This document shows positions 1 to 64,000 of a DNA stretch of 64,000 nt, in pieces. Source of the DNA: Actinoplanes sichuanensis (GTDB lineage Bacteria > Actinomycetota > Actinomycetes > Mycobacteriales > Micromonosporaceae); NCBI RefSeq assembly GCF_033097365.1, contig NZ_AP028461.1, positions 5,394,001 through 5,458,000 on the forward strand. Reading direction: 5' to 3'. Position 1 is the first letter of the stretch. Each line of letters opens with the position of its first letter. The notes beneath the pieces were generated by a model, which saw only the letters and a program-made list of their open reading frames with translations, searched no databases and was not told the DNA's origin. A program made the position numbers and the translations under genes.

Positions 1-1
1 C

Positions 2-1228
2 GGTCAGGGCAGCACGTTCGCCTTCACCGTTCCGCTGAGCCCACCGGAGGATGCCACGCCCATGCACCACCCCGTCCTGGAGGGCCTGCGGGTCCTCGTC
101 GTCACCGCTGACGACGACGAACGCCGTGAACTGCTCGACAAGCTCGGCGCCTGGTCGATGGCCGCGGTCACCGCCGAGGACGGTGGCGCCGCGGCCCGCC
201 TGCTGATCCGCGCCGCGGCCGCCGGCCGGCCGTTCGACCTGGCCCTCTGCGACATCGGCGTGGCGGCCACCCTGGCCGGCGCCGACGTCACCCCGGCGCC
301 GAAGATCGTGCTGATCACGACGGCCGGCAGCCCGCCACCGGACGGCAGCGGACCGGCCCTGACCAAACCGATCCGCCAGTCACAGCTGTACGACCTGCTC
401 GTCGACGTGGTCGCCCCGGCCACCGAGCACGCCCTCGACGACATGCCGGGCAGCCTGGAGAAACAGGGGCATGTACTGCTCGTCGAGGACAACGCGATCA
501 ACCAGACGGTCGCCCTCGGCATCCTGGCCCGGCTCGGCTACAGCGCCGACGTCGCCCCTGACGGCCGGGTCGCCGTGTCGATGGCGACCACCCACGACTA
601 CCTGGCCATCTTCATGGACTGCTTGATGCCGGAGATGGACGGTTACACCGCGACCGCCGAGATCCGCCGCCGGGAGGAGCCCGGACAGCACGTCCCGATC
701 ATCGCGATGACGGCCGGCGCCATGCCCGAGGACCGGGCCCGCTGTCTGGACGTCGGCATGGACGATCATGTGGCCAAGCCGGTCATGCCGCAGGACATCG
801 CCGACGCTCTGCGACGCTGCGCCGGTGGACGGGTGCCGACGCCCGAACCGGCCGCCAAACGCCAGATCGAACAGCGCCTGGCCCTGCTGCGCGCCGCCGC
901 ACCGAACCTGGACGACGCCGCGCTCACCGGGCTGCTGCAACGGCTGACCGCCCAGGTGCCGGCTCTCGTCGAGGACGCCTTCCAGGCCCTCGCGATGGAC
1001 GACGCGACCGCCCTGCGCAACGCCGCCCATCAACTCAAGGGCGCCGCCGGTAATCTCGGCGCACAGGACCTGGCCGACGTCGCCGACCGGGTCGAACAGG
1101 CCGCCCGGGCCGGTGACCTGGACACCGCGGTGGTCGCGGTGACCGAGCTGCGGTCGGCCGCCACCGTGACCCTGGAGGCGGTCCAGGCCATCACCGGCGA
1201 TCTGTCGAGAAACCCCGCAGTGCGCTGA
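2..1228 (+). CDS. Hybrid sensor histidine kinase, C-terminal part (ATPase tail, two receiver domains, HPt); 5' end outside window
   Basis: The reading frame is open from the first bases, and the first residues (GQGSTFAFTVPL) look like the last G-box and final strand of a HATPase_c domain, so this is the 3' part of a longer kinase. Next comes a receiver-like domain (about 75-400) that starts ADDDERREL and has an Asp in LCDIG but is otherwise weakly conserved. A canonical receiver domain follows (LLVEDNAINQ, phospho-acceptor Asp codon 617-619 in FMDCLMPEMDGY, conserved Lys in VAKPV). The C-terminus is an HPt domain with the phosphorylatable His (codon 1028-1030) in AAHQLKGAAGNLG. This order matches BarA/ArcB-type phosphorelay kinases. 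The ligand is unknown because the sensor half is missing. Its 3' end overlaps the convergent TetR gene. Confidence 0.9.
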   Translation, partial: GQGSTFAFTVPLSPPEDATPMHHPVLEGLRVLVVTADDDERRELLDKLGAWSMAAVTAEDGGAAARLLIRAAAAGRPFDLALCDIGVAATLAGADVTPAPKIVLITTAGSPPPDGSGPALTKPIRQSQLYDLLVDVVAPATEHALDDMPGSLEKQGHVLLVEDNAINQTVALGILARLGYSADVAPDGRVAVSMATTHDYLAIFMDCLMPEMDGYTATAEIRRREEPGQHVPIIAMTAGAMPEDRARCLDVGMDDHVAKPVMPQDIADALRRCAGGRVPTPEPAAKRQIEQRLALLRAAAPNLDDAALTGLLQRLTAQVPALVEDAFQALAMDDATALRNAAHQLKGAAGNLGAQDLADVADRVEQAARAGDLDTAVVAVTELRSAATVTLEAVQAITGDLSRNPAVR

Positions 1229-1789
1229 AACCGAGATCAAGAGCAGATTCCAGATGATCGGTACGGCCATTGGCAGCAGCAACAGCACCCCACCCTGGAT
1301 ACCCGCGAGCAGCCCGGCCGCCGCCCGGTCGGAGTCCAGCTCGCCGGACATCTCCCCGGCCGCCTGCATGTGCCGGATCCCGTCCGCGAGCGCCGCCTGC
1401 CAGCGGCTCATCAGTCCGTCCACCACCGACTGGGCGGCCGCCGACCGGCGCCCGGTGTGCCCCATCACGATGCTGAGCGGGCAGTCGGTGCCCTGCGCCC
1501 GATAGCGTTCGATCACCCGCTCGCGCCACCGCTCCCACGCGTCCCACGACGTCAGATCGCCGAGCATCGGCTGCTGGTCGTCGAGCACCCGGTCGGCCTC
1601 GTACCGGGCCACCGCGAGCAGGAGCTGCTCCTTGCCGTCCGGGAAGTAGTGGAACAGCTGGCTCTTGCTCGTCCCGGTCCGGGCCATCACGTCCTCGAGG
1701 CGCACCTCGTCCACGCCCCGCTCCCGGATCTCGTCGGCCGCACCGGCGACGATCCGGGAACGCGTCTGCTCACCCTTACGCGTGAGCAC
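1191..1789 (-). pseudogene. TetR/AcrR family regulator with a single-base frameshift near its 3' end
   Basis: The product from the GTG at 1789 has a clear TetR N-terminal helix-turn-helix (TRSRIVAGAADEIRERG, then TGTSKSQLFHYFPDGKEQLL, residues about 10-55) and a ligand domain to about residue 170 (AGLLAGIQGGVLLLL). There the frame breaks. The expected end of the family (GRTDHLESALDLGFSALR, stop 1191-1193) lies in another frame. The switch point is around 1265-1290, in a CAGCAGCAACAGCA stretch. Unshifted, the first frame would run to 380, antisense to the kinase gene, which is implausible. The gene overlaps the end of the upstream aldo/keto reductase by 14 nt, so they form one operon and this is probably its regulator. 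The shift could be a real lesion or a sequencing slip. Confidence 0.65.
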
Positions 1790-2858
1790 CGTTCACCACA
1801 GGTGGAGCGTAACCGGCCGGCTTGTCCCCGATCGTGAGTCCGGGGCTGACGATCCACGACTGGTACTGCGGGGTGAACATCGAGTACGGCTTCGGCAGCG
1901 GCCAGGCGGCGGCCTCGTCCAGCAGCGCCCGCGCGTCAGCCGGGATCGTGAAGTCGAGGGCCGCCAGGTTGGCGTCGAGTTGGGCGACGGTACTCGCCCC
2001 GATCACCGCCGAGGCGACGGCCGGCTGGGTCACCGCCCAATTGAGCGCGACCTGGGCCATGCCGTGCCCCAGACCGTCCGCCACCTTCTCCAGCGCCTCG
2101 ACCACCCGCCAGTCCCGGTCGCTGATCTGCGCCGCCCCGGCGAGCCGGCCCTCGCCGCTCACGCCGTCAGCGGTCCGCCGGTACTTGCCGGTCAGCAGAC
2201 CGCCGCCGAGCGGGCTCCACACCGACAGGCCCATCCCGAGGGTCTGCGCCATCGGCACGAACTCCGGCTCGATCGCCCGGTCCACCAGCGAGTACGGCAG
2301 TTGCACGGTCACCATCGGGGTGAGGCCGTGCGCCTCGGCGACACTCTGGGCCCGGGCGGCGTACCAGGCCGGCACGTCGGACAGCCCCGCATACCTGATC
2401 TTCCCGGCCCGGACCAGGTCGTCGAAAGTCCGCACCACCTCCTCGACCGGGGTGATCCGGTCCCAGGTGTGCAGCAGGTAGAGATCCAGATGATCGGTGC
2501 CGAGCCGCCGCAGCGACTCGTCCAGTGCCCGGATCATGTGTTTGCGCCCGTTGCCGCCGGCGTTCGGGTCGGCCGGGTCGATGCTGTTGGTGAACTTGCC
2601 GGTCAGTACGAGCCGGTCACGCAGGCCGATGCGGGCGATCAACCGGCCGAGGATGCGCTCGCTCTCCCCCGCCGTGTAGAAGTCGGCGGTGTCGATGAAG
2701 TTGCCGCCGGCCTCCACGTACCGCCGGAAGATCGCCTCCGCCTCCTCTTCGGACCGGCCGTAAGCGGCGTGGAAGCCGCCGACGCCGAAGTTCATGGTGC
2801 CGAGAGCGAGCCGGCTGACCCGGAGCCCGGACCGGCCGAGCAGGTAGTAATCGTTCAT
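1776..2858 (-). CDS. Aldo/keto reductase
   Basis: A NAD(P)H-dependent oxidoreductase of the AKR superfamily, about 360 residues, cytosolic. It begins MNDYYLLGRSGLRVSRLALG, the usual AKR opening. The catalytic Asp/Tyr region is FIDTADFYTAGESE, the catalytic Lys is in LVLTGKF, the active-site His region is DLYLLHTWD, and the C-terminal cofactor-binding segment includes ASAVIGAST. The ATG at 2858 is preferred over an in-frame start 12 codons upstream because family alignment begins there. The last codons overlap the TetR gene by 14 nt, so the two are translationally linked. The natural substrate cannot be told from sequence. Another AKR with the same opening is at 52.3-53.3 kb. Confidence 0.92.
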   Translation of the reverse strand: MNDYYLLGRSGLRVSRLALGTMNFGVGGFHAAYGRSEEEAEAIFRRYVEAGGNFIDTADFYTAGESERILGRLIARIGLRDRLVLTGKFTNSIDPADPNAGGNGRKHMIRALDESLRRLGTDHLDLYLLHTWDRITPVEEVVRTFDDLVRAGKIRYAGLSDVPAWYAARAQSVAEAHGLTPMVTVQLPYSLVDRAIEPEFVPMAQTLGMGLSVWSPLGGGLLTGKYRRTADGVSGEGRLAGAAQISDRDWRVVEALEKVADGLGHGMAQVALNWAVTQPAVASAVIGASTVAQLDANLAALDFTIPADARALLDEAAAWPLPKPYSMFTPQYQSWIVSPGLTIGDKPAGYAPPVVNGAHA

Positions 2859-2923
2859 GGGCCCGACGGTGCCTCGCCGAAAATGGACCGGCAAGTCCAG
2901 AAGACCCCAGGTCGGAAAATGGT

Positions 2924-2952
2924 TTGTCGCGGCCGGGCGGTCGCACTAGTGT
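2924..2952 (+). promoter_or_regulatory. Promoter of the leader-peptide/tRNA operon
   Basis: A TTGTCG -35 element (2924-2929) is separated by exactly 17 nt from a TAGTGT -10 element (2947-2952), close to the actinobacterial housekeeping consensus TTGACn/TAnnnT. Transcription would start near 2959 and give a leader of about 35 nt before the small ORF. It lies between the divergent aldo/keto reductase and the leader ORF. The promoter is inferred from motifs only. Confidence 0.65.
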
Positions 2953-2994
2953 CTCTTTCAACGAAGTGAGCCGCACCGATGGAGGAGGGTCCCG

Positions 2995-3051
2995 ATGTAC
3001 TGCTGGCAGCAGCCTTGTCACTACCCCGGACCCATCGGGAGGCGCAGCTAG
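2995..3051 (+). CDS. 18-residue leader peptide rich in Tyr, Cys, Trp and Gln, upstream of a tRNA array
   Basis: ATG at 2995, stop TAG 3049-3051; the product reads MYCWQQPCHYPGPIGRRS. A very strong Shine-Dalgarno, GGAGGAGGG at 2981-2989, sits five bases before the ATG. Seven of the nine residues following Met are Tyr (TAC x2), Cys (TGC, TGT), Trp (TGG) or Gln (CAG x2). The four tRNA genes starting 60 nt downstream are tRNA-Trp(CCA), tRNA-Gln(CTG), tRNA-Tyr(GTA) and tRNA-Cys(GCA), which read exactly these codons. The final codons form one arm of an RNA stem that competes with a terminator. This is the architecture of a transcription-attenuation leader (as in trp or his operons). The peptide itself probably has no function. 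I know of no described homologue. Confidence 0.75.
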   Translation: MYCWQQPCHYPGPIGRRS

Positions 3052-3078
3052 CGCCCGGCTTCCACGCCGCCTCCCGGT
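3034..3078 (+). promoter_or_regulatory. Antiterminator pairing of the tRNA-operon attenuator
   Basis: CGGGAGGCG at 3036-3044 (the last sense codons of the leader ORF) is the perfect reverse complement of CGCCTCCCG at 3068-3076, and adding A3034-T3078 and T3035.G3077 gives 11 pairs. The downstream arm is the 5' arm of the terminator, so the two structures exclude each other. A ribosome stalled on codons 2-6 would leave 3034-3044 free to form the antiterminator. A ribosome reaching the stop at 3049-3051 would cover it and let the terminator form. A third, smaller hairpin (GCGC 3042-3045 with GCGC 3051-3054) also competes. Confidence 0.65.
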
Positions 3079-3104
3079 CACGGGACGGCGGCTTTCTTCG
3101 TTTC
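3067..3104 (+). terminator. Intrinsic terminator between leader ORF and tRNA array (attenuator)
   Basis: CCGCCTCCCG (3067-3076), a GTCA loop, then CGGGACGGCGG (3081-3091) form ten base pairs with one bulged C, followed by the T-rich tail CTTTCTTCGTTTC (3092-3104). It stands seven bases before the first tRNA, so it would stop transcription before the array unless disrupted by the alternative pairing. Confidence 0.75.
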
Positions 3105-3110
3105 ACACTT

Positions 3111-3184
3111 AGGGGTGTGGCGCAATTCGGTAGCGCAGCGGCCTCCAAATCCGAAGGTTGCAGGTTCGAATCCTGTCACCCCTG
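3111..3184 (+). tRNA. tRNA-Trp (CCA)
   Basis: A full cloverleaf can be drawn: acceptor AGGGGTG/CACCCCT, D arm GCGC/GCGC, anticodon loop CTCCAAA (anticodon CCA at 3145-3147), T loop TTCGAAT, and discriminator G3184. A1-U72 and G73 are the usual bacterial TrpRS identity elements. The anticodon stem is unusual: its outer pair is G3138.A3154 and its inner pair is C3142.T3150, both mismatches, with three good pairs between. CCA is not encoded. It is the first of four closely spaced tRNAs. Confidence 0.9.
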
Positions 3185-3206
3185 CTTTCGCATTGTCCGG
3201 AACCAT

Positions 3207-3279
3207 TCTCTCGTAGTCCAACTGGTAGTGACGCCCGGCTCTGGACCGGGAGATCCAGGTTCGAATCCTGGCGAGAGAG
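3207..3279 (+). tRNA. tRNA-Gln (CTG)
   Basis: The acceptor TCTCTCG/CGAGAGA pairs perfectly, the anticodon stem CCCGG/CCGGG is perfect with loop CTCTGGA (anticodon CTG at 3241-3243), the T loop is TTCGAAT, and the discriminator is G. The first pair is U1-A72, which is characteristic of tRNA-Gln. It starts 22 nt after tRNA-Trp. CCA is not encoded. Confidence 0.93.
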
Positions 3280-3293
3280 CTGCACCATCACAC

Positions 3294-3374
3294 GCGGGAG
3301 CGCCGACGTTGGAGAGTCGGGGCCGGCTGTAAACCGGTTGCTTCGCTGAGCGGGTTCGAATCCCGCCTCCCGCA
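3294..3374 (+). tRNA. tRNA-Tyr (GTA)
   Basis: The acceptor GCGGGAG/CTCCCGC is perfect, with anticodon stem GCCGG/CCGGT around CTGTAAA (anticodon GTA), a long class II variable arm as expected for bacterial tRNA-Tyr, T loop TTCGAAT and discriminator A. It starts 14 nt after tRNA-Gln. Confidence 0.93.
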
Positions 3375-3384
3375 CGCGTTTCCC

Positions 3385-3465
3385 GGCCTCGGTGGGTCCC
3401 CGGTGGGGCCGCCCGTCTGCAAAACGGGTCCTTCGGGCGCTCCGGTTCGACTCCGGCCCTGGCCT
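3385..3465 (+). tRNA. tRNA-Cys (GCA), non-canonical
   Basis: The anticodon stem CCCGT/ACGGG is perfect around CTGCAAA (anticodon GCA at 3419-3421), the T loop is TTCGACT, and the discriminator is U (T3465), the key CysRS identity base. Two features are odd. The acceptor GGCCTCG/CCTGGCC has T.T and C.C oppositions at pairs 5 and 6. The variable region is 12 nt long and contains CC-TTCG-GG, a small UUCG-capped arm, whereas tRNA-Cys normally has a 4-5 nt variable loop. It could be an accessory or divergent tRNA. CCA is not encoded. Confidence 0.8.
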
Positions 3466-3474
3466 CGGCGGTCA

Positions 3475-3510
3475 GCCGTCGTGCCGTCCGGCACCGGACG
3501 GCACGACGGC
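3475..3510. terminator. Perfect 16-bp hairpin after the tRNA array
   Basis: A 16-nt arm (3475-3490) is perfectly complementary to 3495-3510 around a GCAC loop. It lies between the end of the tRNA array and the stop of the convergent membrane-protein gene, so it probably ends transcription from both sides. There is no clear T tract. Confidence 0.75.
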
Positions 3511-3518
3511 GACCGGAT

Positions 3519-4385
3519 TCACTTCATGATCGATTTGGTACGGGGTGTGACCGGCGCCGCCACGATGCACAGGACGCTGCGGTCGTCGTTCCAACCGGCC
3601 GCGTTCTCCGGGTACAGGTAGTAGATCTCCAGGTCCTCGTTCTCCGGGGTGTCGTACGGCTCGTACGCCGTACCGCATCGCTCGTCGCTCTCTTCTTCAA
3701 CCGCTTTCTCGCCGGGGTAGGCGCCGGCCGGGAACCGGAAGACGTGATAGACCTCGGCCTTGTGCGGCTTGTCGCACGGCACGACAGGCATGTCGTAGAC
3801 GGCGGACGACTCGTCGAGGCTGCTGATGCAGTCGCCCGGCTTGAGTTCGGTGGTCTCGACGGCCTCGATCCCGGCGGCCCTGTTCCGCATCTCGTCGAAG
3901 ATGTATCCGGTGATCCCGATGATGCTGATCACCAGGGTGATGCTGGAGATGACGAGCGCGGCGACGGCGAGCCCGAACCCCTTCTGCGGCCGCCGCCGGA
4001 TCTGCACCAGCGCCGAGATGCCGAGCACGAAGCCGAGAATCGTGCCGAGGCCGAGCCCGCCGCAGATGCTGGCCACCAGCGCGCCGATCGCGAGCCCGTT
4101 GGGCCCGGACGCCACCATCGGCTGCGGGCCCTGAAACGTCCCCAACTGGGCCGGTCCGCCGAACGGCGACGGAGCACCGAAGGCCGCCGGGCTCCCATAG
4201 GGCCCCGGGCTCCCGTACGGCGGCGGACTACCGTACGGCGCCGCACCGGCGTAGGGGGCCGGGCCACCGTAAGGCATGTCACTGGCGGCGTAGGGCGGAT
4301 GGCCCCCGTAGGGCGGAGGCGCGGCGGCGTATGGCGAAGGCTCGGCCGGCGGCTGAGTGGGATCAGGGGGAACCTGGTTGTGCAC
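3519..4385 (-). CDS. Proline/tyrosine-rich DUF4190 membrane protein with septum-formation-type C-terminal domain
   Basis: GTG start at 4385, 288 residues. The first about 95 residues are a low-complexity cytoplasmic Pro/Gly/Tyr/Ala-rich segment with repeated PYG units. Two transmembrane helices follow (GLAIGALVASICGGLG and LAVAALVISSITLVISIIG), typical of DUF4190. The outside domain (about residues 180-280) has LKPGDCI, PVVPCDKPHKAEVY and RCGTAY, the Cys-bearing pattern of actinobacterial septum-formation (Septum_form) domains. It is likely anchored with the C-terminus outside. The exact role is unknown and a link to cell envelope or division is by family only. It stands alone, with the ROK gene 77 nt upstream in the same direction. 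Confidence 0.85.
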   Translation of the reverse strand: MHNQVPPDPTQPPAEPSPYAAAPPPYGGHPPYAASDMPYGGPAPYAGAAPYGSPPPYGSPGPYGSPAAFGAPSPFGGPAQLGTFQGPQPMVASGPNGLAIGALVASICGGLGLGTILGFVLGISALVQIRRRPQKGFGLAVAALVISSITLVISIIGITGYIFDEMRNRAAGIEAVETTELKPGDCISSLDESSAVYDMPVVPCDKPHKAEVYHVFRFPAGAYPGEKAVEEESDERCGTAYEPYDTPENEDLEIYYLYPENAAGWNDDRSVLCIVAAPVTPRTKSIMK

Positions 4386-4462
4386 GGTCGCACGTTAATT
4401 GCGAGCGCGGCTCACGTCACGTCCATATCGATCTCGACTTGACATCGGCACCGATCCGGGGA

Positions 4463-5623
4463 TCAGGCGGGCGGCGTGTTGGTGTGTCCGGGCGCGACCG
4501 ACGCCTGAACCACGAGCGCGGCCGCACCGATGCTGGCGGCGTCGCGCGGCTGGGCGGACAACTCGACCACCACCGGGTGCCGCTGCCGAGCATGCGCGGT
4601 GCGTTCCAGGTGGGCCCGCAACCGGCGGGCGTGGATGGCCCCGGCCAGGGCGACGCCGGGGCCGGTGAGCACGACACGCCCCAGGTCGAGCAGGTTGACC
4701 ATGGACGTGACGGCGACGGCGAGATGCCCGGCGGCCCGATCGAGCAGATCGAAGGCCACCGCATCACCGTGTACGGCAGCCCGCGCGACCGTGTCGTAGG
4801 CGCTGGAGACGGTCGCCGCCGGATCGAGCCGGAGCCGGCCGTCGGCCCGGGCCGCGTCGACCACCGCCGCCATCGACGCGTAGCGCTCCACGCAGCCCCG
4901 GTTTCCGCAGGGGCAGGGCAGCCCGGCGTAGTCGATCGACATGTGCCCGAGCTCACCCGCGTCGAAGCTCGCCCCGCGGAACAGCGCCCCGCCGAAGACG
5001 AGCCCCGCCCCGATGCCGCCGGCTAGATAGACGCACCCGAACGCCTGCTCCCGGGAGACCCGCCGGCTCCAGAACTCACCGAGCGCGGCCGCGGCGGCGT
5101 CGTTCTCCACCATCACCGGCAGGCCCAGCCGATCGGCGAGTTCCGCCCGCAGGGCGTGCAGGTCAGGGGCTTCCGGACCGCCCGGGTACGGCGTGGGCGC
5201 CACGATCGCGAGCCCCTCGACCCGGTCGCGGGGCAGGTCCAGCCCGGCCGTGAAGTCGTCGAACTGCCCGGCCAGCCGGTCGGCCGGCTGGCGCGGCACC
5301 ACCTCACGCCCGACCACACCACCGGTCAGGTCGACGGCGACGCAGGTGACCGTGTCCGGCCCGAGGTGGAACCCGATCCCGAACCGGAACGCCTGCTTGA
5401 TCGAGATCAGCTTGCGGGGCTTGCCGCGGATCGAGTCGGCCGAGCCCACCTCGTGGATGATCCCGTCGGCGATCAGGTCGCGGACGATGTTGGAGATCGA
5501 CGGCTGGGTGAGGCCGGTGAGATCGGCCAGCTCGACCCGGCTGATCGCAGCCGCGGAGCGGATCACGTCGACGACGAGGGCCCGGCTGCCCGGTCCGGCG
5601 GCGGGCGTTTCGCGACGTGCCAT
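4463..5623 (-). CDS. ROK family transcriptional repressor (NagC/XylR type)
   Basis: 386 residues, full length for the family. An N-terminal winged helix-turn-helix (ISRVELADLTGLTQPSISNI, about residues 25-50) is followed by a ROK sugar-kinase-like domain with GGIGAGLVFGGALFRGASFDAGELGH and the zinc motif CPCGNRGCVERYAS. It most likely senses a sugar or sugar phosphate. It is divergent from, and 55 bp away from, a LacI-like gene that begins the mannan-use genes. The AT-rich palindrome at 6568-6582 upstream of the ABC transporter genes is the best candidate operator, since ROK operators are often AT-rich. That assignment is inference from context. Confidence 0.9.
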   Translation of the reverse strand: MARRETPAAGPGSRALVVDVIRSAAAISRVELADLTGLTQPSISNIVRDLIADGIIHEVGSADSIRGKPRKLISIKQAFRFGIGFHLGPDTVTCVAVDLTGGVVGREVVPRQPADRLAGQFDDFTAGLDLPRDRVEGLAIVAPTPYPGGPEAPDLHALRAELADRLGLPVMVENDAAAAALGEFWSRRVSREQAFGCVYLAGGIGAGLVFGGALFRGASFDAGELGHMSIDYAGLPCPCGNRGCVERYASMAAVVDAARADGRLRLDPAATVSSAYDTVARAAVHGDAVAFDLLDRAAGHLAVAVTSMVNLLDLGRVVLTGPGVALAGAIHARRLRAHLERTAHARQRHPVVVELSAQPRDAASIGAAALVVQASVAPGHTNTPPA

Positions 5624-5678
5624 CGAGGTAGTGTCTCCGAGTCTCGTGCCGACAGCGACACCCTACCTGGAGGAATCG

Positions 5679-6527
5679 GTGCCCAAGGCGTCCCGTCGGG
5701 TCGGTCTGGTGCTGGAGCGCGCGGCGCAGGTGCTCGGCGAGGAGCCGTATTACCACGAGTTCCTGGAGGGACTGGAGCGGGTCCTGACGCCGGCCGGGGT
5801 GTCGGTGCTGGTGCAGGTGGTTACCGACCGGGCGGCCGAGACCGCGACCTACGAGCGGTGGGCGGCGCAGGCGCGGGTGGACGGTGTGGTGCTGGTCGAC
5901 CTGGGGCCGGACGACGAACGGGTCGAGCTGGTCGCACGGCTCGGGCTGCCGGCCGTGGTGCTCGGCGACCCGTCGACCGCGCAGGGTCTGCCGACGGTGT
6001 GGACCGACGACGCCGGGTTCGCCCGGGAGGCGGTCGGCTACCTGGCCGGGCTCGGGCATCGGGTGGCCGGGCACGTCACCGGGCCGCCGGCGTTCGCGCA
6101 CACCCAACTGCGACGCGGCGGGTTGCAGGCCGAGGCGGTCGAGCGCGGCATGACGCTGCTGGTGGCCGAGGGCGATTATTCGTACGACGGAGGCCGCGCG
6201 GCCGCCTTGCGGTTGTTGACCACCCATGCCGTACGGCCGACGGCGATCGTCTTCGACAACGACGTGATGGCGCTCGCCGGGCTCGAAGCCGCCGCCGAAT
6301 GCGGTCTGAAAGTGCCGGCCGACCTGTCCGTCGTCGCGTGGGACGACTCCCCGCAGTGCCAGCTCGCGGTCCCGGCCCTGTCGGCGATGAGCCACGACGT
6401 GGAGCGGATCGGCGAGCTGGCCGCGCAGGCGGTGTTGGCCGCGATGGCGGGCGCTCCGGCCGAGGTCTACCAGGCGTCGCCCGCCCACATCGTGGTGCGC
6501 TCGAGCACTCAAGCCCCCGCCTCCTGA
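5679..6527 (+). CDS. LacI-type ligand-binding protein lacking the helix-turn-helix domain
   Basis: The GTG at 5679 follows the ribosome binding site TGGAGGA. The 282-residue product begins directly in the periplasmic-binding-protein-like core (PKASRRVGLVLER) and contains the LacI landmarks (DGVVLVDLG, GYLAGLGHRVAGH, PTAIVFDNDVMALAGLEAAA, PADLSVVAWDDSPQ). The usual roughly 60-residue HTH and hinge are absent. They are not in another frame upstream, because the divergent ROK gene begins 56 bp away. It may be a ligand-binding partner without DNA contact, or the remnant of a repressor. No signal peptide is seen, so it is not an ABC binding protein. It lies just upstream of the mannan transporter operon. 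Confidence 0.8.
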   Translation: MPKASRRVGLVLERAAQVLGEEPYYHEFLEGLERVLTPAGVSVLVQVVTDRAAETATYERWAAQARVDGVVLVDLGPDDERVELVARLGLPAVVLGDPSTAQGLPTVWTDDAGFAREAVGYLAGLGHRVAGHVTGPPAFAHTQLRRGGLQAEAVERGMTLLVAEGDYSYDGGRAAALRLLTTHAVRPTAIVFDNDVMALAGLEAAAECGLKVPADLSVVAWDDSPQCQLAVPALSAMSHDVERIGELAAQAVLAAMAGAPAEVYQASPAHIVVRSSTQAPAS

Positions 6528-6567
6528 CGCTGTTCCAGGGCTGGGCTCACGTCGCCCTCCGACTACA

Positions 6568-6617
6568 TAAATTATTAATTTAACCTTGACGTGGCCGCAA
6601 CAGGGGCACCAAGCTGT
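6568..6617 (+). promoter_or_regulatory. AT-rich palindromic operator next to a -35 box, mannan-use operon
   Basis: TAAATTATTAATTTA at 6568-6582 is a perfect 15-bp palindrome and an AT island in very GC-rich DNA. TTGACG, a good -35 box, begins four bases later (6586-6591), with only a weak -10 near 6610. A repressor here would block RNA polymerase. The nearby ROK protein is the likely binder, with the LacI-type protein less likely since it has no DNA-binding domain. Confidence 0.6.
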
Positions 6618-6669
6618 GCCCTCAACGGGCGGCCGTCACATCCGCTCGGGTCGATCAGATGACGAACGG

Positions 6670-7986
6670 ATGAGCGCGATGACTGATAGAAGGCGATTCC
6701 TCGGGTTCGGTGCGGCGGCCGTGCTGGCGCTGGCCACCGGCTGCACCGGCGGCGCGTCCGAACCGGGGCCGGCCGACTTCTCCGGCCAGATCACCGGGGA
6801 CATCACGGTGCTGACCAACCGCACCGACCTGGCCACCACCGCCCTGCCCGAGTACGCGAAGAAATTCCAGGCCGAGTACCCCGGAACGAAAGTGACCTTC
6901 GAGCCGGTCACCAACTACGAGGGCGACGTCACCACCCAGCTCAGCTCCGGCGAATACGGCGACGTGCTACTCATTCCCAACACCGTCGCCGTCGACCAAC
7001 TCGGACAGTTCTTCGAACCGCTCGGCACGATCGACGAGATCCGCGCCGAGTATCGATTCGCCGACGAGAAGGCGTACGACGGCAAGGTCTACGGGTTGTC
7101 CCTCGGCGGTGTCGCCAACGGTTTCGTGGTCAACAAGCGGATCTGGGCGCAGGCCGGAATCACCGCGCCGCCGAAGACGCCCGACGAGTTCCTGGCCGGC
7201 CTGAAAGCCGTCGACGAGAAGACCGACGCCATCCCGTTCTACACCAACTACAAGGACGGCTGGCCGCTCAGTTTCTGGAACAGCCAGCGCGCCGTTCTCG
7301 GGAAGGCCGACGCCAACGAGACGTTCCCGGCGGACCCGAATCCGTGGCAGCCCGGGAAGATCCAGCACATCACCGACGGGCTGCTGTTCGACATCGTGCA
7401 CGGCAAGCTCAGCGAACCGGATCCGCTCACCACCAACTGGGAAGGGTCCAAACCGATGCTCGGCACCGGCAAGGTCGCCTCGATGCTGCTCGGCTCGTGG
7501 GCCCTACCGCAGATGCGGGACGCCGCCAAGGCCGCCGGTTCGGATCCGGCCGACATCGTGTTCTGGCCGTTCCCCTATCAGACCGACGGGAAGTTCCACG
7601 CCCGCATCGAAGGCGACTACAAGGGCGCCGTCAGCAAGACCAGTAGGAACAAGGCGACCGCCAAAGCCTGGCTGGAATGGTTCGTCACCGAATCCGGGTT
7701 CGCCGCCGACCAGCAGTCCATTCCCCCGGCCGTCGACCAGGAACTGCCCGCCGCGCTCAAGGACTTCCAGGCCACCGGTGTCGAATTGATGGAGCTTCCG
7801 GCCGCCACCACCAACAGCGGCAAGGAGGACCAGATCATGAAGTCCTCCGAGATCGACCTGACCGGGAACATCTACCGGCAGAAACTCGTCGACATCGCAC
7901 GCGGCGCCGCCGACGGTGACAAGGACTCCTACTTCGCCGAACTGAACAAGCGGTGGAGCGAGGCACAGTCGCAGGTCATGAAGTGA
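6670..7986 (+). CDS. Extracellular sugar-binding lipoprotein of an ABC transporter (family 1 type)
   Basis: About 438 residues. The N-terminus has a twin-arginine-like motif (DRRRFLGFG), a hydrophobic stretch and a lipobox (LATGC), so it is an exported lipoprotein. The mature part fits carbohydrate-binding SBPs (QITGDITVLTNRTD, YAKKFQAEYPGTKVTFEPV, DGKVYGLSLGG, KNKATAKAW-like region near residue 325). ATG codons at 6670 and 6679 are both possible starts, and 6670 is used here. The stop overlaps the GTG of the next gene. Context (mannosidase and mannanase downstream) suggests that it binds manno-oligosaccharides, which is inference. Confidence 0.92.
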   Translation: MSAMTDRRRFLGFGAAAVLALATGCTGGASEPGPADFSGQITGDITVLTNRTDLATTALPEYAKKFQAEYPGTKVTFEPVTNYEGDVTTQLSSGEYGDVLLIPNTVAVDQLGQFFEPLGTIDEIRAEYRFADEKAYDGKVYGLSLGGVANGFVVNKRIWAQAGITAPPKTPDEFLAGLKAVDEKTDAIPFYTNYKDGWPLSFWNSQRAVLGKADANETFPADPNPWQPGKIQHITDGLLFDIVHGKLSEPDPLTTNWEGSKPMLGTGKVASMLLGSWALPQMRDAAKAAGSDPADIVFWPFPYQTDGKFHARIEGDYKGAVSKTSRNKATAKAWLEWFVTESGFAADQQSIPPAVDQELPAALKDFQATGVELMELPAATTNSGKEDQIMKSSEIDLTGNIYRQKLVDIARGAADGDKDSYFAELNKRWSEAQSQVMK

Positions 7987-8855
7987 CACTCGGGCAACGC
8001 CGCTGGATGCCGTGGCTCTATCTGCTCCCGGCGCTCGGGCTGCTGATCACCTTCACCTACGTGCCGGTCGGCAACATGCTGCTCTACAGCTTCACCTCGT
8101 GGGACGGCCTGGACGTCACCATGGAACCGGCCGGGCTCGACAACTACGTGCGGGTGTTCACCGACGAACGATACTGGCGGGTCTTCCTGGTCAGCGGCTA
8201 CTACTTCGCCGCCTCGTTCGTGCAGATCGCGATCGCCCTGTACTTCGCGGTCATCCTGTCCTTCGAGACCCGCTTCCGGAACCTGTTCAAAGGGATCCTG
8301 TTCTTCCCGTACCTGCTCAACGGGGTCGCGGTTGGTTTCGTCTTCCTCTATCTCTTCCAGCCCGGCGGAACGCTCGACACGGTTCTGGGCGGAATCGGTC
8401 TCGGCGAGCACACCCGGTTCTGGCTGGGCGACCCGGACGTCGCGAACATCTCGCTGGCCGGCACCTCGGTGTGGCGATTCACCGGCCTGAGTTTCGTGCT
8501 CTTCCTCGGGGCGATCCAGTCGATTCCCGGCGAGGTCTACGAGGCCGCGGAAATCGACGGGGCCGGGCGGTGGCACCAGTTCCGGCACATCATCGTGCCC
8601 GGGATCCGCCGGATCATCAGCCTCTCGTTCATTCTCGCGATCTCCGGCAGCCTGTCGGTCTTCGAGATCCCGTTCATCATGACCGGCGGCGCGAACGGCA
8701 CCCGCACGTTCGTCGTCCAGGCCTACGAGACCGCGTTCCAGTTCCGGCAGATCGGTCTCGCGTCGGCGATGGCCGTGGTGCTGCTGATCGTCGTCCTGAT
8801 CGTGACGTGGGTGCAGCGCCGGCTCGTCCCCGACGAGGAGGTGCAGCTGACGTGA
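7983..8855 (+). CDS. ABC sugar permease, MalF/UgpA type
   Basis: The GTG at 7983 overlaps the stop of the binding-protein gene (GTGA). The 290-residue product has six hydrophobic segments beginning MPWLYLLPALGLLITFTYVP, and the ABC permease EAA loop EVYEAAEIDGAGRWHQFRHI (about residue 180-200) that contacts the ATPase. It forms a heterodimer with the next gene product. No ATPase gene is found in the operon, so a shared MsmX/MsiK-like ATPase elsewhere would power it. Confidence 0.93.
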   Translation: MTLGQRRWMPWLYLLPALGLLITFTYVPVGNMLLYSFTSWDGLDVTMEPAGLDNYVRVFTDERYWRVFLVSGYYFAASFVQIAIALYFAVILSFETRFRNLFKGILFFPYLLNGVAVGFVFLYLFQPGGTLDTVLGGIGLGEHTRFWLGDPDVANISLAGTSVWRFTGLSFVLFLGAIQSIPGEVYEAAEIDGAGRWHQFRHIIVPGIRRIISLSFILAISGSLSVFEIPFIMTGGANGTRTFVVQAYETAFQFRQIGLASAMAVVLLIVVLIVTWVQRRLVPDEEVQLT

Positions 8856-9664
8856 AGGCGTTCGCCAAATACCTGTCCCTGGTGGCCATGTCGGTGGTAG
8901 TGCTGCTACCGCTGACCGTGCTGTTCTTCGCGGCGTTCAAGACCCACGCCGAATACAGCGCGACCGGGCCACTCACCCCACCGTCGAACTGGCTCAACTT
9001 CGACAATTTCGCCACCGCCTGGTCGGAGGGGCGGATGCTGCTCGGGTTCTGGAACACCACGGTCATCCTGGCCGTCTCGTTGACCGGGACGATCCTGGTC
9101 GGAACCCTCGCCGCCTACGCCATCAACCGGTTCGAATTCCCGTTCAAGCGTCTCGTTCTCGGTTCGTTCCTGGTGGCCGCGCTCGTTCCCGGGGTGACCA
9201 CACAGGTCGCGACATACCAGATCGTCAAATCGATGGGCCTGGTCAACACCTCCGGTTCGGCGATCGTGCTGTTCCTCGGCACCGACATCATCTCGGTCTA
9301 CATCTTCCTGCAGTTCATGCAGTCCATTCCGCCGAGCCTCGACCAGGCCGCGATGATCGACGGCGCGTCCCGCTTCACCGTCTACCGACGGATCGTGCTG
9401 CCACTGATGAAACCGGCCATCGCCACGGTGGCCATCATCAAGGGAATAGCGATCTACAACGAGTTCTACATCCCGTTCCTGTATCTGCGCTCCCCCGATC
9501 TGGGAGTCATCTCCACGGCCCTGTTCCGCTTCAAGGGCCCATACGGAGCGCAGTGGGAGACCATCGCCGCCTGCACCATGATCGTCATCCTCCCCACGGT
9601 CGTGATCTTCCTGCTGCTGCAGCGGCTCATCTACAACGGCATCACCGCGGGAGCAACCAAATGA
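8852..9664 (+). CDS. ABC sugar permease, MalG/UgpE type
   Basis: GTG at 8852 overlapping the previous stop by four bases (GTGA). 270 residues with six membrane helices and the EAA loop (SLDQAAMIDGASRFTVYRRI). It partners the upstream permease. Its own stop overlaps the ATG of the mannosidase gene, so binding protein, both permeases and mannosidase are translationally chained. Confidence 0.93.
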   Translation: MKAFAKYLSLVAMSVVVLLPLTVLFFAAFKTHAEYSATGPLTPPSNWLNFDNFATAWSEGRMLLGFWNTTVILAVSLTGTILVGTLAAYAINRFEFPFKRLVLGSFLVAALVPGVTTQVATYQIVKSMGLVNTSGSAIVLFLGTDIISVYIFLQFMQSIPPSLDQAAMIDGASRFTVYRRIVLPLMKPAIATVAIIKGIAIYNEFYIPFLYLRSPDLGVISTALFRFKGPYGAQWETIAACTMIVILPTVVIFLLLQRLIYNGITAGATK

Positions 9665-12210
9665 TCAAATCCCTCAGCGGTACGTGGACCCTGCGCCCCA
9701 CCAGCCCGAACATCCCGGCGTCCACCATGGACACCTCGGCTTTCCTGGACATTCCGGCGGTCGTGCCCGGGTGTGTGCACACCGACCTGCTCGCCGCCGG
9801 CTTGATCCCGGACCCGTTCCTCGACGACAACGAGTTGAAGGTCGCCTGGGTAGGTCGCACCGACTGGACCTACAGCCGCCCGATCAGCTGGGACGGCCCC
9901 GCCCACGACCAGATCGACCTCGTCTTCGACGGCCTGGACACGGTCGCCCGCATCGAGATCGACGGCCACCTGGTCGGCGAGACCCGAAACATGCACCGCT
10001 CCTACCGCTTCAACGTGACCGAGGCCCTGAAAAGGCCGAAACCCGCCCAAAACACCGCAGTCCCCGCCGCGGCGGGCGGTGACGACGCGGGCGGCGAGCG
10101 GATGCTGAGTGTGCACTTCACCTCGGCCTATACCGAGGCGGAGCGGGTGCGGGAACTGGTCGGGCCGAGGCCCAACGCGTATCCGGAGCCGTTTCAGTTC
10201 ATCCGCAAGATGGCGTGCAGCTTCGGCTGGGACTGGGGGCCGACGCTCGTCACCGCGGGCATCTGGCGCGGGGTCCACCTTGACGGATGGAGCATCGCGC
10301 GGCTCGCTACGGTTCGGCCGCTCGCCACCTACAGCGGTGGTGTCGGCCGGCTCGACCTGACGGCCGACATCGAGCGCACCCGGGATCGGCCGCTACGGGC
10401 GCGCGTCCTGGTGGACGACCGCGAGATCGCGGTGGTGGACGTTCCGGCCGGGCAGAACAACCTGCATGCGCGGGTCGATGTGCCTGGTGTGACGCCGTGG
10501 AGTCCGGTCGGCCACGGCGAGCCCGCCCTGTACATGTTGACGGTCATATTGACTGATGTTGACGACGGCACTGAGCTTGACCGCTATCAACAGTTGACGG
10601 GATTCCGCAGCGTCAACATTGATTCCAGTCAAGATGAGGCGGGTACGCGGTTCGTCGTTCACGTCAACGGTGCGCCCGTGCTGATCAAGGGTGTCAACTG
10701 GATCCCGGACGACATCTTCCCGTCCCGCATGACACGGGAACGCTATGAACTGCGGCTCCGTGAAGCGGTCGCGGCCGGGGTCAACCTGATCCGGGTCTGG
10801 GGTGGCGGCATCTATGAGGACCGCGACTTCTACGAACTGTGCGACCGGCTCGGGTTGATGGTCTGGCAGGACTTCCTGTTCGCCTGTGCCTGCTATCCGG
10901 AAGAGGAGCCGATCCGGTCGGAGGTCCTCGCCGAGGCACGTGACAACGTGCTCCGCCTGTCCCCGCATCCGAGCCTGATCACCTGGAACGGCAACAACGA
11001 GAACCTGTGGCTGCGCGGCGCACACGGCTGGACCGACGACCCGGGCGGTGACCGGAGCTGGGGCGAGGCCTATTACTTGTCGCTACTGCCGGACCTGCTG
11101 TCCGAGTTGGATCCGTCGCGGCCCTACCAGGCAGGCAGCCCGTGGTCCGGGTCCTGGGAGCACGAGCCGAACGATCCGGCGCATCAGACGTTCCACTCGT
11201 GGGAGGTCTGGAACCGTCAGGACTACCTGCACTATCGCGACAGCGCGCCGCGGTTCGTGGCCGAGTTCGGGTGGCAGGGACCGCCGGCGTGGCGCACGCT
11301 GCGCGACGCGGTCTCCGACGAGCCGATCCGGCCGGACTCGCCGGGAGTACTGCACCACCAGAAGGCCGAGGACGGCAACGGCAAGCTCGCGCGCGGTCTG
11401 GCCCCGCACTTTCCGGCGCCGTCCACGGTGGAGGTCTGGCACTATCTGACCCAGCTGAATCAGGTGCGGGCCGTGCGTACCGGAATCGAGCATTGGCGTT
11501 CGTTCTGGCCGCACACCGCCGGGACCATTCTGTGGCAGCTCAACGACCTGTGGCCGGTCACGTCGTGGGCGGCGATCGACGGCGCGGGCCGGTACAAGCC
11601 GTTGTACTTCGCGCTCCGCGAGATGTACGCCGAGCGCGCCCTCACCATTCAGCCCCGCGACGGCGGCCTGGTCGTGGCGGTCCTCAACGACTCCCCGCAC
11701 CCGTGGACCGGCATCCTCCAGATCAACGAGGCCGACGTCGAGGTCTCCGCACCGCCGCGCTCGGTCGCCCTGATTCCGGTGCCGGCCGACATCAGCGGCG
11801 ATGCGGCGAGGGTCGACGGCGAGGGAGACCCGGCGCCGAACGGCGGCGGTCCGATCGTCGCCGAGATGGACGGAACCCGAGCGCTCTGGTTCGCCGACGA
11901 GGCTCGGTCCGATGCCGCGAGGCAGGTCACCGCGGACATGGTGTTCGGCGGGGATCCCGGGCTGACCGTCTCGGCTGAGGTCGTTCCCGGTGGGCTGGAC
12001 GTTCAGGTGCATGCCACCGGCCTGGCCCGGGATGTGCTGCTGCAACCCGATCGCATCCATCCGGAAGCCGTCGTCGATCGCGGCTTCACCACTCTGCTGC
12101 CCGGCGAGTCCACCGTCTTCGCCGTGCGGGCCCGGGTCGAGCTCGACCCGGGCTCGATCAAGGCGCCGTGGGTGCTGACCGATCTCTGGTCGGCGCTCCG
12201 GCACGACTGA
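9661..12210 (+). CDS. Beta-mannosidase, glycoside hydrolase family 2
   Basis: 849 residues, the usual size of GH2 beta-mannosidases. Intracellular, with no signal peptide, it removes mannose from the non-reducing end of imported manno-oligosaccharides. The N-terminal jelly-roll contains FDGLDTVARIEIDG and GWDWGPTLVTAGIWRGV. The TIM barrel carries the acid/base in WNGNNEN (Glu about 447) and the nucleophile in RFVAEFGW (Glu about 535). RVWGGGIYEDRDFYELCDRLG is the typical mannosidase barrel segment. ATG 9661 overlaps the permease stop. The last codons start a tandem repeat that runs to the ribosome binding site of the next gene. Confidence 0.95.
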   Translation: MIKSLSGTWTLRPTSPNIPASTMDTSAFLDIPAVVPGCVHTDLLAAGLIPDPFLDDNELKVAWVGRTDWTYSRPISWDGPAHDQIDLVFDGLDTVARIEIDGHLVGETRNMHRSYRFNVTEALKRPKPAQNTAVPAAAGGDDAGGERMLSVHFTSAYTEAERVRELVGPRPNAYPEPFQFIRKMACSFGWDWGPTLVTAGIWRGVHLDGWSIARLATVRPLATYSGGVGRLDLTADIERTRDRPLRARVLVDDREIAVVDVPAGQNNLHARVDVPGVTPWSPVGHGEPALYMLTVILTDVDDGTELDRYQQLTGFRSVNIDSSQDEAGTRFVVHVNGAPVLIKGVNWIPDDIFPSRMTRERYELRLREAVAAGVNLIRVWGGGIYEDRDFYELCDRLGLMVWQDFLFACACYPEEEPIRSEVLAEARDNVLRLSPHPSLITWNGNNENLWLRGAHGWTDDPGGDRSWGEAYYLSLLPDLLSELDPSRPYQAGSPWSGSWEHEPNDPAHQTFHSWEVWNRQDYLHYRDSAPRFVAEFGWQGPPAWRTLRDAVSDEPIRPDSPGVLHHQKAEDGNGKLARGLAPHFPAPSTVEVWHYLTQLNQVRAVRTGIEHWRSFWPHTAGTILWQLNDLWPVTSWAAIDGAGRYKPLYFALREMYAERALTIQPRDGGLVVAVLNDSPHPWTGILQINEADVEVSAPPRSVALIPVPADISGDAARVDGEGDPAPNGGGPIVAEMDGTRALWFADEARSDAARQVTADMVFGGDPGLTVSAEVVPGGLDVQVHATGLARDVLLQPDRIHPEAVVDRGFTTLLPGESTVFAVRARVELDPGSIKAPWVLTDLWSALRHD

Positions 12211-12268
12211 AAGAAGAAGTACGGCACGACCGAAAGAAGCACGACCGAAGGAAGCACGACTGGAAGAA
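12201..12268 (+). repeat. Four tandem 15-bp-type repeats spanning the mannosidase stop codon
   Basis: Units start at 12201, 12224, 12239 and 12254 and follow GCACGACyGrAaGAA; the first is extended to 23 bp. The first unit contains the mannosidase TGA (12208-12210). The last runs into GGAGGT, the ribosome binding site of the mannanase gene. The array is purine-rich and each unit carries a partial Shine-Dalgarno-like GAAGAA or GAAGGAA. Confidence 0.85.
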
Positions 12269-12282
12269 GGAGGTAACACCCC

Positions 12283-13263
12283 GTGCGAGTCCCCCTGGCG
12301 ATCGGTGCGGCGCTGCTGCTCGGCGCCGCCCTGCTCCCCGTCCCCGCAACCGCCTTCCCGGCGACGAGTAAGACCACCGTCCTCAACTATCTGCGGTCGA
12401 TCACCGGCAACAAGATCGTCTCCGGTCAGCACAACAAGGAACCGGCGAGTTCCCCCGGCCAGTACACCAAGCAGGTGTACGACGTCACCGGACAGTGGCC
12501 GGGCCTCTGGGGCGGCGACATGATGTTCCGTGCCGACGACGTCGGCAACCGCCAGCGCGTCGTGGACCAGGCCAGACAGGAGTGGGCCAACGGTTCGCTG
12601 GTGGCGCTGACGTGGCACGCCTGTTCGCCGACCGTGGGTCGGACATGCGAGTTCGAGGGTGGTGTGAAGACGCAGATCTCGAACGCCCAGTTCCAGCAGA
12701 TCGTCACCGGCGGCACCGCGCTCAACCAGACGTGGCGCAGCCGGATGGCCGAGGTCGTGCCCTATCTGCGGCAACTGCGCGACGCCGGGGTGCCGGTGCT
12801 GTGGCGCCCGTTCCACGAGATGAACGAGACGTGGAACTGGTGGGGCGGCCGGTCCGGCGCGAACGGCGGCGCGAAGATCTACCAGCAGATGAAGGACTAC
12901 TTCGACAGCCAGGGCCTGACCAACCTGATCTGGGTGTGGAACGTGCAGGACAACCCGGCGGGCGGATGGTCGGGCTACTACCCGGGTGCGAGTTACGTCG
13001 ATGTGGTGTCGCTCGACGTCTGGTACAAGGGTCACCCGTCGGCCGGCGACTACCAGCAGATGCAGACGATCGCGGCGGGCAAGCCGATCGCGATCGCCGA
13101 GATGGGCAAGGTGCCGAACGCCGCGCTGCTGACGAGCCAGACGCGGTGGGCGTACTTCATGGTGTGGTCTGAGCAGTTGCGCGGCGGCAACAGCAACGCC
13201 GAGATCCAGGCGGCGTACTTCCATCCCCGGGTCTTGAATCAGGGTGAGCTCGTCCTGCCGTAG
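12283..13263 (+). CDS. Secreted endo-beta-mannanase, glycoside hydrolase family 26
   Basis: GTG start at 12283 after a strong GGAGGT site; 326 residues. A signal peptide (VRVPLAIGAALLLGAALLPV, cleavage after about residue 24) leads into a GH26 barrel. IVSGQHNKEP and WPGLWGGDMMF are GH26 hallmarks, the acid/base is Glu about 179 in RPFHEMNETWNWW, and the nucleophile is Glu about 273 in IAIAEMGK. It would cut mannan outside the cell to give oligosaccharides for the upstream transporter. It is a single-domain enzyme without a carbohydrate-binding module. Confidence 0.94.
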   Translation: MRVPLAIGAALLLGAALLPVPATAFPATSKTTVLNYLRSITGNKIVSGQHNKEPASSPGQYTKQVYDVTGQWPGLWGGDMMFRADDVGNRQRVVDQARQEWANGSLVALTWHACSPTVGRTCEFEGGVKTQISNAQFQQIVTGGTALNQTWRSRMAEVVPYLRQLRDAGVPVLWRPFHEMNETWNWWGGRSGANGGAKIYQQMKDYFDSQGLTNLIWVWNVQDNPAGGWSGYYPGASYVDVVSLDVWYKGHPSAGDYQQMQTIAAGKPIAIAEMGKVPNAALLTSQTRWAYFMVWSEQLRGGNSNAEIQAAYFHPRVLNQGELVLP

Positions 13264-13270
13264 GTATACG

Positions 13271-13303
13271 CCGGTGCGGCCGGGGATCACCCGGCCGCAC
13301 CGG
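13271..13303. terminator. Bidirectional terminator hairpin between mannanase and glucuronoyl esterase genes
   Basis: A 14-bp perfect stem (13271-13284 with 13290-13303) with loop GATCA lies between two convergent stop codons. There is no strong T tract on either strand. Confidence 0.8.
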
Positions 13304-13309
13304 CCCCCT

Positions 13310-14842
13310 CTACCCGGTAATGCAGGAGACGATGCGCGGGCGGGCGGAGCTGTTCCCGTTCATCATCGTCGTGAAGCCGAACGTGTTGCCGCTGCCGTTG
13401 GGGCGGACGGTCAGCGTGCTTCCGCTCGACGTGAAGCTGCCGCTCCAGGTGGTGGTGACCTGCTGCGGTGCGGTGACGGCGACGGTCACCGTCCAGCCGG
13501 TACTGCCGGACACCGTGACGGACGTGTTGTAGCGGTCACCCCAGACGGTTCCCGGGGTGATGGTGGCGGAGCAACCTCCCGAAGACGGCGGCGGCGAGGA
13601 CGTCGGCGGTGACGTCGGGCCTCCGCTCAGGTTCGGGGTCGACCACGAGCGCCACTGCGACAGGTCGCCCTGCTTGCGGCTCGAGATCCGGAACGTACCC
13701 GTGCTGCTCCCGGTCTTGAGAAGGAACTTCTGGATGTTCTCCTGGAGCGGGCCGCGCCATTCGCTGCGGGAGGCGCAGTGGGTGCCGTCGCTGACGTCGG
13801 ACCAGTAGCTGATGTTGCCGCCGACGCCGAGGGCCTTGTAGATCTCCGCCCCGCCGAGCGCGGCCACGCTGCCGGATCGGGCGGCGAGCCAGTCGACGTG
13901 CGGGTTCTCCATGATGAACAGTCCACGCGGCGCGACCAGCCCGACGAGTTCGTGGGTGTCGACGGGCAGGCTGTTCGGGTTGCCGGTGTAGGAGCTGAAC
14001 GCGTCACCGAGCCACGGCTGCTCGTTGTAGGCGCTGCTCAGCGGTTGGGCGCCGGATTCGCCCGGCACACCGCGCAGAAGGGGTACGCCCGCGGTACCCG
14101 ACTCGATCGGCATGGTGAGGGCGAGCCGTTGGTCGAAGGCCCCGGCCGCGAAGGCGCCCTTGCCGTAGCGGGAGCAGCCGGTGACACCGAGCGAGTCGGC
14201 GCGCAGGATCGACCCGCCGGCCTGCTCGATGACGTCGATGATCCGGCTGACGCCCCAGGCCCAGGCCATCAGGATGCCGGTGCCGCTGTTCGAGCCGTAG
14301 AGCGTGTAGAACGCGCCCTGCTTGTTCGCCCGGCCGGTGCCTTCCTTGCCGACGGCGAGCGGGTCGAAACTGATCACCGCGGCGCCGGCGTTGCGGATGG
14401 TGGTGGTGTCGGCGCCGAAACCTCCGAAGACCACGACCGCGGGGTACGGCGCGCTGCCGGTCGTGGGCAGCTGGACGCTCGCCGAGAAGCTCGCGGTCCG
14501 GCCCTGATCGGTGACGTTGACGTTGATCGACGACGTGCTGACGGTGCCGGTGACGGTGGACGGACGGGCGGGTTTCTGGCCGTACACATGACGCTCGGCC
14601 ATCTCGCGGATCTCGGCGCGGCGGCATCGCCAGTCGCCTGTGGTGGTGATGCGGGTGCCGTCGATGCGGGTGAACGGGTCGGGGAGCTGGGCGGTGCCGG
14701 TGTTGGGTGAGCCGGCGACCGGGCAGTCGGCGCCGTCGTCCTCGACGGCCGCGTGGGCGGTGGTGGGAACGGCGAACACGATCGCGGCGGCGCCGAGGAC
14801 GGACACCGCGATCATGGTCGCTCTCGTGCGGAGCTGTGTCAC
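13310..14842 (-). CDS. Secreted 4-O-methyl-glucuronoyl methylesterase (CE15) with C-terminal CBM2
   Basis: 510 residues from a GTG at 14842 behind an AGGAAGGAG site. There is a signal peptide (IAVSVLGAAAIVFAVPTTAHA), then an alpha/beta hydrolase with the CE15 nucleophile motif GVTGCSRYGKGAF (Ser about 224), PIESGTAGVPLLRG, and the catalytic His in SDGTHCASRSEW. A Pro/Ser/Thr linker (PTSPPTSSPPPSSGG) joins a family 2 cellulose-binding module (about 400-510: YNTSVTVSG, WTVTVAVTAPQ, FGFTTMMNGN, with Cys near both ends). CE15 enzymes split the ester between lignin and glucuronoxylan. Some annotations call these acetylxylan esterases, but the motif favours glucuronoyl esterase. Confidence 0.9.
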   Translation of the reverse strand: MTQLRTRATMIAVSVLGAAAIVFAVPTTAHAAVEDDGADCPVAGSPNTGTAQLPDPFTRIDGTRITTTGDWRCRRAEIREMAERHVYGQKPARPSTVTGTVSTSSINVNVTDQGRTASFSASVQLPTTGSAPYPAVVVFGGFGADTTTIRNAGAAVISFDPLAVGKEGTGRANKQGAFYTLYGSNSGTGILMAWAWGVSRIIDVIEQAGGSILRADSLGVTGCSRYGKGAFAAGAFDQRLALTMPIESGTAGVPLLRGVPGESGAQPLSSAYNEQPWLGDAFSSYTGNPNSLPVDTHELVGLVAPRGLFIMENPHVDWLAARSGSVAALGGAEIYKALGVGGNISYWSDVSDGTHCASRSEWRGPLQENIQKFLLKTGSSTGTFRISSRKQGDLSQWRSWSTPNLSGGPTSPPTSSPPPSSGGCSATITPGTVWGDRYNTSVTVSGSTGWTVTVAVTAPQQVTTTWSGSFTSSGSTLTVRPNGSGNTFGFTTMMNGNSSARPRIVSCITG

Positions 14843-14903
14843 GGGGGAAGCTCCTTCCTGGGGACGGGGAGAGCGATGGCCGTGACGTTACGAAGATGTA
14901 TCG

Positions 14904-14925
14904 GTGAATTCAAGTGCGTGAATTC
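14904..14925. promoter_or_regulatory. Direct repeat GTGAATTC x2 upstream of the CE15 gene
   Basis: GTGAATTC occurs at 14904-14911 and 14918-14925, 14 bp apart (between one and two helical turns), about 65-80 bp upstream of the esterase start. The first copy extends to the palindrome TGAATTCA. It is a candidate activator or repressor site, and no binder is known. Confidence 0.35.
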
Positions 14926-14983
14926 GTATACGCGCCCGGAACCCGAACTGAAACTTTCGCCATTCGGCAGAAGTTCCAAGGCA

Positions 14984-15026
14984 CAAAAAAGATCAACGCC
15001 GGCCCCGGCGGGGCTCGGCGCTGATC
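14984..15026 (-). terminator. Intrinsic terminator of the glycosyltransferase gene
   Basis: On the minus strand GATCAGCGCCG pairs with CGGCGTTGATC, with an inner GCCCCG/CGGGGC stem, and is followed at once by TTTTTT. This is a textbook rho-independent terminator just after the stop at 15041. Confidence 0.9.
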
Positions 15027-15040
15027 GCGGTCGGGGCGGA

Positions 15041-16225
15041 TTACCTGGCGGCGAGTTCCCTCGATACTCGCTGGAACAGGTCGTCCCACTGGGCGGCGAT
15101 GACGGGCATCTCGTAGCCGGCGGCGGTCGCCTTGGCCGCCGCGCCGAAGGCCGCCCGATCGGCCGGGCTGTCGATCATGCGGGACAGCCCGTCGGCCAGG
15201 CCGGGCACGTCCTCAGCCGGGATGAGCAGACCGTTCACCTCGTCCTGGACCACGTCGGCCGGGCCGGTCGGGCAGTCGAAGGACACCACCGGCAGGCCGG
15301 TGCCCATCGCCTCGAGGAGCACCATCGGCAGGCCCTCCTTGCGGGAGGACAGCACGAAGATCGACGACTTGGCGAACTCGGCGTCCAGGGTGCGCGACAT
15401 CCCGCGGAGTTTGACCACGTCACCGAGGCCGTGCTCGGCGATCTGCTCGGCCAGCTTCGGGCGCAGCTTGCCCTCGCCGAAGATGTGCAACCGCCAGTCC
15501 GGGTGTCGTTCGTGGACCCGCACCCATGCCTCGATCAGCAGGTCGAAGCCCTTCTGCCGGAACAGCCGACCGGCCGCCACCACGACCTTCGCCCGGTCAC
15601 CCTCGGGCGCCGCCTCGCGGGGCGGGATGCCGTTCGGGATGCGGGTCAGGTTGACCGTGTCGCCGACCGCCGCCCGGTACGACTCCAGGTCGGCGTGGGT
15701 CAGCACGGTCACCGCGTCGAGCCGGGGGTAGGCGCGGACGATCTGGGCCTGCAGGTTCGGCTTGTAGCTGCTGAAGTTCATATGGTCCTGACCGATCCTG
15801 ATCAGGCGACGCGGGCCGAACCAGGCGGACAGCAGATTCAGCGCGGGCCGGGTGCTGATCAGGATCCCGTCCCGCTGCGCCCGCATGTACCGGATGATCT
15901 TCAGGTCGACCATCGGGTCCCACCTGTTGTACCGGAAGTCGTTGCCGTGCGGCAGCGGGTTGGGCAGCATCCGGGTCCGGCGCAGCAGCCGGCGGCGGCG
16001 ATCCGGCTTGCCGGTCCATCGTGAGCCGTCGTTACGCAGGCCGGTGACCGAGACCAGCCGGACCCGCGGATCGAGCGGGAAGGCCGGGGTCTCCGCGGTC
16101 CGGTACACGCTGGCGATCTCGACGTCGTGGGTGGCGCACAACGCGTTGGCCTGATTGAAGACCGTACGGATCGTGCCACCGACCCCGTACGCGTTGTGGA
16201 GGAGGTACCTGATCTTCACGGGCAC
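15041..16225 (-). CDS. Glycosyltransferase family 4 (GT-B fold)
   Basis: 394 residues, GTG at 16225. The N-terminal Rossmann half begins IRYLLHNAYGVGGTIRTVFNQANAL with the GGT donor loop. The C-terminal half carries the donor-binding pattern (VVVAAGRLFRQKGFDLLIEAW, LHIFGEGKLRPKL, and SSRKEGLPMVLLEAMGTGLPVVSFD with the EX7E glutamates). It transfers a sugar from a nucleotide-activated donor to an envelope or teichoic-acid-like acceptor; the acceptor is not predictable. It stands alone, divergent from the FAD/Rieske gene. Confidence 0.9.
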   Translation of the reverse strand: MPVKIRYLLHNAYGVGGTIRTVFNQANALCATHDVEIASVYRTAETPAFPLDPRVRLVSVTGLRNDGSRWTGKPDRRRRLLRRTRMLPNPLPHGNDFRYNRWDPMVDLKIIRYMRAQRDGILISTRPALNLLSAWFGPRRLIRIGQDHMNFSSYKPNLQAQIVRAYPRLDAVTVLTHADLESYRAAVGDTVNLTRIPNGIPPREAAPEGDRAKVVVAAGRLFRQKGFDLLIEAWVRVHERHPDWRLHIFGEGKLRPKLAEQIAEHGLGDVVKLRGMSRTLDAEFAKSSIFVLSSRKEGLPMVLLEAMGTGLPVVSFDCPTGPADVVQDEVNGLLIPAEDVPGLADGLSRMIDSPADRAAFGAAAKATAAGYEMPVIAAQWDDLFQRVSRELAAR

Positions 16226-16295
16226 AACCTAGATACCGCTGTCAATCAGCTGTACGCGGCCGAATAGTCCCCGGCCATCGGGGTAGCCGACGGCC

Positions 16296-17822
16296 ATGAC
16301 AGAGCAACCCTGGGTCACCGAGGAATCCTGGTGGATGGAGTCGACATCGAGGACATCCTATCCCCGGCTCGCCGCGGACACCGCGACCGATGTCGTGGTG
16401 ATCGGCGGCGGCATCGCCGGACTGTCCGCCGCATGGGAGCTGACCGAGGCCGGCCTGCGGGTCGCGCTCGTGGAGTCGGACCGGATCGCGGCCGGCGTCA
16501 CCGGATACACCACCGCCAAACTGTCCGCCCTGCACACCCTCATCTACAGCGACCTCCGCGACACCCATGGACCAGCGACCGCCGAACTTTATGCACGCTC
16601 GCAGCGGCAGGCCATCGACCGAGTCGTCGCCGTCACCGCCCGGCTGGGCATCGACTCCGAACTGGAACGGGTGCCGGCCTTCACCTGGACCGAGTCAATC
16701 GACCAGATCGACCGGATCCGGGCCGAAGCCGACGCCGCGGCACAGGCCGGACTCGCCGCCTCGTTCGTCACGGAGACCGGGCTGCCGTTTCCGGTCGCGG
16801 GCGCGGTCCGGATCGAGGATCAGGCCCAGTTCCATCCGCGTAAGTACCTGTCGGCGCTGGCCGAGGACCTGGTCCGGCGCGGCGGGATGATCTTCGAACG
16901 GACCCGCGCGACCGGGCTCGACGACGGCAACCCCTGCACGGTCACCACCGAGAACGGCCACACGATCACCGCCGAGCAGGTGGTGGTGGCCACCCACTAC
17001 CCGGTCTTCGACCGGGCGCTGCTCTTCGCCCGTCTGGAACCGCGGCGGGAACTGGTGGTCGCCGCGCCGATCCCGGCCGGCGACGATCTCGGCGGCGTCT
17101 ACCTGACCCCGGACGACGACACCCGGTCGGTACGCACGGCGCCCTACCGCGACGGGCAGCGCCTGCTGATCGTCACCGGCGAGCACTTCACCCCCGGCGA
17201 CGACGACGTCACCCAGCGCTGGGAGCGGCTGGCGGCGTGGACTCGGGAGCGGTTCGGGGTGACCGAATTCGCCTATCGATGGGCGGCACAGGACAACACC
17301 ACCACCGACCGGGTTCCGTTCGTCGGCCGGCTGCACCCGGGCACCCGCAACGTGTACGTGGCGACCGGGTTCGGCGGCTGGGGCATGAGCACCGGCGTGA
17401 TGTCCGGGCAACTGCTGGCCGCCCGGGTCACCGGCGTCGAACCGGAGTGGAGCGGGCTCTACGACCCACTCCGCCTGCATCCGGTGCGGGAGGCCGTACC
17501 TCTGCTGAAGTCGGGGGCCGGAGTGGCCGCGCATTTCGTCGGTGACCGGCTGCGCCCGTCGCACGCCGATTCGGTCGACGACGTCGATCCGGGCACCGGA
17601 GCCGTCGTGCGGGTGCGCGGGCGGCAGTGCGCCGTCTACCGCGACGACGACGGCAAGGTCCACGCGGTGTCCGCCCGTTGCACCCACCTGGGCTGCATCG
17701 TCCGGTTCAACGACGCCGAGACCGCCTGGGAGTGCCCCTGTCACGGGTCCCGCTTCGGCGTCGACGGCCAGGTGCTGCAGGGGCCGGCCAACCGTCCACT
17801 ATCGACCGAGGAGGGTCTGTGA
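16296..17822 (+). CDS. FAD-dependent oxidoreductase (DAO family) fused to a C-terminal Rieske [2Fe-2S] domain
   Basis: 508 residues. The FAD-binding motif VVVIGGGIAGLSAAWELTEAG is near residue 29; the DAO body has YTTAKLSALHTLIY and closes with GFGGWGMSTG. Residues about 430-508 form a Rieske domain with ligands Cys462/His464 in CTHLGC and Cys480/His483 in CPCHGSRF, with Cys467 and Cys482 placed for the bridging disulfide. The same fusion occurs in a widespread, poorly studied bacterial family. The substrate is unknown, perhaps a small amine or amino acid. It is the first gene of a coupled operon, its stop overlapping the GTG of the VOC gene. Confidence 0.92.
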   Translation: MTEQPWVTEESWWMESTSRTSYPRLAADTATDVVVIGGGIAGLSAAWELTEAGLRVALVESDRIAAGVTGYTTAKLSALHTLIYSDLRDTHGPATAELYARSQRQAIDRVVAVTARLGIDSELERVPAFTWTESIDQIDRIRAEADAAAQAGLAASFVTETGLPFPVAGAVRIEDQAQFHPRKYLSALAEDLVRRGGMIFERTRATGLDDGNPCTVTTENGHTITAEQVVVATHYPVFDRALLFARLEPRRELVVAAPIPAGDDLGGVYLTPDDDTRSVRTAPYRDGQRLLIVTGEHFTPGDDDVTQRWERLAAWTRERFGVTEFAYRWAAQDNTTTDRVPFVGRLHPGTRNVYVATGFGGWGMSTGVMSGQLLAARVTGVEPEWSGLYDPLRLHPVREAVPLLKSGAGVAAHFVGDRLRPSHADSVDDVDPGTGAVVRVRGRQCAVYRDDDGKVHAVSARCTHLGCIVRFNDAETAWECPCHGSRFGVDGQVLQGPANRPLSTEEGL

Positions 17823-18205
17823 CCAGCCGATTCACCCAGTGGACGCTGGACGTGCACGATCTCGCGCGGCAGGCCGAGTTCTGGTCGGCGGCGCTCGGCT
17901 ACACGGTCGACTTCGGCGACGACGGCGACGCCCACCTGTGGCCGCCCGCCGGTGGGCTGAGCGTCTGGCTCCAGCCGACCACCGCGCCCAAGTCCGGCAA
18001 GAACCGCAACCATCCCGACCTGGTCGTCGCCGACGGTGACGTGGACGCCGAGGTGGCCCGCCTGCTGGCGCTCGGCGCGACCCCGGTCGACGTGGGTCAG
18101 ACCGGCGACGAGGGTTTCACCGTGCTGGCCGATCCGGAGGGCAACGAGTTCTGCCTGCTGCACGTTGCCGACCGCGGGCCGGGTCGATACGGTTCGGATT
18201 CGTGA
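17819..18205 (+). CDS. VOC (glyoxalase/bleomycin-resistance-like) family protein
   Basis: 128 residues, GTG at 17819 overlapping the previous stop. It has a single VOC module: TLDVHDLARQAEFWSAALGY, then HPDLVVADGDVDAEVARLLALGATPV and FTVLADPEGNEFCLL with the metal-site Glu. These small proteins bind hydrophobic or metal-chelating ligands or act as isomerases/dioxygenases. The actual ligand is unknown. Confidence 0.88.
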   Translation: MTSRFTQWTLDVHDLARQAEFWSAALGYTVDFGDDGDAHLWPPAGGLSVWLQPTTAPKSGKNRNHPDLVVADGDVDAEVARLLALGATPVDVGQTGDEGFTVLADPEGNEFCLLHVADRGPGRYGSDS

Positions 18206-19032
18206 GCAGAACTCTCGTTCTCGGCGGTGGCGGCGTCACCGGCATCGCGTGGCATCTCGGTCTGATCTGCGGCCTCCAGCGCGCCGGTGTGCGCCTCGGC
18301 GACGCCGACACGATCATCGGCACATCGGCCGGATCGGTCGTCGGCACCCTGCTGGCCGCCGGCGTCGACGTCGAGACCGCGGTGGCCCAGCAGCAGGCGG
18401 CGCCGGCCGAGCCGCCCCGCACCGGCTCCGGTCCGGGCCGTGGCGGCGAGTGGCTGACCGCGATGGCGGTGCTGCTCGACCCGTCGGTCCCGGCACGGGA
18501 GGCCCGCGCGCGGGTCGGGGCGATGGCCCTGGCCGTGGGGCTGGACGAGAACACCTACCTGACCCGGATGGCCGAGCTCCTTCCGGGCACCGAGTGGCCG
18601 GAGCGGGACCTTCGGATCGTCGTGGTCGACGCCGCCGACGGGCGGGACGTGGTGCTCGACTCCGGTTCGGGGGCGACGCTGCTGCAGGCGGTGGCGGCCA
18701 GCTGTGCCGTACCCGGTCTGATGCCGCCGGTGACCATCGGCGACCGCCGCTACATCGACGGCGGGGTGCGCCTGGGTGCCGGGGCCGACCTGGCCGCCGG
18801 CAGCCAACGTCTCGTCGTGCTCGCCCCGCTGGCGATGCTGGGCCGGGACCGGATCGTCGAGGAGATCGCGTCGACCGGCGCCGGCAAGACCCTGCTCATC
18901 GAACCGGACCAGGAGACACTGACCGCGTTCGGCCCGAACTTCATGGACGCGTCCCGCCGCCCGGCGTCGGTGCTGGCCGGACTTCGACAGGGTGCGGCGC
19001 TTGCCGACACGGTGCGTTCCGTCTGGTCCTAG
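18202..19032 (+). CDS. Patatin-like phospholipase
   Basis: 276 residues; GTG at 18202 overlaps the previous stop. Oxyanion loop GGGGVTG (residues 7-13), nucleophile in GTSAGS (Ser42), and the catalytic Asp in DGGV (Asp186) form the patatin Ser-Asp dyad. The length equals a minimal patatin domain, with no membrane anchor. It is likely an intracellular lipid acyl hydrolase. Being in the operon with an oxidoreductase and a TPR protein suggests lipid turnover under some stress, which is speculative. Confidence 0.9.
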   Translation: MSRTLVLGGGGVTGIAWHLGLICGLQRAGVRLGDADTIIGTSAGSVVGTLLAAGVDVETAVAQQQAAPAEPPRTGSGPGRGGEWLTAMAVLLDPSVPAREARARVGAMALAVGLDENTYLTRMAELLPGTEWPERDLRIVVVDAADGRDVVLDSGSGATLLQAVAASCAVPGLMPPVTIGDRRYIDGGVRLGAGADLAAGSQRLVVLAPLAMLGRDRIVEEIASTGAGKTLLIEPDQETLTAFGPNFMDASRRPASVLAGLRQGAALADTVRSVWS

Positions 19033-19041
19033 ACTGCGCCG

Positions 19042-20508
19042 GTGACGACTCCGGCTGACATGGCGTTCGGGCTGCTCCGCGAGGGCCGCTTCGGCGACGC
19101 CGAGACCTTGGTGACCCGCGAGGTCGAGGCGGTCGCCGCCCGACACGGCCACGGCAGCCCGGAATGGGCGTCGGCGCAGTGCGACCTCGGCAACGTGCTG
19201 CTCCAGGCCGACCAACTGGGCCGGGCGATCGAGTGTTTCCGGCAGGCGGCCGCGGTCGCGCCGCGTGACCACGAGACGCACAAGGACCGGTTGACCTATC
19301 GGCTCAACGTGGGCTTGGCGCTGCGGATGGCCGGGCGGCTCGACGAATCCGAGGCCGAACTGCGCAAGGGCGCCGAGGAGCGGCTGGCGTTCTACGGGCG
19401 GGAGCACGCGGGGTACGCGTTCGGCCTGGAACCACTGGCGTCGGTGCTACTGGAACGCGGCGACGTACCCGGCGCCCGGCAGGTCGTCGAGGAGACGGTC
19501 GCGAACTTCTGGAACAACGGTCACGAGCGGGTCGCCTCGGCGCTGGCGCTGCGCGCGGCGGTGGTGCTGGCCGGCGACACCGGTGAGCCGCCGTTCGCCG
19601 GCCTGGACCGGTTGCCCGACCACATCGTCGAGCAGATCGCCGCCGACGCCGGCCGGCTTCCGATCGAGGACGGCCCGGCCCGCAAGCGGCTGCTGACCGA
19701 GCTGGCCGCGGCCATGGAACAGCGTCTCGGCCCGGACCACCAGGGCACCGTGAACGCGCTGTCGACGCTGGCCAACGTGAGCCGCGACATCGGCGACGAG
19801 TCCGGCCGGGTCGACACGATCAGCCGGGTGCTGGCCGCCTACGACAGGCAGGGCCGCCAGGAGGAGGCGCTGATGGCGGCACTCGGACTGGCCATGGCGC
19901 AGGACGACGCCGGTGACACCGCCGGATCGCTGCGGACGTACGAGTCGGCGCACGAGAGGGCGCGGCGGATCGACCGTCCCGAGGTGTCGAGCCAGGTGCT
20001 GCGCAACTGGGGACTCGCGCTGAAGGAGGCCGGGCAGACCGGTCCCGCCGAGCAGCGGATGACCGAGGCCCTGGAGACGGCGCGCCGGGGCGCCGACCAC
20101 GAGACGGTCGGCCGGGCCGGGGTCGCGCTGGGCCTGTTCCTGCAGCACGAGGGCCGACTCGACGAAGCCCGCGACACCCTCGAGGAGGCGCTGGCCGTGA
20201 TGGACCCGGTGCACCGGGACGCCATCGTCGGCCGGAGTCATCTCGGTGCCGTGTTGGACGGCCGTACCTGCGGGTGCGGCGACATGCCGGAGACGATCGC
20301 CGCCGCGTTCCGCGAGTTCGTGCTCACCCGACTGCCGGCCGACCTGCTGGACCATCTGGACGTGGCGATCGTCGACGGCGACTTCAAGATCGACGTGCAT
20401 CTGCGGCGGGAGCCGACCGAGGCCGAGATCAACCGGCTCAACGAGGTGTTCGGCACCGCCCAGGCCGAGTTCCGGCACCGGCTCAGTGACTCCCGGTACG
20501 CGGGCTGA
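19042..20508 (+). CDS. Tetratricopeptide-repeat protein
   Basis: 488 residues from a GTG nine bases after the patatin stop. Multiple degenerate TPR helices (GLLREGRFGDAETLV; CDLGNVLLQADQLGRAIECF; NVGLALRMAGRLDESEAEL; VALGLFLQHEGRLDEARDTLEEAL). The last about 80 residues are a separate alpha/beta tail beginning near CGCGD that is not TPR. It is probably a scaffold. Its last 26 bases overlap the convergent response-regulator gene. Confidence 0.85.
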   Translation: MTTPADMAFGLLREGRFGDAETLVTREVEAVAARHGHGSPEWASAQCDLGNVLLQADQLGRAIECFRQAAAVAPRDHETHKDRLTYRLNVGLALRMAGRLDESEAELRKGAEERLAFYGREHAGYAFGLEPLASVLLERGDVPGARQVVEETVANFWNNGHERVASALALRAAVVLAGDTGEPPFAGLDRLPDHIVEQIAADAGRLPIEDGPARKRLLTELAAAMEQRLGPDHQGTVNALSTLANVSRDIGDESGRVDTISRVLAAYDRQGRQEEALMAALGLAMAQDDAGDTAGSLRTYESAHERARRIDRPEVSSQVLRNWGLALKEAGQTGPAEQRMTEALETARRGADHETVGRAGVALGLFLQHEGRLDEARDTLEEALAVMDPVHRDAIVGRSHLGAVLDGRTCGCGDMPETIAAAFREFVLTRLPADLLDHLDVAIVDGDFKIDVHLRREPTEAEINRLNEVFGTAQAEFRHRLSDSRYAG

Positions 20509-21151
20509 GCAGCCCCGACTCGTAGGCGAAGACGACCAGTTGGGCCCGGTCACGGGCGTGGAGTTTGGTCATCGCCCGGTTCACGTGGGTCTTGGCCGTC
20601 AGTGGGCTGATCACCATGCGGGTGGCGATCTCGCCGTTGGACAGGCCGCGCGCGACCAGCACGACCGCCTCCCGCTCGCGGTTGGTCAGCTCGGCCACGA
20701 ACCGGTTCGCCCCGCCGCCGGGTGGCTCGTTCACGTAGTGGCTGATCAGTCTCCGGGTGATCGACGGGGCTAGCAGCGCGTCACCGCGGGCGGCCACCCG
20801 TACCGAATGCAGGAAGTCGTCGGGGGTGATGTCCTTGACCAGAAAGCCCGCCGCGCCCGCCCGCAACGCCTGGAAGACGTGTTCGTCGTCGCCGTAGTTG
20901 GTGAGGATCACCACCCGGACCCCGGCGAGGGCCGGGTCCGCGGCGATCCGCCGGGTGGTCTCGATGCCGTCCATCACCGGCATCTGGATGTCGACGAGCG
21001 CCAGGTCCGGCCGGTGCATGCGGGCCAGGTCGACACCTTGTCTCCCGTCGGCCGCCTCGGCGACCACGGTGATGTCGTCCTCGGCCTCCAGCAGCGCCCG
21101 GAACCCGCTGCGCAGCAGTGGCTGGTCGTCGACGAGCAGTACCCGGATCAA
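20483..21151 (-). CDS. NarL/LuxR-family response regulator
   Basis: 222 residues. Receiver domain with acidic pocket VDD (8-9), phospho-acceptor Asp54 in ALVDIQMPVMDG, and Lys in FLVKDITPDDF. The C-terminal LuxR helix-turn-helix contains LTNREREAVVLVARGLSNGEIATRM. It pairs with the kinase just upstream, with a four-base overlap. Target genes are unknown. Confidence 0.95.
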   Translation of the reverse strand: MIRVLLVDDQPLLRSGFRALLEAEDDITVVAEAADGRQGVDLARMHRPDLALVDIQMPVMDGIETTRRIAADPALAGVRVVILTNYGDDEHVFQALRAGAAGFLVKDITPDDFLHSVRVAARGDALLAPSITRRLISHYVNEPPGGGANRFVAELTNREREAVVLVARGLSNGEIATRMVISPLTAKTHVNRAMTKLHARDRAQLVVFAYESGLLSPRTGSH

Positions 21152-22251
21152 CGGACCGGCTCCAGCGGCAGCTCGGCCTGAACGGTGAAGCCGCCCTCTC
21201 GGCGCGGCTCGGCCCGCAACCGGCCACCGAGCGCCGTCACCCGTTCCCGCATGCCCTGCAGGCCGACTCCGGGCACCGGAGTCACACCCGGTTTCGCGGT
21301 GCCGTCGTCGTCGACCCGGATGGCCAGTGCGTCCGGCCGGTAGTCGATGTGGACGGTCGCGGTCGACGCGGCGCCGTGGCGGGCCGTGTTGGTCAGTGAC
21401 TCCTGCACGATCCGGTACGCCGTCCGCCCCACCGCGTCGGGCACGTCGGCCCGCTCCCCGGCGATCGTCAATTCGGTCCGCAGCCCGATGCCCTCCGCCC
21501 CGGCCAGCAGCTCCGCCAGATGATCGAGCCCGTGCGCCGGCGGATCACCGGCCTGCCGCAACGTCGCCAGCGTGGCCCGCAACTCACCTGTCGCGGCCCG
21601 GCCCGCCGCCTGGATCGCCAGCAGCGAGTCCGGCACCTGCTCGCCCCGCTTGCGTGCCAGGTGCACCGCCACCTCGGACTGCACCTTGATGATCGAGATC
21701 TGGTGGGTGAGCGAATCGTGCAACTCCCGGGCGATGTGCAGCCGTTCCTGGGTGGCCCGCAGCCGGGCGGTCTCCTCCCGGGTCCGTTCCGCCTCGTCAG
21801 CGCGCCGCTCGGCCTGCCGCAGCGCCTCCCCGGCGAATCCCGCGGCGACCACCCAGGCCAGCTCCAGCACCCCACGGGCCTGCGCGAACGCCTCCTTGAC
21901 GGCCTGCTCGGCGGGCGACGCCAGGATCGCCACCGGCAGCGCGATCAGCAGCAGCGCGGCCGCCGCGAACGTCACCCTCCGGCGCCCGGCCCGGAATCCG
22001 CCGTAGACGGCGACCAGGAACGCGAGCGCCGGCACCGGGAACCCCACCGCCGTGTATCCGACGACGCACAACCCGGTGACGGCCAGTACCGCGCCCGGCG
22101 CCCTCCGCAGCGCGACCAGGGCCAGCCCGCTCGCCACCACCAGTGCGAACCCGAGAACGTCCAGATCGGACGGCGGGTGCCGCTGGGCGAGGGCGGCGGC
22201 CACCAGGGCACCGGTCACCCCGAGCGCGATCAACCAGTTCGCCGTCCGCAT
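21148..22251 (-). CDS. Sensor histidine kinase, HisKA_3 (NarX/DesK) type
   Basis: 367 residues. The N-terminal third is five or six membrane helices (WLIALGVTGALVAAALA, then ALVVASGLALVAL and later segments) with no large outer domain. The dimerization domain has the phospho-acceptor His178 in ARELHDSLTHQISI. The ATPase domain has the N-box ESLTNTARHG and the G-box VGLQGMRERV. It phosphorylates the regulator encoded next. DesK-like kinases sense membrane state or small molecules; the signal here is unknown. Confidence 0.95.
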   Translation of the reverse strand: MRTANWLIALGVTGALVAAALAQRHPPSDLDVLGFALVVASGLALVALRRAPGAVLAVTGLCVVGYTAVGFPVPALAFLVAVYGGFRAGRRRVTFAAAALLLIALPVAILASPAEQAVKEAFAQARGVLELAWVVAAGFAGEALRQAERRADEAERTREETARLRATQERLHIARELHDSLTHQISIIKVQSEVAVHLARKRGEQVPDSLLAIQAAGRAATGELRATLATLRQAGDPPAHGLDHLAELLAGAEGIGLRTELTIAGERADVPDAVGRTAYRIVQESLTNTARHGAASTATVHIDYRPDALAIRVDDDGTAKPGVTPVPGVGLQGMRERVTALGGRLRAEPRREGGFTVQAELPLEPVR

Positions 22252-22312
22252 AGGCGCACTTTAACGCCCGCGAGAGGAGAGAAAACTACCGCAAATGCAG
22301 TACCGACCCGGT

Positions 22313-22324
22313 GATCGTACGATC
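22313..22324. promoter_or_regulatory. Perfect 12-bp palindrome GATCGTACGATC upstream of the kinase
   Basis: It lies about 60 bp before the kinase start (22251), in the leader of the NarL/HK operon. It could be an autoregulatory site. A 12-bp palindrome alone is weak evidence. Confidence 0.3.
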
Positions 22325-22420
22325 GGAGAAGCCCTCGACCGCACCATGACCGCCCCGCCCGCGCCGCGCGACCATCCGCCCGGTCAAGGCCGCGACGCGG
22401 CCGCCGGGCTGGTTGCCCGC

Positions 22421-22560
22421 TCACCACCCGAACACCCGGCGCAACGCCGCGAACTGCCGTTTCGTCAGGAACGGCCGACCAGATCGACGCGGTCGGCGTT
22501 GCCCTTGATCAGCCACGCCCCGAGCTCGCCCGCGGTGACCCGGCGATCAGTCATGCTCAT
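22421..22560 (-). pseudogene. Short ORF with possible one-base frameshift, start coupled to the upstream acidic ORF
   Basis: From the ATG at 22560 (or 22554) the frame reads MSMTDRRVTAGELGAWLIKG and ends at 22465 after 31 codons. In the next frame it would continue with FLTKRQFAALRRVFGW to a stop at 22421-22423. The ATG lies inside the stop region of the upstream small ORF (ATGAGCATGACTGA), which suggests coupled translation. I do not recognise a function. It may be a fragment of a longer protein, or simply a 31-codon gene. Confidence 0.3.
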
Positions 22561-22717
22561 CGGGCGCACGGACGGTGGTGACCGGCGTGCTCGCGCCGCC
22601 GTGCGACGGCGTGTCCGCGGTCGGCTCGGCGTCCACCGGCATGTCCTCCGTCTCGTCGGCCCCGGTGACGTGCTGATCGGTGCTCGCGCCCGCAACGGTG
22701 CCCGGCTTCTCGTCCAC
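22547..22717 (-). CDS. Small acidic hypothetical protein
   Basis: 56 residues from a GTG at 22717 preceded by GGAAGGGG at good spacing. The product is strongly acidic and Thr/Asp-rich (HVTGADETEDMPVDAEPTAD), with no hydrophobic segment, so it is probably disordered. It shares a start-stop overlap with the next small ORF and is divergent from the MFS gene. Function unknown. The evidence is only the ribosome binding site, amino acid bias and coupling. Confidence 0.4.
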   Translation of the reverse strand: MDEKPGTVAGASTDQHVTGADETEDMPVDAEPTADTPSHGGASTPVTTVRAPDEHD

Positions 22718-22873
22718 GACTGCCCCTTCCACTCGGAACCGCTGGGATACCCGCCCAGCTCCCCGCGAACCCTCACTGCGGCCCGCCGGAACCCCATCCG
22801 CACGGCCGGCGACGGCCGTACCGCCGGAGGATCTGACGGTAGGGGAACGCCTGCCCGGGGTAGCCCTCCTCGG

Positions 22874-24451
22874 GTGAGTGTCGAATCGTCGGCGTGGGCG
22901 CCGTTGCGGGTGGCGGCGTTCCGGAGTCTGTGGCTCGCCCTGCTGGCGAGCAACATCGGGACCTGGATGCAGACCGTCGGCGCGCAGTGGCTGCTCGTCG
23001 AGAAATCCGGGACGGACACCCTGGTCGCGGTCGTGCAGACGGCCAGCACCCTGCCGATCGTGCTGCTGGCGCTGCCGGCCGGCGCGCTGGCCGACATCTT
23101 CGACCGGCGGCGGCTGCTGATCGCGGTCCAGGTGTTCCTGACCGGAGTCGGCGCGCTGCTCACCACTCTGACCGTATTCGATCACATGCCGCCGACCTTG
23201 CTGCTGACCCTGACGTTCGTGCTCGGCGCCGGGCAGGCGGTGACCGCTCCGGCCTGGCAGTCGGTGATCCCGGAGCTGGTTCCGCGCCCGCAGCTGGCGT
23301 CGGCGTCGGCGCTGGGCGCGATCAGCATGAACCTGGCCCGCGCGGTCGGCCCGGCGATCGCCGGCCTGCTGATCGCCCGGGCCGGAACGGGCGTCGTGTT
23401 CGGCCTGAACACCCTGTCGTTTGCCGTGTTCGCACTGGTCCTGTGGCGCTGGCGGCCGGGGCCGGGCAGCGGGCCGGGCGTGCCGGAGCGGTTCGCCGCC
23501 GCGGTCCGGGCGGGTGGCCGATATGTGCGGCACTCTCCGGTGGTCCGGCGGATCCTGCTGCGAGCCGGCCTGTTCCTGATCCCGGGCAGCGCACTGTGGG
23601 CGCTGCTGCCACTGGTCGCGAGCCGCGGTCTGGGTCTGGGTTCGGGCGGCTACGGTGTGCTGCTCGGCGCGGTCGGGGTGGGCGCGGTGGCCGGGGCTCT
23701 GCTACTGCCCCGGCTGCGGTCGCGCTGGTCGCTGAACCGATTGCTGCTGATCGCGAGTGTGCTGTTCGCCGGGATCCTGGCGGTGCTGGCGACCAGCCAT
23801 GTGCCGGCCGTCGTGGTGGTGGTGCTACTGCCGGCCGGAGTGGCCTGGGTGATGGTGCTGTCCAGCGTGAACGCGGCCATGCAGTTGTTCCTGCCGAACT
23901 GGGTCCGGGCCCGTGGTCTGGCCATCTATCAGATCGTGTTCGCCGGGGCGCAGGCGGCGGGCGCACTGGCCTGGGGTGTGCTGTCGGACGTGGCCGGCCT
24001 GGCCACCGCCCATCTGACGGCGGTGGTGATGATGCTGGCCGGTGCGGTGACGTTGCGCTGGTGGCCGCTGCGGGACACCGCCGGTCTGGACCGGGACCCG
24101 GCCGTCTACTGGCCGGAGCCGCACCTCGAGCTGGATCCCGACGGTCACGACGGCCCGGTGGTGGTGATCGCGAGCTATCCGGTGAGCCCCGACCGGGAGG
24201 AGGCCTTCGCCGAGGCCATGGAGGGGGTACGCCGTAGCCGTATGCGTACCGGCGCGGTCCGCTGGGGCCTGTTCCACGACGGCGAACGGACCGGCCGGAT
24301 GGTCGAGGTGTACGTGGTGCCCACCTGGGACGAGCACCTGCGCCAGCACACCGGCCGCCTGACCGGCGCCGACCGGGACACCGAGGAACGGGCGCTGGCG
24401 CTGGCCGACGGCCCGGCCGAGGTGACCCACCTGCTGTCGGCGCGCGGCTGA
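22874..24451 (+). CDS. MFS transporter of the transmembrane secretion effector (MFS_3/EntS-like) family with C-terminal soluble domain
   Basis: 525 residues, GTG at 22874. About 400 residues form 11-12 membrane helices (FRSLWLALLASNIGTWMQTV, ALPAGALADIFDRRRLL with the MFS A-motif, AWQSVIPELVPRPQLASASAL). The C-terminal 120 residues are soluble (VVVIASYPVSPDREEAFAEA, GAVRWGLFHDGERTGRMVE, VPTWDEHLRQH), a ferredoxin-like antibiotic-biosynthesis-monooxygenase-type fold common in this subfamily. Probably an exporter of a small molecule or siderophore. No biosynthetic genes are adjacent. Confidence 0.9.
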   Translation: MSVESSAWAPLRVAAFRSLWLALLASNIGTWMQTVGAQWLLVEKSGTDTLVAVVQTASTLPIVLLALPAGALADIFDRRRLLIAVQVFLTGVGALLTTLTVFDHMPPTLLLTLTFVLGAGQAVTAPAWQSVIPELVPRPQLASASALGAISMNLARAVGPAIAGLLIARAGTGVVFGLNTLSFAVFALVLWRWRPGPGSGPGVPERFAAAVRAGGRYVRHSPVVRRILLRAGLFLIPGSALWALLPLVASRGLGLGSGGYGVLLGAVGVGAVAGALLLPRLRSRWSLNRLLLIASVLFAGILAVLATSHVPAVVVVVLLPAGVAWVMVLSSVNAAMQLFLPNWVRARGLAIYQIVFAGAQAAGALAWGVLSDVAGLATAHLTAVVMMLAGAVTLRWWPLRDTAGLDRDPAVYWPEPHLELDPDGHDGPVVVIASYPVSPDREEAFAEAMEGVRRSRMRTGAVRWGLFHDGERTGRMVEVYVVPTWDEHLRQHTGRLTGADRDTEERALALADGPAEVTHLLSARG

Positions 24452-24488
24452 CCCGCGTCGGAGATCTGTCCACCATCGACGGAGACCG

Positions 24489-24524
24489 ATAGAGTCCCTG
24501 ACATTGAGATTTACTGATCTCTAT
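24489..24524 (+). promoter_or_regulatory. Nested inverted repeats in the leader of the peptidase gene
   Basis: ATAGAG (24489-24494) mirrors CTCTAT (24519-24524), and inside it GAGAT (24506-24510) mirrors ATCTC (24517-24521). The element ends just before the GGGGGA ribosome binding site. It could be an operator or an RNA hairpin, and the evidence is weak. Confidence 0.3.
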
Positions 24525-24537
24525 GGGGGACTGAGAA

Positions 24538-27381
24538 TTGAACATCTTCAGTCAAGGAAACCTCCGCCGCTCGGTGACGGTCCTCGCGATCGGGGCGACC
24601 GTCGTGGGCATCACCGCACCGGGGGCATCCGCCAAAGCACCGGACGGCCCGGCCGAGCGGGCCTACCAGCAGATCGCCGCACTCCAGGACATCAAGAAGT
24701 CACTGACCCCGGCCGAACGCAAACTGGACAGCCGCCTCGCCATCGAGCTGCGCAAACGCACGAACCAGGCGACCACCAGCGCCCTGCCCGCGCTGGGCAC
24801 CGGGGTGCCGGTCAGCAAGTCCGGCACCACTGAGGTCGAGATCCACGCCGACAAGGTCGGTGACGAGTTGCTCGACCGGTTGCGCGACGCGGGCGCCGGC
24901 ATCCGCTTCCCCTCTCCGGCGACCGGAACCGTGCTGGTCGAGGCGCCACTGACCGCGCTGCCGACGATCGCCGAGTGGAAGGACGTCACCAGCGTCAGCC
25001 TCAAGTCGGGCGCGATCACCGCACGGATGACCGATCCGAACGTCAAGCCGAAGACCGAGTCCAAGGTCGACAAGACGGCCCGGATCGAGTCGGCACTGCG
25101 CGCGGCGCAGGCGACGGCCCCGAAGAGCGCGGCGGTCACCGTCAGCCAGGGTTCGGTGGTCTCCGAGGGCGATCGTACGCACGCCGCCGACACCGCCCGG
25201 ACCAGATTCAAGGTCACCGGAACCGGCGTGAAGGTCTGCGCCCTCTCCGACGGGGTCGACTCGCTCGCCGACTCGCAGGCCGGCGGAGACCTGCCCGCCG
25301 ACGTCGACGTGCTGCCCGGCCAGGAGGGCAGCGGCGACGAGGGCACCGCGATGCTGGAGATCATCCACGACCTCGCGCCGAACGCGAAGCTCGGTTACGC
25401 CACCGCGTTCACCAGCGAGGCCAGCTTCGCCGAGAACATCCGGGCGCTGCGCTTCGACGCCGCCTGCGACATCATCGTCGACGACATCATCTACTTCCAC
25501 GAGAGCCCGTTCCAGGACGGCGTCATCGCGCAGGCGGTCAACGCGGTGACCGCCGACGGGGCCTACTACTTCAGCTCGGCCGGCAACGAGGGCAACGTCA
25601 TCGACGGCACCGCCGGCAACTGGGAGGGCGACTTCGTCGACTCCGGCCGGGGCATCGGCAAGTTCGCCGGTGACGCCCACGACTTCGACCCCGGCGCCGG
25701 AGTGCAGGAGTTCAACCCGCTGTCGCCGGGCAGCGCCGGTCGGGTCGTCACGCTGTGGTGGGCCGACGCGCTGGCGGCCTCGGGCAACGACTACGACCTG
25801 TACCTGATCAACTCGCTGGGCAACGTCACCTCGTTCTCCCAGGACGTGCAGGACGGCGACGACGACCCGTGGGAGATCCTGCAGGCCGCCAACAGCACCG
25901 GGCAGCGGCTGGCCGTCGTCAAGTTCGCCGGCGCCGACCGCTACCTGCAACTGTCCGCGTTCCGCGGCCGGTTCAAGGACACGCCGGACGGGACGCTCAA
26001 GGGCTTCTCCACGCCCGGCATCACCCGCGGGCACAGCGCCGCCGTCGACGCGTTCTCGGTGGCCGCGGCCCCGGCCAAGGACCCGCTGCCGTTCGACCTG
26101 GAGACCGGTGACCCGGCCAACCCGGCCGGCCCGTACCCGAACGTGTTCATCCGGCAGACGCTGCCCGAACGGTTCACCTCGGACGGCCCGCGGCGGGTGT
26201 TCTTCAACGCCGACGGCACCGCCATCACCCCCGGGAACTTCTCCTCGACCGGCGGCTTCGTCCGGGCGAAGCCGCAGATCACCGCGGCCGACGGGGTGGC
26301 CACGTCGGTGCCCGACTTCCAGCCCTTCTTCGGTACCTCGGCGGCCGCTCCGCACGCCGCCGCGATCGCCGCGCTCACCCTCTCCGGCAACCCGGGCCTA
26401 TCCGGCGCCGAGATCCGGGCCGCCCTCACCGGCACCGCCCTCGACCTCACCCCGGCCGGCGCCGACAACCGCACCGGTAGCGGCGTGATCCGCGCCGACC
26501 TGGTGCTGCGCAACACCGGCGCCACCCCGCAGCCGCTGGTCCAGGCGGGCACCCCGACGGTCACCCCGACGACCGGGGACGGCGATGCCTTCCTCGAGCC
26601 GGGCGAGCAGGCCACCGTCACCCTTCCGGCGAACAACGTCGGCGACGGTACGGCCACCGGCGTCAGCGTCGTGGTGGACTCCGACAGTCCGCTCGCGACC
26701 GTCACGCCGCGCGCCCGCTCGTACGGCAACATCGCCGCCGGCGCCTCCAAGACCAGGGACTACACCCTGAAACTGGCGGCCGGGTACCCGCTCGGACGTC
26801 CGGTCGGCCTGAACGTGCGGGCCACCTTCGCCGGCACGCTCTCCCCCACCACCGGCACCGTGACGGTGGCGACCGGACAGCCGTCGTCGACGGTGCAGAA
26901 CTTCGCCTACGCCGGCGCGCCCCTGCCGATTCCGGACAACGACCCGACCGGCGTCAGCGCCACCGTGGCCGTGACCGGCGTCGGGTACGCGTCGTCGCTG
27001 ACCTTCTCCATCGACGGCACCGAGTGCAGCACCACGACCGGAGCGACGACCGTGGGTGTCGACCACACCTTCGTCGGCGACCTGGTCGGCACACTGACCG
27101 CACCCGACGGGCGCCGGGCGACGCTGTTCTCCCGGACCGGTGGAGGCGGCAACAACCTGTGCCAGGTGGTGTTCGACGACACCGCCGCGACACCGTTCTC
27201 GTCGGCCCTGTCGACGAACGCGCCGTTCACCGGAACCTGGAAGCCGAACGACCCGCTGGGTTCGCTGCGGCTCTCCGCCGCCGACGGCACGTGGACCCTG
27301 CACGTCGCCGACCGGGTGGGCTCCGACATCGGCTCCATCCGGGCGTTCGCCCTGCACCTGACCGGTTACGAACCGGCCTGA
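24538..27381 (+). CDS. Secreted subtilisin-type (S8) peptidase homologue with Glu in place of the catalytic His, C-terminal P-domain
   Basis: 947 residues, TTG start after GGGGGA. Signal peptide (LRRSVTVLAIGATVVGITAP), propeptide to about 210, then a subtilase core with Asp238 (VCALSDGVDS), oxyanion Asn350 (SSAGNEG) and Ser601 (FFGTSAAAPHAAAIAAL). Where subtilases have HGT with the active His, this protein reads SGDEGTAMLEI (Asp267-Glu268). A large insert (about 360-560) separates Asn and Ser. The C-terminus has a CARDB-like segment (GDGDAFLEPGEQATVTLPAN) and a proprotein-convertase P-domain (GTWTLHVADRVGSDIGSI). It may use a sedolisin-like Glu-Asp-Ser triad or may be inactive as a protease. 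Confidence 0.88.
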   Translation: MNIFSQGNLRRSVTVLAIGATVVGITAPGASAKAPDGPAERAYQQIAALQDIKKSLTPAERKLDSRLAIELRKRTNQATTSALPALGTGVPVSKSGTTEVEIHADKVGDELLDRLRDAGAGIRFPSPATGTVLVEAPLTALPTIAEWKDVTSVSLKSGAITARMTDPNVKPKTESKVDKTARIESALRAAQATAPKSAAVTVSQGSVVSEGDRTHAADTARTRFKVTGTGVKVCALSDGVDSLADSQAGGDLPADVDVLPGQEGSGDEGTAMLEIIHDLAPNAKLGYATAFTSEASFAENIRALRFDAACDIIVDDIIYFHESPFQDGVIAQAVNAVTADGAYYFSSAGNEGNVIDGTAGNWEGDFVDSGRGIGKFAGDAHDFDPGAGVQEFNPLSPGSAGRVVTLWWADALAASGNDYDLYLINSLGNVTSFSQDVQDGDDDPWEILQAANSTGQRLAVVKFAGADRYLQLSAFRGRFKDTPDGTLKGFSTPGITRGHSAAVDAFSVAAAPAKDPLPFDLETGDPANPAGPYPNVFIRQTLPERFTSDGPRRVFFNADGTAITPGNFSSTGGFVRAKPQITAADGVATSVPDFQPFFGTSAAAPHAAAIAALTLSGNPGLSGAEIRAALTGTALDLTPAGADNRTGSGVIRADLVLRNTGATPQPLVQAGTPTVTPTTGDGDAFLEPGEQATVTLPANNVGDGTATGVSVVVDSDSPLATVTPRARSYGNIAAGASKTRDYTLKLAAGYPLGRPVGLNVRATFAGTLSPTTGTVTVATGQPSSTVQNFAYAGAPLPIPDNDPTGVSATVAVTGVGYASSLTFSIDGTECSTTTGATTVGVDHTFVGDLVGTLTAPDGRRATLFSRTGGGGNNLCQVVFDDTAATPFSSALSTNAPFTGTWKPNDPLGSLRLSAADGTWTLHVADRVGSDIGSIRAFALHLTGYEPA

Positions 27382-27387
27382 GAAACA

Positions 27388-27423
27388 ACCGGCCGGGGCG
27401 CGTCGCGACGCGCCCCGGCCGGT
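27388..27423. terminator. Perfect 36-nt palindrome, bidirectional terminator
   Basis: An 18-nt arm starting ACCGGCCGGGGCGCG is followed directly by its exact complement, giving a very stable stem between the convergent peptidase and DUF6188 genes. There is no T tract. Confidence 0.75.
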
Positions 27424-27429
27424 CCCCAC

Positions 27430-27855
27430 TCACGCCGCGGCGTCTCCCCACACCGCCAGCTCACCGTGGGCCAGACAAACGATCAGGTAGCCGTCCGGGC
27501 CGGTCACCGCCCAGGACTCGGCGTCCGCGTCGGCGTCGACCACCAGGGTCGCCCCACTGGTGAAGGTGATCTCCAGTTCACCGGTCTCCCGGCTCCGGGC
27601 CGTCCGCACCACGTCACTGAGCAGCGTCGCGACCGCGTCCGACGGGTCGTCCCCGGGTTCCACATCGGCCGGTCCACCCGGCCCGTCCAGGTGCGCGACC
27701 GCCTCGATCAGCACCTGGCAGCCACCGGCGAACCCCAGCACGACGGCGTGCCCCAGCCACACGTACTCCAACTTCCGCCCGGCCAGCAGGTCGAGCGTCC
27801 GCCCCTGACGCGGACGCCAACCAGCGCCGTTGTCGGCCACCATTACCGGCACCAC
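27430..27855 (-). CDS. DUF6188 family protein
   Basis: About 141 residues from the GTG at 27855 (an ATG at 27843 is also possible). RTLDLLAGRKLEYVWLGHAV, LIEAVAHLDGPGG and the C-terminal ADAESWAVTGPDGYLIVCL with a final LAVWGD match the small actinobacterial DUF6188 family. No catalytic motif or signal peptide is seen. Function unknown; these proteins are often linked to type VII-secretion or immunity-type loci, but nothing like that is adjacent here. Confidence 0.8.
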   Translation of the reverse strand: MVPVMVADNGAGWRPRQGRTLDLLAGRKLEYVWLGHAVVLGFAGGCQVLIEAVAHLDGPGGPADVEPGDDPSDAVATLLSDVVRTARSRETGELEITFTSGATLVVDADADAESWAVTGPDGYLIVCLAHGELAVWGDAAA

Positions 27856-28077
27856 GACCCACTCCGATCCGCCCGTCGGACAACTGACGGCAGGACCGTA
27901 GCCAACGCTTTCCTAAAAAGACCTTAAATCCAGACACCGACCGGGTAGCGGCACGACGCGGCTCCTTCGGGCCGATGTCGATCTCCCGCTCGACCGGCGG
28001 CATACCCGGACGGGCGGATCAACGAACCGGTCACAGTCGTTACGTGCCGGGCCGGGGCGGCGGGGAGGATCGACCGC

Positions 28078-28998
28078 ATGGCGGGGGTGCTCAGCGGGTT
28101 CACGACGGTGTGGGCGCTCGCCGCCCTCGGCTATCTGCTGGCCCGGGGCCGGGTGCTCGGCGAGCACGCGCCGCAGGTGCTGGCCCGGCTGGTGTTCTCG
28201 GTGGCGGCGCCCGCTCTGCTGTTCGTCACGTTGAGCCACACCAGCCTGGACCGGATCCTCACCGGGGCGCTGCTGGCGTTCGTCGGGTCCACGGTTCTGG
28301 TGGCGGCGGTCTACGTGCTGGTCGCGCGACTGGTGTGGAAGCGGGGTGTCGGCGCCACCACGATCGGGGCGCTCGGCGCGTCGTACGTCAACGCCGGCAA
28401 CATGGGGCTCGCGGTCGCCGCCTACGTGCTCGGGGACGTCTCGCTGGTCGTACCCGTGCTGATTTTTCAGGTCCTGCTCGCCGGACCGTTCGCGCTGACC
28501 GTTCTTGATCTCGCGTCCGGTCAGGGCCGACCGTCGCTGCGCCGTCTGGCGCTGCTGCCGGCCCGCAATCCACTGATGATCGCGTCCGGGGCCGGGGTCG
28601 CCGTGGCCGCCTCGGGCTGGACGCCGCCGACACTGCTTCTGGAACCGTTGTCCCTGGTCGGGGCGGCCGCGGTGCCCGCCGCGCTGCTCGCCTTCGGGAT
28701 GTCGCTGCCCGGCGCGCGGCCGTTGCGACCCGGGCCGGACGCCTCGGACCGCTATCTCGCGGTGACGTTGAAGATCGTGGTGCAGCCGCTGCTGGCGTAC
28801 CTGATCGGCCGGTTGATCGGCCTGGACCGGCCGGAATCGTTCGCGGCGGTGGTGACCTCGGCGCTGCCGGCCGCACAGAACGTGTTCGTGTTCGCGCTGC
28901 GCTACCGGCAGTCGGAGTCGCTGGCCCGGGACGTGGTGATGCTTTCCACCCTGGCGTCCGCTCTGGCCATGATCGTCGCGGCGCTGTTCCTGACCTGA
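28078..28998 (+). CDS. AEC family (auxin efflux carrier-like) transporter
   Basis: 306 residues with about ten membrane helices in two sets of five, the AEC layout. GFTTVWALAALGYLLARG opens helix 1; the broken-helix motif region is YVNAGNMGLAVAAYVLG, and the second repeat ends FAAVVTSALPAAQNVFVFAL. Bacterial AEC proteins move malate, malonate or other organic anions. The substrate cannot be assigned. Monocistronic. Confidence 0.9.
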   Translation: MAGVLSGFTTVWALAALGYLLARGRVLGEHAPQVLARLVFSVAAPALLFVTLSHTSLDRILTGALLAFVGSTVLVAAVYVLVARLVWKRGVGATTIGALGASYVNAGNMGLAVAAYVLGDVSLVVPVLIFQVLLAGPFALTVLDLASGQGRPSLRRLALLPARNPLMIASGAGVAVAASGWTPPTLLLEPLSLVGAAAVPAALLAFGMSLPGARPLRPGPDASDRYLAVTLKIVVQPLLAYLIGRLIGLDRPESFAAVVTSALPAAQNVFVFALRYRQSESLARDVVMLSTLASALAMIVAALFLT

Positions 28999-29106
28999 CC
29001 TAGATCTGTCTTTAGGTAATGGTGAAGACACGCCACGCAGCGGTAGAGGACGGACGCGGAACGGCGTAACGTGTGCGCACTCGCGACGGCGTTTCTAGGG
29101 AGAAAC

Positions 29107-29766
29107 ATGCCGCTCACCCCTGCTGACGTTCACAATGTCTCCTTCACCAAACCCGGCCGTGGTGGTTACGTCGAGGAGGAGGTCGACGCGTTCCTGGACG
29201 AGGTGGAACGCGAACTCGCCCGGCTGATGGCGGAGAATTCGGCCCTCAAGGGCCGGGTCCGCGGTGGCGCCGCCCCCGACGACGACTACGAGGCCGACGT
29301 CGACTACGACGAGATCCGGGAGCTGGCCGCCCGGCTGCGGATGCTGGAGCAGGCCCGGGACCGGGCCGAACAGCACGCCCGGGAGCTGGCCGCGCAGGTG
29401 GAACAGGCCCGGCGGGCGGAGATCGCGCCCGCCGACGACGGCCGTCACCTGCGGGTGCTGGCGATGGCGCAACGTACCGCCGACGAGCATCTCAACGACG
29501 CGCGCCGCGAGTCGGACGAGATCATCGCGACCGCCCGGGACAAGGCCGAGCAGCTGGCCGCCGAGGCCCGGGCGCGGGCGGCCGACATCGAGGGTGACGC
29601 CCGGCGGCGGCATGCCGAGGCGATGGACGGGATCGCCGGTCGCCGGGCCGCGCTGATCGACGAGGTGGAGCAGCTCAGCGGCCTGGCCACGCACTACCGG
29701 CAGGCGTTGAGCCGGCATGTCGACCATCAGCTGGAGGGCACCGAGGGCACCCCGCGCCTGGGTTAA
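29107..29766 (+). CDS. DivIVA-domain protein (Wag31 paralogue)
   Basis: 219 residues, ATG after AGGGAG. The N-terminal DivIVA lipid-binding segment is [20 protein letters not shown] then [19 protein letters not shown]; most of the remainder is a long coiled coil with heptads rich in Ala, Glu and Arg (about residues 30-200). It would bind curved membrane and recruit growth or division factors. The main Wag31 normally lies in the dcw cluster, so this is probably a second copy. No cell-division genes are adjacent. Confidence 0.92.
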
Positions 29767-29798
29767 GCCGGGGCGGCCCGGGGACCGATATTGATCAG

Positions 29799-30848
29799 GT
29801 GAGCCCGGGATCGTTCCTGCTGCGCCGCCGGCGCTGGGTGGCGGGGCTGCTCGCCGCGCTGATCGGCCTGATCGCCCAGCCGCGGCCGGAGGACCTGCTG
29901 GCCTTCGCCGACCTGGGGCGCAAGGTGCTGGCGGGCCGGCTCGACGAGGTGTATGCGGGCGCGTTCACCCAGGCCGGGCCGCTGCAACTGGTGCTCAGCC
30001 GGTGGCTGCTGATCGGCGGCGAGGCCGCCATGCCGGCGGCGGTGGTGCGGATCGTGGTGGATGTGGCGCTCACGCTCGGCGCGATGGCCGCCTGCCGGGG
30101 CCGGCCGGTCCGCGAATGCGTGGTCGCGGTGCTGGCGCTGCTGTGGCTGCTCGGGCCGACCCCGTGGGCCGGGCACCCGGTCGAGGTCGCGATACCGATC
30201 CTCTGGTGCTGTGCCATGGTGTTGCAGCGGGACGGCCGGTGGGTCGTCGCCGCGACGCTGCTCGGCGCGTCGGTGCTGATCGCTCCGATCGCGGTTCTGG
30301 GGTTCCCGTGTCTGCTGGCGGTGGCCGGCCCGGTGCGGGCCGCCCGGACGGCGCTGATGGCGGCCGGGATCGCGCTGTCGGGTTTTCTGCCGTTCGTGGT
30401 GAGCGGCGAGTTCGGGATGTTCGGGCACGTGTGGCCGGTGAACCCGGGCACGCTGCCGTATCTGCTCGGCCTGCGTGCGGCGACCTGGACGGCGCGGCTG
30501 ATGCAGGCGGTGGTGGTGTCCGGCGGGTGCGCGCTGGCCGCGGTCCTGCTGCGCGGGCGGCCGGTGGCGGTCGCCGCGGCGCCGCTGGTGGCGGCCCTGC
30601 TGCGCCTGGCGACCGATCCGATCATGTTCGACTACTACTGGCTGCCCGCGTCGGTGGGTTCGGTGCTGCTGGTGGCGCTGCTGCCGGACGATCTGCGGCC
30701 GGCGTGGCAGGTCTCGGCGGTGGTGCTCGGTTACCTGACGATGCTGGCGGCGACGACCGATCAGGGTGCGATCGGCGCCGCGGCGATGCTGGCCGGCTAC
30801 CTGGCACTGGCGGTGTCGGTGCGGCCCCGGCGGGCCACCTACGTGTGA
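29799..30848 (+). CDS. Polytopic membrane protein of unknown function
   Basis: 349 residues from a GTG 32 bases after the DivIVA stop. About ten hydrophobic segments (WVAGLLAALIGLIAQ, AVVRIVVDVALTLGAMAAC, VAVLALLWLLGPTPW, GASVLIAPIAVLGFPCLL and later ones). The general pattern resembles the membrane part of polyprenol-dependent mannosyltransferases, but the acidic first-loop motif is not convincing. It may be co-transcribed with the DivIVA paralogue. Confidence 0.75.
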   Translation: MSPGSFLLRRRRWVAGLLAALIGLIAQPRPEDLLAFADLGRKVLAGRLDEVYAGAFTQAGPLQLVLSRWLLIGGEAAMPAAVVRIVVDVALTLGAMAACRGRPVRECVVAVLALLWLLGPTPWAGHPVEVAIPILWCCAMVLQRDGRWVVAATLLGASVLIAPIAVLGFPCLLAVAGPVRAARTALMAAGIALSGFLPFVVSGEFGMFGHVWPVNPGTLPYLLGLRAATWTARLMQAVVVSGGCALAAVLLRGRPVAVAAAPLVAALLRLATDPIMFDYYWLPASVGSVLLVALLPDDLRPAWQVSAVVLGYLTMLAATTDQGAIGAAAMLAGYLALAVSVRPRRATYV

Positions 30849-30863
30849 TCACCGGCCACAAAG

Positions 30864-30876
30864 TGGAATGATTCCA
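30864..30876. promoter_or_regulatory. Palindromic operator TGGAATGATTCCA upstream of the fur-like gene
   Basis: A 6+1+6 perfect inverted repeat 24 bp before the Fur-family start. Divergent peroxide-sensing Fur proteins in actinobacteria autoregulate their own fur-katG operon from such sites, so this is the likely target. The match to a specific published box is not verified here. Confidence 0.6.
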
Positions 30877-30900
30877 GAAAAGGGGGCTAAGGTCGGGGGC

Positions 30901-33557
<2,657 letters not shown>

Positions 33558-36500
33558 TCATTTCCGGTCCGCCACCGATCTGACTCCGGTCAGGTCGGTG
33601 GCGGTGCCGATCCACTCGATGACCTCGCCGTCGTCGTCGAGCAGCGGCACCGCCCGCGACAGGGTCCGGGCCAGTGTGCCGTCCGGCCGGCGGACCCGGT
33701 GTTCCAGCTGGAAGACCCCCTTGGCCTCGATGGCCGCGTTGATCGCCGCGAGCACCTCGGGCTGGTCGGCCGGGTCGATATAGGTCTCCAGCCAGCTCGC
33801 CGTCGGTTCAGTGGTGTCGGTCAGGAAACCGCGCCCGTCCAGGGCGTGCATGCTGCTCCAGTCGGCGCTCATCCGGTAGACGACGTCGAAACCGGCCTCC
33901 CGCAGGGCCCGGAACCGGCGCTCACCGGCGCGCCGCAGCCGCGCCATCTGCAACTGGGCGTCGATCCGGGCCACCAGCTCCCGCGCCGCGAACGGTTTGA
34001 CCACGTAGTCGTCGGCCCCGGCCAGCAGCCCCTCGATCGCGGTCTCCTCACCGGCCCGGGCGGTCAGCAGCACGACCGGCGTCGCCGCCAGCGACTCGTC
34101 GGCCCGCACCTCGCGCAGCAGAGCGAACCCGTCCATCCGGGGCATCATCACATCGGCCAGGATGAGATCCGGTATCTCCCGCCGCGCCACCTCCAGAGCC
34201 TGCTCGCCGTTCGAGGTGACGAGGATCGTCCATGACGAGCCGAGCAGCCGCGTCAGATAGTCACGCATGTCGGCGTTGTCGTCGGCGACCAGCACCCGCA
34301 CGTCCGAGGTGAACCGCACCGGCAGATCCCGGAGAGTCGCCGCATCGTCCGGCCCGGCCACCTCGTCGCCCTGGCACGGGGTGACATCCCAGTGCGCGGC
34401 CTCCCGCGCCATCGACTCGGCCAGCCCGCCGACCACTACCGGCTCCGGCCTGCCGTCGGCGGGATCGGGGCGGCGGCCCATCGGGATCCACACGGTGAAC
34501 GCGGTGCCGACGTCCGGGCGGCTGGTCACCCGGACCCGGCCGTGATGGCGGCGGACCAACTCGTCGACGAGCGCCAGGCCGATCCCGGCGCCCTCGTGGG
34601 TGCGACCCCGGGCATCCCGGACCCGGTGGAAACGCTTGAACACGTACGGCAGGTCGCCCTCCGGGATACCCACTCCGCTGTCCCGCACGATCAGCTCGGC
34701 GTGCCGCTCGACCGGCCGCAGGATCACCTCGACCCCGCCCTGCCAGGTGAACTTCAAGGCGTTCGACAGCAGGTTGGAGACGATCTTCTCCCACATCTCC
34801 GGATCGACCCAGACCGGCCCGGGCAGCGGCGGCGCGTCGATCGTCAGGTTCAGGCCGGCCGCCTCGGCGGCGCTGCCGAACATCGACGCGATGTCCGTGG
34901 TCAGCGCGGCCAGATCGGTCGGCGCGAACGCCGCCCGCAACCGGCCCGCCTCGGCCTGCGAGAAGTCGAGCAGCGTACCGACCAGCCGCAGCAACCGCTG
35001 CGCGTTGCGATACATCAACCCGACCTCGCCCACGTCTATCGGTTCGCCGGGCCGGCGCAGCATCTCCTCCAACGGACCGAGCATCAACGTCAACGGGGTA
35101 CGGAACTCGTGGCTCACATTCGAGAAGAACTCGGTCTTGGCCCGATCCAGCTCGGCCAGCTTGTCCAGGCTCTGCCGCTCGCGGTGCCGGGTGTGCGCCA
35201 GCGCCAGAGCGGCACCGATCTGCCCGGCCAGCAGATTCAGGAAATCCCGGTAGGCGTTGTCGAACGGCTGATGCCGGTTCAGCCCGGCCACCAGCACTCC
35301 GGTCGCCGTGTCGTCCGGGCCGGCCATCATCGGCACCAGCAGCGCGGCGTCCGGCGGCATCGCACCGGGCAGGCCGGGCAGCGGCGCCAGCACCCCGCCG
35401 AGCCGCTCACCCAGCCCGTCCAGCAGCAGCCCGCGCCGGGCGGCCGGTGCGGCGAGCAGGGCCGGCAGCGGCCACACCGGGGTTTCGCCGGCCAGGTCGA
35501 TGACGCGCGGGGCGGCGAACGACCCGGCCTCCAGACCGGACGCGCCGGCGAGCCGCGCCTCCCGCCGGTTGTGATCGATCACGTAGAGCAGCGCGAACGG
35601 CACCTCGGCGGGCACCCGCGTGATGGCGGCCGCGGCGAGCTCACAGGCGTGCTCCGGCTGGCGGGCTCCGGCGGTCTCGGCCGCGACCGTACGCAGCAGG
35701 GCCATCCGCCGCTCGGCGACCATCGTGGCGGTGGTGTCCAGAATCGAGTTCTGCACACCCAGGACCGAGCCCCGGTCGTCGGTGATCGGCGAGAAGGTGA
35801 AGGTCACGTAGACCTCCTCCAGAGACCCGTTGCGGTCCATCAGCATCGGCATGTTCTCGGCACCCGACGCCACCCCGTTGGACTGGGCGTCCGCGATCAT
35901 CGGGCCGACCACCGACCACAGCTCGGGCCACGTCTGGTCGGCCCGGCCGGCGAGGGCCTGCGGATGCTTGGTCGAGCCGAGGAACTGCCGCCACGACTCG
36001 TTGTAGACCTGGATCAGCTCGGGACCCCACCACACCGCGGCCGGGAAGCCGGAGTCCAGCGTGATCCGGACGGCCGCCCGGAGCACCTCGGGCCACCCGG
36101 TGACCGGCCCGAGCGGGGTCACCGACCAGTCCTTGGCCCGCAGCAGTCGCTCCACCTCGCCCGGCCCCCGGAACAGCGCCGCACCCGCCTCGATCTCGGT
36201 CCGGGGCCGGGGCAGCGGACGGCCGTCGACCAGGTCGGCGAGCACCCCACCGATCTGGCCGAGCGGCAGCACCAGATGGGCGCCGGCCTCGGCCGCCTTC
36301 GGCATCGATGGGAACTCCGCCGTGTCGCCGTCTTGCACGATCACCAGACCGCCGGCGTCGCGAACCGCGGCGGCGCCGGCGGCGCCGTCCCGGCCCATGC
36401 CGCTGAGCACCACGGCCACCGCCCGCACGCCGTACGCGTCGGCCAACGACCGCAGGAACCAGTCGTGCGGATGGCTCCGCGCCCCGGGCTCGTTGCCGAT

Positions 36501-36776
36501 CAGCTCACACGTGCCGTCCGGCAGCACCTCCAGCCGGAAGCGTGGCGGGCACACCACCACCCGGCCCCCGGCGAGCGCGGTCCCGCGCTCGGCCCACACC
36601 ACGTCGTGGCCGCTACGCTCCCGCAGGATCTTGACGAGTGCGCTGCCGTGGGCGCTCAGGTGCTGCTGGACCACCATCGCCACCGGCCGGCCACCCGGCA
36701 GGTCACGCAGCACCGTGGTCAGCGCACCGACCCCACCCGCTGAGGTCACCAGAGCGATGACCGGGTCTCTCCGCAT
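33558..36776 (-). CDS. Multidomain hybrid histidine kinase with N-terminal CheB-type methylesterase domain
   Basis: 1072 residues. Residues 1-190 are a CheB methylesterase domain with its triad in place: Ser12 (VTSAGGVGAL), His39 (VQQHLSAHG), Asp130 (LSGMGRDGAAG). Then a PAS-like domain (about 225-350, VWWGPELIQVYNESWRQFLG), a GAF-like domain (about 360-530), HisKA with His556 (VSHEFRTPLTLML), HATPase (NLLSNALKFT, GAGIGLALVDEL), a receiver with Asp875 (ILADVMMPRMDG) and a final PAS/PAC domain (about 960-1070). No chemotaxis genes are nearby. This CheB-PAS-kinase-REC order is a known but functionally obscure type, and the role of the esterase domain is open. Confidence 0.92.
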   Translation of the reverse strand: MRRDPVIALVTSAGGVGALTTVLRDLPGGRPVAMVVQQHLSAHGSALVKILRERSGHDVVWAERGTALAGGRVVVCPPRFRLEVLPDGTCELIGNEPGARSHPHDWFLRSLADAYGVRAVAVVLSGMGRDGAAGAAAVRDAGGLVIVQDGDTAEFPSMPKAAEAGAHLVLPLGQIGGVLADLVDGRPLPRPRTEIEAGAALFRGPGEVERLLRAKDWSVTPLGPVTGWPEVLRAAVRITLDSGFPAAVWWGPELIQVYNESWRQFLGSTKHPQALAGRADQTWPELWSVVGPMIADAQSNGVASGAENMPMLMDRNGSLEEVYVTFTFSPITDDRGSVLGVQNSILDTTATMVAERRMALLRTVAAETAGARQPEHACELAAAAITRVPAEVPFALLYVIDHNRREARLAGASGLEAGSFAAPRVIDLAGETPVWPLPALLAAPAARRGLLLDGLGERLGGVLAPLPGLPGAMPPDAALLVPMMAGPDDTATGVLVAGLNRHQPFDNAYRDFLNLLAGQIGAALALAHTRHRERQSLDKLAELDRAKTEFFSNVSHEFRTPLTLMLGPLEEMLRRPGEPIDVGEVGLMYRNAQRLLRLVGTLLDFSQAEAGRLRAAFAPTDLAALTTDIASMFGSAAEAAGLNLTIDAPPLPGPVWVDPEMWEKIVSNLLSNALKFTWQGGVEVILRPVERHAELIVRDSGVGIPEGDLPYVFKRFHRVRDARGRTHEGAGIGLALVDELVRRHHGRVRVTSRPDVGTAFTVWIPMGRRPDPADGRPEPVVVGGLAESMAREAAHWDVTPCQGDEVAGPDDAATLRDLPVRFTSDVRVLVADDNADMRDYLTRLLGSSWTILVTSNGEQALEVARREIPDLILADVMMPRMDGFALLREVRADESLAATPVVLLTARAGEETAIEGLLAGADDYVVKPFAARELVARIDAQLQMARLRRAGERRFRALREAGFDVVYRMSADWSSMHALDGRGFLTDTTEPTASWLETYIDPADQPEVLAAINAAIEAKGVFQLEHRVRRPDGTLARTLSRAVPLLDDDGEVIEWIGTATDLTGVRSVADRK
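33569..33604 (+). terminator. 16-bp hairpin after katG, inside the 3' end of the convergent kinase gene
   Basis: 33569-33584 pairs with 33589-33604 around a TCCG loop, fifteen Watson-Crick pairs and one U.G. It starts 12 nt after the katG stop, so it probably terminates katG, yet it is also coding sequence for the last residues of the opposing kinase. Confidence 0.65.
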
Positions 36777-36965
36777 CGAAAAGGCTTCCGTGGGACGGGC
36801 TCACATCTCTCGTCAAGCATGTCAGAACCGGCCCGTCCGTGCTTAAGTCCATAGATCGTGCCGCGTGCACGGATGAGTGACGCCACCCGCTGCGGGCCGA
36901 TGTTTGGATCGGTGCGTGCCGATCGAGATCCCGACCACCCACGAGGCCCCGCAACGGGGTGCCCC

Positions 36966-38657
36966 GTGAGTTTCCGGATCCGGGTCTTCGTGCTGATGGC
37001 GCTGGTCGCGCTCGGTGCCACCGGGACGACCGTGGCACTCACCTGGTGGCAGGCCCGCGACCAGGTCAGTGAGGCGGCGTCGGCGTCCCGGGAGACCACC
37101 GAGCTGATCCAGCGGGAGCTGCGGGAGCAGGCGCTGCGCAACGGCACCTGGGAGGGCGTGGACCAGACCCTGCGGCGGCTGCGCGGGATGACCGGACAGC
37201 GGCTGCGGCTCGTCGACCCGTACGGCATGGTGGTCGCCGACACCGACCATCTGGACCGCCGGGTGGCGCGACCGCCCGGATCGGTCGCGGTGTTCGTCGA
37301 TCCGCTGCCCGAGCTGATCGTCGCCGACCGGGCCGACGGGCGGCAGGCGACGCTCGCCGCCATCGACACCTACCGGACCGAGACGTTGCTGGCCGCCTGC
37401 CTGTACCGGCACGGCTACGAACTGATCGTCACCCCCGGTCCGGACGGCGTGCACCGGCACGGGCTGGCCGACGGTGGCGAGACCGCTGCGGTCGAGGAGT
37501 GCCGTCCGGCCCGGCCGGCGCCCTGGCAGCGGGCCGACGACCTGGCACAACTGCGGCAGTGCGGTCCGGTCCAGGCCGACTGCCTGCGGGCCGCCTTCCG
37601 GCGGCAGATCGCCACCGGCGAGATCGCTCCGGCGCCGTTGCTGCTCACCATCGGTGCGGGCAATGAGCCGGTACGTACGCTGGACGCCGGCCCGGTCCTG
37701 CTGATCACCCTCGTGGTCGCGGCCCTGGCCACCGGCGGCGCGCTGCTGATCAGCCGCCGGGTGCTGCGCCCGATCGGCACGCTGACCGCCGCCGCCCGGC
37801 GCCTGGGCAGCGGCGACCGGGACGGCCGGGTGCCCGACGAGGGCCGCGACGAGCTGGGTGAGCTGGCCCGCGCGTTCAATCAGATGGCCGATTCGGTGCG
37901 AGCCGCACAGGACGACCAGCGGCGGCTGATCGCCGATGTGGCGCACGAGCTGCGCAATCCGCTGGCCAACGTCCGCGGCTATCTGGAGGCCCTGCAGGAC
38001 GGGGTGGTCGAGCCGACCGCCGACCTGTTCGCGTCGCTGCACGAGGAGGTCGTCCTCAACCAGCGGATCGTCGGTGACCTCCAGGAGCTGGCGCTGGCCG
38101 AGGCGGGGGCGCTGATCTACCACCGGTCACCGACCGACCTGGCCGATCTGATCGGGACCGTCCGCAACACCCATCGGGCCGCCGCCGACGCCGCCGAGGT
38201 CGCCCTGGTCGTGGACGCCGACCGGCCGGTGATCGCCGACGTGGACCCGGACCGGATCCGGCAGGTGGTCGGCAACCTGGTCCGCAACGCGGTGCGGGCC
38301 ACCCCGGCCGGCGGGACGGTCACGCTGACCGCGGCGACCGACGGGGACCGGGCGGTGCTGCGGGTGACCGACACCGGCACCGGGATCGCCGCCGAGCATC
38401 TGCCGTTCGTCTTCGACCGGCTGTGGCGGGCCGACCCGTCCCGGGGCCGTGGCAGCGGCGGCAGCGGGCTCGGTCTGGCCATCGTCCGGCAGATCGTGCA
38501 CGACCACGGCGGTGAGGTGTCGGCGGAGAGCGCCGAGGGGGCCGGTGCCACCTTCGAGATCCGGCTCCCGCCTGCCGTCAACCCGGGACGATCGCCCAGG
38601 AATGAGGCGGGACCGGGTCGTGGTGGCCGTACCCGAACGGCTTGTCGGCCAGGTTGA
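36966..38657 (+). CDS. Membrane sensor histidine kinase (HAMP/HisKA), orphan
   Basis: 563 residues from the GTG at 36966 (VSFRIRVFVLMALVALGATG starts the first membrane helix). An outer sensor of about 210 residues with several Cys (CLYRHGYE, VEECRPARPA, LRQCGPVQADCLR) is followed by helix two (VLLITLVVAALATGGALLI), HAMP, HisKA (DVAHELRNPLANVRGYLEAL) and ATPase (NLVRNAVRATPAGG, GSGLGLAIV). Such kinases normally follow their OmpR-type regulator, and none is next to it. Its 3' end overlaps the convergent GH13 gene by 80 bp; the last about 25 residues look like an unusual tail. An upstream start near 36858 is possible but less likely. Confidence 0.9.
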   Translation: MSFRIRVFVLMALVALGATGTTVALTWWQARDQVSEAASASRETTELIQRELREQALRNGTWEGVDQTLRRLRGMTGQRLRLVDPYGMVVADTDHLDRRVARPPGSVAVFVDPLPELIVADRADGRQATLAAIDTYRTETLLAACLYRHGYELIVTPGPDGVHRHGLADGGETAAVEECRPARPAPWQRADDLAQLRQCGPVQADCLRAAFRRQIATGEIAPAPLLLTIGAGNEPVRTLDAGPVLLITLVVAALATGGALLISRRVLRPIGTLTAAARRLGSGDRDGRVPDEGRDELGELARAFNQMADSVRAAQDDQRRLIADVAHELRNPLANVRGYLEALQDGVVEPTADLFASLHEEVVLNQRIVGDLQELALAEAGALIYHRSPTDLADLIGTVRNTHRAAADAAEVALVVDADRPVIADVDPDRIRQVVGNLVRNAVRATPAGGTVTLTAATDGDRAVLRVTDTGTGIAAEHLPFVFDRLWRADPSRGRGSGGSGLGLAIVRQIVHDHGGEVSAESAEGAGATFEIRLPPAVNPGRSPRNEAGPGRGGRTRTACRPG

Positions 38658-39792
38658 GCAGCAGTGCCAGGCGCTGACCGGCGGGACCCTCGGCGATGAT
38701 CGCCACGGTTTCGTTGGTGAGGCCGTCGGTGCTGATCCGGGCGCTGGTCAGCCACGAGTCGCGGCGGCGGATGCCGATCAGACGTTGATACTCCTCGCCG
38801 CCCCCGGCCGGGACCGGCGGCATCGCCGGGCGGACCGCGTCGTCGCCACCCGGCCGGTCCTCCTTGACGCCCTGGTAGCCGAACTCGTCGCCGTAGTAGA
38901 CGCTCGGCACGCCGGGCAGGAAGAACAGCAGCGCGGCGGCGTGGCCCCGGTGCCGTGGATCGGTGAGCCGACTGGCGATCCGGGTGACGTCGTGGTTGCC
39001 CAGGAAGGTCAGCGGCAGGAAGTCGGCGGTCCACGCCCGGTGCCGGTCCAGTGCCCAGGCCAGCTCGAACAGGTTCCGGTCGTTCAGCGACGACCAGACG
39101 GCCTTCCACAGTTCGTACTGGGTGACGGCGTCCAGGCTCGACCGTTTCACGTAGTCGCCGTAGTCGCCGTGGATCATCTCGCCGACGAACCAGGCCTCCG
39201 GGAACCGCTCGCGCACCCGAGGCAGGACGGCCGCCCAGAACTCCGGGTCGACCGCGTAGGCCGCGTCCAGCCGCCAGCCGTCGGCGCCGCGCTCCAGCCA
39301 GTGGCACATTACGTCGACCACGAAGTCACGCACCACCGGCGACGTGTGGTCCAGGGTGATCAGTCGGTCGTGGCCCTCGAACAGGTACGGATACTCTCCG
39401 CTCCACCTCACCCACTCCCGCGGCCCGCTGCCGTCGAGAGCGGCCCGCACCGGCGGGAACTCACGGCCGGCGTGGTTGAACACCCCGTCCAGCAGGATCC
39501 GGATGCCGCGCTCCCGGCAGGCCGCCACCAGCGCGTCGAAGTCGCCGTCGTCACCCAGCCGCGGATCGACGCGCAGATAGTCGACGGTGTCGTAGCCGTG
39601 GGTGCCGGAGGCGAACACCGGACCCAGCGCCAGACCGTTGCAGCCCAGCCCGATCAGGTGGTCGAGCCACTCGGTCAGGTGCCCGAGCCGGTGCGTGACC
39701 CCGGTCCCCGGACCGGCCTCGGGCTCGGCACCGACGAACCCCAGCGGGTAGACGTGCCACCAGATGACGTGCCGGACCCAGTCACCGCTCAT
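38578..39792 (-). CDS. Alpha-amylase family glycoside hydrolase (GH13)
   Basis: 404 residues, cytosolic. The TIM barrel holds all four GH13 regions: DGVFNHAG (region I), GWRLDAAYAV with nucleophile Asp176 (II), FVGEMIHGDY with acid/base Glu205 (III) and FLGNHDVTR with Asp268 (IV). The N-terminus (WWHVYPLGFVGA) is direct, without a starch-binding domain. The short B-domain suggests action on small alpha-glucosides or maltodextrins. Neighbouring GH65 phosphorylase fits maltose/trehalose metabolism. Confidence 0.93.
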   Translation of the reverse strand: MSGDWVRHVIWWHVYPLGFVGAEPEAGPGTGVTHRLGHLTEWLDHLIGLGCNGLALGPVFASGTHGYDTVDYLRVDPRLGDDGDFDALVAACRERGIRILLDGVFNHAGREFPPVRAALDGSGPREWVRWSGEYPYLFEGHDRLITLDHTSPVVRDFVVDVMCHWLERGADGWRLDAAYAVDPEFWAAVLPRVRERFPEAWFVGEMIHGDYGDYVKRSSLDAVTQYELWKAVWSSLNDRNLFELAWALDRHRAWTADFLPLTFLGNHDVTRIASRLTDPRHRGHAAALLFFLPGVPSVYYGDEFGYQGVKEDRPGGDDAVRPAMPPVPAGGGEEYQRLIGIRRRDSWLTSARISTDGLTNETVAIIAEGPAGQRLALLLNLADKPFGYGHHDPVPPHSWAIVPG

Positions 39793-39801
39793 GATCCGAC
39801 C

Positions 39802-40719
39802 CTATCCGTCGATGCTGCGGGACAGGTTCGCGATGCTGGTCACCAGGGCGGTCAGGTAGGCGTCGATGCGCCAGGTGGCCGCGACCATGGTGCCCAGCCG
39901 GGACACCAGCACCGGCAGCGGCACCACCGCCGGGTCGGCGACCCAGCCGCTCACCCGGGCCACCAGGTCACCGATCAGGCCACGAACGATGTCACGGGCC
40001 AGCAGGATCAGGTCCCCCGCGGCCTTGGTGATCACCGTCATCGCGGTACAGGTGGCGACCAGCCCTCGTAGCGCTTCGACGTTGTTGCCCATCAGCGTCA
40101 GGTAGGCCCGCACGTCCGGGCCGTCCTCGCCGGCGAAGTCCGCGTCCAGGCAGCGCCGCAGGTCATCGCCGATGACCCGCAGGTCGCCGGCCATGTCCGC
40201 CCACAGCCGGGCCTGCTCGGCCACCACCTCGGGCATCCCGGCCAGGTCGTCGACCATCCGGCGCAGCGGCGGGATCCGGTCCATCGCCACGTCCAGCCCA
40301 CCGGCCCGGACCGCGGCCTCGGTGTCGTCGAGTGGGATCGCGAACTCGGCGACCGGCGCCTCCTCGGCGAGCAGCGGCTCCACCCACTCGCGGCTCTCCA
40401 CGGTGGCCAGCACCCCGTCGATGATCTCGGTGGCCGAGCGGGGGCCGTCGTCCGGCTCGCCGACGAACTGGGCCAGGCTCTGCCGTCCGTCGGCCACCCC
40501 ACGCAGCCCGTCGACGGTGATGACGAACGTCTCCTCCACATAGGCGATCAGCTCGTCGTGGCGGAGATGGCGTTCACCCAGTCCGGTGAGGACCCAGCCG
40601 CACAACGCCCCGAAAGCGGTCTGGTCCTTCTCGAACCGCTGGACCACCGCCCGCACCCGGCCCAGACGGACCCGCAACTCGTCCAGGTGGGCGGCGTGCA
40701 GGCGCAGCCGGGCGGACAT
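39802..40719 (-). CDS. Helical hypothetical protein
   Basis: About 305 residues from the ATG at 40719 (MSARLRLHAAHLDELRVRLG); longer in-frame starts exist but lead with low-complexity sequence. It is predicted mostly alpha-helical with Asp/Glu/Ala/Leu-rich amphipathic stretches, and a C-terminal part with VITKAAGDLILLARDIVRG. The helical first 100 residues recall WXG100/LXG-type substrates but no WXG is seen. Function unknown. It lies between GH13 and GH65 in the same direction. Confidence 0.75.
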   Translation of the reverse strand: MSARLRLHAAHLDELRVRLGRVRAVVQRFEKDQTAFGALCGWVLTGLGERHLRHDELIAYVEETFVITVDGLRGVADGRQSLAQFVGEPDDGPRSATEIIDGVLATVESREWVEPLLAEEAPVAEFAIPLDDTEAAVRAGGLDVAMDRIPPLRRMVDDLAGMPEVVAEQARLWADMAGDLRVIGDDLRRCLDADFAGEDGPDVRAYLTLMGNNVEALRGLVATCTAMTVITKAAGDLILLARDIVRGLIGDLVARVSGWVADPAVVPLPVLVSRLGTMVAATWRIDAYLTALVTSIANLSRSIDG

Positions 40720-40801
40720 CGACACAACAGGCACGGTAGCCGCCGACATGCCCGTTGTGCCCACCGGAGCCGGACAGTTTGCCGACATGCGGCTCGGGAC
40801 G

Positions 40802-43156
40802 CTATCCCGCCCGCGGCCGGTGCGGGGCGTAACCGGGCGGTTGACGGGGAGCGGGGAGTGCCGGTTGCAGAGGGACCACGGGGCGGGTCACCGCCTCTCC
40901 CGTGGACACGGTCACGCGTTCGCCGTACAGCATGAGGGTCATCTCGCCCTCGCGGAGCCGCAGCCGGACCGCCTCGTGGTCGGCCTCGACCTCCAGGCGC
41001 ACGCCGCTGTGCCGCAGGTTGAACCGCAACCGGGTGATGCCCGTCGGCAGTCGCGGCGCCAGCGACAGCACCGGGCCGTGATCGCGTTCACGCAGACCGC
41101 CGAAGCCTTCGACGACCGCCGACCAGGAGCCGGCCAGTGACGCGATGTGCAGACCGTCACGGGTGTTGCCGTGCAGGTCGCGCAGGTCGACCATGGCGGC
41201 CTCCCACGCGTAGTCGTGGGCGAGCTCCAGATGGCCGACCTCGGCGCACATCACCGCCTGGGTGCACGCCGACAGCGACGAGTCACGCACGGTGATCCGT
41301 TCGTAGTAGTCGACGTTGCGGGCCTTCTGTTCGTCGGTGAACGCGTCCGGGCACCAGTGCATGGCCAGCACCAGGTCGGCTTGCTTGCACACCTGCCGCC
41401 GGTAGAGCTGGAAGTACGGGGCGTGCATCATCAGCGGCTCGCCCGGGTGCTCCGCCGGGAAGTCCCACGGCGCGTACCTGGTGAAACCCTCCGACTGGGA
41501 GTGCACACCGAGCCGATCGTCGTAGGGGACGTGCACGGCGTGCGCACACGCCCGCCACACATCCGGCTCCTCCGGCCGCACCCCCAGCCGTTCGGCCGAT
41601 TCCGGGTGGCGGCGGCAGGCGTCGGCCGCGGCCCGCAGGTTCCGGGCCGCCATCAGGTTGGTGAAGACGTTGTCGTCGGCGACCGCGCTGTACTCGTCCG
41701 GGCCGGTCACCCCGTCGACATGCCACACCCCGTCCGCGTCGTGGTGCCCGTGCGACACCCACAGCCGGGCCGTCTCGACCAGGATCTCCAGGCCGCACTC
41801 GCGTTCCAGCGACTCGTCGCCGGTGACCAACCGGTACCTGTCGACCGCGCGGGCGATCACCGCGTTCAGGTGCAGCGCCGCCGTGCCGGCCGGCCAGTAA
41901 GCGGAACACTCCTGACCGTCGATGGTCCGCCATGGGAACGCCGCTCCCGCCAGCCCCAGCGTCCGCGCCCGGTCGCGGGCCGCCGGGAGGATGGTGTGCC
42001 GCCAGCGCAGAGCGTCCGCGGCCGCCCGCGGAGTCGTGTACATCAGCAGCGGCAGCACGTAGCCCTCGGTGTCCCAGAACGCGTGCCCGTCGTAACCCGG
42101 GCCGGTCAGCCCCTTACCCGGGATCGCACGACGCTCGGTGCGGGCACCCGCCTGCAGCACGTGGAACAGACCGAACCGGACCGCCTGCTGCAGACCGGCG
42201 TCACCGTCGATGGCCACGTCGGCGGCGTCCCAGAAGTCGTCGAGGTAGGCGCGCTGTTCCGCGACCAGACCGTCCCAACCGGTGTGGCGGGCGCCGTTCA
42301 GCGCGGCCGCCACCTGGTCGCGCAGGGCCTCGGTGGAACGGGAGGTGCTCCAGCCGTACCCCAGGAACTTGACGATCCGCAGCCGTCCGCCGGGCGGCAG
42401 GACGGTGACCACGGTGGTCCGCGCCCAGTCCGCTCGGACGTCGGTCTCCTCCTCGTAGTCGCCCGCGGTCTCGACGATGTGGTCCATGCCGGCGGCGAGG
42501 AGAAGACCACTTCGGCGGGTACGGTGCAGCAGCACCGCTCCGTGCTGCTCGGTGTCCTGCTCGACGGCCCGCAGCGGATCACCGAGGGCGGCCGCCACCC
42601 GCGGATCGTCGGAGACCTTGACCTGCTCCTCGTCGGCGGCCAGGCAGGACTGCACGGTGATCCGCACCTCCTGCTCACCGGCTTCCACCTCGTAGCTGAT
42701 CGCGGCCACCGCACGCTGGGTGAACGACACCATCCGGCGGCTGCGGACGGTCACCCGTCGCCCGGCCGGTGACTCCCACTCGACCTCGCGCCGCAGCATC
42801 CCGGCCCGCAGATCGAGGACCCGCTCGTGCCGGTGCAGCACGCCGCGCCCGATATGGAACTGCTCGTCGTCGACCATCAGCCGGATCAGCTTGCCGTCGG
42901 TCACGTTCACGACGGTCTGGCCCTGTTCCGGATACCCGTAGCCGCCTTCGGGGTACGGCAGCGGCCGCTGTTCGTGGAACGAGTTCAGGTAGGTGCCGGA
43001 GATCTCGTAGGGCTCACCCTCGTCCAGGTTTCCGCGCAGCCCCAGATAGCCGTTGGCCAGCGCGAACACCGACTCCATCGGACCCAGCAGCGAGGTCTGC
43101 AGGCGTGTCTCCCGGACCTGCCACGGGTCGGCGGGACAGATCTCCTCATCGATCAT
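40802..43156 (-). CDS. Glycoside hydrolase family 65 (alpha-glucoside phosphorylase/hydrolase)
   Basis: 784 residues, full length. The N-terminal beta-sandwich contains FALANGYLGLRGNLDEGEPY, typical of GH65; the (alpha/alpha)6 barrel has the general acid Glu488 in GVTGPDEYS and KGLTGPGYDGHAFWDTE upstream. Phosphate-binding residues near the barrel top seem present (RARTLGLAGAAFPWRT, HGNTRDGLHIASLAG), so a maltose, trehalose or kojibiose phosphorylase is the best reading, but the exact disaccharide cannot be told. The ATG at 43156 is chosen because family similarity begins at IDEEICPADPWQVRE. The usual beta-phosphoglucomutase neighbour is absent. Confidence 0.92.
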   Translation of the reverse strand: MIDEEICPADPWQVRETRLQTSLLGPMESVFALANGYLGLRGNLDEGEPYEISGTYLNSFHEQRPLPYPEGGYGYPEQGQTVVNVTDGKLIRLMVDDEQFHIGRGVLHRHERVLDLRAGMLRREVEWESPAGRRVTVRSRRMVSFTQRAVAAISYEVEAGEQEVRITVQSCLAADEEQVKVSDDPRVAAALGDPLRAVEQDTEQHGAVLLHRTRRSGLLLAAGMDHIVETAGDYEEETDVRADWARTTVVTVLPPGGRLRIVKFLGYGWSTSRSTEALRDQVAAALNGARHTGWDGLVAEQRAYLDDFWDAADVAIDGDAGLQQAVRFGLFHVLQAGARTERRAIPGKGLTGPGYDGHAFWDTEGYVLPLLMYTTPRAAADALRWRHTILPAARDRARTLGLAGAAFPWRTIDGQECSAYWPAGTAALHLNAVIARAVDRYRLVTGDESLERECGLEILVETARLWVSHGHHDADGVWHVDGVTGPDEYSAVADDNVFTNLMAARNLRAAADACRRHPESAERLGVRPEEPDVWRACAHAVHVPYDDRLGVHSQSEGFTRYAPWDFPAEHPGEPLMMHAPYFQLYRRQVCKQADLVLAMHWCPDAFTDEQKARNVDYYERITVRDSSLSACTQAVMCAEVGHLELAHDYAWEAAMVDLRDLHGNTRDGLHIASLAGSWSAVVEGFGGLRERDHGPVLSLAPRLPTGITRLRFNLRHSGVRLEVEADHEAVRLRLREGEMTLMLYGERVTVSTGEAVTRPVVPLQPALPAPRQPPGYAPHRPRAG

Positions 43157-43208
43157 GAGTCTCTCGATTACCGCGTCACACCCTCGAGAAACTGCGAATT
43201 CGCTGTAC

Positions 43209-43236
43209 GGGGCGCCCACCTCGCGATGGACGCCCC
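43209..43236 (-). terminator. Hairpin between pectate lyase and GH65 genes
   Basis: GGGGCG (43209-43214) and CGCCCC (43231-43236), with inner CCA/TGG pairs, form a GC-rich stem just after the lyase stop. There is no T tract on the minus strand, so it is a weak terminator call. Confidence 0.5.
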
Positions 43237-43249
43237 GGCCGGTGACGAA

Positions 43250-44464
43250 CTACTTGTACGTGATGTCGCTTTCCTTGACCTTGCAGTTGCTGTCGTTCCA
43301 GCCCTCGCCGAGGTACTTGGGCTCACTGCCCTTGGCCACACCCTGGTACTTGCCGCAGACCGTGAGGTCCGAGCTGTTGGTGACGGTGACCCGGGTGATG
43401 GTGGCGGTGTCGCCCCAGTTGCTGTTGATGCCCGCGACCATGTCGATGTTGTTGACCAACACGTTGTCGATCTTCACGTGCCGCTGGTACGACGTGGTGC
43501 AGTTGCCGCAGCCACGGTACAGCTTGCCGGAGCCGCTCAGGTAGAAGCCGGAGATGCTGACCGTGCCGTTGCCGTTGTGCTGGAACGTCTTGTCGCTGCC
43601 GTTGCGGGCGCCGCCACCGATGACGTAGCTCGTACCGCCGCCGGTGCCCTTGAACGTCGCCGCGTCCTCGCCGATGTCGTTCCACCAGACGTTGCGGATG
43701 GTGCAGGTGCCCTCACAGTGGACGCCGTCGCCGGCCGGGGATCCGATGATCACGTTCTGCAGGGTGCCGCCGTTGGCGATCTTGAACATCGGGTCCTGGG
43801 ACTCGTTCTGCGAGCCGTCGCCGATGCAGCAGTAGGTCTTCATGCCGCCGTCGAACGTGCCGGACACGCTGACCGTGCCGGAGATCGAGACGTTGCCGGC
43901 CGAGGACGGCCAGGCGCCGGTCGGGGTGCCGGTGCCGCCGGTCGGGCCCGGCGTCGGGCTGGTCGGCCCGGAGGTGGGGCTGGTCGTCGGCGTGGAGCCG
44001 CCGCTGGAGTACGTCTCGAACTCGGAGATCCGCGGCGCGCTGGACGCGCTGGTGATCTCAAAGGTGAGCTTCTTCAACGAGGTCGACGAGAAGTTGATGG
44101 TGCTCGGACTGCCGCTGCCACTGGCCAACTGCGAGCCCGAGTCGCCGTTGAGCACCCGCCAGGCGCTGATCGAGCCGCCGCCGGAGGCCTGCTTGATGAC
44201 GGCCGAGGAGACCGTCGTGGCGCTGCTCCACTTGACCGACACGTAGCCGGTGGTGGCGTTCGGCGCCCAGTAGGTGCCGGTGTTGCCGTCCTTGACGTTG
44301 CCGTAGCTGGTGCCGCTGGCCTTGCTGGAGCCGTCGGCACCGCCGCTGAGGCTCAGGTTGTCAGCTGCCATGGCGTTGGTCAGCGGCAGGGAGAGGGTGA
44401 TCGCGGCGCTCGCGGTCACCGTCACTCCGACGGCCAACCACCGTAGGGCGACTGGTCTTCTCAT
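43250..44464 (-). CDS. Secreted pectate lyase (PL3) with N-terminal discoidin-type carbohydrate-binding module
   Basis: 404 residues from the ATG at 44464 behind GAAGGTGAG. Signal peptide (MRRPVALRWLAVGVTVTASA) cleaved after about 36, a F5/8 C (CBM32-like) module (about 37-165: YGNVKDGNTGTYWAPNATTG, VSVKWSSATTVSSAVIKQ), a Thr/Pro/Ser/Gly linker, then the PL3 beta-helix (GGMKTYCCIGDGSQNE, GDGVHCEGTCTIRNVWWNDIGEDAATFKG-type core, FQHNGNG, Cys-rich). It cleaves polygalacturonate by calcium-dependent elimination outside the cell. Confidence 0.93.
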   Translation of the reverse strand: MRRPVALRWLAVGVTVTASAAITLSLPLTNAMAADNLSLSGGADGSSKASGTSYGNVKDGNTGTYWAPNATTGYVSVKWSSATTVSSAVIKQASGGGSISAWRVLNGDSGSQLASGSGSPSTINFSSTSLKKLTFEITSASSAPRISEFETYSSGGSTPTTSPTSGPTSPTPGPTGGTGTPTGAWPSSAGNVSISGTVSVSGTFDGGMKTYCCIGDGSQNESQDPMFKIANGGTLQNVIIGSPAGDGVHCEGTCTIRNVWWNDIGEDAATFKGTGGGTSYVIGGGARNGSDKTFQHNGNGTVSISGFYLSGSGKLYRGCGNCTTSYQRHVKIDNVLVNNIDMVAGINSNWGDTATITRVTVTNSSDLTVCGKYQGVAKGSEPKYLGEGWNDSNCKVKESDITYK

Positions 44465-44512
44465 TGCGGTTCTCACCTTCATCTGGGGATTGGGCAGCGC
44501 CTTCAAGCGGGG

Positions 44513-44526
44513 GGAAAGCGCTTTCC
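44513..44526. promoter_or_regulatory. LacI-family-like operator GGAAAGCGCTTTCC upstream of pectate lyase
   Basis: A perfect 14-bp palindrome with central GCGC and symmetric AAA/TTT, the form of LacI/GalR-family operators, 50-62 bp before the lyase start. It is probably the sugar- or catabolite-responsive control site of the gene. Confidence 0.6.
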
Positions 44527-44549
44527 TGGCGAGGATAGACAGCAATTGA

Positions 44550-44559
44550 TGTGATCACA
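44550..44559. promoter_or_regulatory. Palindrome TGTGATCACA upstream of pectate lyase
   Basis: A second palindrome, 24 bp beyond the GGAAAGCGCTTTCC site and 20 bp from the convergent TetR stop. GntR- and Crp-type sites contain TGTGA/TCACA halves, but spacing here is zero. Its role is unclear. Confidence 0.35.
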
Positions 44560-44578
44560 AGCAGTGACTTTCCGCGGC

Positions 44579-45157
44579 CTAAGCGTCGGTCCAGATGATC
44601 AGACGGTCCACGAACGCGGCGACCACCCGGTCGGGGTCGGCGTCGGCGCCGATCGAGGCTCCGAGCATGTCCAGCAGCAGACCGTCGAGCGCGTAGTGCA
44701 GCAGGGCGATCTCGAAGGCGCCGCCGGGCAGTCCGGTGGTGGCGTGGAACGCGACGTCGTCGTGATACCCCTGCCGCAGGGTGCCACCGAGGATCTCGCC
44801 GAGTCCGGGCCGACGAGCCGCCTCCAGACGCAGCTCGATGAGCGCCCGGGTGAGCTCGGGCTCCCGGGTGGTCCGCTCGACGATGTAGCGCAGGTAGTCG
44901 ACGAACAGCTCCCGTCCGGGTGGGCGGGTGGACAGCGCGGCCACGACGGCGGCGTCCGGCGCGAACCGTTCCATGATCCGCTCACCGAGGGCGCCGAGCA
45001 GCGCGTCCCGGGAGCGGAAGTAGTTGGACGCGGTCCCGGCAGGCACTCCGGCCTCGGTGTCGACGGCCCGGTGGGTGAGCCCGCGAGCGCCGGAGCCGGC
45101 GAGGACCCGGAGGCCCGCGTCGGCGAGCAGCCGTCGACGGTCTGGATTTCTCGGCAT
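44579..45157 (-). CDS. TetR family regulator
   Basis: 192 residues with the helix-turn-helix in the first 50 residues (GLTHRAVDTEAGVPAGTASN, YFRSRDALLGAL). The C-terminal domain (about 80-190) ends in LLDMLGASIGADADPDRVVAAFVD, the pattern of TetR_C-type regulators. It is divergent from a RibD/DHFR-like gene, with one perfect palindrome between them that should be its operator. Confidence 0.93.
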   Translation of the reverse strand: MPRNPDRRRLLADAGLRVLAGSGARGLTHRAVDTEAGVPAGTASNYFRSRDALLGALGERIMERFAPDAAVVAALSTRPPGRELFVDYLRYIVERTTREPELTRALIELRLEAARRPGLGEILGGTLRQGYHDDVAFHATTGLPGGAFEIALLHYALDGLLLDMLGASIGADADPDRVVAAFVDRLIIWTDA

Positions 45158-45172
45158 GATGAGGTAACTTTA

Positions 45173-45194
45173 AACCACTACAGGCATAGTGGTT
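45173..45194. promoter_or_regulatory. TetR operator AACCACTA-N6-TAGTGGTT
   Basis: Perfect 8-bp arms at 45173-45180 and 45187-45194, spacer CAGGCA, between the divergent TetR and RibD-like genes and only 10 bp before the latter's ATG. Such placement would let the repressor shut both genes. Confidence 0.75.
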
Positions 45195-45204
45195 AGGGGT
45201 TCCC

Positions 45205-45768
45205 ATGCGAAAGCTCGTCTACTTCGTGGCCGCCAGCATCGACGGCTACATCGCGGCGCCGGACGGTTCGTGGGAGTTCTTCGGCGCCCCGGACGCGTCG
45301 ATCGGTTTCATGGTCGAGCAGTTCCCGGAGACGCTGCCCACACACGTGCGCGCGGCGCTCGGCGTCGACGTGCCCAACCGGGTGTTCGACACGGTGCTGA
45401 TAGGACGCCACACCTACGAGCCGGCGTTACAGGCCGGGATCACCAGTCCCTACGCCCATCTGAAACAGGTCGTCTTCTCCCGTACCCTCGCCGGGTCGGA
45501 CGGGGTCGACGTCGTCGCCGACGACCCGCTCGCCTTCGTCGAGAAGCTGAAGCAGCAGCCGGGCGGCGACATCTGGCTGGCCGGTGGCGGCAACCTGGCC
45601 GGGCAGCTGCTCCCGGCCGTCGACGAGCTGGTGCTCAAGCTGAACCCGGTGATCGCCGGCGGCGGCATCCCGCTGGCCGCGGCCGGTTTCCAGCCGCACC
45701 GATTCGTCCCGACGGGCACCACCGTGCTGGCCGACGGTGTCCAGGTGATGCGTTACCGCGCGGCCTGA
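45205..45768 (+). CDS. Dihydrofolate reductase-like (RibD C-terminal domain) protein
   Basis: 187 residues, ATG after GGGGTT. YFVAASIDGYIAAPDGSWEF is the family's opening; VLIGRHTYEPALQ, KQVVFSRTLAG, then DIWLAGGGNLAGQLLPA (NADPH loop) and ELVLKLNPVIAGGGIPL complete it. It probably reduces a small ketone or pterin-like molecule with NADPH; true DHFR or RibD function is unlikely. It is controlled by the divergent TetR. Confidence 0.9.
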   Translation: MRKLVYFVAASIDGYIAAPDGSWEFFGAPDASIGFMVEQFPETLPTHVRAALGVDVPNRVFDTVLIGRHTYEPALQAGITSPYAHLKQVVFSRTLAGSDGVDVVADDPLAFVEKLKQQPGGDIWLAGGGNLAGQLLPAVDELVLKLNPVIAGGGIPLAAAGFQPHRFVPTGTTVLADGVQVMRYRAA

Positions 45769-46619
45769 TCCGCGCTCTGCAGCGCCCACGACGCGAGCAA
45801 CCCGAGCGCCTCGGCGGACGGCGAGCCGGGCTCGGCGGTGTAGACGGTGAGGGTCAGATCGGGTTCGGCCCGCAGGTCGAGGCTCTCCCAGGCCAGCGTG
45901 AGGTCGCCGACCACGTGGTGCCGGAAATGCTTGGTCCCGGTCGCATGGGTGCGGACGTTGTGCGACCCCCAGCGGCGGCGGAAGTCGTCGCTGCGGGTCG
46001 ACAGCTCCCCGACCAGGTCGTGCAAGCCCTTGTCGTGCGGGTTCTTACCGGCCGCGGTGCGGATGTTCGCCACGGTCATGTCGGCGAACAGCTCCCAGTC
46101 CGGGTAGAACCGGCGGGCCGCGCTGTCCAGGAACGTGAATCGGGCGAAGTTCGGCGTACCCGTCGAATCGGCGTAGGCATCGCTGTACATGGCCCGGCCC
46201 AGATGGTTGGCCGCCAGCATGTCCTGCCGGGGATTGGCCAGGATCGCCGGACTCGTGATGGCCTCCAGTGACCAGCGCAGACTGGGCCGCAGCGTCCACT
46301 GCCTGGTCCGGCGGGCCGGCCGCAGGATGGCGTTGCTGCCGTTCGCCTCGTGGGCGAGGCTGACCAGATGGGCCCGCTCGGCCTCGTCGAGCTGAAGCGC
46401 CCGCGCGATGGCGTCGAGCACCCCGGCCGACACCCCGGCGAGCGCGCCGCGTTCGAGTTTCGCGTAATACTCCACGCTCATCCCGGCCAGCGCCGCCACC
46501 TCGCTGCGGCGCAGCCCTTCGACCCGCCGCTGCCCGAAGACCGGCAGGCCGGCCTGCTCGGGGCTGATCTTCGCCCGCCGCGTGGTGAGGAAGTCACGCA
46601 CCTCTGCCCGGTTGTCCAC
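45753..46619 (-). CDS. XRE-family regulator with MmyB-like ligand-binding domain
   Basis: 288 residues. The helix-turn-helix (RRSEVAALAGMSVEYYAKLE) sits near residues 36-56, followed by the MmyB-type PAS-like domain (about 110-285) with AILANPRQDMLAANHLGRAM and DLTLTVYTAEPGSPSAEALG. This class binds a fatty acid or similar ligand and typically controls a divergent oxidoreductase gene, which is exactly the arrangement with the alcohol dehydrogenase here. Its 3' end overlaps the DHFR-like gene by 16 bp. Confidence 0.93.
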   Translation of the reverse strand: MDNRAEVRDFLTTRRAKISPEQAGLPVFGQRRVEGLRRSEVAALAGMSVEYYAKLERGALAGVSAGVLDAIARALQLDEAERAHLVSLAHEANGSNAILRPARRTRQWTLRPSLRWSLEAITSPAILANPRQDMLAANHLGRAMYSDAYADSTGTPNFARFTFLDSAARRFYPDWELFADMTVANIRTAAGKNPHDKGLHDLVGELSTRSDDFRRRWGSHNVRTHATGTKHFRHHVVGDLTLAWESLDLRAEPDLTLTVYTAEPGSPSAEALGLLASWALQSADQAAR

Positions 46620-46655
46620 GCTTCCGACGGTACGACTCCCCGCCCGGATCAGGGA

Positions 46656-46670
46656 TGTACTGGGAGTACA
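46656..46670. promoter_or_regulatory. Operator TGTACTGGGAGTACA between regulator and alcohol dehydrogenase
   Basis: A perfect 6+3+6 inverted repeat in the 134-bp divergent region, 37 bp upstream of the regulator start and 83 bp upstream of the dehydrogenase. It is the likely binding site of the XRE/MmyB regulator. Confidence 0.7.
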
Positions 46671-46753
46671 CCCATCGGCAGGGACTTCTCCGGTACGGGC
46701 GGCGGCGGTGTGCTGGACGGCGTGACCACACGAGTTTCGAGGGAGAACCGATC

Positions 46754-47776
46754 ATGCGTGGTGTCGTCCTGCACGCTCCAGGTGACGTCCGGGTCGAGGA
46801 CCGTGATGACCCGCGGATCGTCGCGCCCACCGACGCGATCATCAGGCTGACCGCCACCTGCGTCTGCGGCTCCGACCTGTGGCCGTACCGTGGCATTCAG
46901 GAGATCGACGGGCCCACCCCGATGGGCCACGAGTACGTCGGGATCGTCGAGGAGGTCGGCCGCGACGTCCGTACCGTCCGGCCCGGGCAGTTCGTGGTCG
47001 GCTCGTTCTTCGCCTCCGACAACACCTGCGAGATCTGCCGGGCCGGCTATCAGTCGCGCTGCGCGCACGCCCGGCCGGTCGGCGAATCCGGCACGCAGGC
47101 CGAGTTCGCCCGGATCCCGCTGGCCGACGGCACCCTGGTCGCCACGACCGACGTCCCGGACGCCGATCTGATCCCGTCGCTCCTGGCCGCCTCGGACGTG
47201 CTGGGCACCGGCTGGTTCGCCGCGGTCGCGGCCGAGGCCGGCCCCGGCAAGACGGTCGCCGTGGTCGGCGACGGCGCGGTCGGCCTGCTCGGCGTCCTGG
47301 CCGCGAAGCAGCTCGGCGCTGAGCGGATCATCGCGATGAGCCGCCACGAGTCCCGGCAGAAACTGGCCCTGGACTTCGGCGCCACCGACATCGTCACCGA
47401 GCGCGGCGACGAGGGCGTCGCCAAGATCAAGGACATGACCGGTGGGTACGGGGCACACAGCACGATCGAAGCGGTGGGCACCCAGGAGTCGATGATGCAG
47501 GCCATCCGCTCGACCCGCCCGGGCGGTCACGTCGGCTACGTGGGTGTGACACACGGCGTGGAGCTGCCCGGCATGGAGTTGTTCTTCTCCGGTGTGCACC
47601 TGCACGGCGGCCCGGCCCCGGTCCGCCGATTCCTGCCCGACCTGCTGGACCTGATCACCGAGCGGACCATCGACCCGGGCGCCGTCTTCGACCTGTCACT
47701 ACCGCTGGACCGGGCCGCCGACGCCTACCGGGCGATGGACGACCGTGCCGCGATCAAGGCCCTGCTCCGTCCTTGA
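46754..47776 (+). CDS. Zinc-dependent alcohol dehydrogenase (MDR family)
   Basis: 340 residues, ATG after CGAGGGAG. Catalytic zinc ligands Cys/His/Glu in CVCGSDLWPYRG and GHEYVGIVEEVG, and a Rossmann motif VAVVGDGAVGLLGVLAAKQLG. The structural-zinc lobe has only three cysteines (SDNTCEICRAGYQSRC), the first position being replaced. It oxidises an alcohol or reduces an aldehyde with NAD(P). Regulated by the divergent XRE/MmyB protein. Confidence 0.93.
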   Translation: MRGVVLHAPGDVRVEDRDDPRIVAPTDAIIRLTATCVCGSDLWPYRGIQEIDGPTPMGHEYVGIVEEVGRDVRTVRPGQFVVGSFFASDNTCEICRAGYQSRCAHARPVGESGTQAEFARIPLADGTLVATTDVPDADLIPSLLAASDVLGTGWFAAVAAEAGPGKTVAVVGDGAVGLLGVLAAKQLGAERIIAMSRHESRQKLALDFGATDIVTERGDEGVAKIKDMTGGYGAHSTIEAVGTQESMMQAIRSTRPGGHVGYVGVTHGVELPGMELFFSGVHLHGGPAPVRRFLPDLLDLITERTIDPGAVFDLSLPLDRAADAYRAMDDRAAIKALLRP

Positions 47777-47843
47777 GGATTAAGAACGCCGGCGGCGGGC
47801 ATATCGATGGGTGGACGGACAGGCAACGCCAGGAGGCATCACG

Positions 47844-48077
47844 ATGACCACACTCGACAGCACCACGGGCATGAACACCGCCACCGCCCAGGAGAAGATC
47901 AAGGACGCGGTGGAGCCGGTCCGCAAGCGGCCGGTGGCGTCCTCGGCGACCGCGCTCGCCGTCGCCGCAGTCGCGGCCGCGGGTGTGATCGGCGGCCGGA
48001 AGTACGCCCAGTCGCGCCGCTCGCGCAGCCGCTGGCAGCAGTTCCTCGACAAGCTGCCGCTCGGCCGGTTCCGCTGA
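47844..48077 (+). CDS. Small single-span membrane protein
   Basis: 77 residues, ATG after AGGAGG. An N-terminal soluble part, one hydrophobic helix (ASSATALAVAAVAAAGVIGG, about residues 34-53), then a strongly basic tail (RKYAQSRRSRSRWQQFLDKL). A cytoplasmic basic tail next to a single helix suggests an inner-membrane anchor or a regulator of a partner. Function unknown. A good terminator follows. Confidence 0.75.
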   Translation: MTTLDSTTGMNTATAQEKIKDAVEPVRKRPVASSATALAVAAVAAAGVIGGRKYAQSRRSRSRWQQFLDKLPLGRFR

Positions 48078-48091
48078 GCCACCCGGTCCAC

Positions 48092-48123
48092 TGACCCCGT
48101 CCATCCCTCGATGGGCGGGGTCA
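48092..48123 (+). terminator. Terminator after the small membrane protein gene
   Basis: TGACCCCG (48092-48099) and CGGGGTCA (48116-48123), with inner CCATC/GATGG pairs, make a stem of about 14 bp, followed by GGGTCTTCCCT. Confidence 0.75.
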
Positions 48124-48227
48124 GGGTCTTCCCTGAGGAGGAATACCTCGAAGGGCGACCGGACCCGCCGGAAAACTTAAGGAGGCCCTCCGGGGTCGCA
48201 CCGGATCCGGACGTTTTCCCTGGAAAA

Positions 48228-48242
48228 TAGCCTTCTGGTGTG
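48228..48242 (+). promoter_or_regulatory. -10 box giving a probably leaderless transcript
   Basis: TAGCCT (48228-48233) lies seven bases before the GTG at 48240, so transcription would begin at or next to the start codon. No Shine-Dalgarno is present upstream. Leaderless mRNAs are common in actinobacteria. Confidence 0.45.
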
Positions 48243-48635
48243 TCCACAATCCAGCCCCGCCGGTGGCCGATAGCCCTGGTCCGAGCGTTCTCGATCATCA
48301 CTCTGCTGCAGGTGTTACTGCAGGCCGCACTGGCCGGCGGTTTCATCAGCGGCCACGTCGGCTACCTGACCGCGCACAGCGTCAACGGCACTCTGCTCCC
48401 GGTCACCGCGATGTTCCTGGGTCTCTCGACGGTCCTGCTGTTTCGCCCCGGCCGCGGCCCGTGGTGGCCGATTCTGCTCAGCGTCCTCCTGTGGTGGATG
48501 ATCGCGATCCAGGTCGGTGTCGGCTTCGCCCGGCTGGTCGGTCTCCACATCCCGCTGGGCGCCGCGATCCTGGCCCTGACCGGCGCGTTCGTCTGGTGGT
48601 CATGCGGCTACCGGCCGCGGCGGGTGACGGCATGA
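48240..48635 (+). CDS. Four-helix membrane protein
   Basis: 131 residues from a GTG with no ribosome binding site (see the -10 box just upstream). Four hydrophobic segments: ALVRAFSIITLLQVLLQAAL, TLLPVTAMFLGLSTVLL, ILLSVLLWWMIAIQVGVGFA, AAILALTGAFVWWSCG. Its stop overlaps the multicopper oxidase ATG (ATGA), so the two are coupled. Function unknown; it may assist the oxidase in the membrane or be a cytochrome-like anchor, though no haem ligands are clear. Confidence 0.8.
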   Translation: MSTIQPRRWPIALVRAFSIITLLQVLLQAALAGGFISGHVGYLTAHSVNGTLLPVTAMFLGLSTVLLFRPGRGPWWPILLSVLLWWMIAIQVGVGFARLVGLHIPLGAAILALTGAFVWWSCGYRPRRVTA

Positions 48636-50127
48636 GGGTCTCCCGGCGCGGTGTCCTCACCCTGGCCGGCGCCGCCACGCTGGCCGGCTGCACCAGGCCG
48701 GTCGACGGCCCCGGCACCGGCGAACTGCTGGCCGGCGAGCTCCGGCCGGAGCGGTTCCAGGCGAAACTGCCGATCCCGCCGGTCGCCCGCCCGGTCAAGG
48801 TCACCGCCGACACCGATCACTACCTGGTCACCCAGCGGGTCGCGCAGGCCGAGCTGATCCCCGGGATCAAAACCGAGATCTGGGGGTACGACGGAGTCTT
48901 CCCGGTCCCACGTTCCGAGCCCGCAAGGGGCGGTGGACGGTGGTGACCGTCCGCAACGAACTGCCCGTGCCGACGTCGACGCACCTGCACGGCGGCGTCA
49001 CCCCGGCCGAGTCGGACGGCTTCCCCACCGACCTGATCCTGCCGGCCGGCTACTCCCCCGCCCCGCCCGGGCACCACAGCGCCACCGGCCGCCATCACGA
49101 CACCACCCGTGACTACACCTATCCGATCACCCAGCGGGCGGCCACGCTCTGGTACCACGACCACCGGATGGACTTCACCGGCCCTCAGGTGTGGCGCGGC
49201 CTGGCCGGACTGTTTCTGATCACCGACGAGATCGAGTCCGCGCTACCGCTGCCCCGCGACGACCGGGACCTGCCACTGATGATCTGCGACAGGTCGTTCG
49301 CCGCCGACGGCTCGCTGAAGTATCCGCAGCGCGACATGACCCATCCGGGCGCCGACGGCATGTTCCACGCCGGCATCTTCGGCGACGTCATCCTGGTCAA
49401 CGGCGCCCCGTGGCCGCGCACCGAGGCGGCCGCCGTCCGCTACCGGTTGCGTCTGGTCAACGGTTCCAACGCCCGCCGCTACCGACTGTCACTGTCGGCC
49501 GGGACGATCACCCAGATCGGCAGCGACGCCGGCCTGCTAGCAGCACCCCTGCCTCGGGAGGACGTGCTGCTCGCGCCGGGTGAGCGGGTCGACGTCATCG
49601 CCGACTTCACCGGCCTGCCGGCCGGGACCGAGGTCACCATGGCCAACACCCTCGGTGAGGGGCCGACCGCCGACGTCATGCGTTTCGTGATCACCGGCCC
49701 GGCGCCCGACGACACCCGCATCCCGGTCACCCTCACCACCCTGGAAACCCTCGACCGGACGCGGGCGGTGGCCGAGAGGCGATTCGACTTCCGGTTCGGC
49801 GGGGGTCGCTGGACGATCAACGATCAGCCGTACGATCCAGCCGCCACGATGTGTTCGGTCCGGGAGGGCACGGTCGAGCTGTGGCGGTTCACCAGCGACT
49901 TCCATCACCCCGTCCACGTGCACATGGGGCACTTCCAGGTGCTGTCGCGTGGTGCCGGCGGCCCCGAACCCGGTGACGCGGGGTGGAAGGACACGGTGGA
50001 CGTGCGGCCGTACGAGACGGTCCAGGTATTGGTCGACTTCACCGGGCACCGCGGGCGTTACATGCTGCACTGCCACAATCTCGAACACGAGGACATGGCC
50101 ATGATGGCCAACTTCGACATCGTTTGA
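48632..50127 (+). pseudogene. Multicopper oxidase gene interrupted by a one-base frameshift
   Basis: ATG at 48632 gives a twin-arginine/lipobox signal (MRVSRRGVLTLAGAATLAGC) and runs to KTEIWGYDGVFP, then leaves frame and stops at 48944-48946. In the next frame, from about 48904, the protein continues as GPTFRARKGRWTVVTVRNEL to the end at 50127. All copper sites are in that part: THLHGG, WYHDHR, HPVHVHMGHF and HCHNLEHEDMAM. The shift lies in TTCCCGGTCCC (48899-48909); one extra base there would restore a standard periplasmic/cell-surface oxidase of about 500 residues. It may be sequence error, since everything else is intact. Confidence 0.85.
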
Positions 50128-50137
50128 GGGGGATCCG

Positions 50138-50584
50138 ATGGGACGCTCGCACCACTACGAGGTGATGGTCAGCTGGACCGGGGAGACCCGCTCGTACCGG
50201 TCGTACGAGCGGGCCCACGAGGTGACCGCCGCCGGCAAGGCGCCGATCGCGGGCAGCTCCGATCCGGCGTTCCGTGGCGACCCGGCCCGCTGGAACCCGG
50301 AGGAGTTGCTGGTCGCGTCGCTGGCCCAGTGCCACATGCTGTGGTTCCTGCACCTGTGTGCCGCCGACGGGGTGGTGGTCACCGGGTACACCGACTCCCC
50401 CACCGGCGTGATGGTGGAGGCCGCCGACGGTGGTGGCAGCCTCGAGGAGGTCGTGCTGCGTCCACGGGTGACGCTGGCCGACCCGGGCCAGACCGATCGG
50501 CTGGCCGGTCTGCACGAGCGGGCCCATGAGCTGTGCTACATCGCTCGTTCGGTGAACTTCCCGGTCCGGCACGAGCCGGCCTGA
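50138..50584 (+). CDS. OsmC family protein
   Basis: 148 residues, ATG ten bases after the oxidase stop behind GAGGGGG. GSSDPAFRGDPARWNPEELL and VASLAQCHMLWFLHLCA carry the first catalytic-type Cys, and ELCYIARSVNFPV the second; these are the peroxidatic and resolving cysteines of Ohr/OsmC proteins. It likely detoxifies organic or fatty-acid hydroperoxides, matching an oxidative-stress neighbourhood. Confidence 0.9.
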   Translation: MGRSHHYEVMVSWTGETRSYRSYERAHEVTAAGKAPIAGSSDPAFRGDPARWNPEELLVASLAQCHMLWFLHLCAADGVVVTGYTDSPTGVMVEAADGGGSLEEVVLRPRVTLADPGQTDRLAGLHERAHELCYIARSVNFPVRHEPA

Positions 50585-50694
50585 ACCGTACCCGGGGCGG
50601 CGGGGTTCAACTTTCTGACAGCCCTTCGATGAATCACCGGTCGCCGGGCGGTCTCCATATCGGTAGAGCACGTCGCCTCGAAAGGAGCGCCACC

Positions 50695-50958
50695 ATGACC
50701 GCCAACCTCACCGCCGCCCGAGCCGAAGCCCTGTTCACGACCGGTCTGGCGACCGGCAGCAGCCCGGCCTTCGAAGTGGTCGACGAGGCCATCCGCACCG
50801 CGGTCCGCACCCGCGGCGGGACCCGCGCCTGCGCCGCCGACATGGCCGCCGAGTTCGGTGACCATCCGGAGCTGGCCGTACCCCGGATGCGCTGGGCCCT
50901 GGAGACCGTCACCAGGCTGTACCCGCCGCGCCGCCGCCAATGGGCCCTGGTCGCCTGA
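50695..50958 (+). CDS. Small hypothetical protein
   Basis: 87 residues, ATG after AAAGGAG. Two helical segments (AFEVVDEAIRTAVRTRGG, ELAVPRMRWALETVTRLYPP) and two cysteines are not paired into any known motif. It resembles the small uncharacterised helical proteins common in actinobacteria. No functional call is made. A tandem-repeat region follows it. Confidence 0.65.
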   Translation: MTANLTAARAEALFTTGLATGSSPAFEVVDEAIRTAVRTRGGTRACAADMAAEFGDHPELAVPRMRWALETVTRLYPPRRRQWALVA

Positions 50959-50980
50959 TCCTGTCTTTTATCACTCTTCC

Positions 50981-51221
50981 CGCTCAGCGCGCCTTTTCTT
51001 CCCGCTCAGCGCGCTTCTCCTCCTACCCACCGGGCTACCTCTTTCGCGCTCAGCGCCTTTCACCTCTTCCCGCTCACCGCGCTTCCCGTTCCTGGCTCAC
51101 CGCGCTTTCCGTTCCTCGCTCATCGCGCTTCCCGTTCCTCGCTCACCGCGCTTCTCTTTCCTCGCTCACCGCGCTTCTCTTTCCCGCTCACAGCGCTTCT
51201 CTTTCCCGCTCACCGCGCCGT
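50981..51221 (-). repeat. About ten diverged 22-24-bp tandem repeats that include the stop codon of the LLM gene
   Basis: On the plus strand the core GCTCACCGCGC recurs about every 23 bp (near 50982, 51004, then seven more copies to 51208), separated by pyrimidine-rich TTCTCTTTCC-like spacers. The copy at the right end (51208-51218) contains the complement of the LLM TGA (51210-51212). This fills the whole gap between the small ORF and the LLM gene. Confidence 0.85.
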
Positions 51222-52112
51222 GGGGCTGATCAACTCGTCGGCCGTCCACTCGGCCACACCGGACGGGTATGGCGGAGTGAGCCCGAGAATGATGTGGCCG
51301 AATCCGGCGTCGATCGCCTCACGGATCTTGTCGCGGGTGTCGGCCGGCCGGTCATAGGAGACCGGCAGATGGATGGAGCGGGTGATCGTCGCGGGGTCGC
51401 GGCCGATCTCCGCGCAGTACCGGTCCAGTAGGACGCTGCGACCGACGACGTCGGTGATGTCGCCGCCGCCCGGGATGTTCCACAGGTCGGCGTGCTCGGC
51501 GACCACCCGGAGCAGCGCCGACGACCGCCCGCCGATCATGATCGGCGGATGCGGCCGCTGGACCGGCTTGGGACTGCCGAACGCCCCGGTGAGCTGGACG
51601 TGCTCACCGCGGAAGTCGAACGGCTCGGCCCCGGTCCACAGTCTCCGGATCACCGTGCAGGCCTCGTCGAGAGCCGCCACCGAGGACGCGAAGTCGTGGT
51701 ACGGCAGGCCGTGCGCCTCGTACTCCCGTCGGGCCATGGGGTGACTCGGCCGTGATCCGGCGCCGATGCCGAAGTCGAGACGGCCTCCGGAGACGATGTC
51801 GACGGTGGTGGCGATCTTGGCGAGTATCGCCGGCGGCCGGAACCGGTTGCTGGTCACCAGCAGGCCCAGGCGCAGCCGTCGGGTCTGTGCGGCCAGGGCC
51901 GCCAGCAGGGTCCAGCCCTCCAACGCCGGGCCGCCGGGATCGCCGCCGATCGGCATCAGGTGGTCGAACAGCCAGGCGTGCTCGATCTCGGGGATGCCGT
52001 CGGCGTCCCGCCAGACCTGCTGAATGTCCTGGTAGCCGACCTGCATCGGCGCGGTCATGATGCCGAAACGAACCCGCCGGACTCCGCGTGCCGCCTCTAC
52101 GCCGCCGGCCAT
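51210..52112 (-). CDS. LLM-class flavin-dependent oxidoreductase (F420- or FMN-linked)
   Basis: 300 residues from the ATG at 52112, chosen because the luciferase-like fold begins just after it (VRRVRFGIMTAPMQVGYQDI). AWLFDHLMPIGGDPGGPALE, AALAAQTRRLRLGLLV and FGIGAGSRPSHPMARREYEAHG follow the LLM pattern. An in-frame start further upstream would add a repetitive Gly/Ala/Glu segment. The substrate is unknown. It lies in an operon with an aldo/keto reductase, controlled by the TetR at 53.4 kb. Confidence 0.85.
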   Translation of the reverse strand: MAGGVEAARGVRRVRFGIMTAPMQVGYQDIQQVWRDADGIPEIEHAWLFDHLMPIGGDPGGPALEGWTLLAALAAQTRRLRLGLLVTSNRFRPPAILAKIATTVDIVSGGRLDFGIGAGSRPSHPMARREYEAHGLPYHDFASSVAALDEACTVIRRLWTGAEPFDFRGEHVQLTGAFGSPKPVQRPHPPIMIGGRSSALLRVVAEHADLWNIPGGGDITDVVGRSVLLDRYCAEIGRDPATITRSIHLPVSYDRPADTRDKIREAIDAGFGHIILGLTPPYPSGVAEWTADELISPTAR

Positions 52113-52270
52113 CTCAGCACCGGCCTCCACTTCGTTGCCGCCGGCCGCCGCTTCGGTGCCGCCCACCATCCCAGCGCCCGCCGCCACTTCGGCGCCGCCG
52201 GCCGCCATTTCGGCGCCGCCGGCCGCCATTTCGGCGCCGCCGGCCGCCGCTTCGGTGCTGCCGGCCACCT
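52113..52270 (-). repeat. 21-bp tandem repeats between the AKR stop and the LLM start
   Basis: The plus strand repeats GCCGCCGGCCGCCATTTCGGC about three times exactly and several more times imperfectly. Translated in the LLM frame it gives GGAEMAA, GGAEMAA, GGAEVAA, GGTEAAA, GGNEVEA. The frame stays open through it, so longer N-termini of the LLM protein are possible. Confidence 0.85.
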
Positions 52271-53289
52271 CAGCGCCGCCGTAGCGAGGCGTCGAGCAGC
52301 GACGGCGGGGTGTCGATCTTCTCGTCCGGGGCCAGGTCGACGCCGGGTGCGACGATCGCATCGATCGCGTCCAGGACGTCGGCGGACAACACCGTGTCGG
52401 CCGCGGCGACCTGCGAGTGCAGGTGGTCCAGCGTGCGCGGGCCGATGATCGCGCTGGTCACGCCGGGGTGCGCGGTGACGAACCCGAGTGCCAACTGGAT
52501 CAGCGTCAGCCCTGCCTGATCGGCCACCTTGACCAGTTGCTCGACGGCGTCGAGGCGAGCCCGGTTGGCCGGGACGGTCAGGTCGAAGCGCTGCTGGAGC
52601 AGGCCCGCACGGTAGGTGCTGATCTCCTGCCCGGCCCGGATCGCACCGGAGAGCCAGCCTGACGCGAGCGGGCTCCAGGCGAGCACGCCCATGCCGTACT
52701 CCTGGGTGGCGGGCAGCACGTGGGTCTCGATGCCGCGTTGCAGGATGGAGTAGCTGGGCTGCTCGGTGACGTACCGGCTCAGGTGATGTTCGCGGGCGGC
52801 CCACTGGCTCTGCACGATGCGGTAGGCGGGGAAGGTCGACGAGCCGAAGTAGCGGATCTTCCCGGCCCGCTGCAGGTCGGTCAGCGCCGACAGGGTCTCC
52901 TCGTCGCTGGTCGCCGGATCCCAGCGGTGGATCTGGTAGAGATCGACGTGGTCGACGCCGAGCCGGCGCAGGCTGTCGTCGAGGGCGGTGACCAGCCAGC
53001 GCCGGGAGCCGCCCTGCTGGTTGCGGTCCGGTCCCATCGGCAGGGTGGCTTTGGTGGCCAGCACGAGGTCGTCGCGGCGGCCGGCGATGGCCTTGCCGAC
53101 GATCTGCTCGGACTCGCCCTGGCTGTACATGTCGGCGGTGTCGATCAGGTTGATGCCCGCCTCGAGGGCGGCGTCGATGATCGCGCCACCCTCGTCCTGA
53201 CCGGTGCGAGCCATCGCGCCGAAGTTCATCGCGCCGAGCGCCAGGGTGCTGACCTGGACGCCGGTCCGGCCCAAACTACGGTACTGCAT
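52270..53289 (-). CDS. Aldo/keto reductase
   Basis: 339 residues. Opening MQYRSLGRTGVQVSTLALGA, catalytic Asp/Tyr in LIDTADMYSQGESEQIVG, Lys in LVLATKATLPMG, His region DLYQIHRWD, and the C-terminal VTSAIIGPRTLDHL. NADPH-dependent carbonyl reduction of an unknown substrate. It is the first gene of a two-gene operon with the LLM oxidoreductase. Two palindromic operators upstream and a divergent TetR imply inducible control. Confidence 0.95.
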   Translation of the reverse strand: MQYRSLGRTGVQVSTLALGAMNFGAMARTGQDEGGAIIDAALEAGINLIDTADMYSQGESEQIVGKAIAGRRDDLVLATKATLPMGPDRNQQGGSRRWLVTALDDSLRRLGVDHVDLYQIHRWDPATSDEETLSALTDLQRAGKIRYFGSSTFPAYRIVQSQWAAREHHLSRYVTEQPSYSILQRGIETHVLPATQEYGMGVLAWSPLASGWLSGAIRAGQEISTYRAGLLQQRFDLTVPANRARLDAVEQLVKVADQAGLTLIQLALGFVTAHPGVTSAIIGPRTLDHLHSQVAAADTVLSADVLDAIDAIVAPGVDLAPDEKIDTPPSLLDASLRRR

Positions 53290-53327
53290 GGTCGTTCCTC
53301 CTGGGTGTCTGTCATGCTGAGGCTAAG

Positions 53328-53342
53328 CGGAACAACGTTCCG
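53328..53342. promoter_or_regulatory. Operator 1, CGGAACAACGTTCCG
   Basis: A 6+3+6 perfect inverted repeat, 39 bp before the AKR start. Same half sites as the second copy at 53360-53374. Confidence 0.8.
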
Positions 53343-53359
53343 GCCCTGCGACAAACATA

Positions 53360-53374
53360 CGGAACAGTGTTCCG
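53360..53374. promoter_or_regulatory. Operator 2, CGGAACAGTGTTCCG
   Basis: A second copy with the same halves, centred 32 bp (three helical turns) from the first, closer to the TetR gene. Two sites on one face of DNA suggest cooperative binding by the divergent TetR regulator. Confidence 0.8.
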
Positions 53375-53424
53375 TTTACCAAGTGGGTTCCGTTCCCAAG
53401 AGACGTGACGGGGGTAACAGTTCA

Positions 53425-53976
53425 GTGGTGGAGAAGCGGGCCGACGCCCGCCGCAATCAGGCGACCCTGCTGTCGGCTGCGGCCGCGGCGTTCGTCGAGG
53501 CCGGTGTCAACGTGCCGGTGCGGGAGATCGCGGCGCGGGCCGGAGTCGGGGTCGGCACCATCTATCGACACTTCCCGACCCGGGCCGATCTGATCGTCGC
53601 CGTCTACCACCACCAGATCGAGGCGTGCGCCGAAGCCGGTCCGACTCTCCTCGCCGCCGCGGGCACCCCACACGCGGCGCTGGCCGAGTGGATCGGCCTG
53701 TTCGTCGACTTCCTGGTGACGAAACACGGCCTCGCCGGAGCCTTCCACTCCGACGACGCCGCGTTTCAGAAACTGCACTCGTATTTCCTGGACCGGCTGC
53801 TACCGGTCTGCGCCGACCTACTGAAAGCCGCCGCCGACGCGGGCGAGATCCGCCCCGATGTCGGCGCTCTGGAGTTGATGCGCGGCGTAGGCAACCTGTG
53901 CATCGGCGACGGCGACGACCCCCGCTACAACGCCCGCCGGATGGTCGGCTTCCTGATCGCCGGCCTGCACACCTGA
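53425..53976 (+). CDS. TetR family regulator
   Basis: 183 residues; GTG at 53425 or 53428. The helix-turn-helix is VPVREIAARAGVGVGTIYRH followed by FPTRADLI; the C-terminal domain (about 80-180) is of the SbtR/AlkX-type (AGAFHSDDAAFQKLHSYFLD, ALELMRGVGNLCIGDGDDP). Divergent from the AKR/LLM operon and almost certainly its repressor through the two palindromes between them. Confidence 0.93.
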   Translation: MVEKRADARRNQATLLSAAAAAFVEAGVNVPVREIAARAGVGVGTIYRHFPTRADLIVAVYHHQIEACAEAGPTLLAAAGTPHAALAEWIGLFVDFLVTKHGLAGAFHSDDAAFQKLHSYFLDRLLPVCADLLKAAADAGEIRPDVGALELMRGVGNLCIGDGDDPRYNARRMVGFLIAGLHT

Positions 53977-53990
53977 CGCCCACCATCCCG

Positions 53991-54077
53991 GCCTTGCCGA
54001 CTTCCCCGGCCTTGCCGACTCCGCGGCGTTGGCGACTTCCCCGGCCTTGGCGACTCCGCGGCGTTGGCGACTTCCCC
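53991..54077. repeat. Short tandem repeats downstream of the TetR gene
   Basis: About five alternating units of 17-18 bp, CCTTGsCGACTTCCCCGG and CGTTGGCGACTCCGCGG types, between the TetR stop and the convergent membrane gene. No gene is visible in the 238-bp gap; the remainder to 54214 is GC-rich without structure I recognise. Confidence 0.7.
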
Positions 54078-54214
54078 GTTCGTCGGCCCAGTTGCCTGCC
54101 GCTCTGCCGTTTGCGCCGCGGGCTGCCGCCTTCCGGTCCGGCCGCCCTCCGGCCCGACCACTCTCCGGTTTGGCGCCTTCCCTCTCGGCCTCCGTTTCGC
54201 TCGGTTCTCGACGG

Positions 54215-54967
54215 TCAGGGCAGGCTGGAAGGGCGGTGCGTGGTGGCGGCGGAACCGGCGTGCACGATGACCGACAGGGTGTCGACCTCGCCGCCCTCGG
54301 CGCCCGGCCACCAGGCCGCCCACCAGCCGCCCTTCACACTCGCCTTGACCAGCGTGCCGTTGTCGAGACGCACCTCGACCGCGGTGACGTCCGGCGCGGC
54401 GAGACCGACGATGTTCGACCATTGGTCGTCGCCGTCGCCGTAGGAACTCATCGTCTCCAGATTGACGGTGCCCGCCTGCGGGGCGACGATCGCCGCCTCG
54501 TCGATCAGGCTCATCGAGGCGGCCCCGTCACCGTCGCCGACCATCAGGCACTCGACGATCGTGCCGCCCTTGCGCTGGATCAGCAGCGTCGCCTCGCCGC
54601 GCTGCTCGGCCAGGAGCACGTCGGACGCCTTCGCCACGGTCTCCCCGGCGACACCGTTGGCGGCACAGGCCTGCGCCTGCGGCAGCACCTGGTCACCGGT
54701 ACGCGCGGTGGGCTGAGCGGTCCACGATGCGACGGCCCGCTCGGTCGCTCCCGGAACCAGCGCCGGCACCGCGACCGCGGCGACCGCACCGAGTGCCGTG
54801 GCGGCCGCACCGGCGAACAGCCAGCGCCGCATCGGCGGGCGGGTGACACTCTCGGCCGACCCGCTGATCACCCGCTCGACGAACGCCTCCGCGCGGGCCC
54901 ACTCCATCGGGCTGGGCTCCCGGTCGCGAGCCGGGTCGAGGACGGCGAGACGGTCCAGGTCGTTCAT
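54215..54967 (-). CDS. Membrane-anchored partner of an ECF sigma factor (anti-sigma-like)
   Basis: 250 residues; ATG overlaps the sigma stop (ATGA). A short cytoplasmic N-terminus (LDRLAVLDPARDREPSPMEW), one membrane helix (LFAGAAATALGAVAAVAVPA, about 48-68), and an outer domain of 180 residues. Position and topology fit an anti-sigma factor, but no zinc HxxxCxxC motif is present, so it may instead be a sensor or a lipid-anchored target. The outer domain has two cysteines (ACAANG, VECLMVG). Confidence 0.75.
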   Translation of the reverse strand: MNDLDRLAVLDPARDREPSPMEWARAEAFVERVISGSAESVTRPPMRRWLFAGAAATALGAVAAVAVPALVPGATERAVASWTAQPTARTGDQVLPQAQACAANGVAGETVAKASDVLLAEQRGEATLLIQRKGGTIVECLMVGDGDGAASMSLIDEAAIVAPQAGTVNLETMSSYGDGDDQWSNIVGLAAPDVTAVEVRLDNGTLVKASVKGGWWAAWWPGAEGGEVDTLSVIVHAGSAATTHRPSSLP

Positions 54968-55560
54968 GCGTTCGTCCACGACTGCTGCTCCTTGATGACG
55001 GGGGTCGGTGTCGAAGTGAGGTGGGCTCCGGATGCCGCCTGCGCAGGCTGCGAGGCCGCCTGCGCAGGCTGCGAGGCCGCCGAGACCGGGCTGAGTGCGG
55101 TGTGGAGGCGCTTGCGGGCTCGGGTGAGCCGCATCGCGAAGGTGGAACGACGGCACCCCAGAACGGTGGCCGCCTGCTCGGAGGTGAGCCCGTCGAAGGC
55201 GACCAACGCCAGGACCTCACGGTCGGCGGGGCTGAGGGTCCGCCAGGCCCGCTCCAGGTCGATACGCTCCGCGGCCGCGGCCGAACCGTCCGGCACGTGG
55301 CTTTCGGCGCCGGTCAGCCGTACATCCAGAGCCTGACGCCGCAACCAGCCGCGGGTCTGGTTGGCCATGGTCCGCCGGGCCACCGCGAACAGCCATGGCC
55401 GGGCCTCCGCGGGAACGTCGGCGAGCCGCCGCCAGGCGGTGAGGAAGACGGTCGACACGACGTCCTCGGCCTCGTCCGCCGGGATTCGCCTCTCGACGAA
55501 CCGCAGCAGGTCAGCGTAGGTGTCCCGGTGCAGCGCCCGGAACCGCTCTTGTTGGTCCAT
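54964..55560 (-). CDS. ECF-type RNA polymerase sigma factor
   Basis: 198 residues. Sigma region 2 (LHRDTYADLLRFVERRIP, AEDVVSTVFLTAWRRL, PWLFAVARRTMANQTRG) and region 4 (LSPADREVLALVAFDGLTSE, QAATVLGCRRSTFAMRLTRA) are complete. The C-terminal tail has a duplicated ASQPAQA encoded by a 21-bp direct repeat. It directs transcription of an unknown regulon, and is co-translated with the membrane protein that follows. Confidence 0.93.
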   Translation of the reverse strand: MDQQERFRALHRDTYADLLRFVERRIPADEAEDVVSTVFLTAWRRLADVPAEARPWLFAVARRTMANQTRGWLRRQALDVRLTGAESHVPDGSAAAAERIDLERAWRTLSPADREVLALVAFDGLTSEQAATVLGCRRSTFAMRLTRARKRLHTALSPVSAASQPAQAASQPAQAASGAHLTSTPTPVIKEQQSWTNA

Positions 55561-55652
55561 GCCCCCTACCTGTCCGGGAGGCGGAAGTCTGCCACACCCC
55601 CGCGTCAGAAAAATGCTTGATTCATGTCCGTCACTATGTTTTGACTGTCGGG

Positions 55653-57419
55653 GTGGCCTTCACACCGCATGAGATCGAATCCCTGCGCGCGAGGTATCGG
55701 ACCGAACGGGACAGGCGGGCACGCCCGGACGGCGGAAGTCAGTATCGGCCGACGACCGGTGAGTTCGGCTTCTACGCCACCGATCCCTGGACCGAACGGG
55801 TGGAACGGGAGGCGGTGACCGACCGAGTCGACGCGACGGTCGTCGGCGGTGGGTTCGGCGGGCTGCTCAGTGGCGCGCGGCTGCGGCAGGCCGGCCTCCA
55901 GGACCTGCGGATGATCGACGAGGCGGGTGACTTCGGCGGCACCTGGTACTGGAACCGGTATCCGGGCATCCACTGCGACATCGAGGCGACGGTGTACATG
56001 CCACTCCTCGAAGAGGTGGGATACGTCCCGAAATGGCGGTACGCGCCGGGCGACGAGATCCGGCAGCACGCCGTGGCCATCGCCAAACGGTTCGACCTGT
56101 ACCAGCACGCCCTCTTCCACACGAAGGTCACCGACCTGCGGTGGGACGACGACGCTGCGGAATGGACGGTCACCACCGACCGCGGCGATGTATTCCGCTC
56201 TCGGTACGTGGTGCTGTCGTCCGGGCTGCTCACCCAGGCCAAGCTGCCGGGCATCCCGGGCATCGCGGAGTTCGGCGGGCACACCTTCCACACCAGCCGC
56301 TGGGACTACGCGTACACCGGCGGCGATCAGACCGGCGGTCTCACCGGGCTCGCCGACAAGAGGGTCGCCGTCGTCGGAACCGGCGCGACCGCCATCCAGG
56401 TGGTGCCGCACCTCGGCCGCGACGCCCAACACCTCTATGTCTTCCAGCGCACCCCGTCGTCGGTCGACGTGCGCGACAACCGGCCCACCGACCAGGCGAT
56501 CCTGGATCGTGTACGGCCCGGCTGGCAGCGGGAACGGATGGACAACTTCCTCACCGTGGTGACCGGCGGGCAGGCCGACGTCGACCTGATCGACGACCGC
56601 TGGACCGCGACCGCGAAACTGCAGCGCACCTTTCTGGCCGGCACCCCGACCGAATTGACCGAGGAACAACTGGAGCTCGCCGACTTCGCCACCATGAACG
56701 ACATCCGCGCCCGCGTCGATGAGGTGATCACCGACCCGGCCGTCGCCGAGATGCTCAAACCCTGGTACCGGTACATGTGCAAACGGCCCACGTTCAGCGA
56801 CGAGTACCTGCCGACGTTCAACCGGGCGAACGTGACGCTCGTCGACACGTCCGGACACGGCGGCATCACCCGGATGACCCCGACCGGCATCGTCGTCGGT
56901 GACACCGAATACGAGGTGGACTGCGTCGTCTTCGCCACCGGCTTCGAGGTCGGCATCTCCGGCATCCTGTCCGGAAACCTGCAGGTGTACGGGCGCGGCG
57001 GGAAGCACATCTTCGAACACTGGGCGAACGGGTTCCGTACCCTCCACGGCTTCACCTCTCATGGTTTTCCCAACCTGTTCCAGCTGGGGCCACTCCACAA
57101 CGCCAGGGCCGTCAATTTCGTGCACATCCTGGATGAGCAGGCCATCCACATCGGCGCGCTGGTCGACGCGGCCGAGAAGCGTGGCGCTCGCCGGATCGAA
57201 CCAACCCTCGAAGCCGAGGACGCGTGGTCGGCCACCATCGACGCGACCGCCGCCGACAGCTATCGGTTCCAGAGCGAGTGCACCCCCGGCTACTACAACA
57301 ACGAGGGCAACCCGTTGCCGCTGAACGTCTCCTTCGGCCCCGGCCCGATCGCCTTTCATGAACTCCTGCGCACGTGGCGCACCGACGGAAGTCTGGAGCA
57401 GCTGCTGTGGAACGACTGA
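55653..57419 (+). CDS. Flavin-containing Baeyer-Villiger monooxygenase
   Basis: About 588 residues from the GTG at 55653 (VAFTPHEIESLRARYRTERD, the typical opening); a TTG at 55617 is possible. FAD motif VVGGGFGGLLSGARLRQAG, the BVMO fingerprint FGGHTFHTSRWDY near residue 207, and a second Rossmann VAVVGTGATAIQVVPHLG for NADPH. It inserts oxygen next to a ketone to give an ester or lactone. The next gene encodes a SMP-30-like enzyme that could open such a product, overlapping by 13 bp. Confidence 0.93.
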   Translation: MAFTPHEIESLRARYRTERDRRARPDGGSQYRPTTGEFGFYATDPWTERVEREAVTDRVDATVVGGGFGGLLSGARLRQAGLQDLRMIDEAGDFGGTWYWNRYPGIHCDIEATVYMPLLEEVGYVPKWRYAPGDEIRQHAVAIAKRFDLYQHALFHTKVTDLRWDDDAAEWTVTTDRGDVFRSRYVVLSSGLLTQAKLPGIPGIAEFGGHTFHTSRWDYAYTGGDQTGGLTGLADKRVAVVGTGATAIQVVPHLGRDAQHLYVFQRTPSSVDVRDNRPTDQAILDRVRPGWQRERMDNFLTVVTGGQADVDLIDDRWTATAKLQRTFLAGTPTELTEEQLELADFATMNDIRARVDEVITDPAVAEMLKPWYRYMCKRPTFSDEYLPTFNRANVTLVDTSGHGGITRMTPTGIVVGDTEYEVDCVVFATGFEVGISGILSGNLQVYGRGGKHIFEHWANGFRTLHGFTSHGFPNLFQLGPLHNARAVNFVHILDEQAIHIGALVDAAEKRGARRIEPTLEAEDAWSATIDATAADSYRFQSECTPGYYNNEGNPLPLNVSFGPGPIAFHELLRTWRTDGSLEQLLWND

Positions 57420-58897
57420 TCGCCGCCACCCCACTGCGCGGCTCCAACGGAATCGCCTTCGGCCCCGACGGCCGATTGTGGGTCGCCGAATACCTGCCCG
57501 GCCGGATCAGCGCCGTCGACGTCGCCACCGGCCGGGTCGACGTGATCGTCGCCCCTGACGGGCCGCTGCAATCCCCGGACGACCTGGTCTTCGACACCGA
57601 TGGCAACTTGTGGATCACCGATGTCGCCCCCGGCCGGGTGTGGCGTCGCAGCCCCGACGGCGAACTCACGATCGCCGCTGGCGGCATCCTCAATCCCAAC
57701 GGCATCGCCGCCATCGGCAACCGGATCTTCGTCAACGAGATGGTCCCCGGCGGCCGCGTCCTCGAACTCACCACATCACCCCCCATTCCGGCGCCGTCGC
57801 ATGGCACGTCTTCGCCTCGTGTGCTCGTCGAAGGTCTGATGCTGGGCAACGCCATGCAGGCCGGGCCGGACGGCAACCTCTACTACCCGCACATGTTCCC
57901 CGGCGAGGTCTACCGGATCAGCCCCGAAGGCGGCACCCCGACGCTGGTCGCCGAGGTCGCCCAGACGGTCGCGGTCCGCTTCGACCGCAACGGCGTGCTC
58001 TACGTGCTGTCGATCGACGAAGCCGGCACCATCACCCGCATCGACGGCGAACATCGCACCGAGATCGTCACCGGCATAGCCGGCCTGGACAACGCCGCTT
58101 TCGACGCCGACAACCGGATGTACGTCTCCAGCTTCAGCAGCGCCGGAATCACCGAGGTCCGTCCCGACGGCAGCCTGCGCGAGGTGGTGCCACGCGGCCT
58201 GGCGGGCCCCTATGGCATCGCCGTCGACCCGGCCGGCGAACTCCACATCGCCGACCACTACCGGCTCGACGGCGCGTTCCTGCCGTTCGCCCACGCGGTC
58301 GCCGCCGCCGGCGACCTGCATTTCACCTCCCAGTACGGCCAGGTCCTGACCCTGTCCCGGGCCGAGACCCGCACCCGGGCCGAAAACCTCGATCAACCCC
58401 AGGGCCTCGCGGTACGCCCGGACGGCACCCTTCTCATCGCCGAGGCGGGTGCGGGTCGCGTGCTGTCGATAGCTCCCGACGACGCGCTGTCCGTCGTAGC
58501 CGAGGGCCTGGGCCGCCCAGTCGACGTGGCGGTCGACGCCGACGGCCGCTGCTACATCTCCGACGAGGACCATGGCACCGTCTACCGCCTCGAGGACGGC
58601 AAGCCGACCGTGGTCGCCGACGGCCTGCACGCCCCGCAGGGCCTGGCAGTAACCGCCGACGGCCGGATCCTGGTCGTCGAGGCCGGCCGCCGCCGCCTCG
58701 TCTCGGCCGCCCCGCAGGTCAGCGTCCTGCTGGAGGACCTGCCGGTCGCGCCACCCCGGCCCGTCCAGCCGGCGCTGCTGATCGAGGGACTACCCGGAGT
58801 CCCCCGCCAGTTCGCCGCCCTGGCCACCACACCCGACGGCGCCCTCCTGCTGGGCGCCTCAGCCGACGGCAGCATCCTCCGCCTCCCTGTCCCTTGA
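57407..58897 (+). CDS. SMP-30/gluconolactonase-like beta-propeller protein
   Basis: 496 residues, GTG at 57407 overlapping the BVMO stop. Repeated blades with NGIAFGPDGRLWVAEYLPGR, DDLVFDTDGNLWITDVAPGR, QGLAVRPDGTLLIAEAGAGR, VDVAVDADGRCYISDEDHGT and QGLAVTADGRILVVEAGRRR. This is longer than a single six-blade SMP-30 domain (about 300 residues), so it probably contains extra NHL-type blades. No signal peptide. A lactonase following a BVMO is chemically sensible, but NHL-type proteins of other function are similar. Confidence 0.85.
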   Translation: MERLIAATPLRGSNGIAFGPDGRLWVAEYLPGRISAVDVATGRVDVIVAPDGPLQSPDDLVFDTDGNLWITDVAPGRVWRRSPDGELTIAAGGILNPNGIAAIGNRIFVNEMVPGGRVLELTTSPPIPAPSHGTSSPRVLVEGLMLGNAMQAGPDGNLYYPHMFPGEVYRISPEGGTPTLVAEVAQTVAVRFDRNGVLYVLSIDEAGTITRIDGEHRTEIVTGIAGLDNAAFDADNRMYVSSFSSAGITEVRPDGSLREVVPRGLAGPYGIAVDPAGELHIADHYRLDGAFLPFAHAVAAAGDLHFTSQYGQVLTLSRAETRTRAENLDQPQGLAVRPDGTLLIAEAGAGRVLSIAPDDALSVVAEGLGRPVDVAVDADGRCYISDEDHGTVYRLEDGKPTVVADGLHAPQGLAVTADGRILVVEAGRRRLVSAAPQVSVLLEDLPVAPPRPVQPALLIEGLPGVPRQFAALATTPDGALLLGASADGSILRLPVP

Positions 58898-58991
58898 CGC
58901 ACCTGTGCCACCCACGACACAACAGCCCCCGCCGGGCGGCGGCCGACCGGCCGGCAACCACGACGCTCAGCGCTGCCTCATCCGGCAGCCT

Positions 58992-59093
58992 GCCGCTCAA
59001 CCGGCGACCCAAGCCGCTCAGCCAGCGACCCAAGCCGCTCAGCCAGCGACCCAAGCCGCTCAACCGGCGACCCAAGCCGCTCAACCGGCGACC
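58992..59093 (-). repeat. Five 21-bp tandem repeats spanning the stop of the XRE gene
   Basis: Units begin at 58992, 59013, 59034, 59055 and 59076 and follow GCCGCTCArCCrGCGACCCAA. Read on the minus strand each holds TGA at the same offset, so the XRE gene has five in-frame stops (59081, 59060, 59039, 59018, 58997) in 84 bp. The true stop is in the first unit reached. Confidence 0.9.
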
Positions 59094-59902
59094 AGACGGA
59101 GTGGGGAGATCCGGCGCAGCGCCTCGGCGCTGCGCTCGTCGGCTGGGAGGTAGACCAACAGCCGCATGCCGTGGTCGCCGGGAAGCACCATCACCTCGTA
59201 GGCCAAGCGCAGGCGGCCCGCCTCGGGATGCTCCAGGCGCAGCACGCCGTGGGATCGGGGCAGGCCGGGCACCCGCTCGGCTCGGCCCGTGAACTCCTCC
59301 CCCGCCAGCGCCGTCAACTCGCCGGCGAACTCCGGGCGGGCCGGACCGTCCTTCAACGCCGCGACCTGTTCGTCGGCGACATGCGCCCAGTCGGGAAAGG
59401 CCACCCGCGAGCGCGGATCGGCGAACACGTAACGATTCACATTCGGCTGGTCGCCGTCGAGCAGGCCGATCGGCCCGGCCAGGCGCCGCATGCCCGTTGT
59501 GCACGCCAGCACATCACCGACCTGGTTGACCAGCATCGCCGCCGCCGGCTCCAACTGGTCCAGCATCGCCCGCAGGCCGGGACGCACGCTCCGGGCCGGG
59601 TCGGTGACCAGCCGACCGCAGGTCACGGTCGACGCTCTGGTCAGCCGGTAGAGATGAGCGCGCTCCGCAGCGGTCAGTCGCAACGGGCCTGCCAGCGCGG
59701 CCAGGACCTGTGGTGACGGATGCCGGTCGCGACCCTGCTCGAGCCGCGTCAGATACTCCACGCTGATCCCGGCGAGCAACGCCACCTCGGCCCGGCGCAG
59801 ACCGGGCGTGCGCCGCCGGTCACCCGGCGCCAGCCCGACCTCGGCGGGCGTCACCTCGGCCCGCCGGGCCCGTAGGAAACCGCCCAGCTCGTTGTCGCTC
59901 AT
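59081..59902 (-). CDS. XRE-family regulator with MmyB-like ligand-binding domain
   Basis: 273 residues, ATG at 59902. Helix-turn-helix GLRRAEVALLAGISVEYLTR (about 34-53) and MmyB domain (about 95-270) with LEPAAAMLVNQVGDVLACTT, SRVAFPDWAHVADEQVAALK and GRLRLAYEVMVLPGDHGMRL. Divergent, across 232 bp, from a FAD oxidoreductase it probably regulates. No obvious palindrome is seen in that gap. Its last codons are the unit of a tandem repeat. Confidence 0.93.
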   Translation of the reverse strand: MSDNELGGFLRARRAEVTPAEVGLAPGDRRRTPGLRRAEVALLAGISVEYLTRLEQGRDRHPSPQVLAALAGPLRLTAAERAHLYRLTRASTVTCGRLVTDPARSVRPGLRAMLDQLEPAAAMLVNQVGDVLACTTGMRRLAGPIGLLDGDQPNVNRYVFADPRSRVAFPDWAHVADEQVAALKDGPARPEFAGELTALAGEEFTGRAERVPGLPRSHGVLRLEHPEAGRLRLAYEVMVLPGDHGMRLLVYLPADERSAEALRRISPLRLVAG

Positions 59903-60134
59903 GCAGACGAATCTAGCCACCTGCCGTGCCGATAGGGTGGCCCTGCCACTACTACCCGGGCCGTTCCCAGCCCTGGCCCGGCCGCCCGCTACCACCCTCG
60001 GGCGACCCTTCCGGCCCCGGTTCGGTACCAGCCTTCCCAGGGCTATCCCCGCCACTACCAGCCCGGACACGGCCTCCCTACCGGCCGCCGGGCGCGCCAA
60101 AGTCGAGACCAACCAACGGAAGGTGAGTCTCGAC

Positions 60135-61262
60135 ATGGCTCCGAAAGTGGTAGTGGTCGGCGGCGGCTACGCCGGCATCGTGGTCTCCCGGTCCCTCGAC
60201 GACGTCGCGGAGGTGACGCTGGTCGAGCCGAAGGAGATGTTCGTGCACCACGTCGCCCATCTGCGGGCGGTGGCCGACCCCGCCTGGATCGACAAGATCT
60301 TTTTTCCGTTCGACGGGCTGCTGGCCCGCGGCCGGGTGGTTCGTGACACCGCGACCGAGGTGCGGCCCGACGCGGTCGAGCTCGCCTCCGGCGCCCGGCT
60401 GGAGGCTGACTACGTCGTGTTGGCCACCGGTTCGACCGGCCCGTTCCCGGCTCGACTCGCCGCCACCGGCCGTGCCGCGGCGGCCGAGCAGATGCATGAG
60501 CTGCACGCGTCGCTGGAGCGATCGTCCGGGGTTCTGCTGCTCGGCGCCGGCGCGATCGGCCTGGAGTTCGCCGGTGAGATCGCGGCTGCCTGGCCCGGCA
60601 AACCGGTTACCGTCATCGACCCGGCGCCCGAGTTGCTGGGTGGCCGGTTCACCGGAGAGATGCGCGCCGAACTCGCCCGGCAACTCGACGAAATGGGGGT
60701 GCGGGTCCTGCTAGGCACCAAGATCGACGCCCTGCCGGACACCCCGGCCGGCACGGTCCGCCCGTTCACCGCGGCCACCAGCACCGGCGAGACGATCGCC
60801 GCCGATCTGTGGTTCGCCTGCTACGGCTCGACAGTGCCCGGCGATCACCTCGGCACGAGCCTGGCCGCGGCCCGTCGGCCCGACGGGCGGTTGCCGGTGA
60901 CCGAGCACCTCCGGGTGGTCGGCCACGATCGGGCCTTCGCCGTCGGTGACCTCAATGACACTCCGGAGCTGAAGACCGGTCGCGCGGCCGGGCGCCAAGC
61001 GGAGGTCGCCGCAGCGAACATCCGAGCCCTGATCGAGGGCGAGACACTGACCACGTATGAGCCGTTCGCAGACGGCATGATCCTCACCCTCGGCCCGTCC
61101 GGCGGTGCCGGATACGCCCCCGAGTTCGGTTTCTTCAACGCCGAGGCGGCCGCTCAGTTCAAGGCCACCTTCCTGCTGGATCACTACCGGTCTCTGCTCG
61201 GTGCCGACCAGCCGTTGGGGATGGAAGCCGCTCAGCCGTCCAAGGGGGGTGGCCTCCCGTGA
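60135..61262 (+). CDS. NAD(P)/FAD-dependent oxidoreductase (NDH-2/AIF-like)
   Basis: 375 residues, ATG after GGAAGGTGAG. FAD motif VVVVGGGYAGIVVSRSLDD, NAD motif VLLLGAGAIGLEFAGEIAAA, and the closing FAD segment RAFAVGDLNDTPELKTGRAA. No redox cysteine pair, so it belongs with NDH-2/apoptosis-inducing-factor-like reductases that pass electrons from NAD(P)H to a quinone or protein partner. No membrane anchor is clear. Probably controlled by the divergent XRE/MmyB protein. Confidence 0.9.
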   Translation: MAPKVVVVGGGYAGIVVSRSLDDVAEVTLVEPKEMFVHHVAHLRAVADPAWIDKIFFPFDGLLARGRVVRDTATEVRPDAVELASGARLEADYVVLATGSTGPFPARLAATGRAAAAEQMHELHASLERSSGVLLLGAGAIGLEFAGEIAAAWPGKPVTVIDPAPELLGGRFTGEMRAELARQLDEMGVRVLLGTKIDALPDTPAGTVRPFTAATSTGETIAADLWFACYGSTVPGDHLGTSLAAARRPDGRLPVTEHLRVVGHDRAFAVGDLNDTPELKTGRAAGRQAEVAAANIRALIEGETLTTYEPFADGMILTLGPSGGAGYAPEFGFFNAEAAAQFKATFLLDHYRSLLGADQPLGMEAAQPSKGGGLP

Positions 61263-61452
61263 CGGGTGACGGAATCAAAGGCGTCGAGAGTGCGGTGGAG
61301 GCGTTGACATCGACGTCGGTTGGCATGCAGCCCGTCTTGCCGCCATCCGACCGGCGGTAAAGGCTGAGATTCCTCCCTGGCCATGGCGGCTGCTGTCGCG
61401 GAACCTGCCGACCGCCTGGCCCTGATCCGCGCTGTGATGAGGGGAAATTTCA

Positions 61453-62760
61453 ATGGGACGTTTGCCGGGCACTACCAGGACACTGATCGCGGTTTCCGGT
61501 CTACTGGTCATGGGGGCGACCTCCTCGGCCGCCGCCGCACCCACTGCTGACGGGCCGACGACCCGGGCCAGTGTGTCCAGTTCGGGCGCCGAGACGGACG
61601 CTGAGAGCTTCGCTCCCTCGGTGAGCGGCAACGGCCGATATGTGGCCTTCTGGTCGGCGGCTTCGTCCCTGGTGAGCGGGGACGCCAATGCCACAGCCGA
61701 CGTGTTCGTCCGGGATCTACGGACCCGGACGACCAGCCGCGTCAGCGTGTCCACGGGCGGCGCGGAGGCTGATCAGGAGGCGTCCGAACCGTCGATCAGT
61801 GGTTCCGGACGGTTCGTCGCCTTCTCTTCCCATGCGACGAATCTGGTGCCCGGCGACACGAACGAGCGCGGCGACATCTTCGTCCGTGACCGCGTGACAG
61901 CCACGACGACCCGGGTGAGTGTCACCGGGGCGGGCGCGGAGGCAGACAACACCAGCCACAGCCCGGCGATCAGCGCTGACGGCCGGTTCGTGGCGTTCGT
62001 GTCGTATGCCGCCGACCTGGTGCCCGATGACACGAACGGCGTCGAGGACGTCTTCGTCCACGATCGGCAGACCCATTCCACCCGGCGGGTCAGCGTCTCC
62101 ACCGCCGGTGCCGAGGCAAACGAGCGGAGCATCGGCCCGACGATCACCACGGACGGTCGATACGTAGCCTTCGGTTCCCTCGCTTCCAATCTCGTGCCGA
62201 GCGGTGCCGGCGGCGTCTTCGTCCGGGATGTATGGCGGAACCGCACTGAATTGGCGAGCGTCACCAGTGCCGGCCAACCTGCCGGAGGAAACCTCGGGTT
62301 GGCCGCGACGATCAGCGCGGAGGGCAGGTTCGTGGCCTTCTACACCGACGCGCCCGACGTCGTACCAGGCGACACCAACGACGTTCAGGACATCTTCGTC
62401 CGCGACCTTCGCACCGCCTCGACCAGTCGTGCCGGCCTGACCAGCAAGGGCCTGCAGGGCAACGACAACAGCTCCATGCCCGCGATCAGCGGGGACGGCC
62501 GGTTCGTGGCGTTCGTGTCCTACGCAACGAACCTTGTGCCGGGCGACACCAACGGCGTCGAGGACGTCTTCGTACAGGACCGGTGGACGGGCTCAACCCG
62601 GCGGGTCAGTGTCTCCGCCTCCAACGGTCAGGGCGACAGCGTCAGCAACTCAGCTGCTTTGAGTGCCGACGGCAGTCGCGTGGCGTTCGTGTCCTACGCA
62701 ACGAATCTGGTGCCGAACGACGGCAATCAACTCCTCGACGTGTTCGCACGAGGGTGGTAG
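61453..62760 (+). CDS. Secreted PD40/TolB-like beta-propeller protein
   Basis: 435 residues, ATG after GAGGGGA. Signal peptide (TLIAVSGLLVMGATSSAAAA, cleaved near 31). Seven repeats of about 57 residues, each of the form SPAISADGRFVAFVSYA followed by VPGDTNGVEDVFVHDR; the DTNG/DVFV segments resemble calcium-binding loops. Likely a seven-blade propeller outside the cell. Ligand unknown. The 190-bp region upstream has TTGACA at 61304-61309 but no convincing -10. Confidence 0.88.
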   Translation: MGRLPGTTRTLIAVSGLLVMGATSSAAAAPTADGPTTRASVSSSGAETDAESFAPSVSGNGRYVAFWSAASSLVSGDANATADVFVRDLRTRTTSRVSVSTGGAEADQEASEPSISGSGRFVAFSSHATNLVPGDTNERGDIFVRDRVTATTTRVSVTGAGAEADNTSHSPAISADGRFVAFVSYAADLVPDDTNGVEDVFVHDRQTHSTRRVSVSTAGAEANERSIGPTITTDGRYVAFGSLASNLVPSGAGGVFVRDVWRNRTELASVTSAGQPAGGNLGLAATISAEGRFVAFYTDAPDVVPGDTNDVQDIFVRDLRTASTSRAGLTSKGLQGNDNSSMPAISGDGRFVAFVSYATNLVPGDTNGVEDVFVQDRWTGSTRRVSVSASNGQGDSVSNSAALSADGSRVAFVSYATNLVPNDGNQLLDVFARGW

Positions 62761-62818
62761 GGGCGCGGGAGGTGAAGTGCGGGACGACCGATTGCACCTG
62801 GTCGCGGAGGATTACTTG

Positions 62819-63466
62819 TCAGGTGGCGTTCAGGAAGGTCAGGACAGCCATCACCCGGCGGTTGTCGTCGTCGGAGGGTGGCAGGTCCAGCTTGGTGAAG
62901 ATGGCGGCGATGTGTTTGCTGACCGCACTGTCGCTGAGGAAGAGGCGCTGGGCGATGGCCGCGTTGGAGCGGCCCTGGGCCATCAGTTCGAGGACCTCGC
63001 GTTCGCGTGGGGTCAGGCGGGACAGCGGGGTCGCGGCGCCCCCGGCGGTCAGCAGTTTGGCGATGACCTGAGGGTCCATTGCGGTGCCGCCGGTCGCTAC
63101 TCGGCGGACCGCGTCGGCGAACTGGTCGCCGTTGAGGACGCGGTCCTTGAGCAGGTAGCCGACCGCTCCGGCACCGTCGGCCAGGAGTTCACGGGCGTAG
63201 AGCTGTTCGACGTGGGCGGACAGCACGAGGATCGGGAGGCCGGGTGTGGCACGACGGGCTTCGAGGGCGATCTGCAGGCCCTCGTCGGTGAAGGTGGGTG
63301 GCAGGCGTACGTCGACCACTGCCACGTCGGGACGATGGTTGCCGAGCGCATCACGCAGAGCGGGACCGTCGGCGACGGCGGCGGTGATGGTGAATCCGTG
63401 GCTCTCCAGCAGCAGGGCGAGGCCGTCTCTCAAGAGGTGGAGGTCTTCGGCGATGACAACGCGCAC
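62819..63466 (-). CDS. NarL/LuxR-family response regulator
   Basis: 215 residues. Receiver with acidic pair ED (7-8), phospho-acceptor Asp52 in AVVDVRLPP, Lys in GYLLKDRVLNGDQF; LuxR helix-turn-helix LTPREREVLELMAQGRSNAA, then IAQRLFLSDSAVSKHIAAIF. Overlaps the kinase upstream by 37 bases. Target genes unknown. Confidence 0.95.
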   Translation of the reverse strand: MRVVIAEDLHLLRDGLALLLESHGFTITAAVADGPALRDALGNHRPDVAVVDVRLPPTFTDEGLQIALEARRATPGLPILVLSAHVEQLYARELLADGAGAVGYLLKDRVLNGDQFADAVRRVATGGTAMDPQVIAKLLTAGGAATPLSRLTPREREVLELMAQGRSNAAIAQRLFLSDSAVSKHIAAIFTKLDLPPSDDDNRRVMAVLTFLNAT

Positions 63467-63999
63467 GGCACCTCCATGATCACTACGGTGGGGCCACCGG
63501 CGGGACTGTGCAGGGTCACAGTGCCGTCGAAGACACCGAGCCGCCGCATGATGCCGCGCAGACCGGTGCCGGCTGACGGGTTCGCACCGCCGGGGCCGTC
63601 GTCGGTGACCACCATACGCAGCAGGCCGTCCTGGTGGCGGAGGGTGAGCGTGACGGTGGAGGCGATCCGGGCGGCGTTGGCGAGGGTTTCGCAGACCGCG
63701 AAGTAGACGGCCGACTCGACGGCTGGTTCGAGGCGGCCGGGTAGGTCGGTGTCGACAGTGACCGGAAGGGGGGTGTCCAGGGCGATGGCGCGGACGGCGT
63801 CGGTGAGGCCACGTTCGGCGAGGACCGGTGGGTGGATGCCACGGACCAGGTCGCGGAGTTCGGCCAAGGCGGTCGCGGACGTCTCCTGTGCCTGGGTGAG
63901 CAGTTCCCGGGCCCGGTCCGGGTCGGTCTCCATGAGGCGGGCGACAGCTCCGAGCCCGAGACCGACGGCGACCAGTCGAGCCTGTGCGCCGTCGTGCAG
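63430..63999 (-). CDS. Sensor histidine kinase (HisKA_3), C-terminal part; 5' end outside window
   Basis: The frame is open to the right edge and its first visible residues, LHDGAQARLVAVGLGLG, contain the phospho-acceptor His of a HisKA_3 dimerization domain. The ATPase domain follows, with N-box AVCETLANAARI and G-box VVTDDGPGGANPSAGTGLRG. The sensor part lies beyond 64000. It is the cognate kinase of the regulator at 62819-63466. Confidence 0.93.
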   Translation of the reverse strand: MHDGAQARLVAVGLGLGAVARLMETDPDRARELLTQAQETSATALAELRDLVRGIHPPVLAERGLTDAVRAIALDTPLPVTVDTDLPGRLEPAVESAVYFAVCETLANAARIASTVTLTLRHQDGLLRMVVTDDGPGGANPSAGTGLRGIMRRLGVFDGTVTLHSPAGGPTVVIMEVPCALSSPKTSTS

Positions 64000-64000
64000 G

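Follow-up and report, generated by a model that had tools for sequence, protein, structure and literature searches.

The window, which is the whole 64,000-nucleotide stretch of Actinoplanes sichuanensis DNA analysed here, contains an accessory tRNA operon that is very probably governed by a ribosome-mediated transcription attenuator, such that a shortage of any one of the aminoacyl-tRNAs listed in a short leader peptide would release a reserve set of tRNAs. The parts on which an earlier note had built this reading, i.e. a promoter-like pair, a strong ribosome binding site, an 18-codon ORF, and four tRNAs, are all legible in the sequence, with the tRNAs called by ARAGORN, and are arranged as follows.

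2924..2952, forward strand: promoter-like pair TTGTCG (2924-2929) and TAGTGT (2947-2952) with a 17-nt spacer, by sequence reading
2981..2988, forward strand: Shine-Dalgarno sequence GGAGGAGG, 6 nt 5' of the ATG, by sequence reading
2995..3051, forward strand: leader ORF MYCWQQPCHYPGPIGRRS, 18 codons, stop codon TAG, by sequence reading
3037..3051, forward strand: conserved leader end GGGAGGCGCAGCTAG, comprising the antiterminator strand and the stop codon at a fixed position, from the match to model R1 (3037-3106)
3066..3103, forward strand: predicted intrinsic terminator with arms 3066-3076 and 3081-3092 and T-rich tail 3093-3103, by sequence and folding
3111..3185, forward strand: tRNA-Trp (cca), ARAGORN; Rfam 61.3 bits
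3207..3280, forward strand: tRNA-Gln (ctg), ARAGORN; Rfam 58.2 bits
3294..3375, forward strand: tRNA-Tyr (gta), ARAGORN; Rfam 38.9 bits (genome scan)
3386..3466, forward strand: tRNA-Cys (gca), ARAGORN

The four tRNAs are packed into 356 bp. At gathering score, scanning the window with the Rfam tRNA model yielded Trp and Gln alone, and Tyr was added by the genome scan; because this model had no match at tRNA-Cys, that call is from ARAGORN alone. A generic promoter and terminator scanner reported neither element in the window, probably because it applies strict consensus rules. Folding bore out the terminator proposed at 3067-3104: this segment folded alone reaches -19.4 kcal/mol (z -3.69), a value equalled by none of 200 shuffles, with a GTCA loop and C3086 bulged. 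Also present in the sequence is the alternative pairing that had been claimed between the terminator 5' arm and the leader, in which 3034-3044 pairs with 3068-3078 over 11 bp including one G-U. The candidate sensor residues of the leader are Y2, C3, W4, Q5, Q6, C8, and Y10, and under simple wobble rules their codons (TAC TGC TGG CAG CAG TGT TAC) are readable by the four array tRNAs.

We suggest that RNA polymerase would initiate upstream and that a ribosome would translate the leader ORF. With all listed tRNAs present and charged, the ribosome would reach the stop codon and cover the GGGAGGCGC end of the leader, leaving the terminator 5' arm free; the terminator would then fold and transcription would end before the tRNAs. 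If any cognate aminoacyl-tRNA were short, the ribosome would stall upstream, and the exposed leader end would capture the 5' arm as it emerges, ahead of synthesis of the 3' arm, allowing read-through into the tRNA genes. The leader would in this way act as an inventory of the tRNAs that the operon itself encodes, read as an OR gate.

Recurrence of the layout

The models used for finding loci extend over no more than the final five codons of the leader plus the terminator, and the choice of loci was therefore blind to the sensor codons. The first set of 38 loci consists of 37 of the 41 matches to model R1 together with the window locus (L001); the matches left out were two at contig ends or cut, one upstream leader of a tandem, and the match of the window itself, used as L001. 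tRNA genes lie downstream in 36 of the 37 fetched matches, all within the genus, and in 55 of 59 matches of a second, family-wide set. In most loci, a Shine-Dalgarno sequence and short ORF stand between promoter and terminator and the stop is fixed, falling at nucleotides 13-15 of the leader-end motif in 87 of 91 loci, a position that the search models themselves partly impose. In the window and the 91 loci, a predicted intrinsic terminator precedes the first structural gene. The earlier note had looked to relatives for conservation, and most of those examined keep the ORF, stop position, and alternative pairing, with codons that follow the array, which largely supports its attenuation reading; but covariation in the alternative stem is modest. 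High tRNA number and density characterize the relatives as well as the window, the largest array holding 36 tRNAs within about 6 kb (L129), and some leaders 5' of full arrays hold all 20 amino acids. By eye, array order and codon order have no obvious correspondence.

The window genome has four leader-led tRNA operons with different leaders and no anticodon in common. The fourth, with leader MNAINEDIRRRRR followed by Asp, Ile, Glu, and Asn tRNAs, scores under the thresholds of both models (R1 and R2), and its leader was chosen by eye as the Shine-Dalgarno-led ORF ending 5' of the terminator; a Gln-Val-Val cluster in this genome has no leader of such a kind. Promoter-like pairs resembling TTGYSS-N17/18-TASYGT were seen by eye 5' of the leaders in A. 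philippinensis and A. xinjiangensis and 5' of the Glu-Thr-Ser and Asp-Ile-Glu-Asn leaders of the window genome, and there was no clear match by eye 5' of its Arg operon.

A class-wide search with R2, which was built from the window's own family and missed the fourth operon, gave no match outside the family at E<=1e-4. The R2 matches L201, L204, and L205, from two other families of the order, have no tRNAs in their 3-kb loci and were counted as unrelated terminators; second matches in G395 and G387 were left out of this set. Among ten actinobacterial plasmid arrays examined, a matching leader is present in six and absent in four; two mycobacterial arrays and one Tsukamurella array on plasmids are without one. 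Six Micrococcales leaders were chosen by eye as Shine-Dalgarno-led ORFs. An Arthrobacter plasmid pair differs by gain or loss of Cys: one leader misses only Cys and its array only tRNA-Cys. A phage origin was considered and rejected. One pattern scan of viral contigs gave three matches, all without tRNAs. A further such scan gave six matches, and among these L267 alone is a genuine leader with its array, on a contig classed as viral; in mycobacteriophage Specks, the only upstream candidate is a 17-codon GTG ORF that lacks most isotypes of its array.

Leader codons match array content

In the first set, the fraction of array isotypes present in the leader is 0.980, as opposed to 0.643 after swapping leaders (0/20,000; 34 of 38 loci, omitting L097, which has no array, L104, which has no Shine-Dalgarno leader, L090, with a single distant tRNA, and L070, with a short broken array). 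For arrays of up to 8 tRNAs, leader coverage is full in 16 of 16 loci, a result unchanged when L070 and L090 are restored. In the 34-locus set, a Trp codon occurs in the leaders of 15 of the 17 arrays that have tRNA-Trp and of none of the 17 that lack it. The second-set test used 40 of 60 loci, omitting L123, L134, L154, and L157 (no tRNA), L160 (leader elsewhere than assumed), and 15 loci without a Shine-Dalgarno sequence before the chosen ATG; the match was 0.956 versus 0.677 swapped (0/10,000) for 20 further loci of the genus and weaker for the long arrays of other genera (0.901 versus 0.824; 206/10,000). In 77 loci (36 plus 40 plus the fourth window-genome operon), the leader frame contains 0.954 of array isotypes and the shifted frames 0.571 and 0.570. 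The 46 cluster representatives, whose leaders are dissimilar, give 0.942 versus 0.657 swapped (0/20,000). The claim that the leader composition mirrors the array beyond chance thus held up, with the window genome supplying a second operon that has another leader and other tRNAs, and these operons and permutation tests rule out the coincidence of one leader rich in W, Q, Y, and C.

The match extends beyond amino acids to codons. In 36 of the 38 loci, a cognate leader codon exists for 300 of 327 anticodons, and synonymous resampling gives 280 with a maximum of 294 in 1,000. What had been proposed as an amino-acid rule for a single locus therefore stands as a match, but the rule is codon-level and far wider than the locus. 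Consistent with such tracking, the counterparts of this operon in A. philippinensis and A. xinjiangensis have leaders without Cys (MRRWQYPYLVLTGRRS and MQRWQYQQTVATGRRS, respectively), and tRNA-Cys was undetected in both operons. When 16 second-set loci were re-examined, 14 had a Shine-Dalgarno-led GTG start, L160 an ATG, and L126 no Shine-Dalgarno-led start; the leader holds every detected array isotype in 14 of 15, counting first and last codons, with L151 lacking Asp. Leaders can be far richer than the detected small array (e.g. L070, L090, L122, L131, L132, L138, L152, and L175), and among the re-examined loci L124, L144, L145, L147, and L158 have many residues beyond it. Met is often missing although the array has tRNA-Met (8 of 40 second-set loci). 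For big arrays as a group, the distinct-residue count is weak (16.6 versus 15.4 expected; 15 arrays with at least 12 isotypes) and striking only in some.

Start, Shine-Dalgarno sequence, and C-terminal end (GRRS, GRWR) are common to many loci, as might be expected if the ORF encoded a functional small protein travelling with tRNA arrays; we give this reading only the slightest chance, because beyond the last codons, whose DNA is the antiterminator, leaders diverge into 46 clusters at 40% identity with a composition that tracks the array. We regard it as improbable that the leader senses amino-acid starvation, with low charging read as in trp and his attenuators and the tRNAs as passengers. The physics of an attenuator cannot separate uncharged from absent tRNA, and leader peptides precede synthetase genes in Streptomyces lividans, according to the part of PMC8079986 drawn on here. 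However, extra uncharged tRNA would not relieve starvation, leaders with all 20 amino acids would respond to any starvation, and the codon choice fits particular isoacceptors.

Folding of the leader transcript

Across 91 loci, the leader end is predicted to pair with its own terminator 5' arm at -17.4 kcal/mol and with the arms of other loci at -16.6 (1/20,000 permutations as good), and no more than 55 of the 91 own leader ends rank among the top 5% when set against base shuffles. Because the leader end can pair with the 5' arm and is covered by a ribosome at the stop codon, stalling should antiterminate. Modelled before the 3' arm is made, antiterminator pairs number 0.0 with the ribosome at the stop codon and 7.7 with an early stall, and 72 of 76 loci show a difference of more than 2 pairs. 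In full-length transcripts at equilibrium, stalled and stop-codon ribosomes give equal terminator formation (within 2 pairs) in 44 of 76 loci, including the window (11.0, 11.0, and 10.5 terminator pairs). Because the antiterminator would often lose at equilibrium, control would need to be kinetic. When the window's leader transcript is folded with 2960 as its nominal start, a ribosome stalled at any of codons 3-10 leaves 0-1 antiterminator pairs, apart from 4.6 at codon 7, and the ribosome-free transcript gives only 2.4; these low numbers arise because the Shine-Dalgarno sequence and a GGCGC/GCGCC hairpin compete. We conclude that the folding models agree in part with antitermination upon stalling and are mixed for the window itself.

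Averaged over loci, the modelled ribosome-free transcript also forms the antiterminator (7.7 pairs), and a general translation block should therefore induce as well. uORFs of the whiB7 type are general translation-failure sensors. That the leaders are such sensors, with amino acids that are there by accident or dictated by RNA structure, is nevertheless highly improbable: an accidental content is excluded by the frame control and by permutation, and structure constraints predict no distinct codon set for each array.

Possible purpose of the proposed control and known systems

The array tRNAs are additional to the housekeeping set, since all four isotypes have other copies in the window genome. 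tRNAs of three window-genome operons are 55-86% identical to copies of the same isotype, and the window tRNA-Trp is 85% identical to the single other tRNA-Trp found. Two Curtobacterium arrays carry an annotated RNA ligase, and the one of the two that was scanned has PF09414 and a protein with a HAD_SAK_2 RNA-repair domain. Induced tRNAs might replace lost or damaged housekeeping tRNAs, and a further-reaching hypothesis, whose joint truth we consider evenly balanced, is that of a tRNA-loss alarm: accessory arrays, some plasmid-borne with RNA-repair genes, would hold a peptide checklist; loss of any tRNA to an anticodon nuclease or the like would elicit divergent, perhaps cleavage-resistant replacements; checklist and contents would co-evolve codon by codon; and arrays would split into sub-operons with split checklists. 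It is possible, if rather doubtful, that the attenuator is instead an always-active thermostat of tRNA supply (rare-codon demand, fast growth), not a damage emergency. The codon-to-tRNA match tells what is sensed and not its purpose, and the skew of leaders to rarer AT-ending codons (GC3 0.78 versus 0.91) could sensitise a thermostat to small changes; the divergence and redundancy of the array tRNAs speak against it, and the Curtobacterium RNA-repair content fits damage better than supply.

Control of bacterial tRNA genes is usually ascribed to promoter strength and growth rate. The tRNA operons described here appear to be governed by a test of what they themselves encode, which proceeds codon by codon and takes as many as 20 inputs in some 43 codons. 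Long-puzzling accessory tRNA arrays would thereby gain a testable role and inducer, array content would be predictable from the leader peptide, and a reporter for loss of a chosen tRNA would be ready-made. The earlier note knew of no attenuator with the sensed tRNAs as output, and the literature searched likewise contained no description of tRNA operons under the control of leader peptides that match them.

Ribosome-mediated transcription attenuators control the trp, his, leu, ilv, and thr operons. Shared with these are a short leader ORF with regulatory codons that match the operon product and a terminator, here predicted, and a competing antiterminator with induction by stalling may be a further common trait; in contrast, the output here is the tRNAs themselves and up to 20 amino acids are listed, and no separate equivalent of the trp-type 1:2 protector hairpin was established. 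T-box riboswitches respond to uncharged tRNA and likewise choose between terminator and antiterminator but do so by direct RNA-tRNA binding; the window has no Rfam match to one, only tRNA matches at gathering score. The pheST synthetase operon of E. coli has a leader-peptide attenuator. As described in part of PMC8079986, alaL, leuL, trpL, and thrL of S. lividans are leader-peptide attenuators 5' of aminoacyl-tRNA synthetase genes. Insofar as that part shows, synthetase leaders similarly monitor one charged tRNA and govern the apparatus that charges it, but each lists one amino acid and has a synthetase as output, whereas here many tRNAs are listed and the output is a tRNA array. Mycobacterial, phage, and plasmid tRNA array units are, in the sections of PMC5966550 and PMC12803027 used here, closely packed clusters of accessory tRNAs accompanied by HNH genes, with a putative anti-defence role; they resemble our arrays in this density, the words promoter, leader, and attenuat- are absent from the main texts of both papers, and the two mycobacterial and one Tsukamurella plasmid arrays that we examined differ in having no matching leader. 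The RtcR-controlled RNA repair operon is induced by damaged tRNAs (PMC7790460, in part), and its remedy is thus switched on by tRNA damage, as may also be the case here; as far as that portion goes, there a protein binds tRNA fragments and the remedy is repair, whereas here we propose replacement tRNAs. The departure from textbook attenuation would lie in output and logic, not in physics.

Leader-tRNA operons of the window genome

The window is part of a single 12.1-Mb contig (G000:C1:5394001-5458000) and holds a leader ORF, a predicted terminator and a tRNA array flanked by two minus-strand ORFs. This confirms what the earlier note had observed, and its coordinates and 11-bp alternative pairing proved correct on direct reading of the sequence.

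Features of the leader-tRNA region (window coordinates)
1776-2894, minus: ORF on the 2924-2952 side of the region, presumably aldo/keto-reductase-like
2924-2952, plus: promoter-like hexamers, read from sequence
2981-2988, plus: Shine-Dalgarno sequence, read from sequence
2995-3051, plus: leader ORF, read from sequence
3066-3103, plus: predicted terminator, between leader ORF and tRNAs
ending at 3466, plus: tRNA-Trp, -Gln, -Tyr and -Cys (ARAGORN)
3519-4385, minus: ORF on the tRNA-Cys side of the region

Rfam support in this array is strong for tRNA-Trp and -Gln and weak for tRNA-Tyr, and tRNA-Cys was called by ARAGORN only. The genome contains three further operons in which a leader precedes tRNA genes.

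Further leader-tRNA operons of the window genome
Second, G000:C1 at ~3.997 Mb: leader MYRSESTYRSESSPPFGRRI, then tRNA-Glu(ctc), -Thr(cgt), -Ser(cga)
Third, 6.871 Mb: leader MSATMKAMPSLPARRLSRLLGRWRS, then Arg, Leu, Leu, Ala, Ser, Met, Pro, Lys, Met
Fourth, 1.333 Mb: leader MNAINEDIRRRRR, then Asp, Ile, Glu, Asn

The leader of the second operon contains the codons GAG, ACG and TCG. All seven array isotypes of the third operon are present in its leader, the core of which (the leader minus start codon and last five codons) has one additional residue type (T); the fourth leader has 4/4 isotypes and, apart from its Arg tail, one additional residue type (A). The fourth operon scores under the thresholds of both R1 and R2, the models of the conserved leader end and terminator used for searching relatives. 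Combined, the four operons cover 16 of the 20 isotypes, and no anticodon is common to two of them. For a fifth cluster (G000:C1:2543594-2543825, L262; Gln-ttg, Val, Val) no matching leader was found, yet its anticodons are absent from the other four operons. Beyond the first three operons, ARAGORN detected 61 tRNAs in the fetched stretches of the genome; seven of these are the fourth operon and fifth cluster, and the remaining 54 cover every array isotype. Because other copies of all array isotypes exist and the tRNAs in operons one to three share 55-86% identity with their same-isotype counterparts elsewhere in the genome, the array tRNAs are extra and divergent.

Distribution in relatives and match between leader and array

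R1, built from six sequences, gave 41 matches in 36 of the 67 genomes of the genus (E<=1e-3), and 36 of the 37 fetched regions had at least one downstream tRNA gene; one of these 36, L104, has no Shine-Dalgarno-led leader and is probably a chance match. R2, built from 43 sequences, matched 175/354 genomes of the family in 22/44 genera (E<=1e-4; part of the matches inspected), 55 of the 175 belonging to Actinoplanes as counted from rows. In 55 of 59 fetched R2 matches at least one tRNA gene starts within 450 nt. The order search (298 genomes) revealed the same layout in one other family (f13, four genomes) and R2 matches without tRNAs in two further families; within the sensitivity of R2, the class search (296 genomes) gave none outside the family. 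In another genus, four leaders (L122, L123, L138 and L148) end in the same type of motif and a terminator, followed by no tRNA, Met only, or Leu and Met; the L122 and L123 leaders are near-identical (MMRPA...) while those of L138 and L148 differ. These loci are either decayed arrays, undetected arrays or loci with another output.

Because R1 and R2 cover just the terminator and the last five leader codons, and leaders were picked by stop position and Shine-Dalgarno sequence, the sensor codons were not selected for. In the first set (34/38 loci), the fraction of array isotypes present in the leader core was 0.980, as compared to 0.643 when leaders were swapped between loci (sd 0.030, maximum 0.793; 0/20,000 as good), and coverage was full in 16/16 loci with at most eight tRNAs. 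Examples are the leaders MMHHSTIAALLMTALARGRWRR (array Leu, Ala, Met), MSSSVVQESEQQLESGRGD (Glu, Gln, Ser, Val, Glu, Val), MYRTYCRPDRWCG (Tyr, Cys) and MFRQATIGCIQQSGSPTGGRWRI (Gly, Gln, Ile, Arg, Cys). Within this set, Trp is present in the leader of 15/17 arrays with the cognate tRNA versus 0/17 without, Lys in 12/12 versus 2/22 and Cys in 16/16 versus 4/18; the contrast is weaker for Met (8/11 versus 6/23), Thr (13/13 versus 13/21) and Arg (13/13 versus 15/21). From a second set of 60 loci we used 40. The 20 from the same genus scored 0.956 versus 0.677 swapped (0/10,000), and the 20 from other genera, in which arrays are long and the contrast small, 0.901 versus 0.824 (206/10,000); for the converse fraction, leader residues represented in the array, the latter gave 0.463 versus 0.419 (5/10,000). 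Eight second-set leaders lack Met though the array has tRNA-Met. Leader and array sets are identical in L172 (16 isotypes) and, with GTG-start leaders, in L136 (19; Phe absent from both) and L140 (20).

The match depends on reading frame (77 loci: 0.954 in frame versus 0.571 at +1 and 0.570 at +2). It also holds for one representative of each of 46 clusters of leaders at 40% identity (0.942 versus 0.657, maximum 0.781 in 20,000); therefore, judged by cluster representatives rather than an explicit tree, relatedness of the loci is unlikely to explain it. Gain or loss of a tRNA goes with that of its codon: the corresponding operons of A. philippinensis (leader MRRWQYPYLVLTGRRS) and A. xinjiangensis (leader MQRWQYQQTVATGRRS) have just tRNA-Trp, -Gln and -Tyr, with no tRNA-Cys detected beyond tRNA-Tyr, and Cys is absent from both leaders. 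Between L079 and L083, Thr differs in leader and array alike.

At the codon level, using simple wobble rules and a usage table from 26 window ORFs, 300 of 327 array anticodons (36 loci) had a readable codon in the leader, as compared to 280 after synonymous resampling with peptides kept (sd 4.2, maximum 294 in 1,000) and 180 after leader swapping (maximum 219 in 2,000). Poor cases were Ala(cgc) with 6/11 and Val(cac) with 3/8. Rare codons ending in A or T are over-represented in the leader cores of these 36 loci (GC3 0.78 versus 0.91), TGT making up 19/29 Cys codons and TAT 18/27 Tyr codons, as if chosen for sensitivity.

Folding models of the proposed switch

The data support the earlier note's reading of the window operon as an attenuator sensing the four tRNAs that it controls, and the pattern is found much more widely than claimed there. 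In 87/91 loci, nt 13-15 of the conserved leader end are a stop codon, a fixed position partly inherent in the models that found the loci, and the stop precedes the terminator by 8-25 nt. Pairing of the leader end with its own terminator 5' arm averaged -17.4 kcal/mol versus -16.6 with the arms of other loci (1/20,000 permutations as good). Shuffling the bases of a 12-nt version of the leader end weakened the pairing from -17.0 to -11.9, with the own leader end in the best 5% of shuffles in only 55/91 loci. The pairing register differs between the GGGAGG and CGGTGG subfamilies.

Before the 3' arm is present, the modelled antiterminator had 7.7 pairs in ribosome-free RNA, 0.0 when the ribosome sat at the stop codon and 7.7 with an early stall, the stall-stop difference exceeding 2 pairs in 72/76 loci. 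At equilibrium with the full terminator, terminator pairs numbered 9.2, 12.0 and 9.5, respectively; stop exceeded stall by more than 2 pairs in 32 loci, the two were within 2 pairs in 44, and the order was reversed in none. The predicted sign is thus consistent (stall = on), and because stop and stall lie so close at equilibrium in these 44 loci, timing would have to decide.

For the window itself the folding models are mixed. The short model predicted 8.7 antiterminator pairs without ribosome, 0.0 at the stop and on average 4.3 when stalled, while the full terminator was unaffected at equilibrium (11.0, 11.0 and 10.5 pairs). In a longer model from 2960, the antiterminator had 8.5 pairs with stalls at codons 1-2, was partial at codon 7 (4.6), hardly formed at other codons up to 10 and was weak without ribosome (2.4), because Shine-Dalgarno structures and a GGCGC/GCGCC hairpin would compete; the terminator formed best with the ribosome at S18/stop (5.9-7.2 pairs versus 0.5-4.1 elsewhere). 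Both the start site and the ribosome footprint, 18 nt on the upstream and 13 nt on the downstream side, are assumed values. Two Actinoplanes loci, L080 and L081, have two complete leaders and two terminators in tandem upstream of one array, with differing peptides (MWWQASS.../MYRRHAET... and MTSWRNL.../MNRRHAVT...); each pair may act as serial gates.

Plasmid arrays, purpose and precedent

Ten actinobacterial plasmid arrays, picked among 25 of 227 records, were examined. Six, all from Micrococcales, follow the same rule, and neither the family models nor BLAST linked their leader RNAs to Actinoplanes.

Plasmid arrays with a matching leader
Arthrobacter caoxuetaonis NZ_CP099467: 34 tRNAs, all isotypes except Cys; leader with all amino acids except Cys
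Arthrobacter sp. NZ_CP104273: 37 tRNAs of 20 isotypes; all 20 amino acids in the leader
Curtobacterium NZ_CP126255: 20 isotypes; all 20 amino acids in the leader
Curtobacterium NZ_CP126274: 18 isotypes detected (F, V undetected); leader with all 20
Paenarthrobacter NZ_CP053545: 20 isotypes; leader with all 20
C. pusillum CP018784: 19 isotypes detected (F undetected); leader with all 20

With an assumed composition, a random 43-52-residue peptide contains all 20 amino acids in 0.2-1% of cases. The two Arthrobacter and the Paenarthrobacter leaders are mutually related, as are the three Curtobacterium leaders. No such leader was found in the arrays of M. intracellulare, a Mycolicibacterium, Tsukamurella and Pseudarthrobacter pACHL01. 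RNA ligase genes are annotated inside two Curtobacterium plasmid arrays (L223:235-2340 and L224); in L223 (pS16) a domain scan identified the ligase as PF09414 and an HAD_SAK_2 RNA-repair domain in the adjoining protein. HAD genes are annotated in an Arthrobacter and a Paenarthrobacter array. A 150-kb contig filed as viral (L267, IMGVR_UViG_2758568729_000001), possibly a mobile element, carries a tRNA array and a leader listing 20 amino acids, with the same peptide as L139. An HNH-like gene (~147 aa) lies in gaps of the long arrays L071, L080, L129, L133, L136, L139, L142, L147, L155 and L160; the one protein scanned, from L142, is HNH_5, and the others are alike by eye. The L140 array has a PD-(D/E)XK endonuclease gene.

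Extra tRNA relieves a shortage of tRNA, not of amino acids. Because of the codon-level matching, the divergent extra copies, the plasmid location, the HNH genes and the RNA ligase, we favour the interpretation that the arrays serve as a reserve against tRNA loss, e.g. by anticodon-nuclease attack; the main rival is homeostasis of tRNA supply. Known tRNA arrays have been described as a putative anti-defence system (PMC12803027), and in Streptomyces lividans one-amino-acid leaders lie upstream of synthetase genes (PMC8079986). Our search of the open literature turned up no account of tRNA operons controlled by attenuation; passages of PMC5966550, PMC12803027, PMC8297930 and PMC8079986 contain none, nor does the abstract of PMC7790460. 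The attenuator proposed here is of the same physical kind as known leader-peptide attenuation and is new in its output, the tRNAs themselves, and in its logic, a checklist that varies with the array and has as many as 20 inputs.
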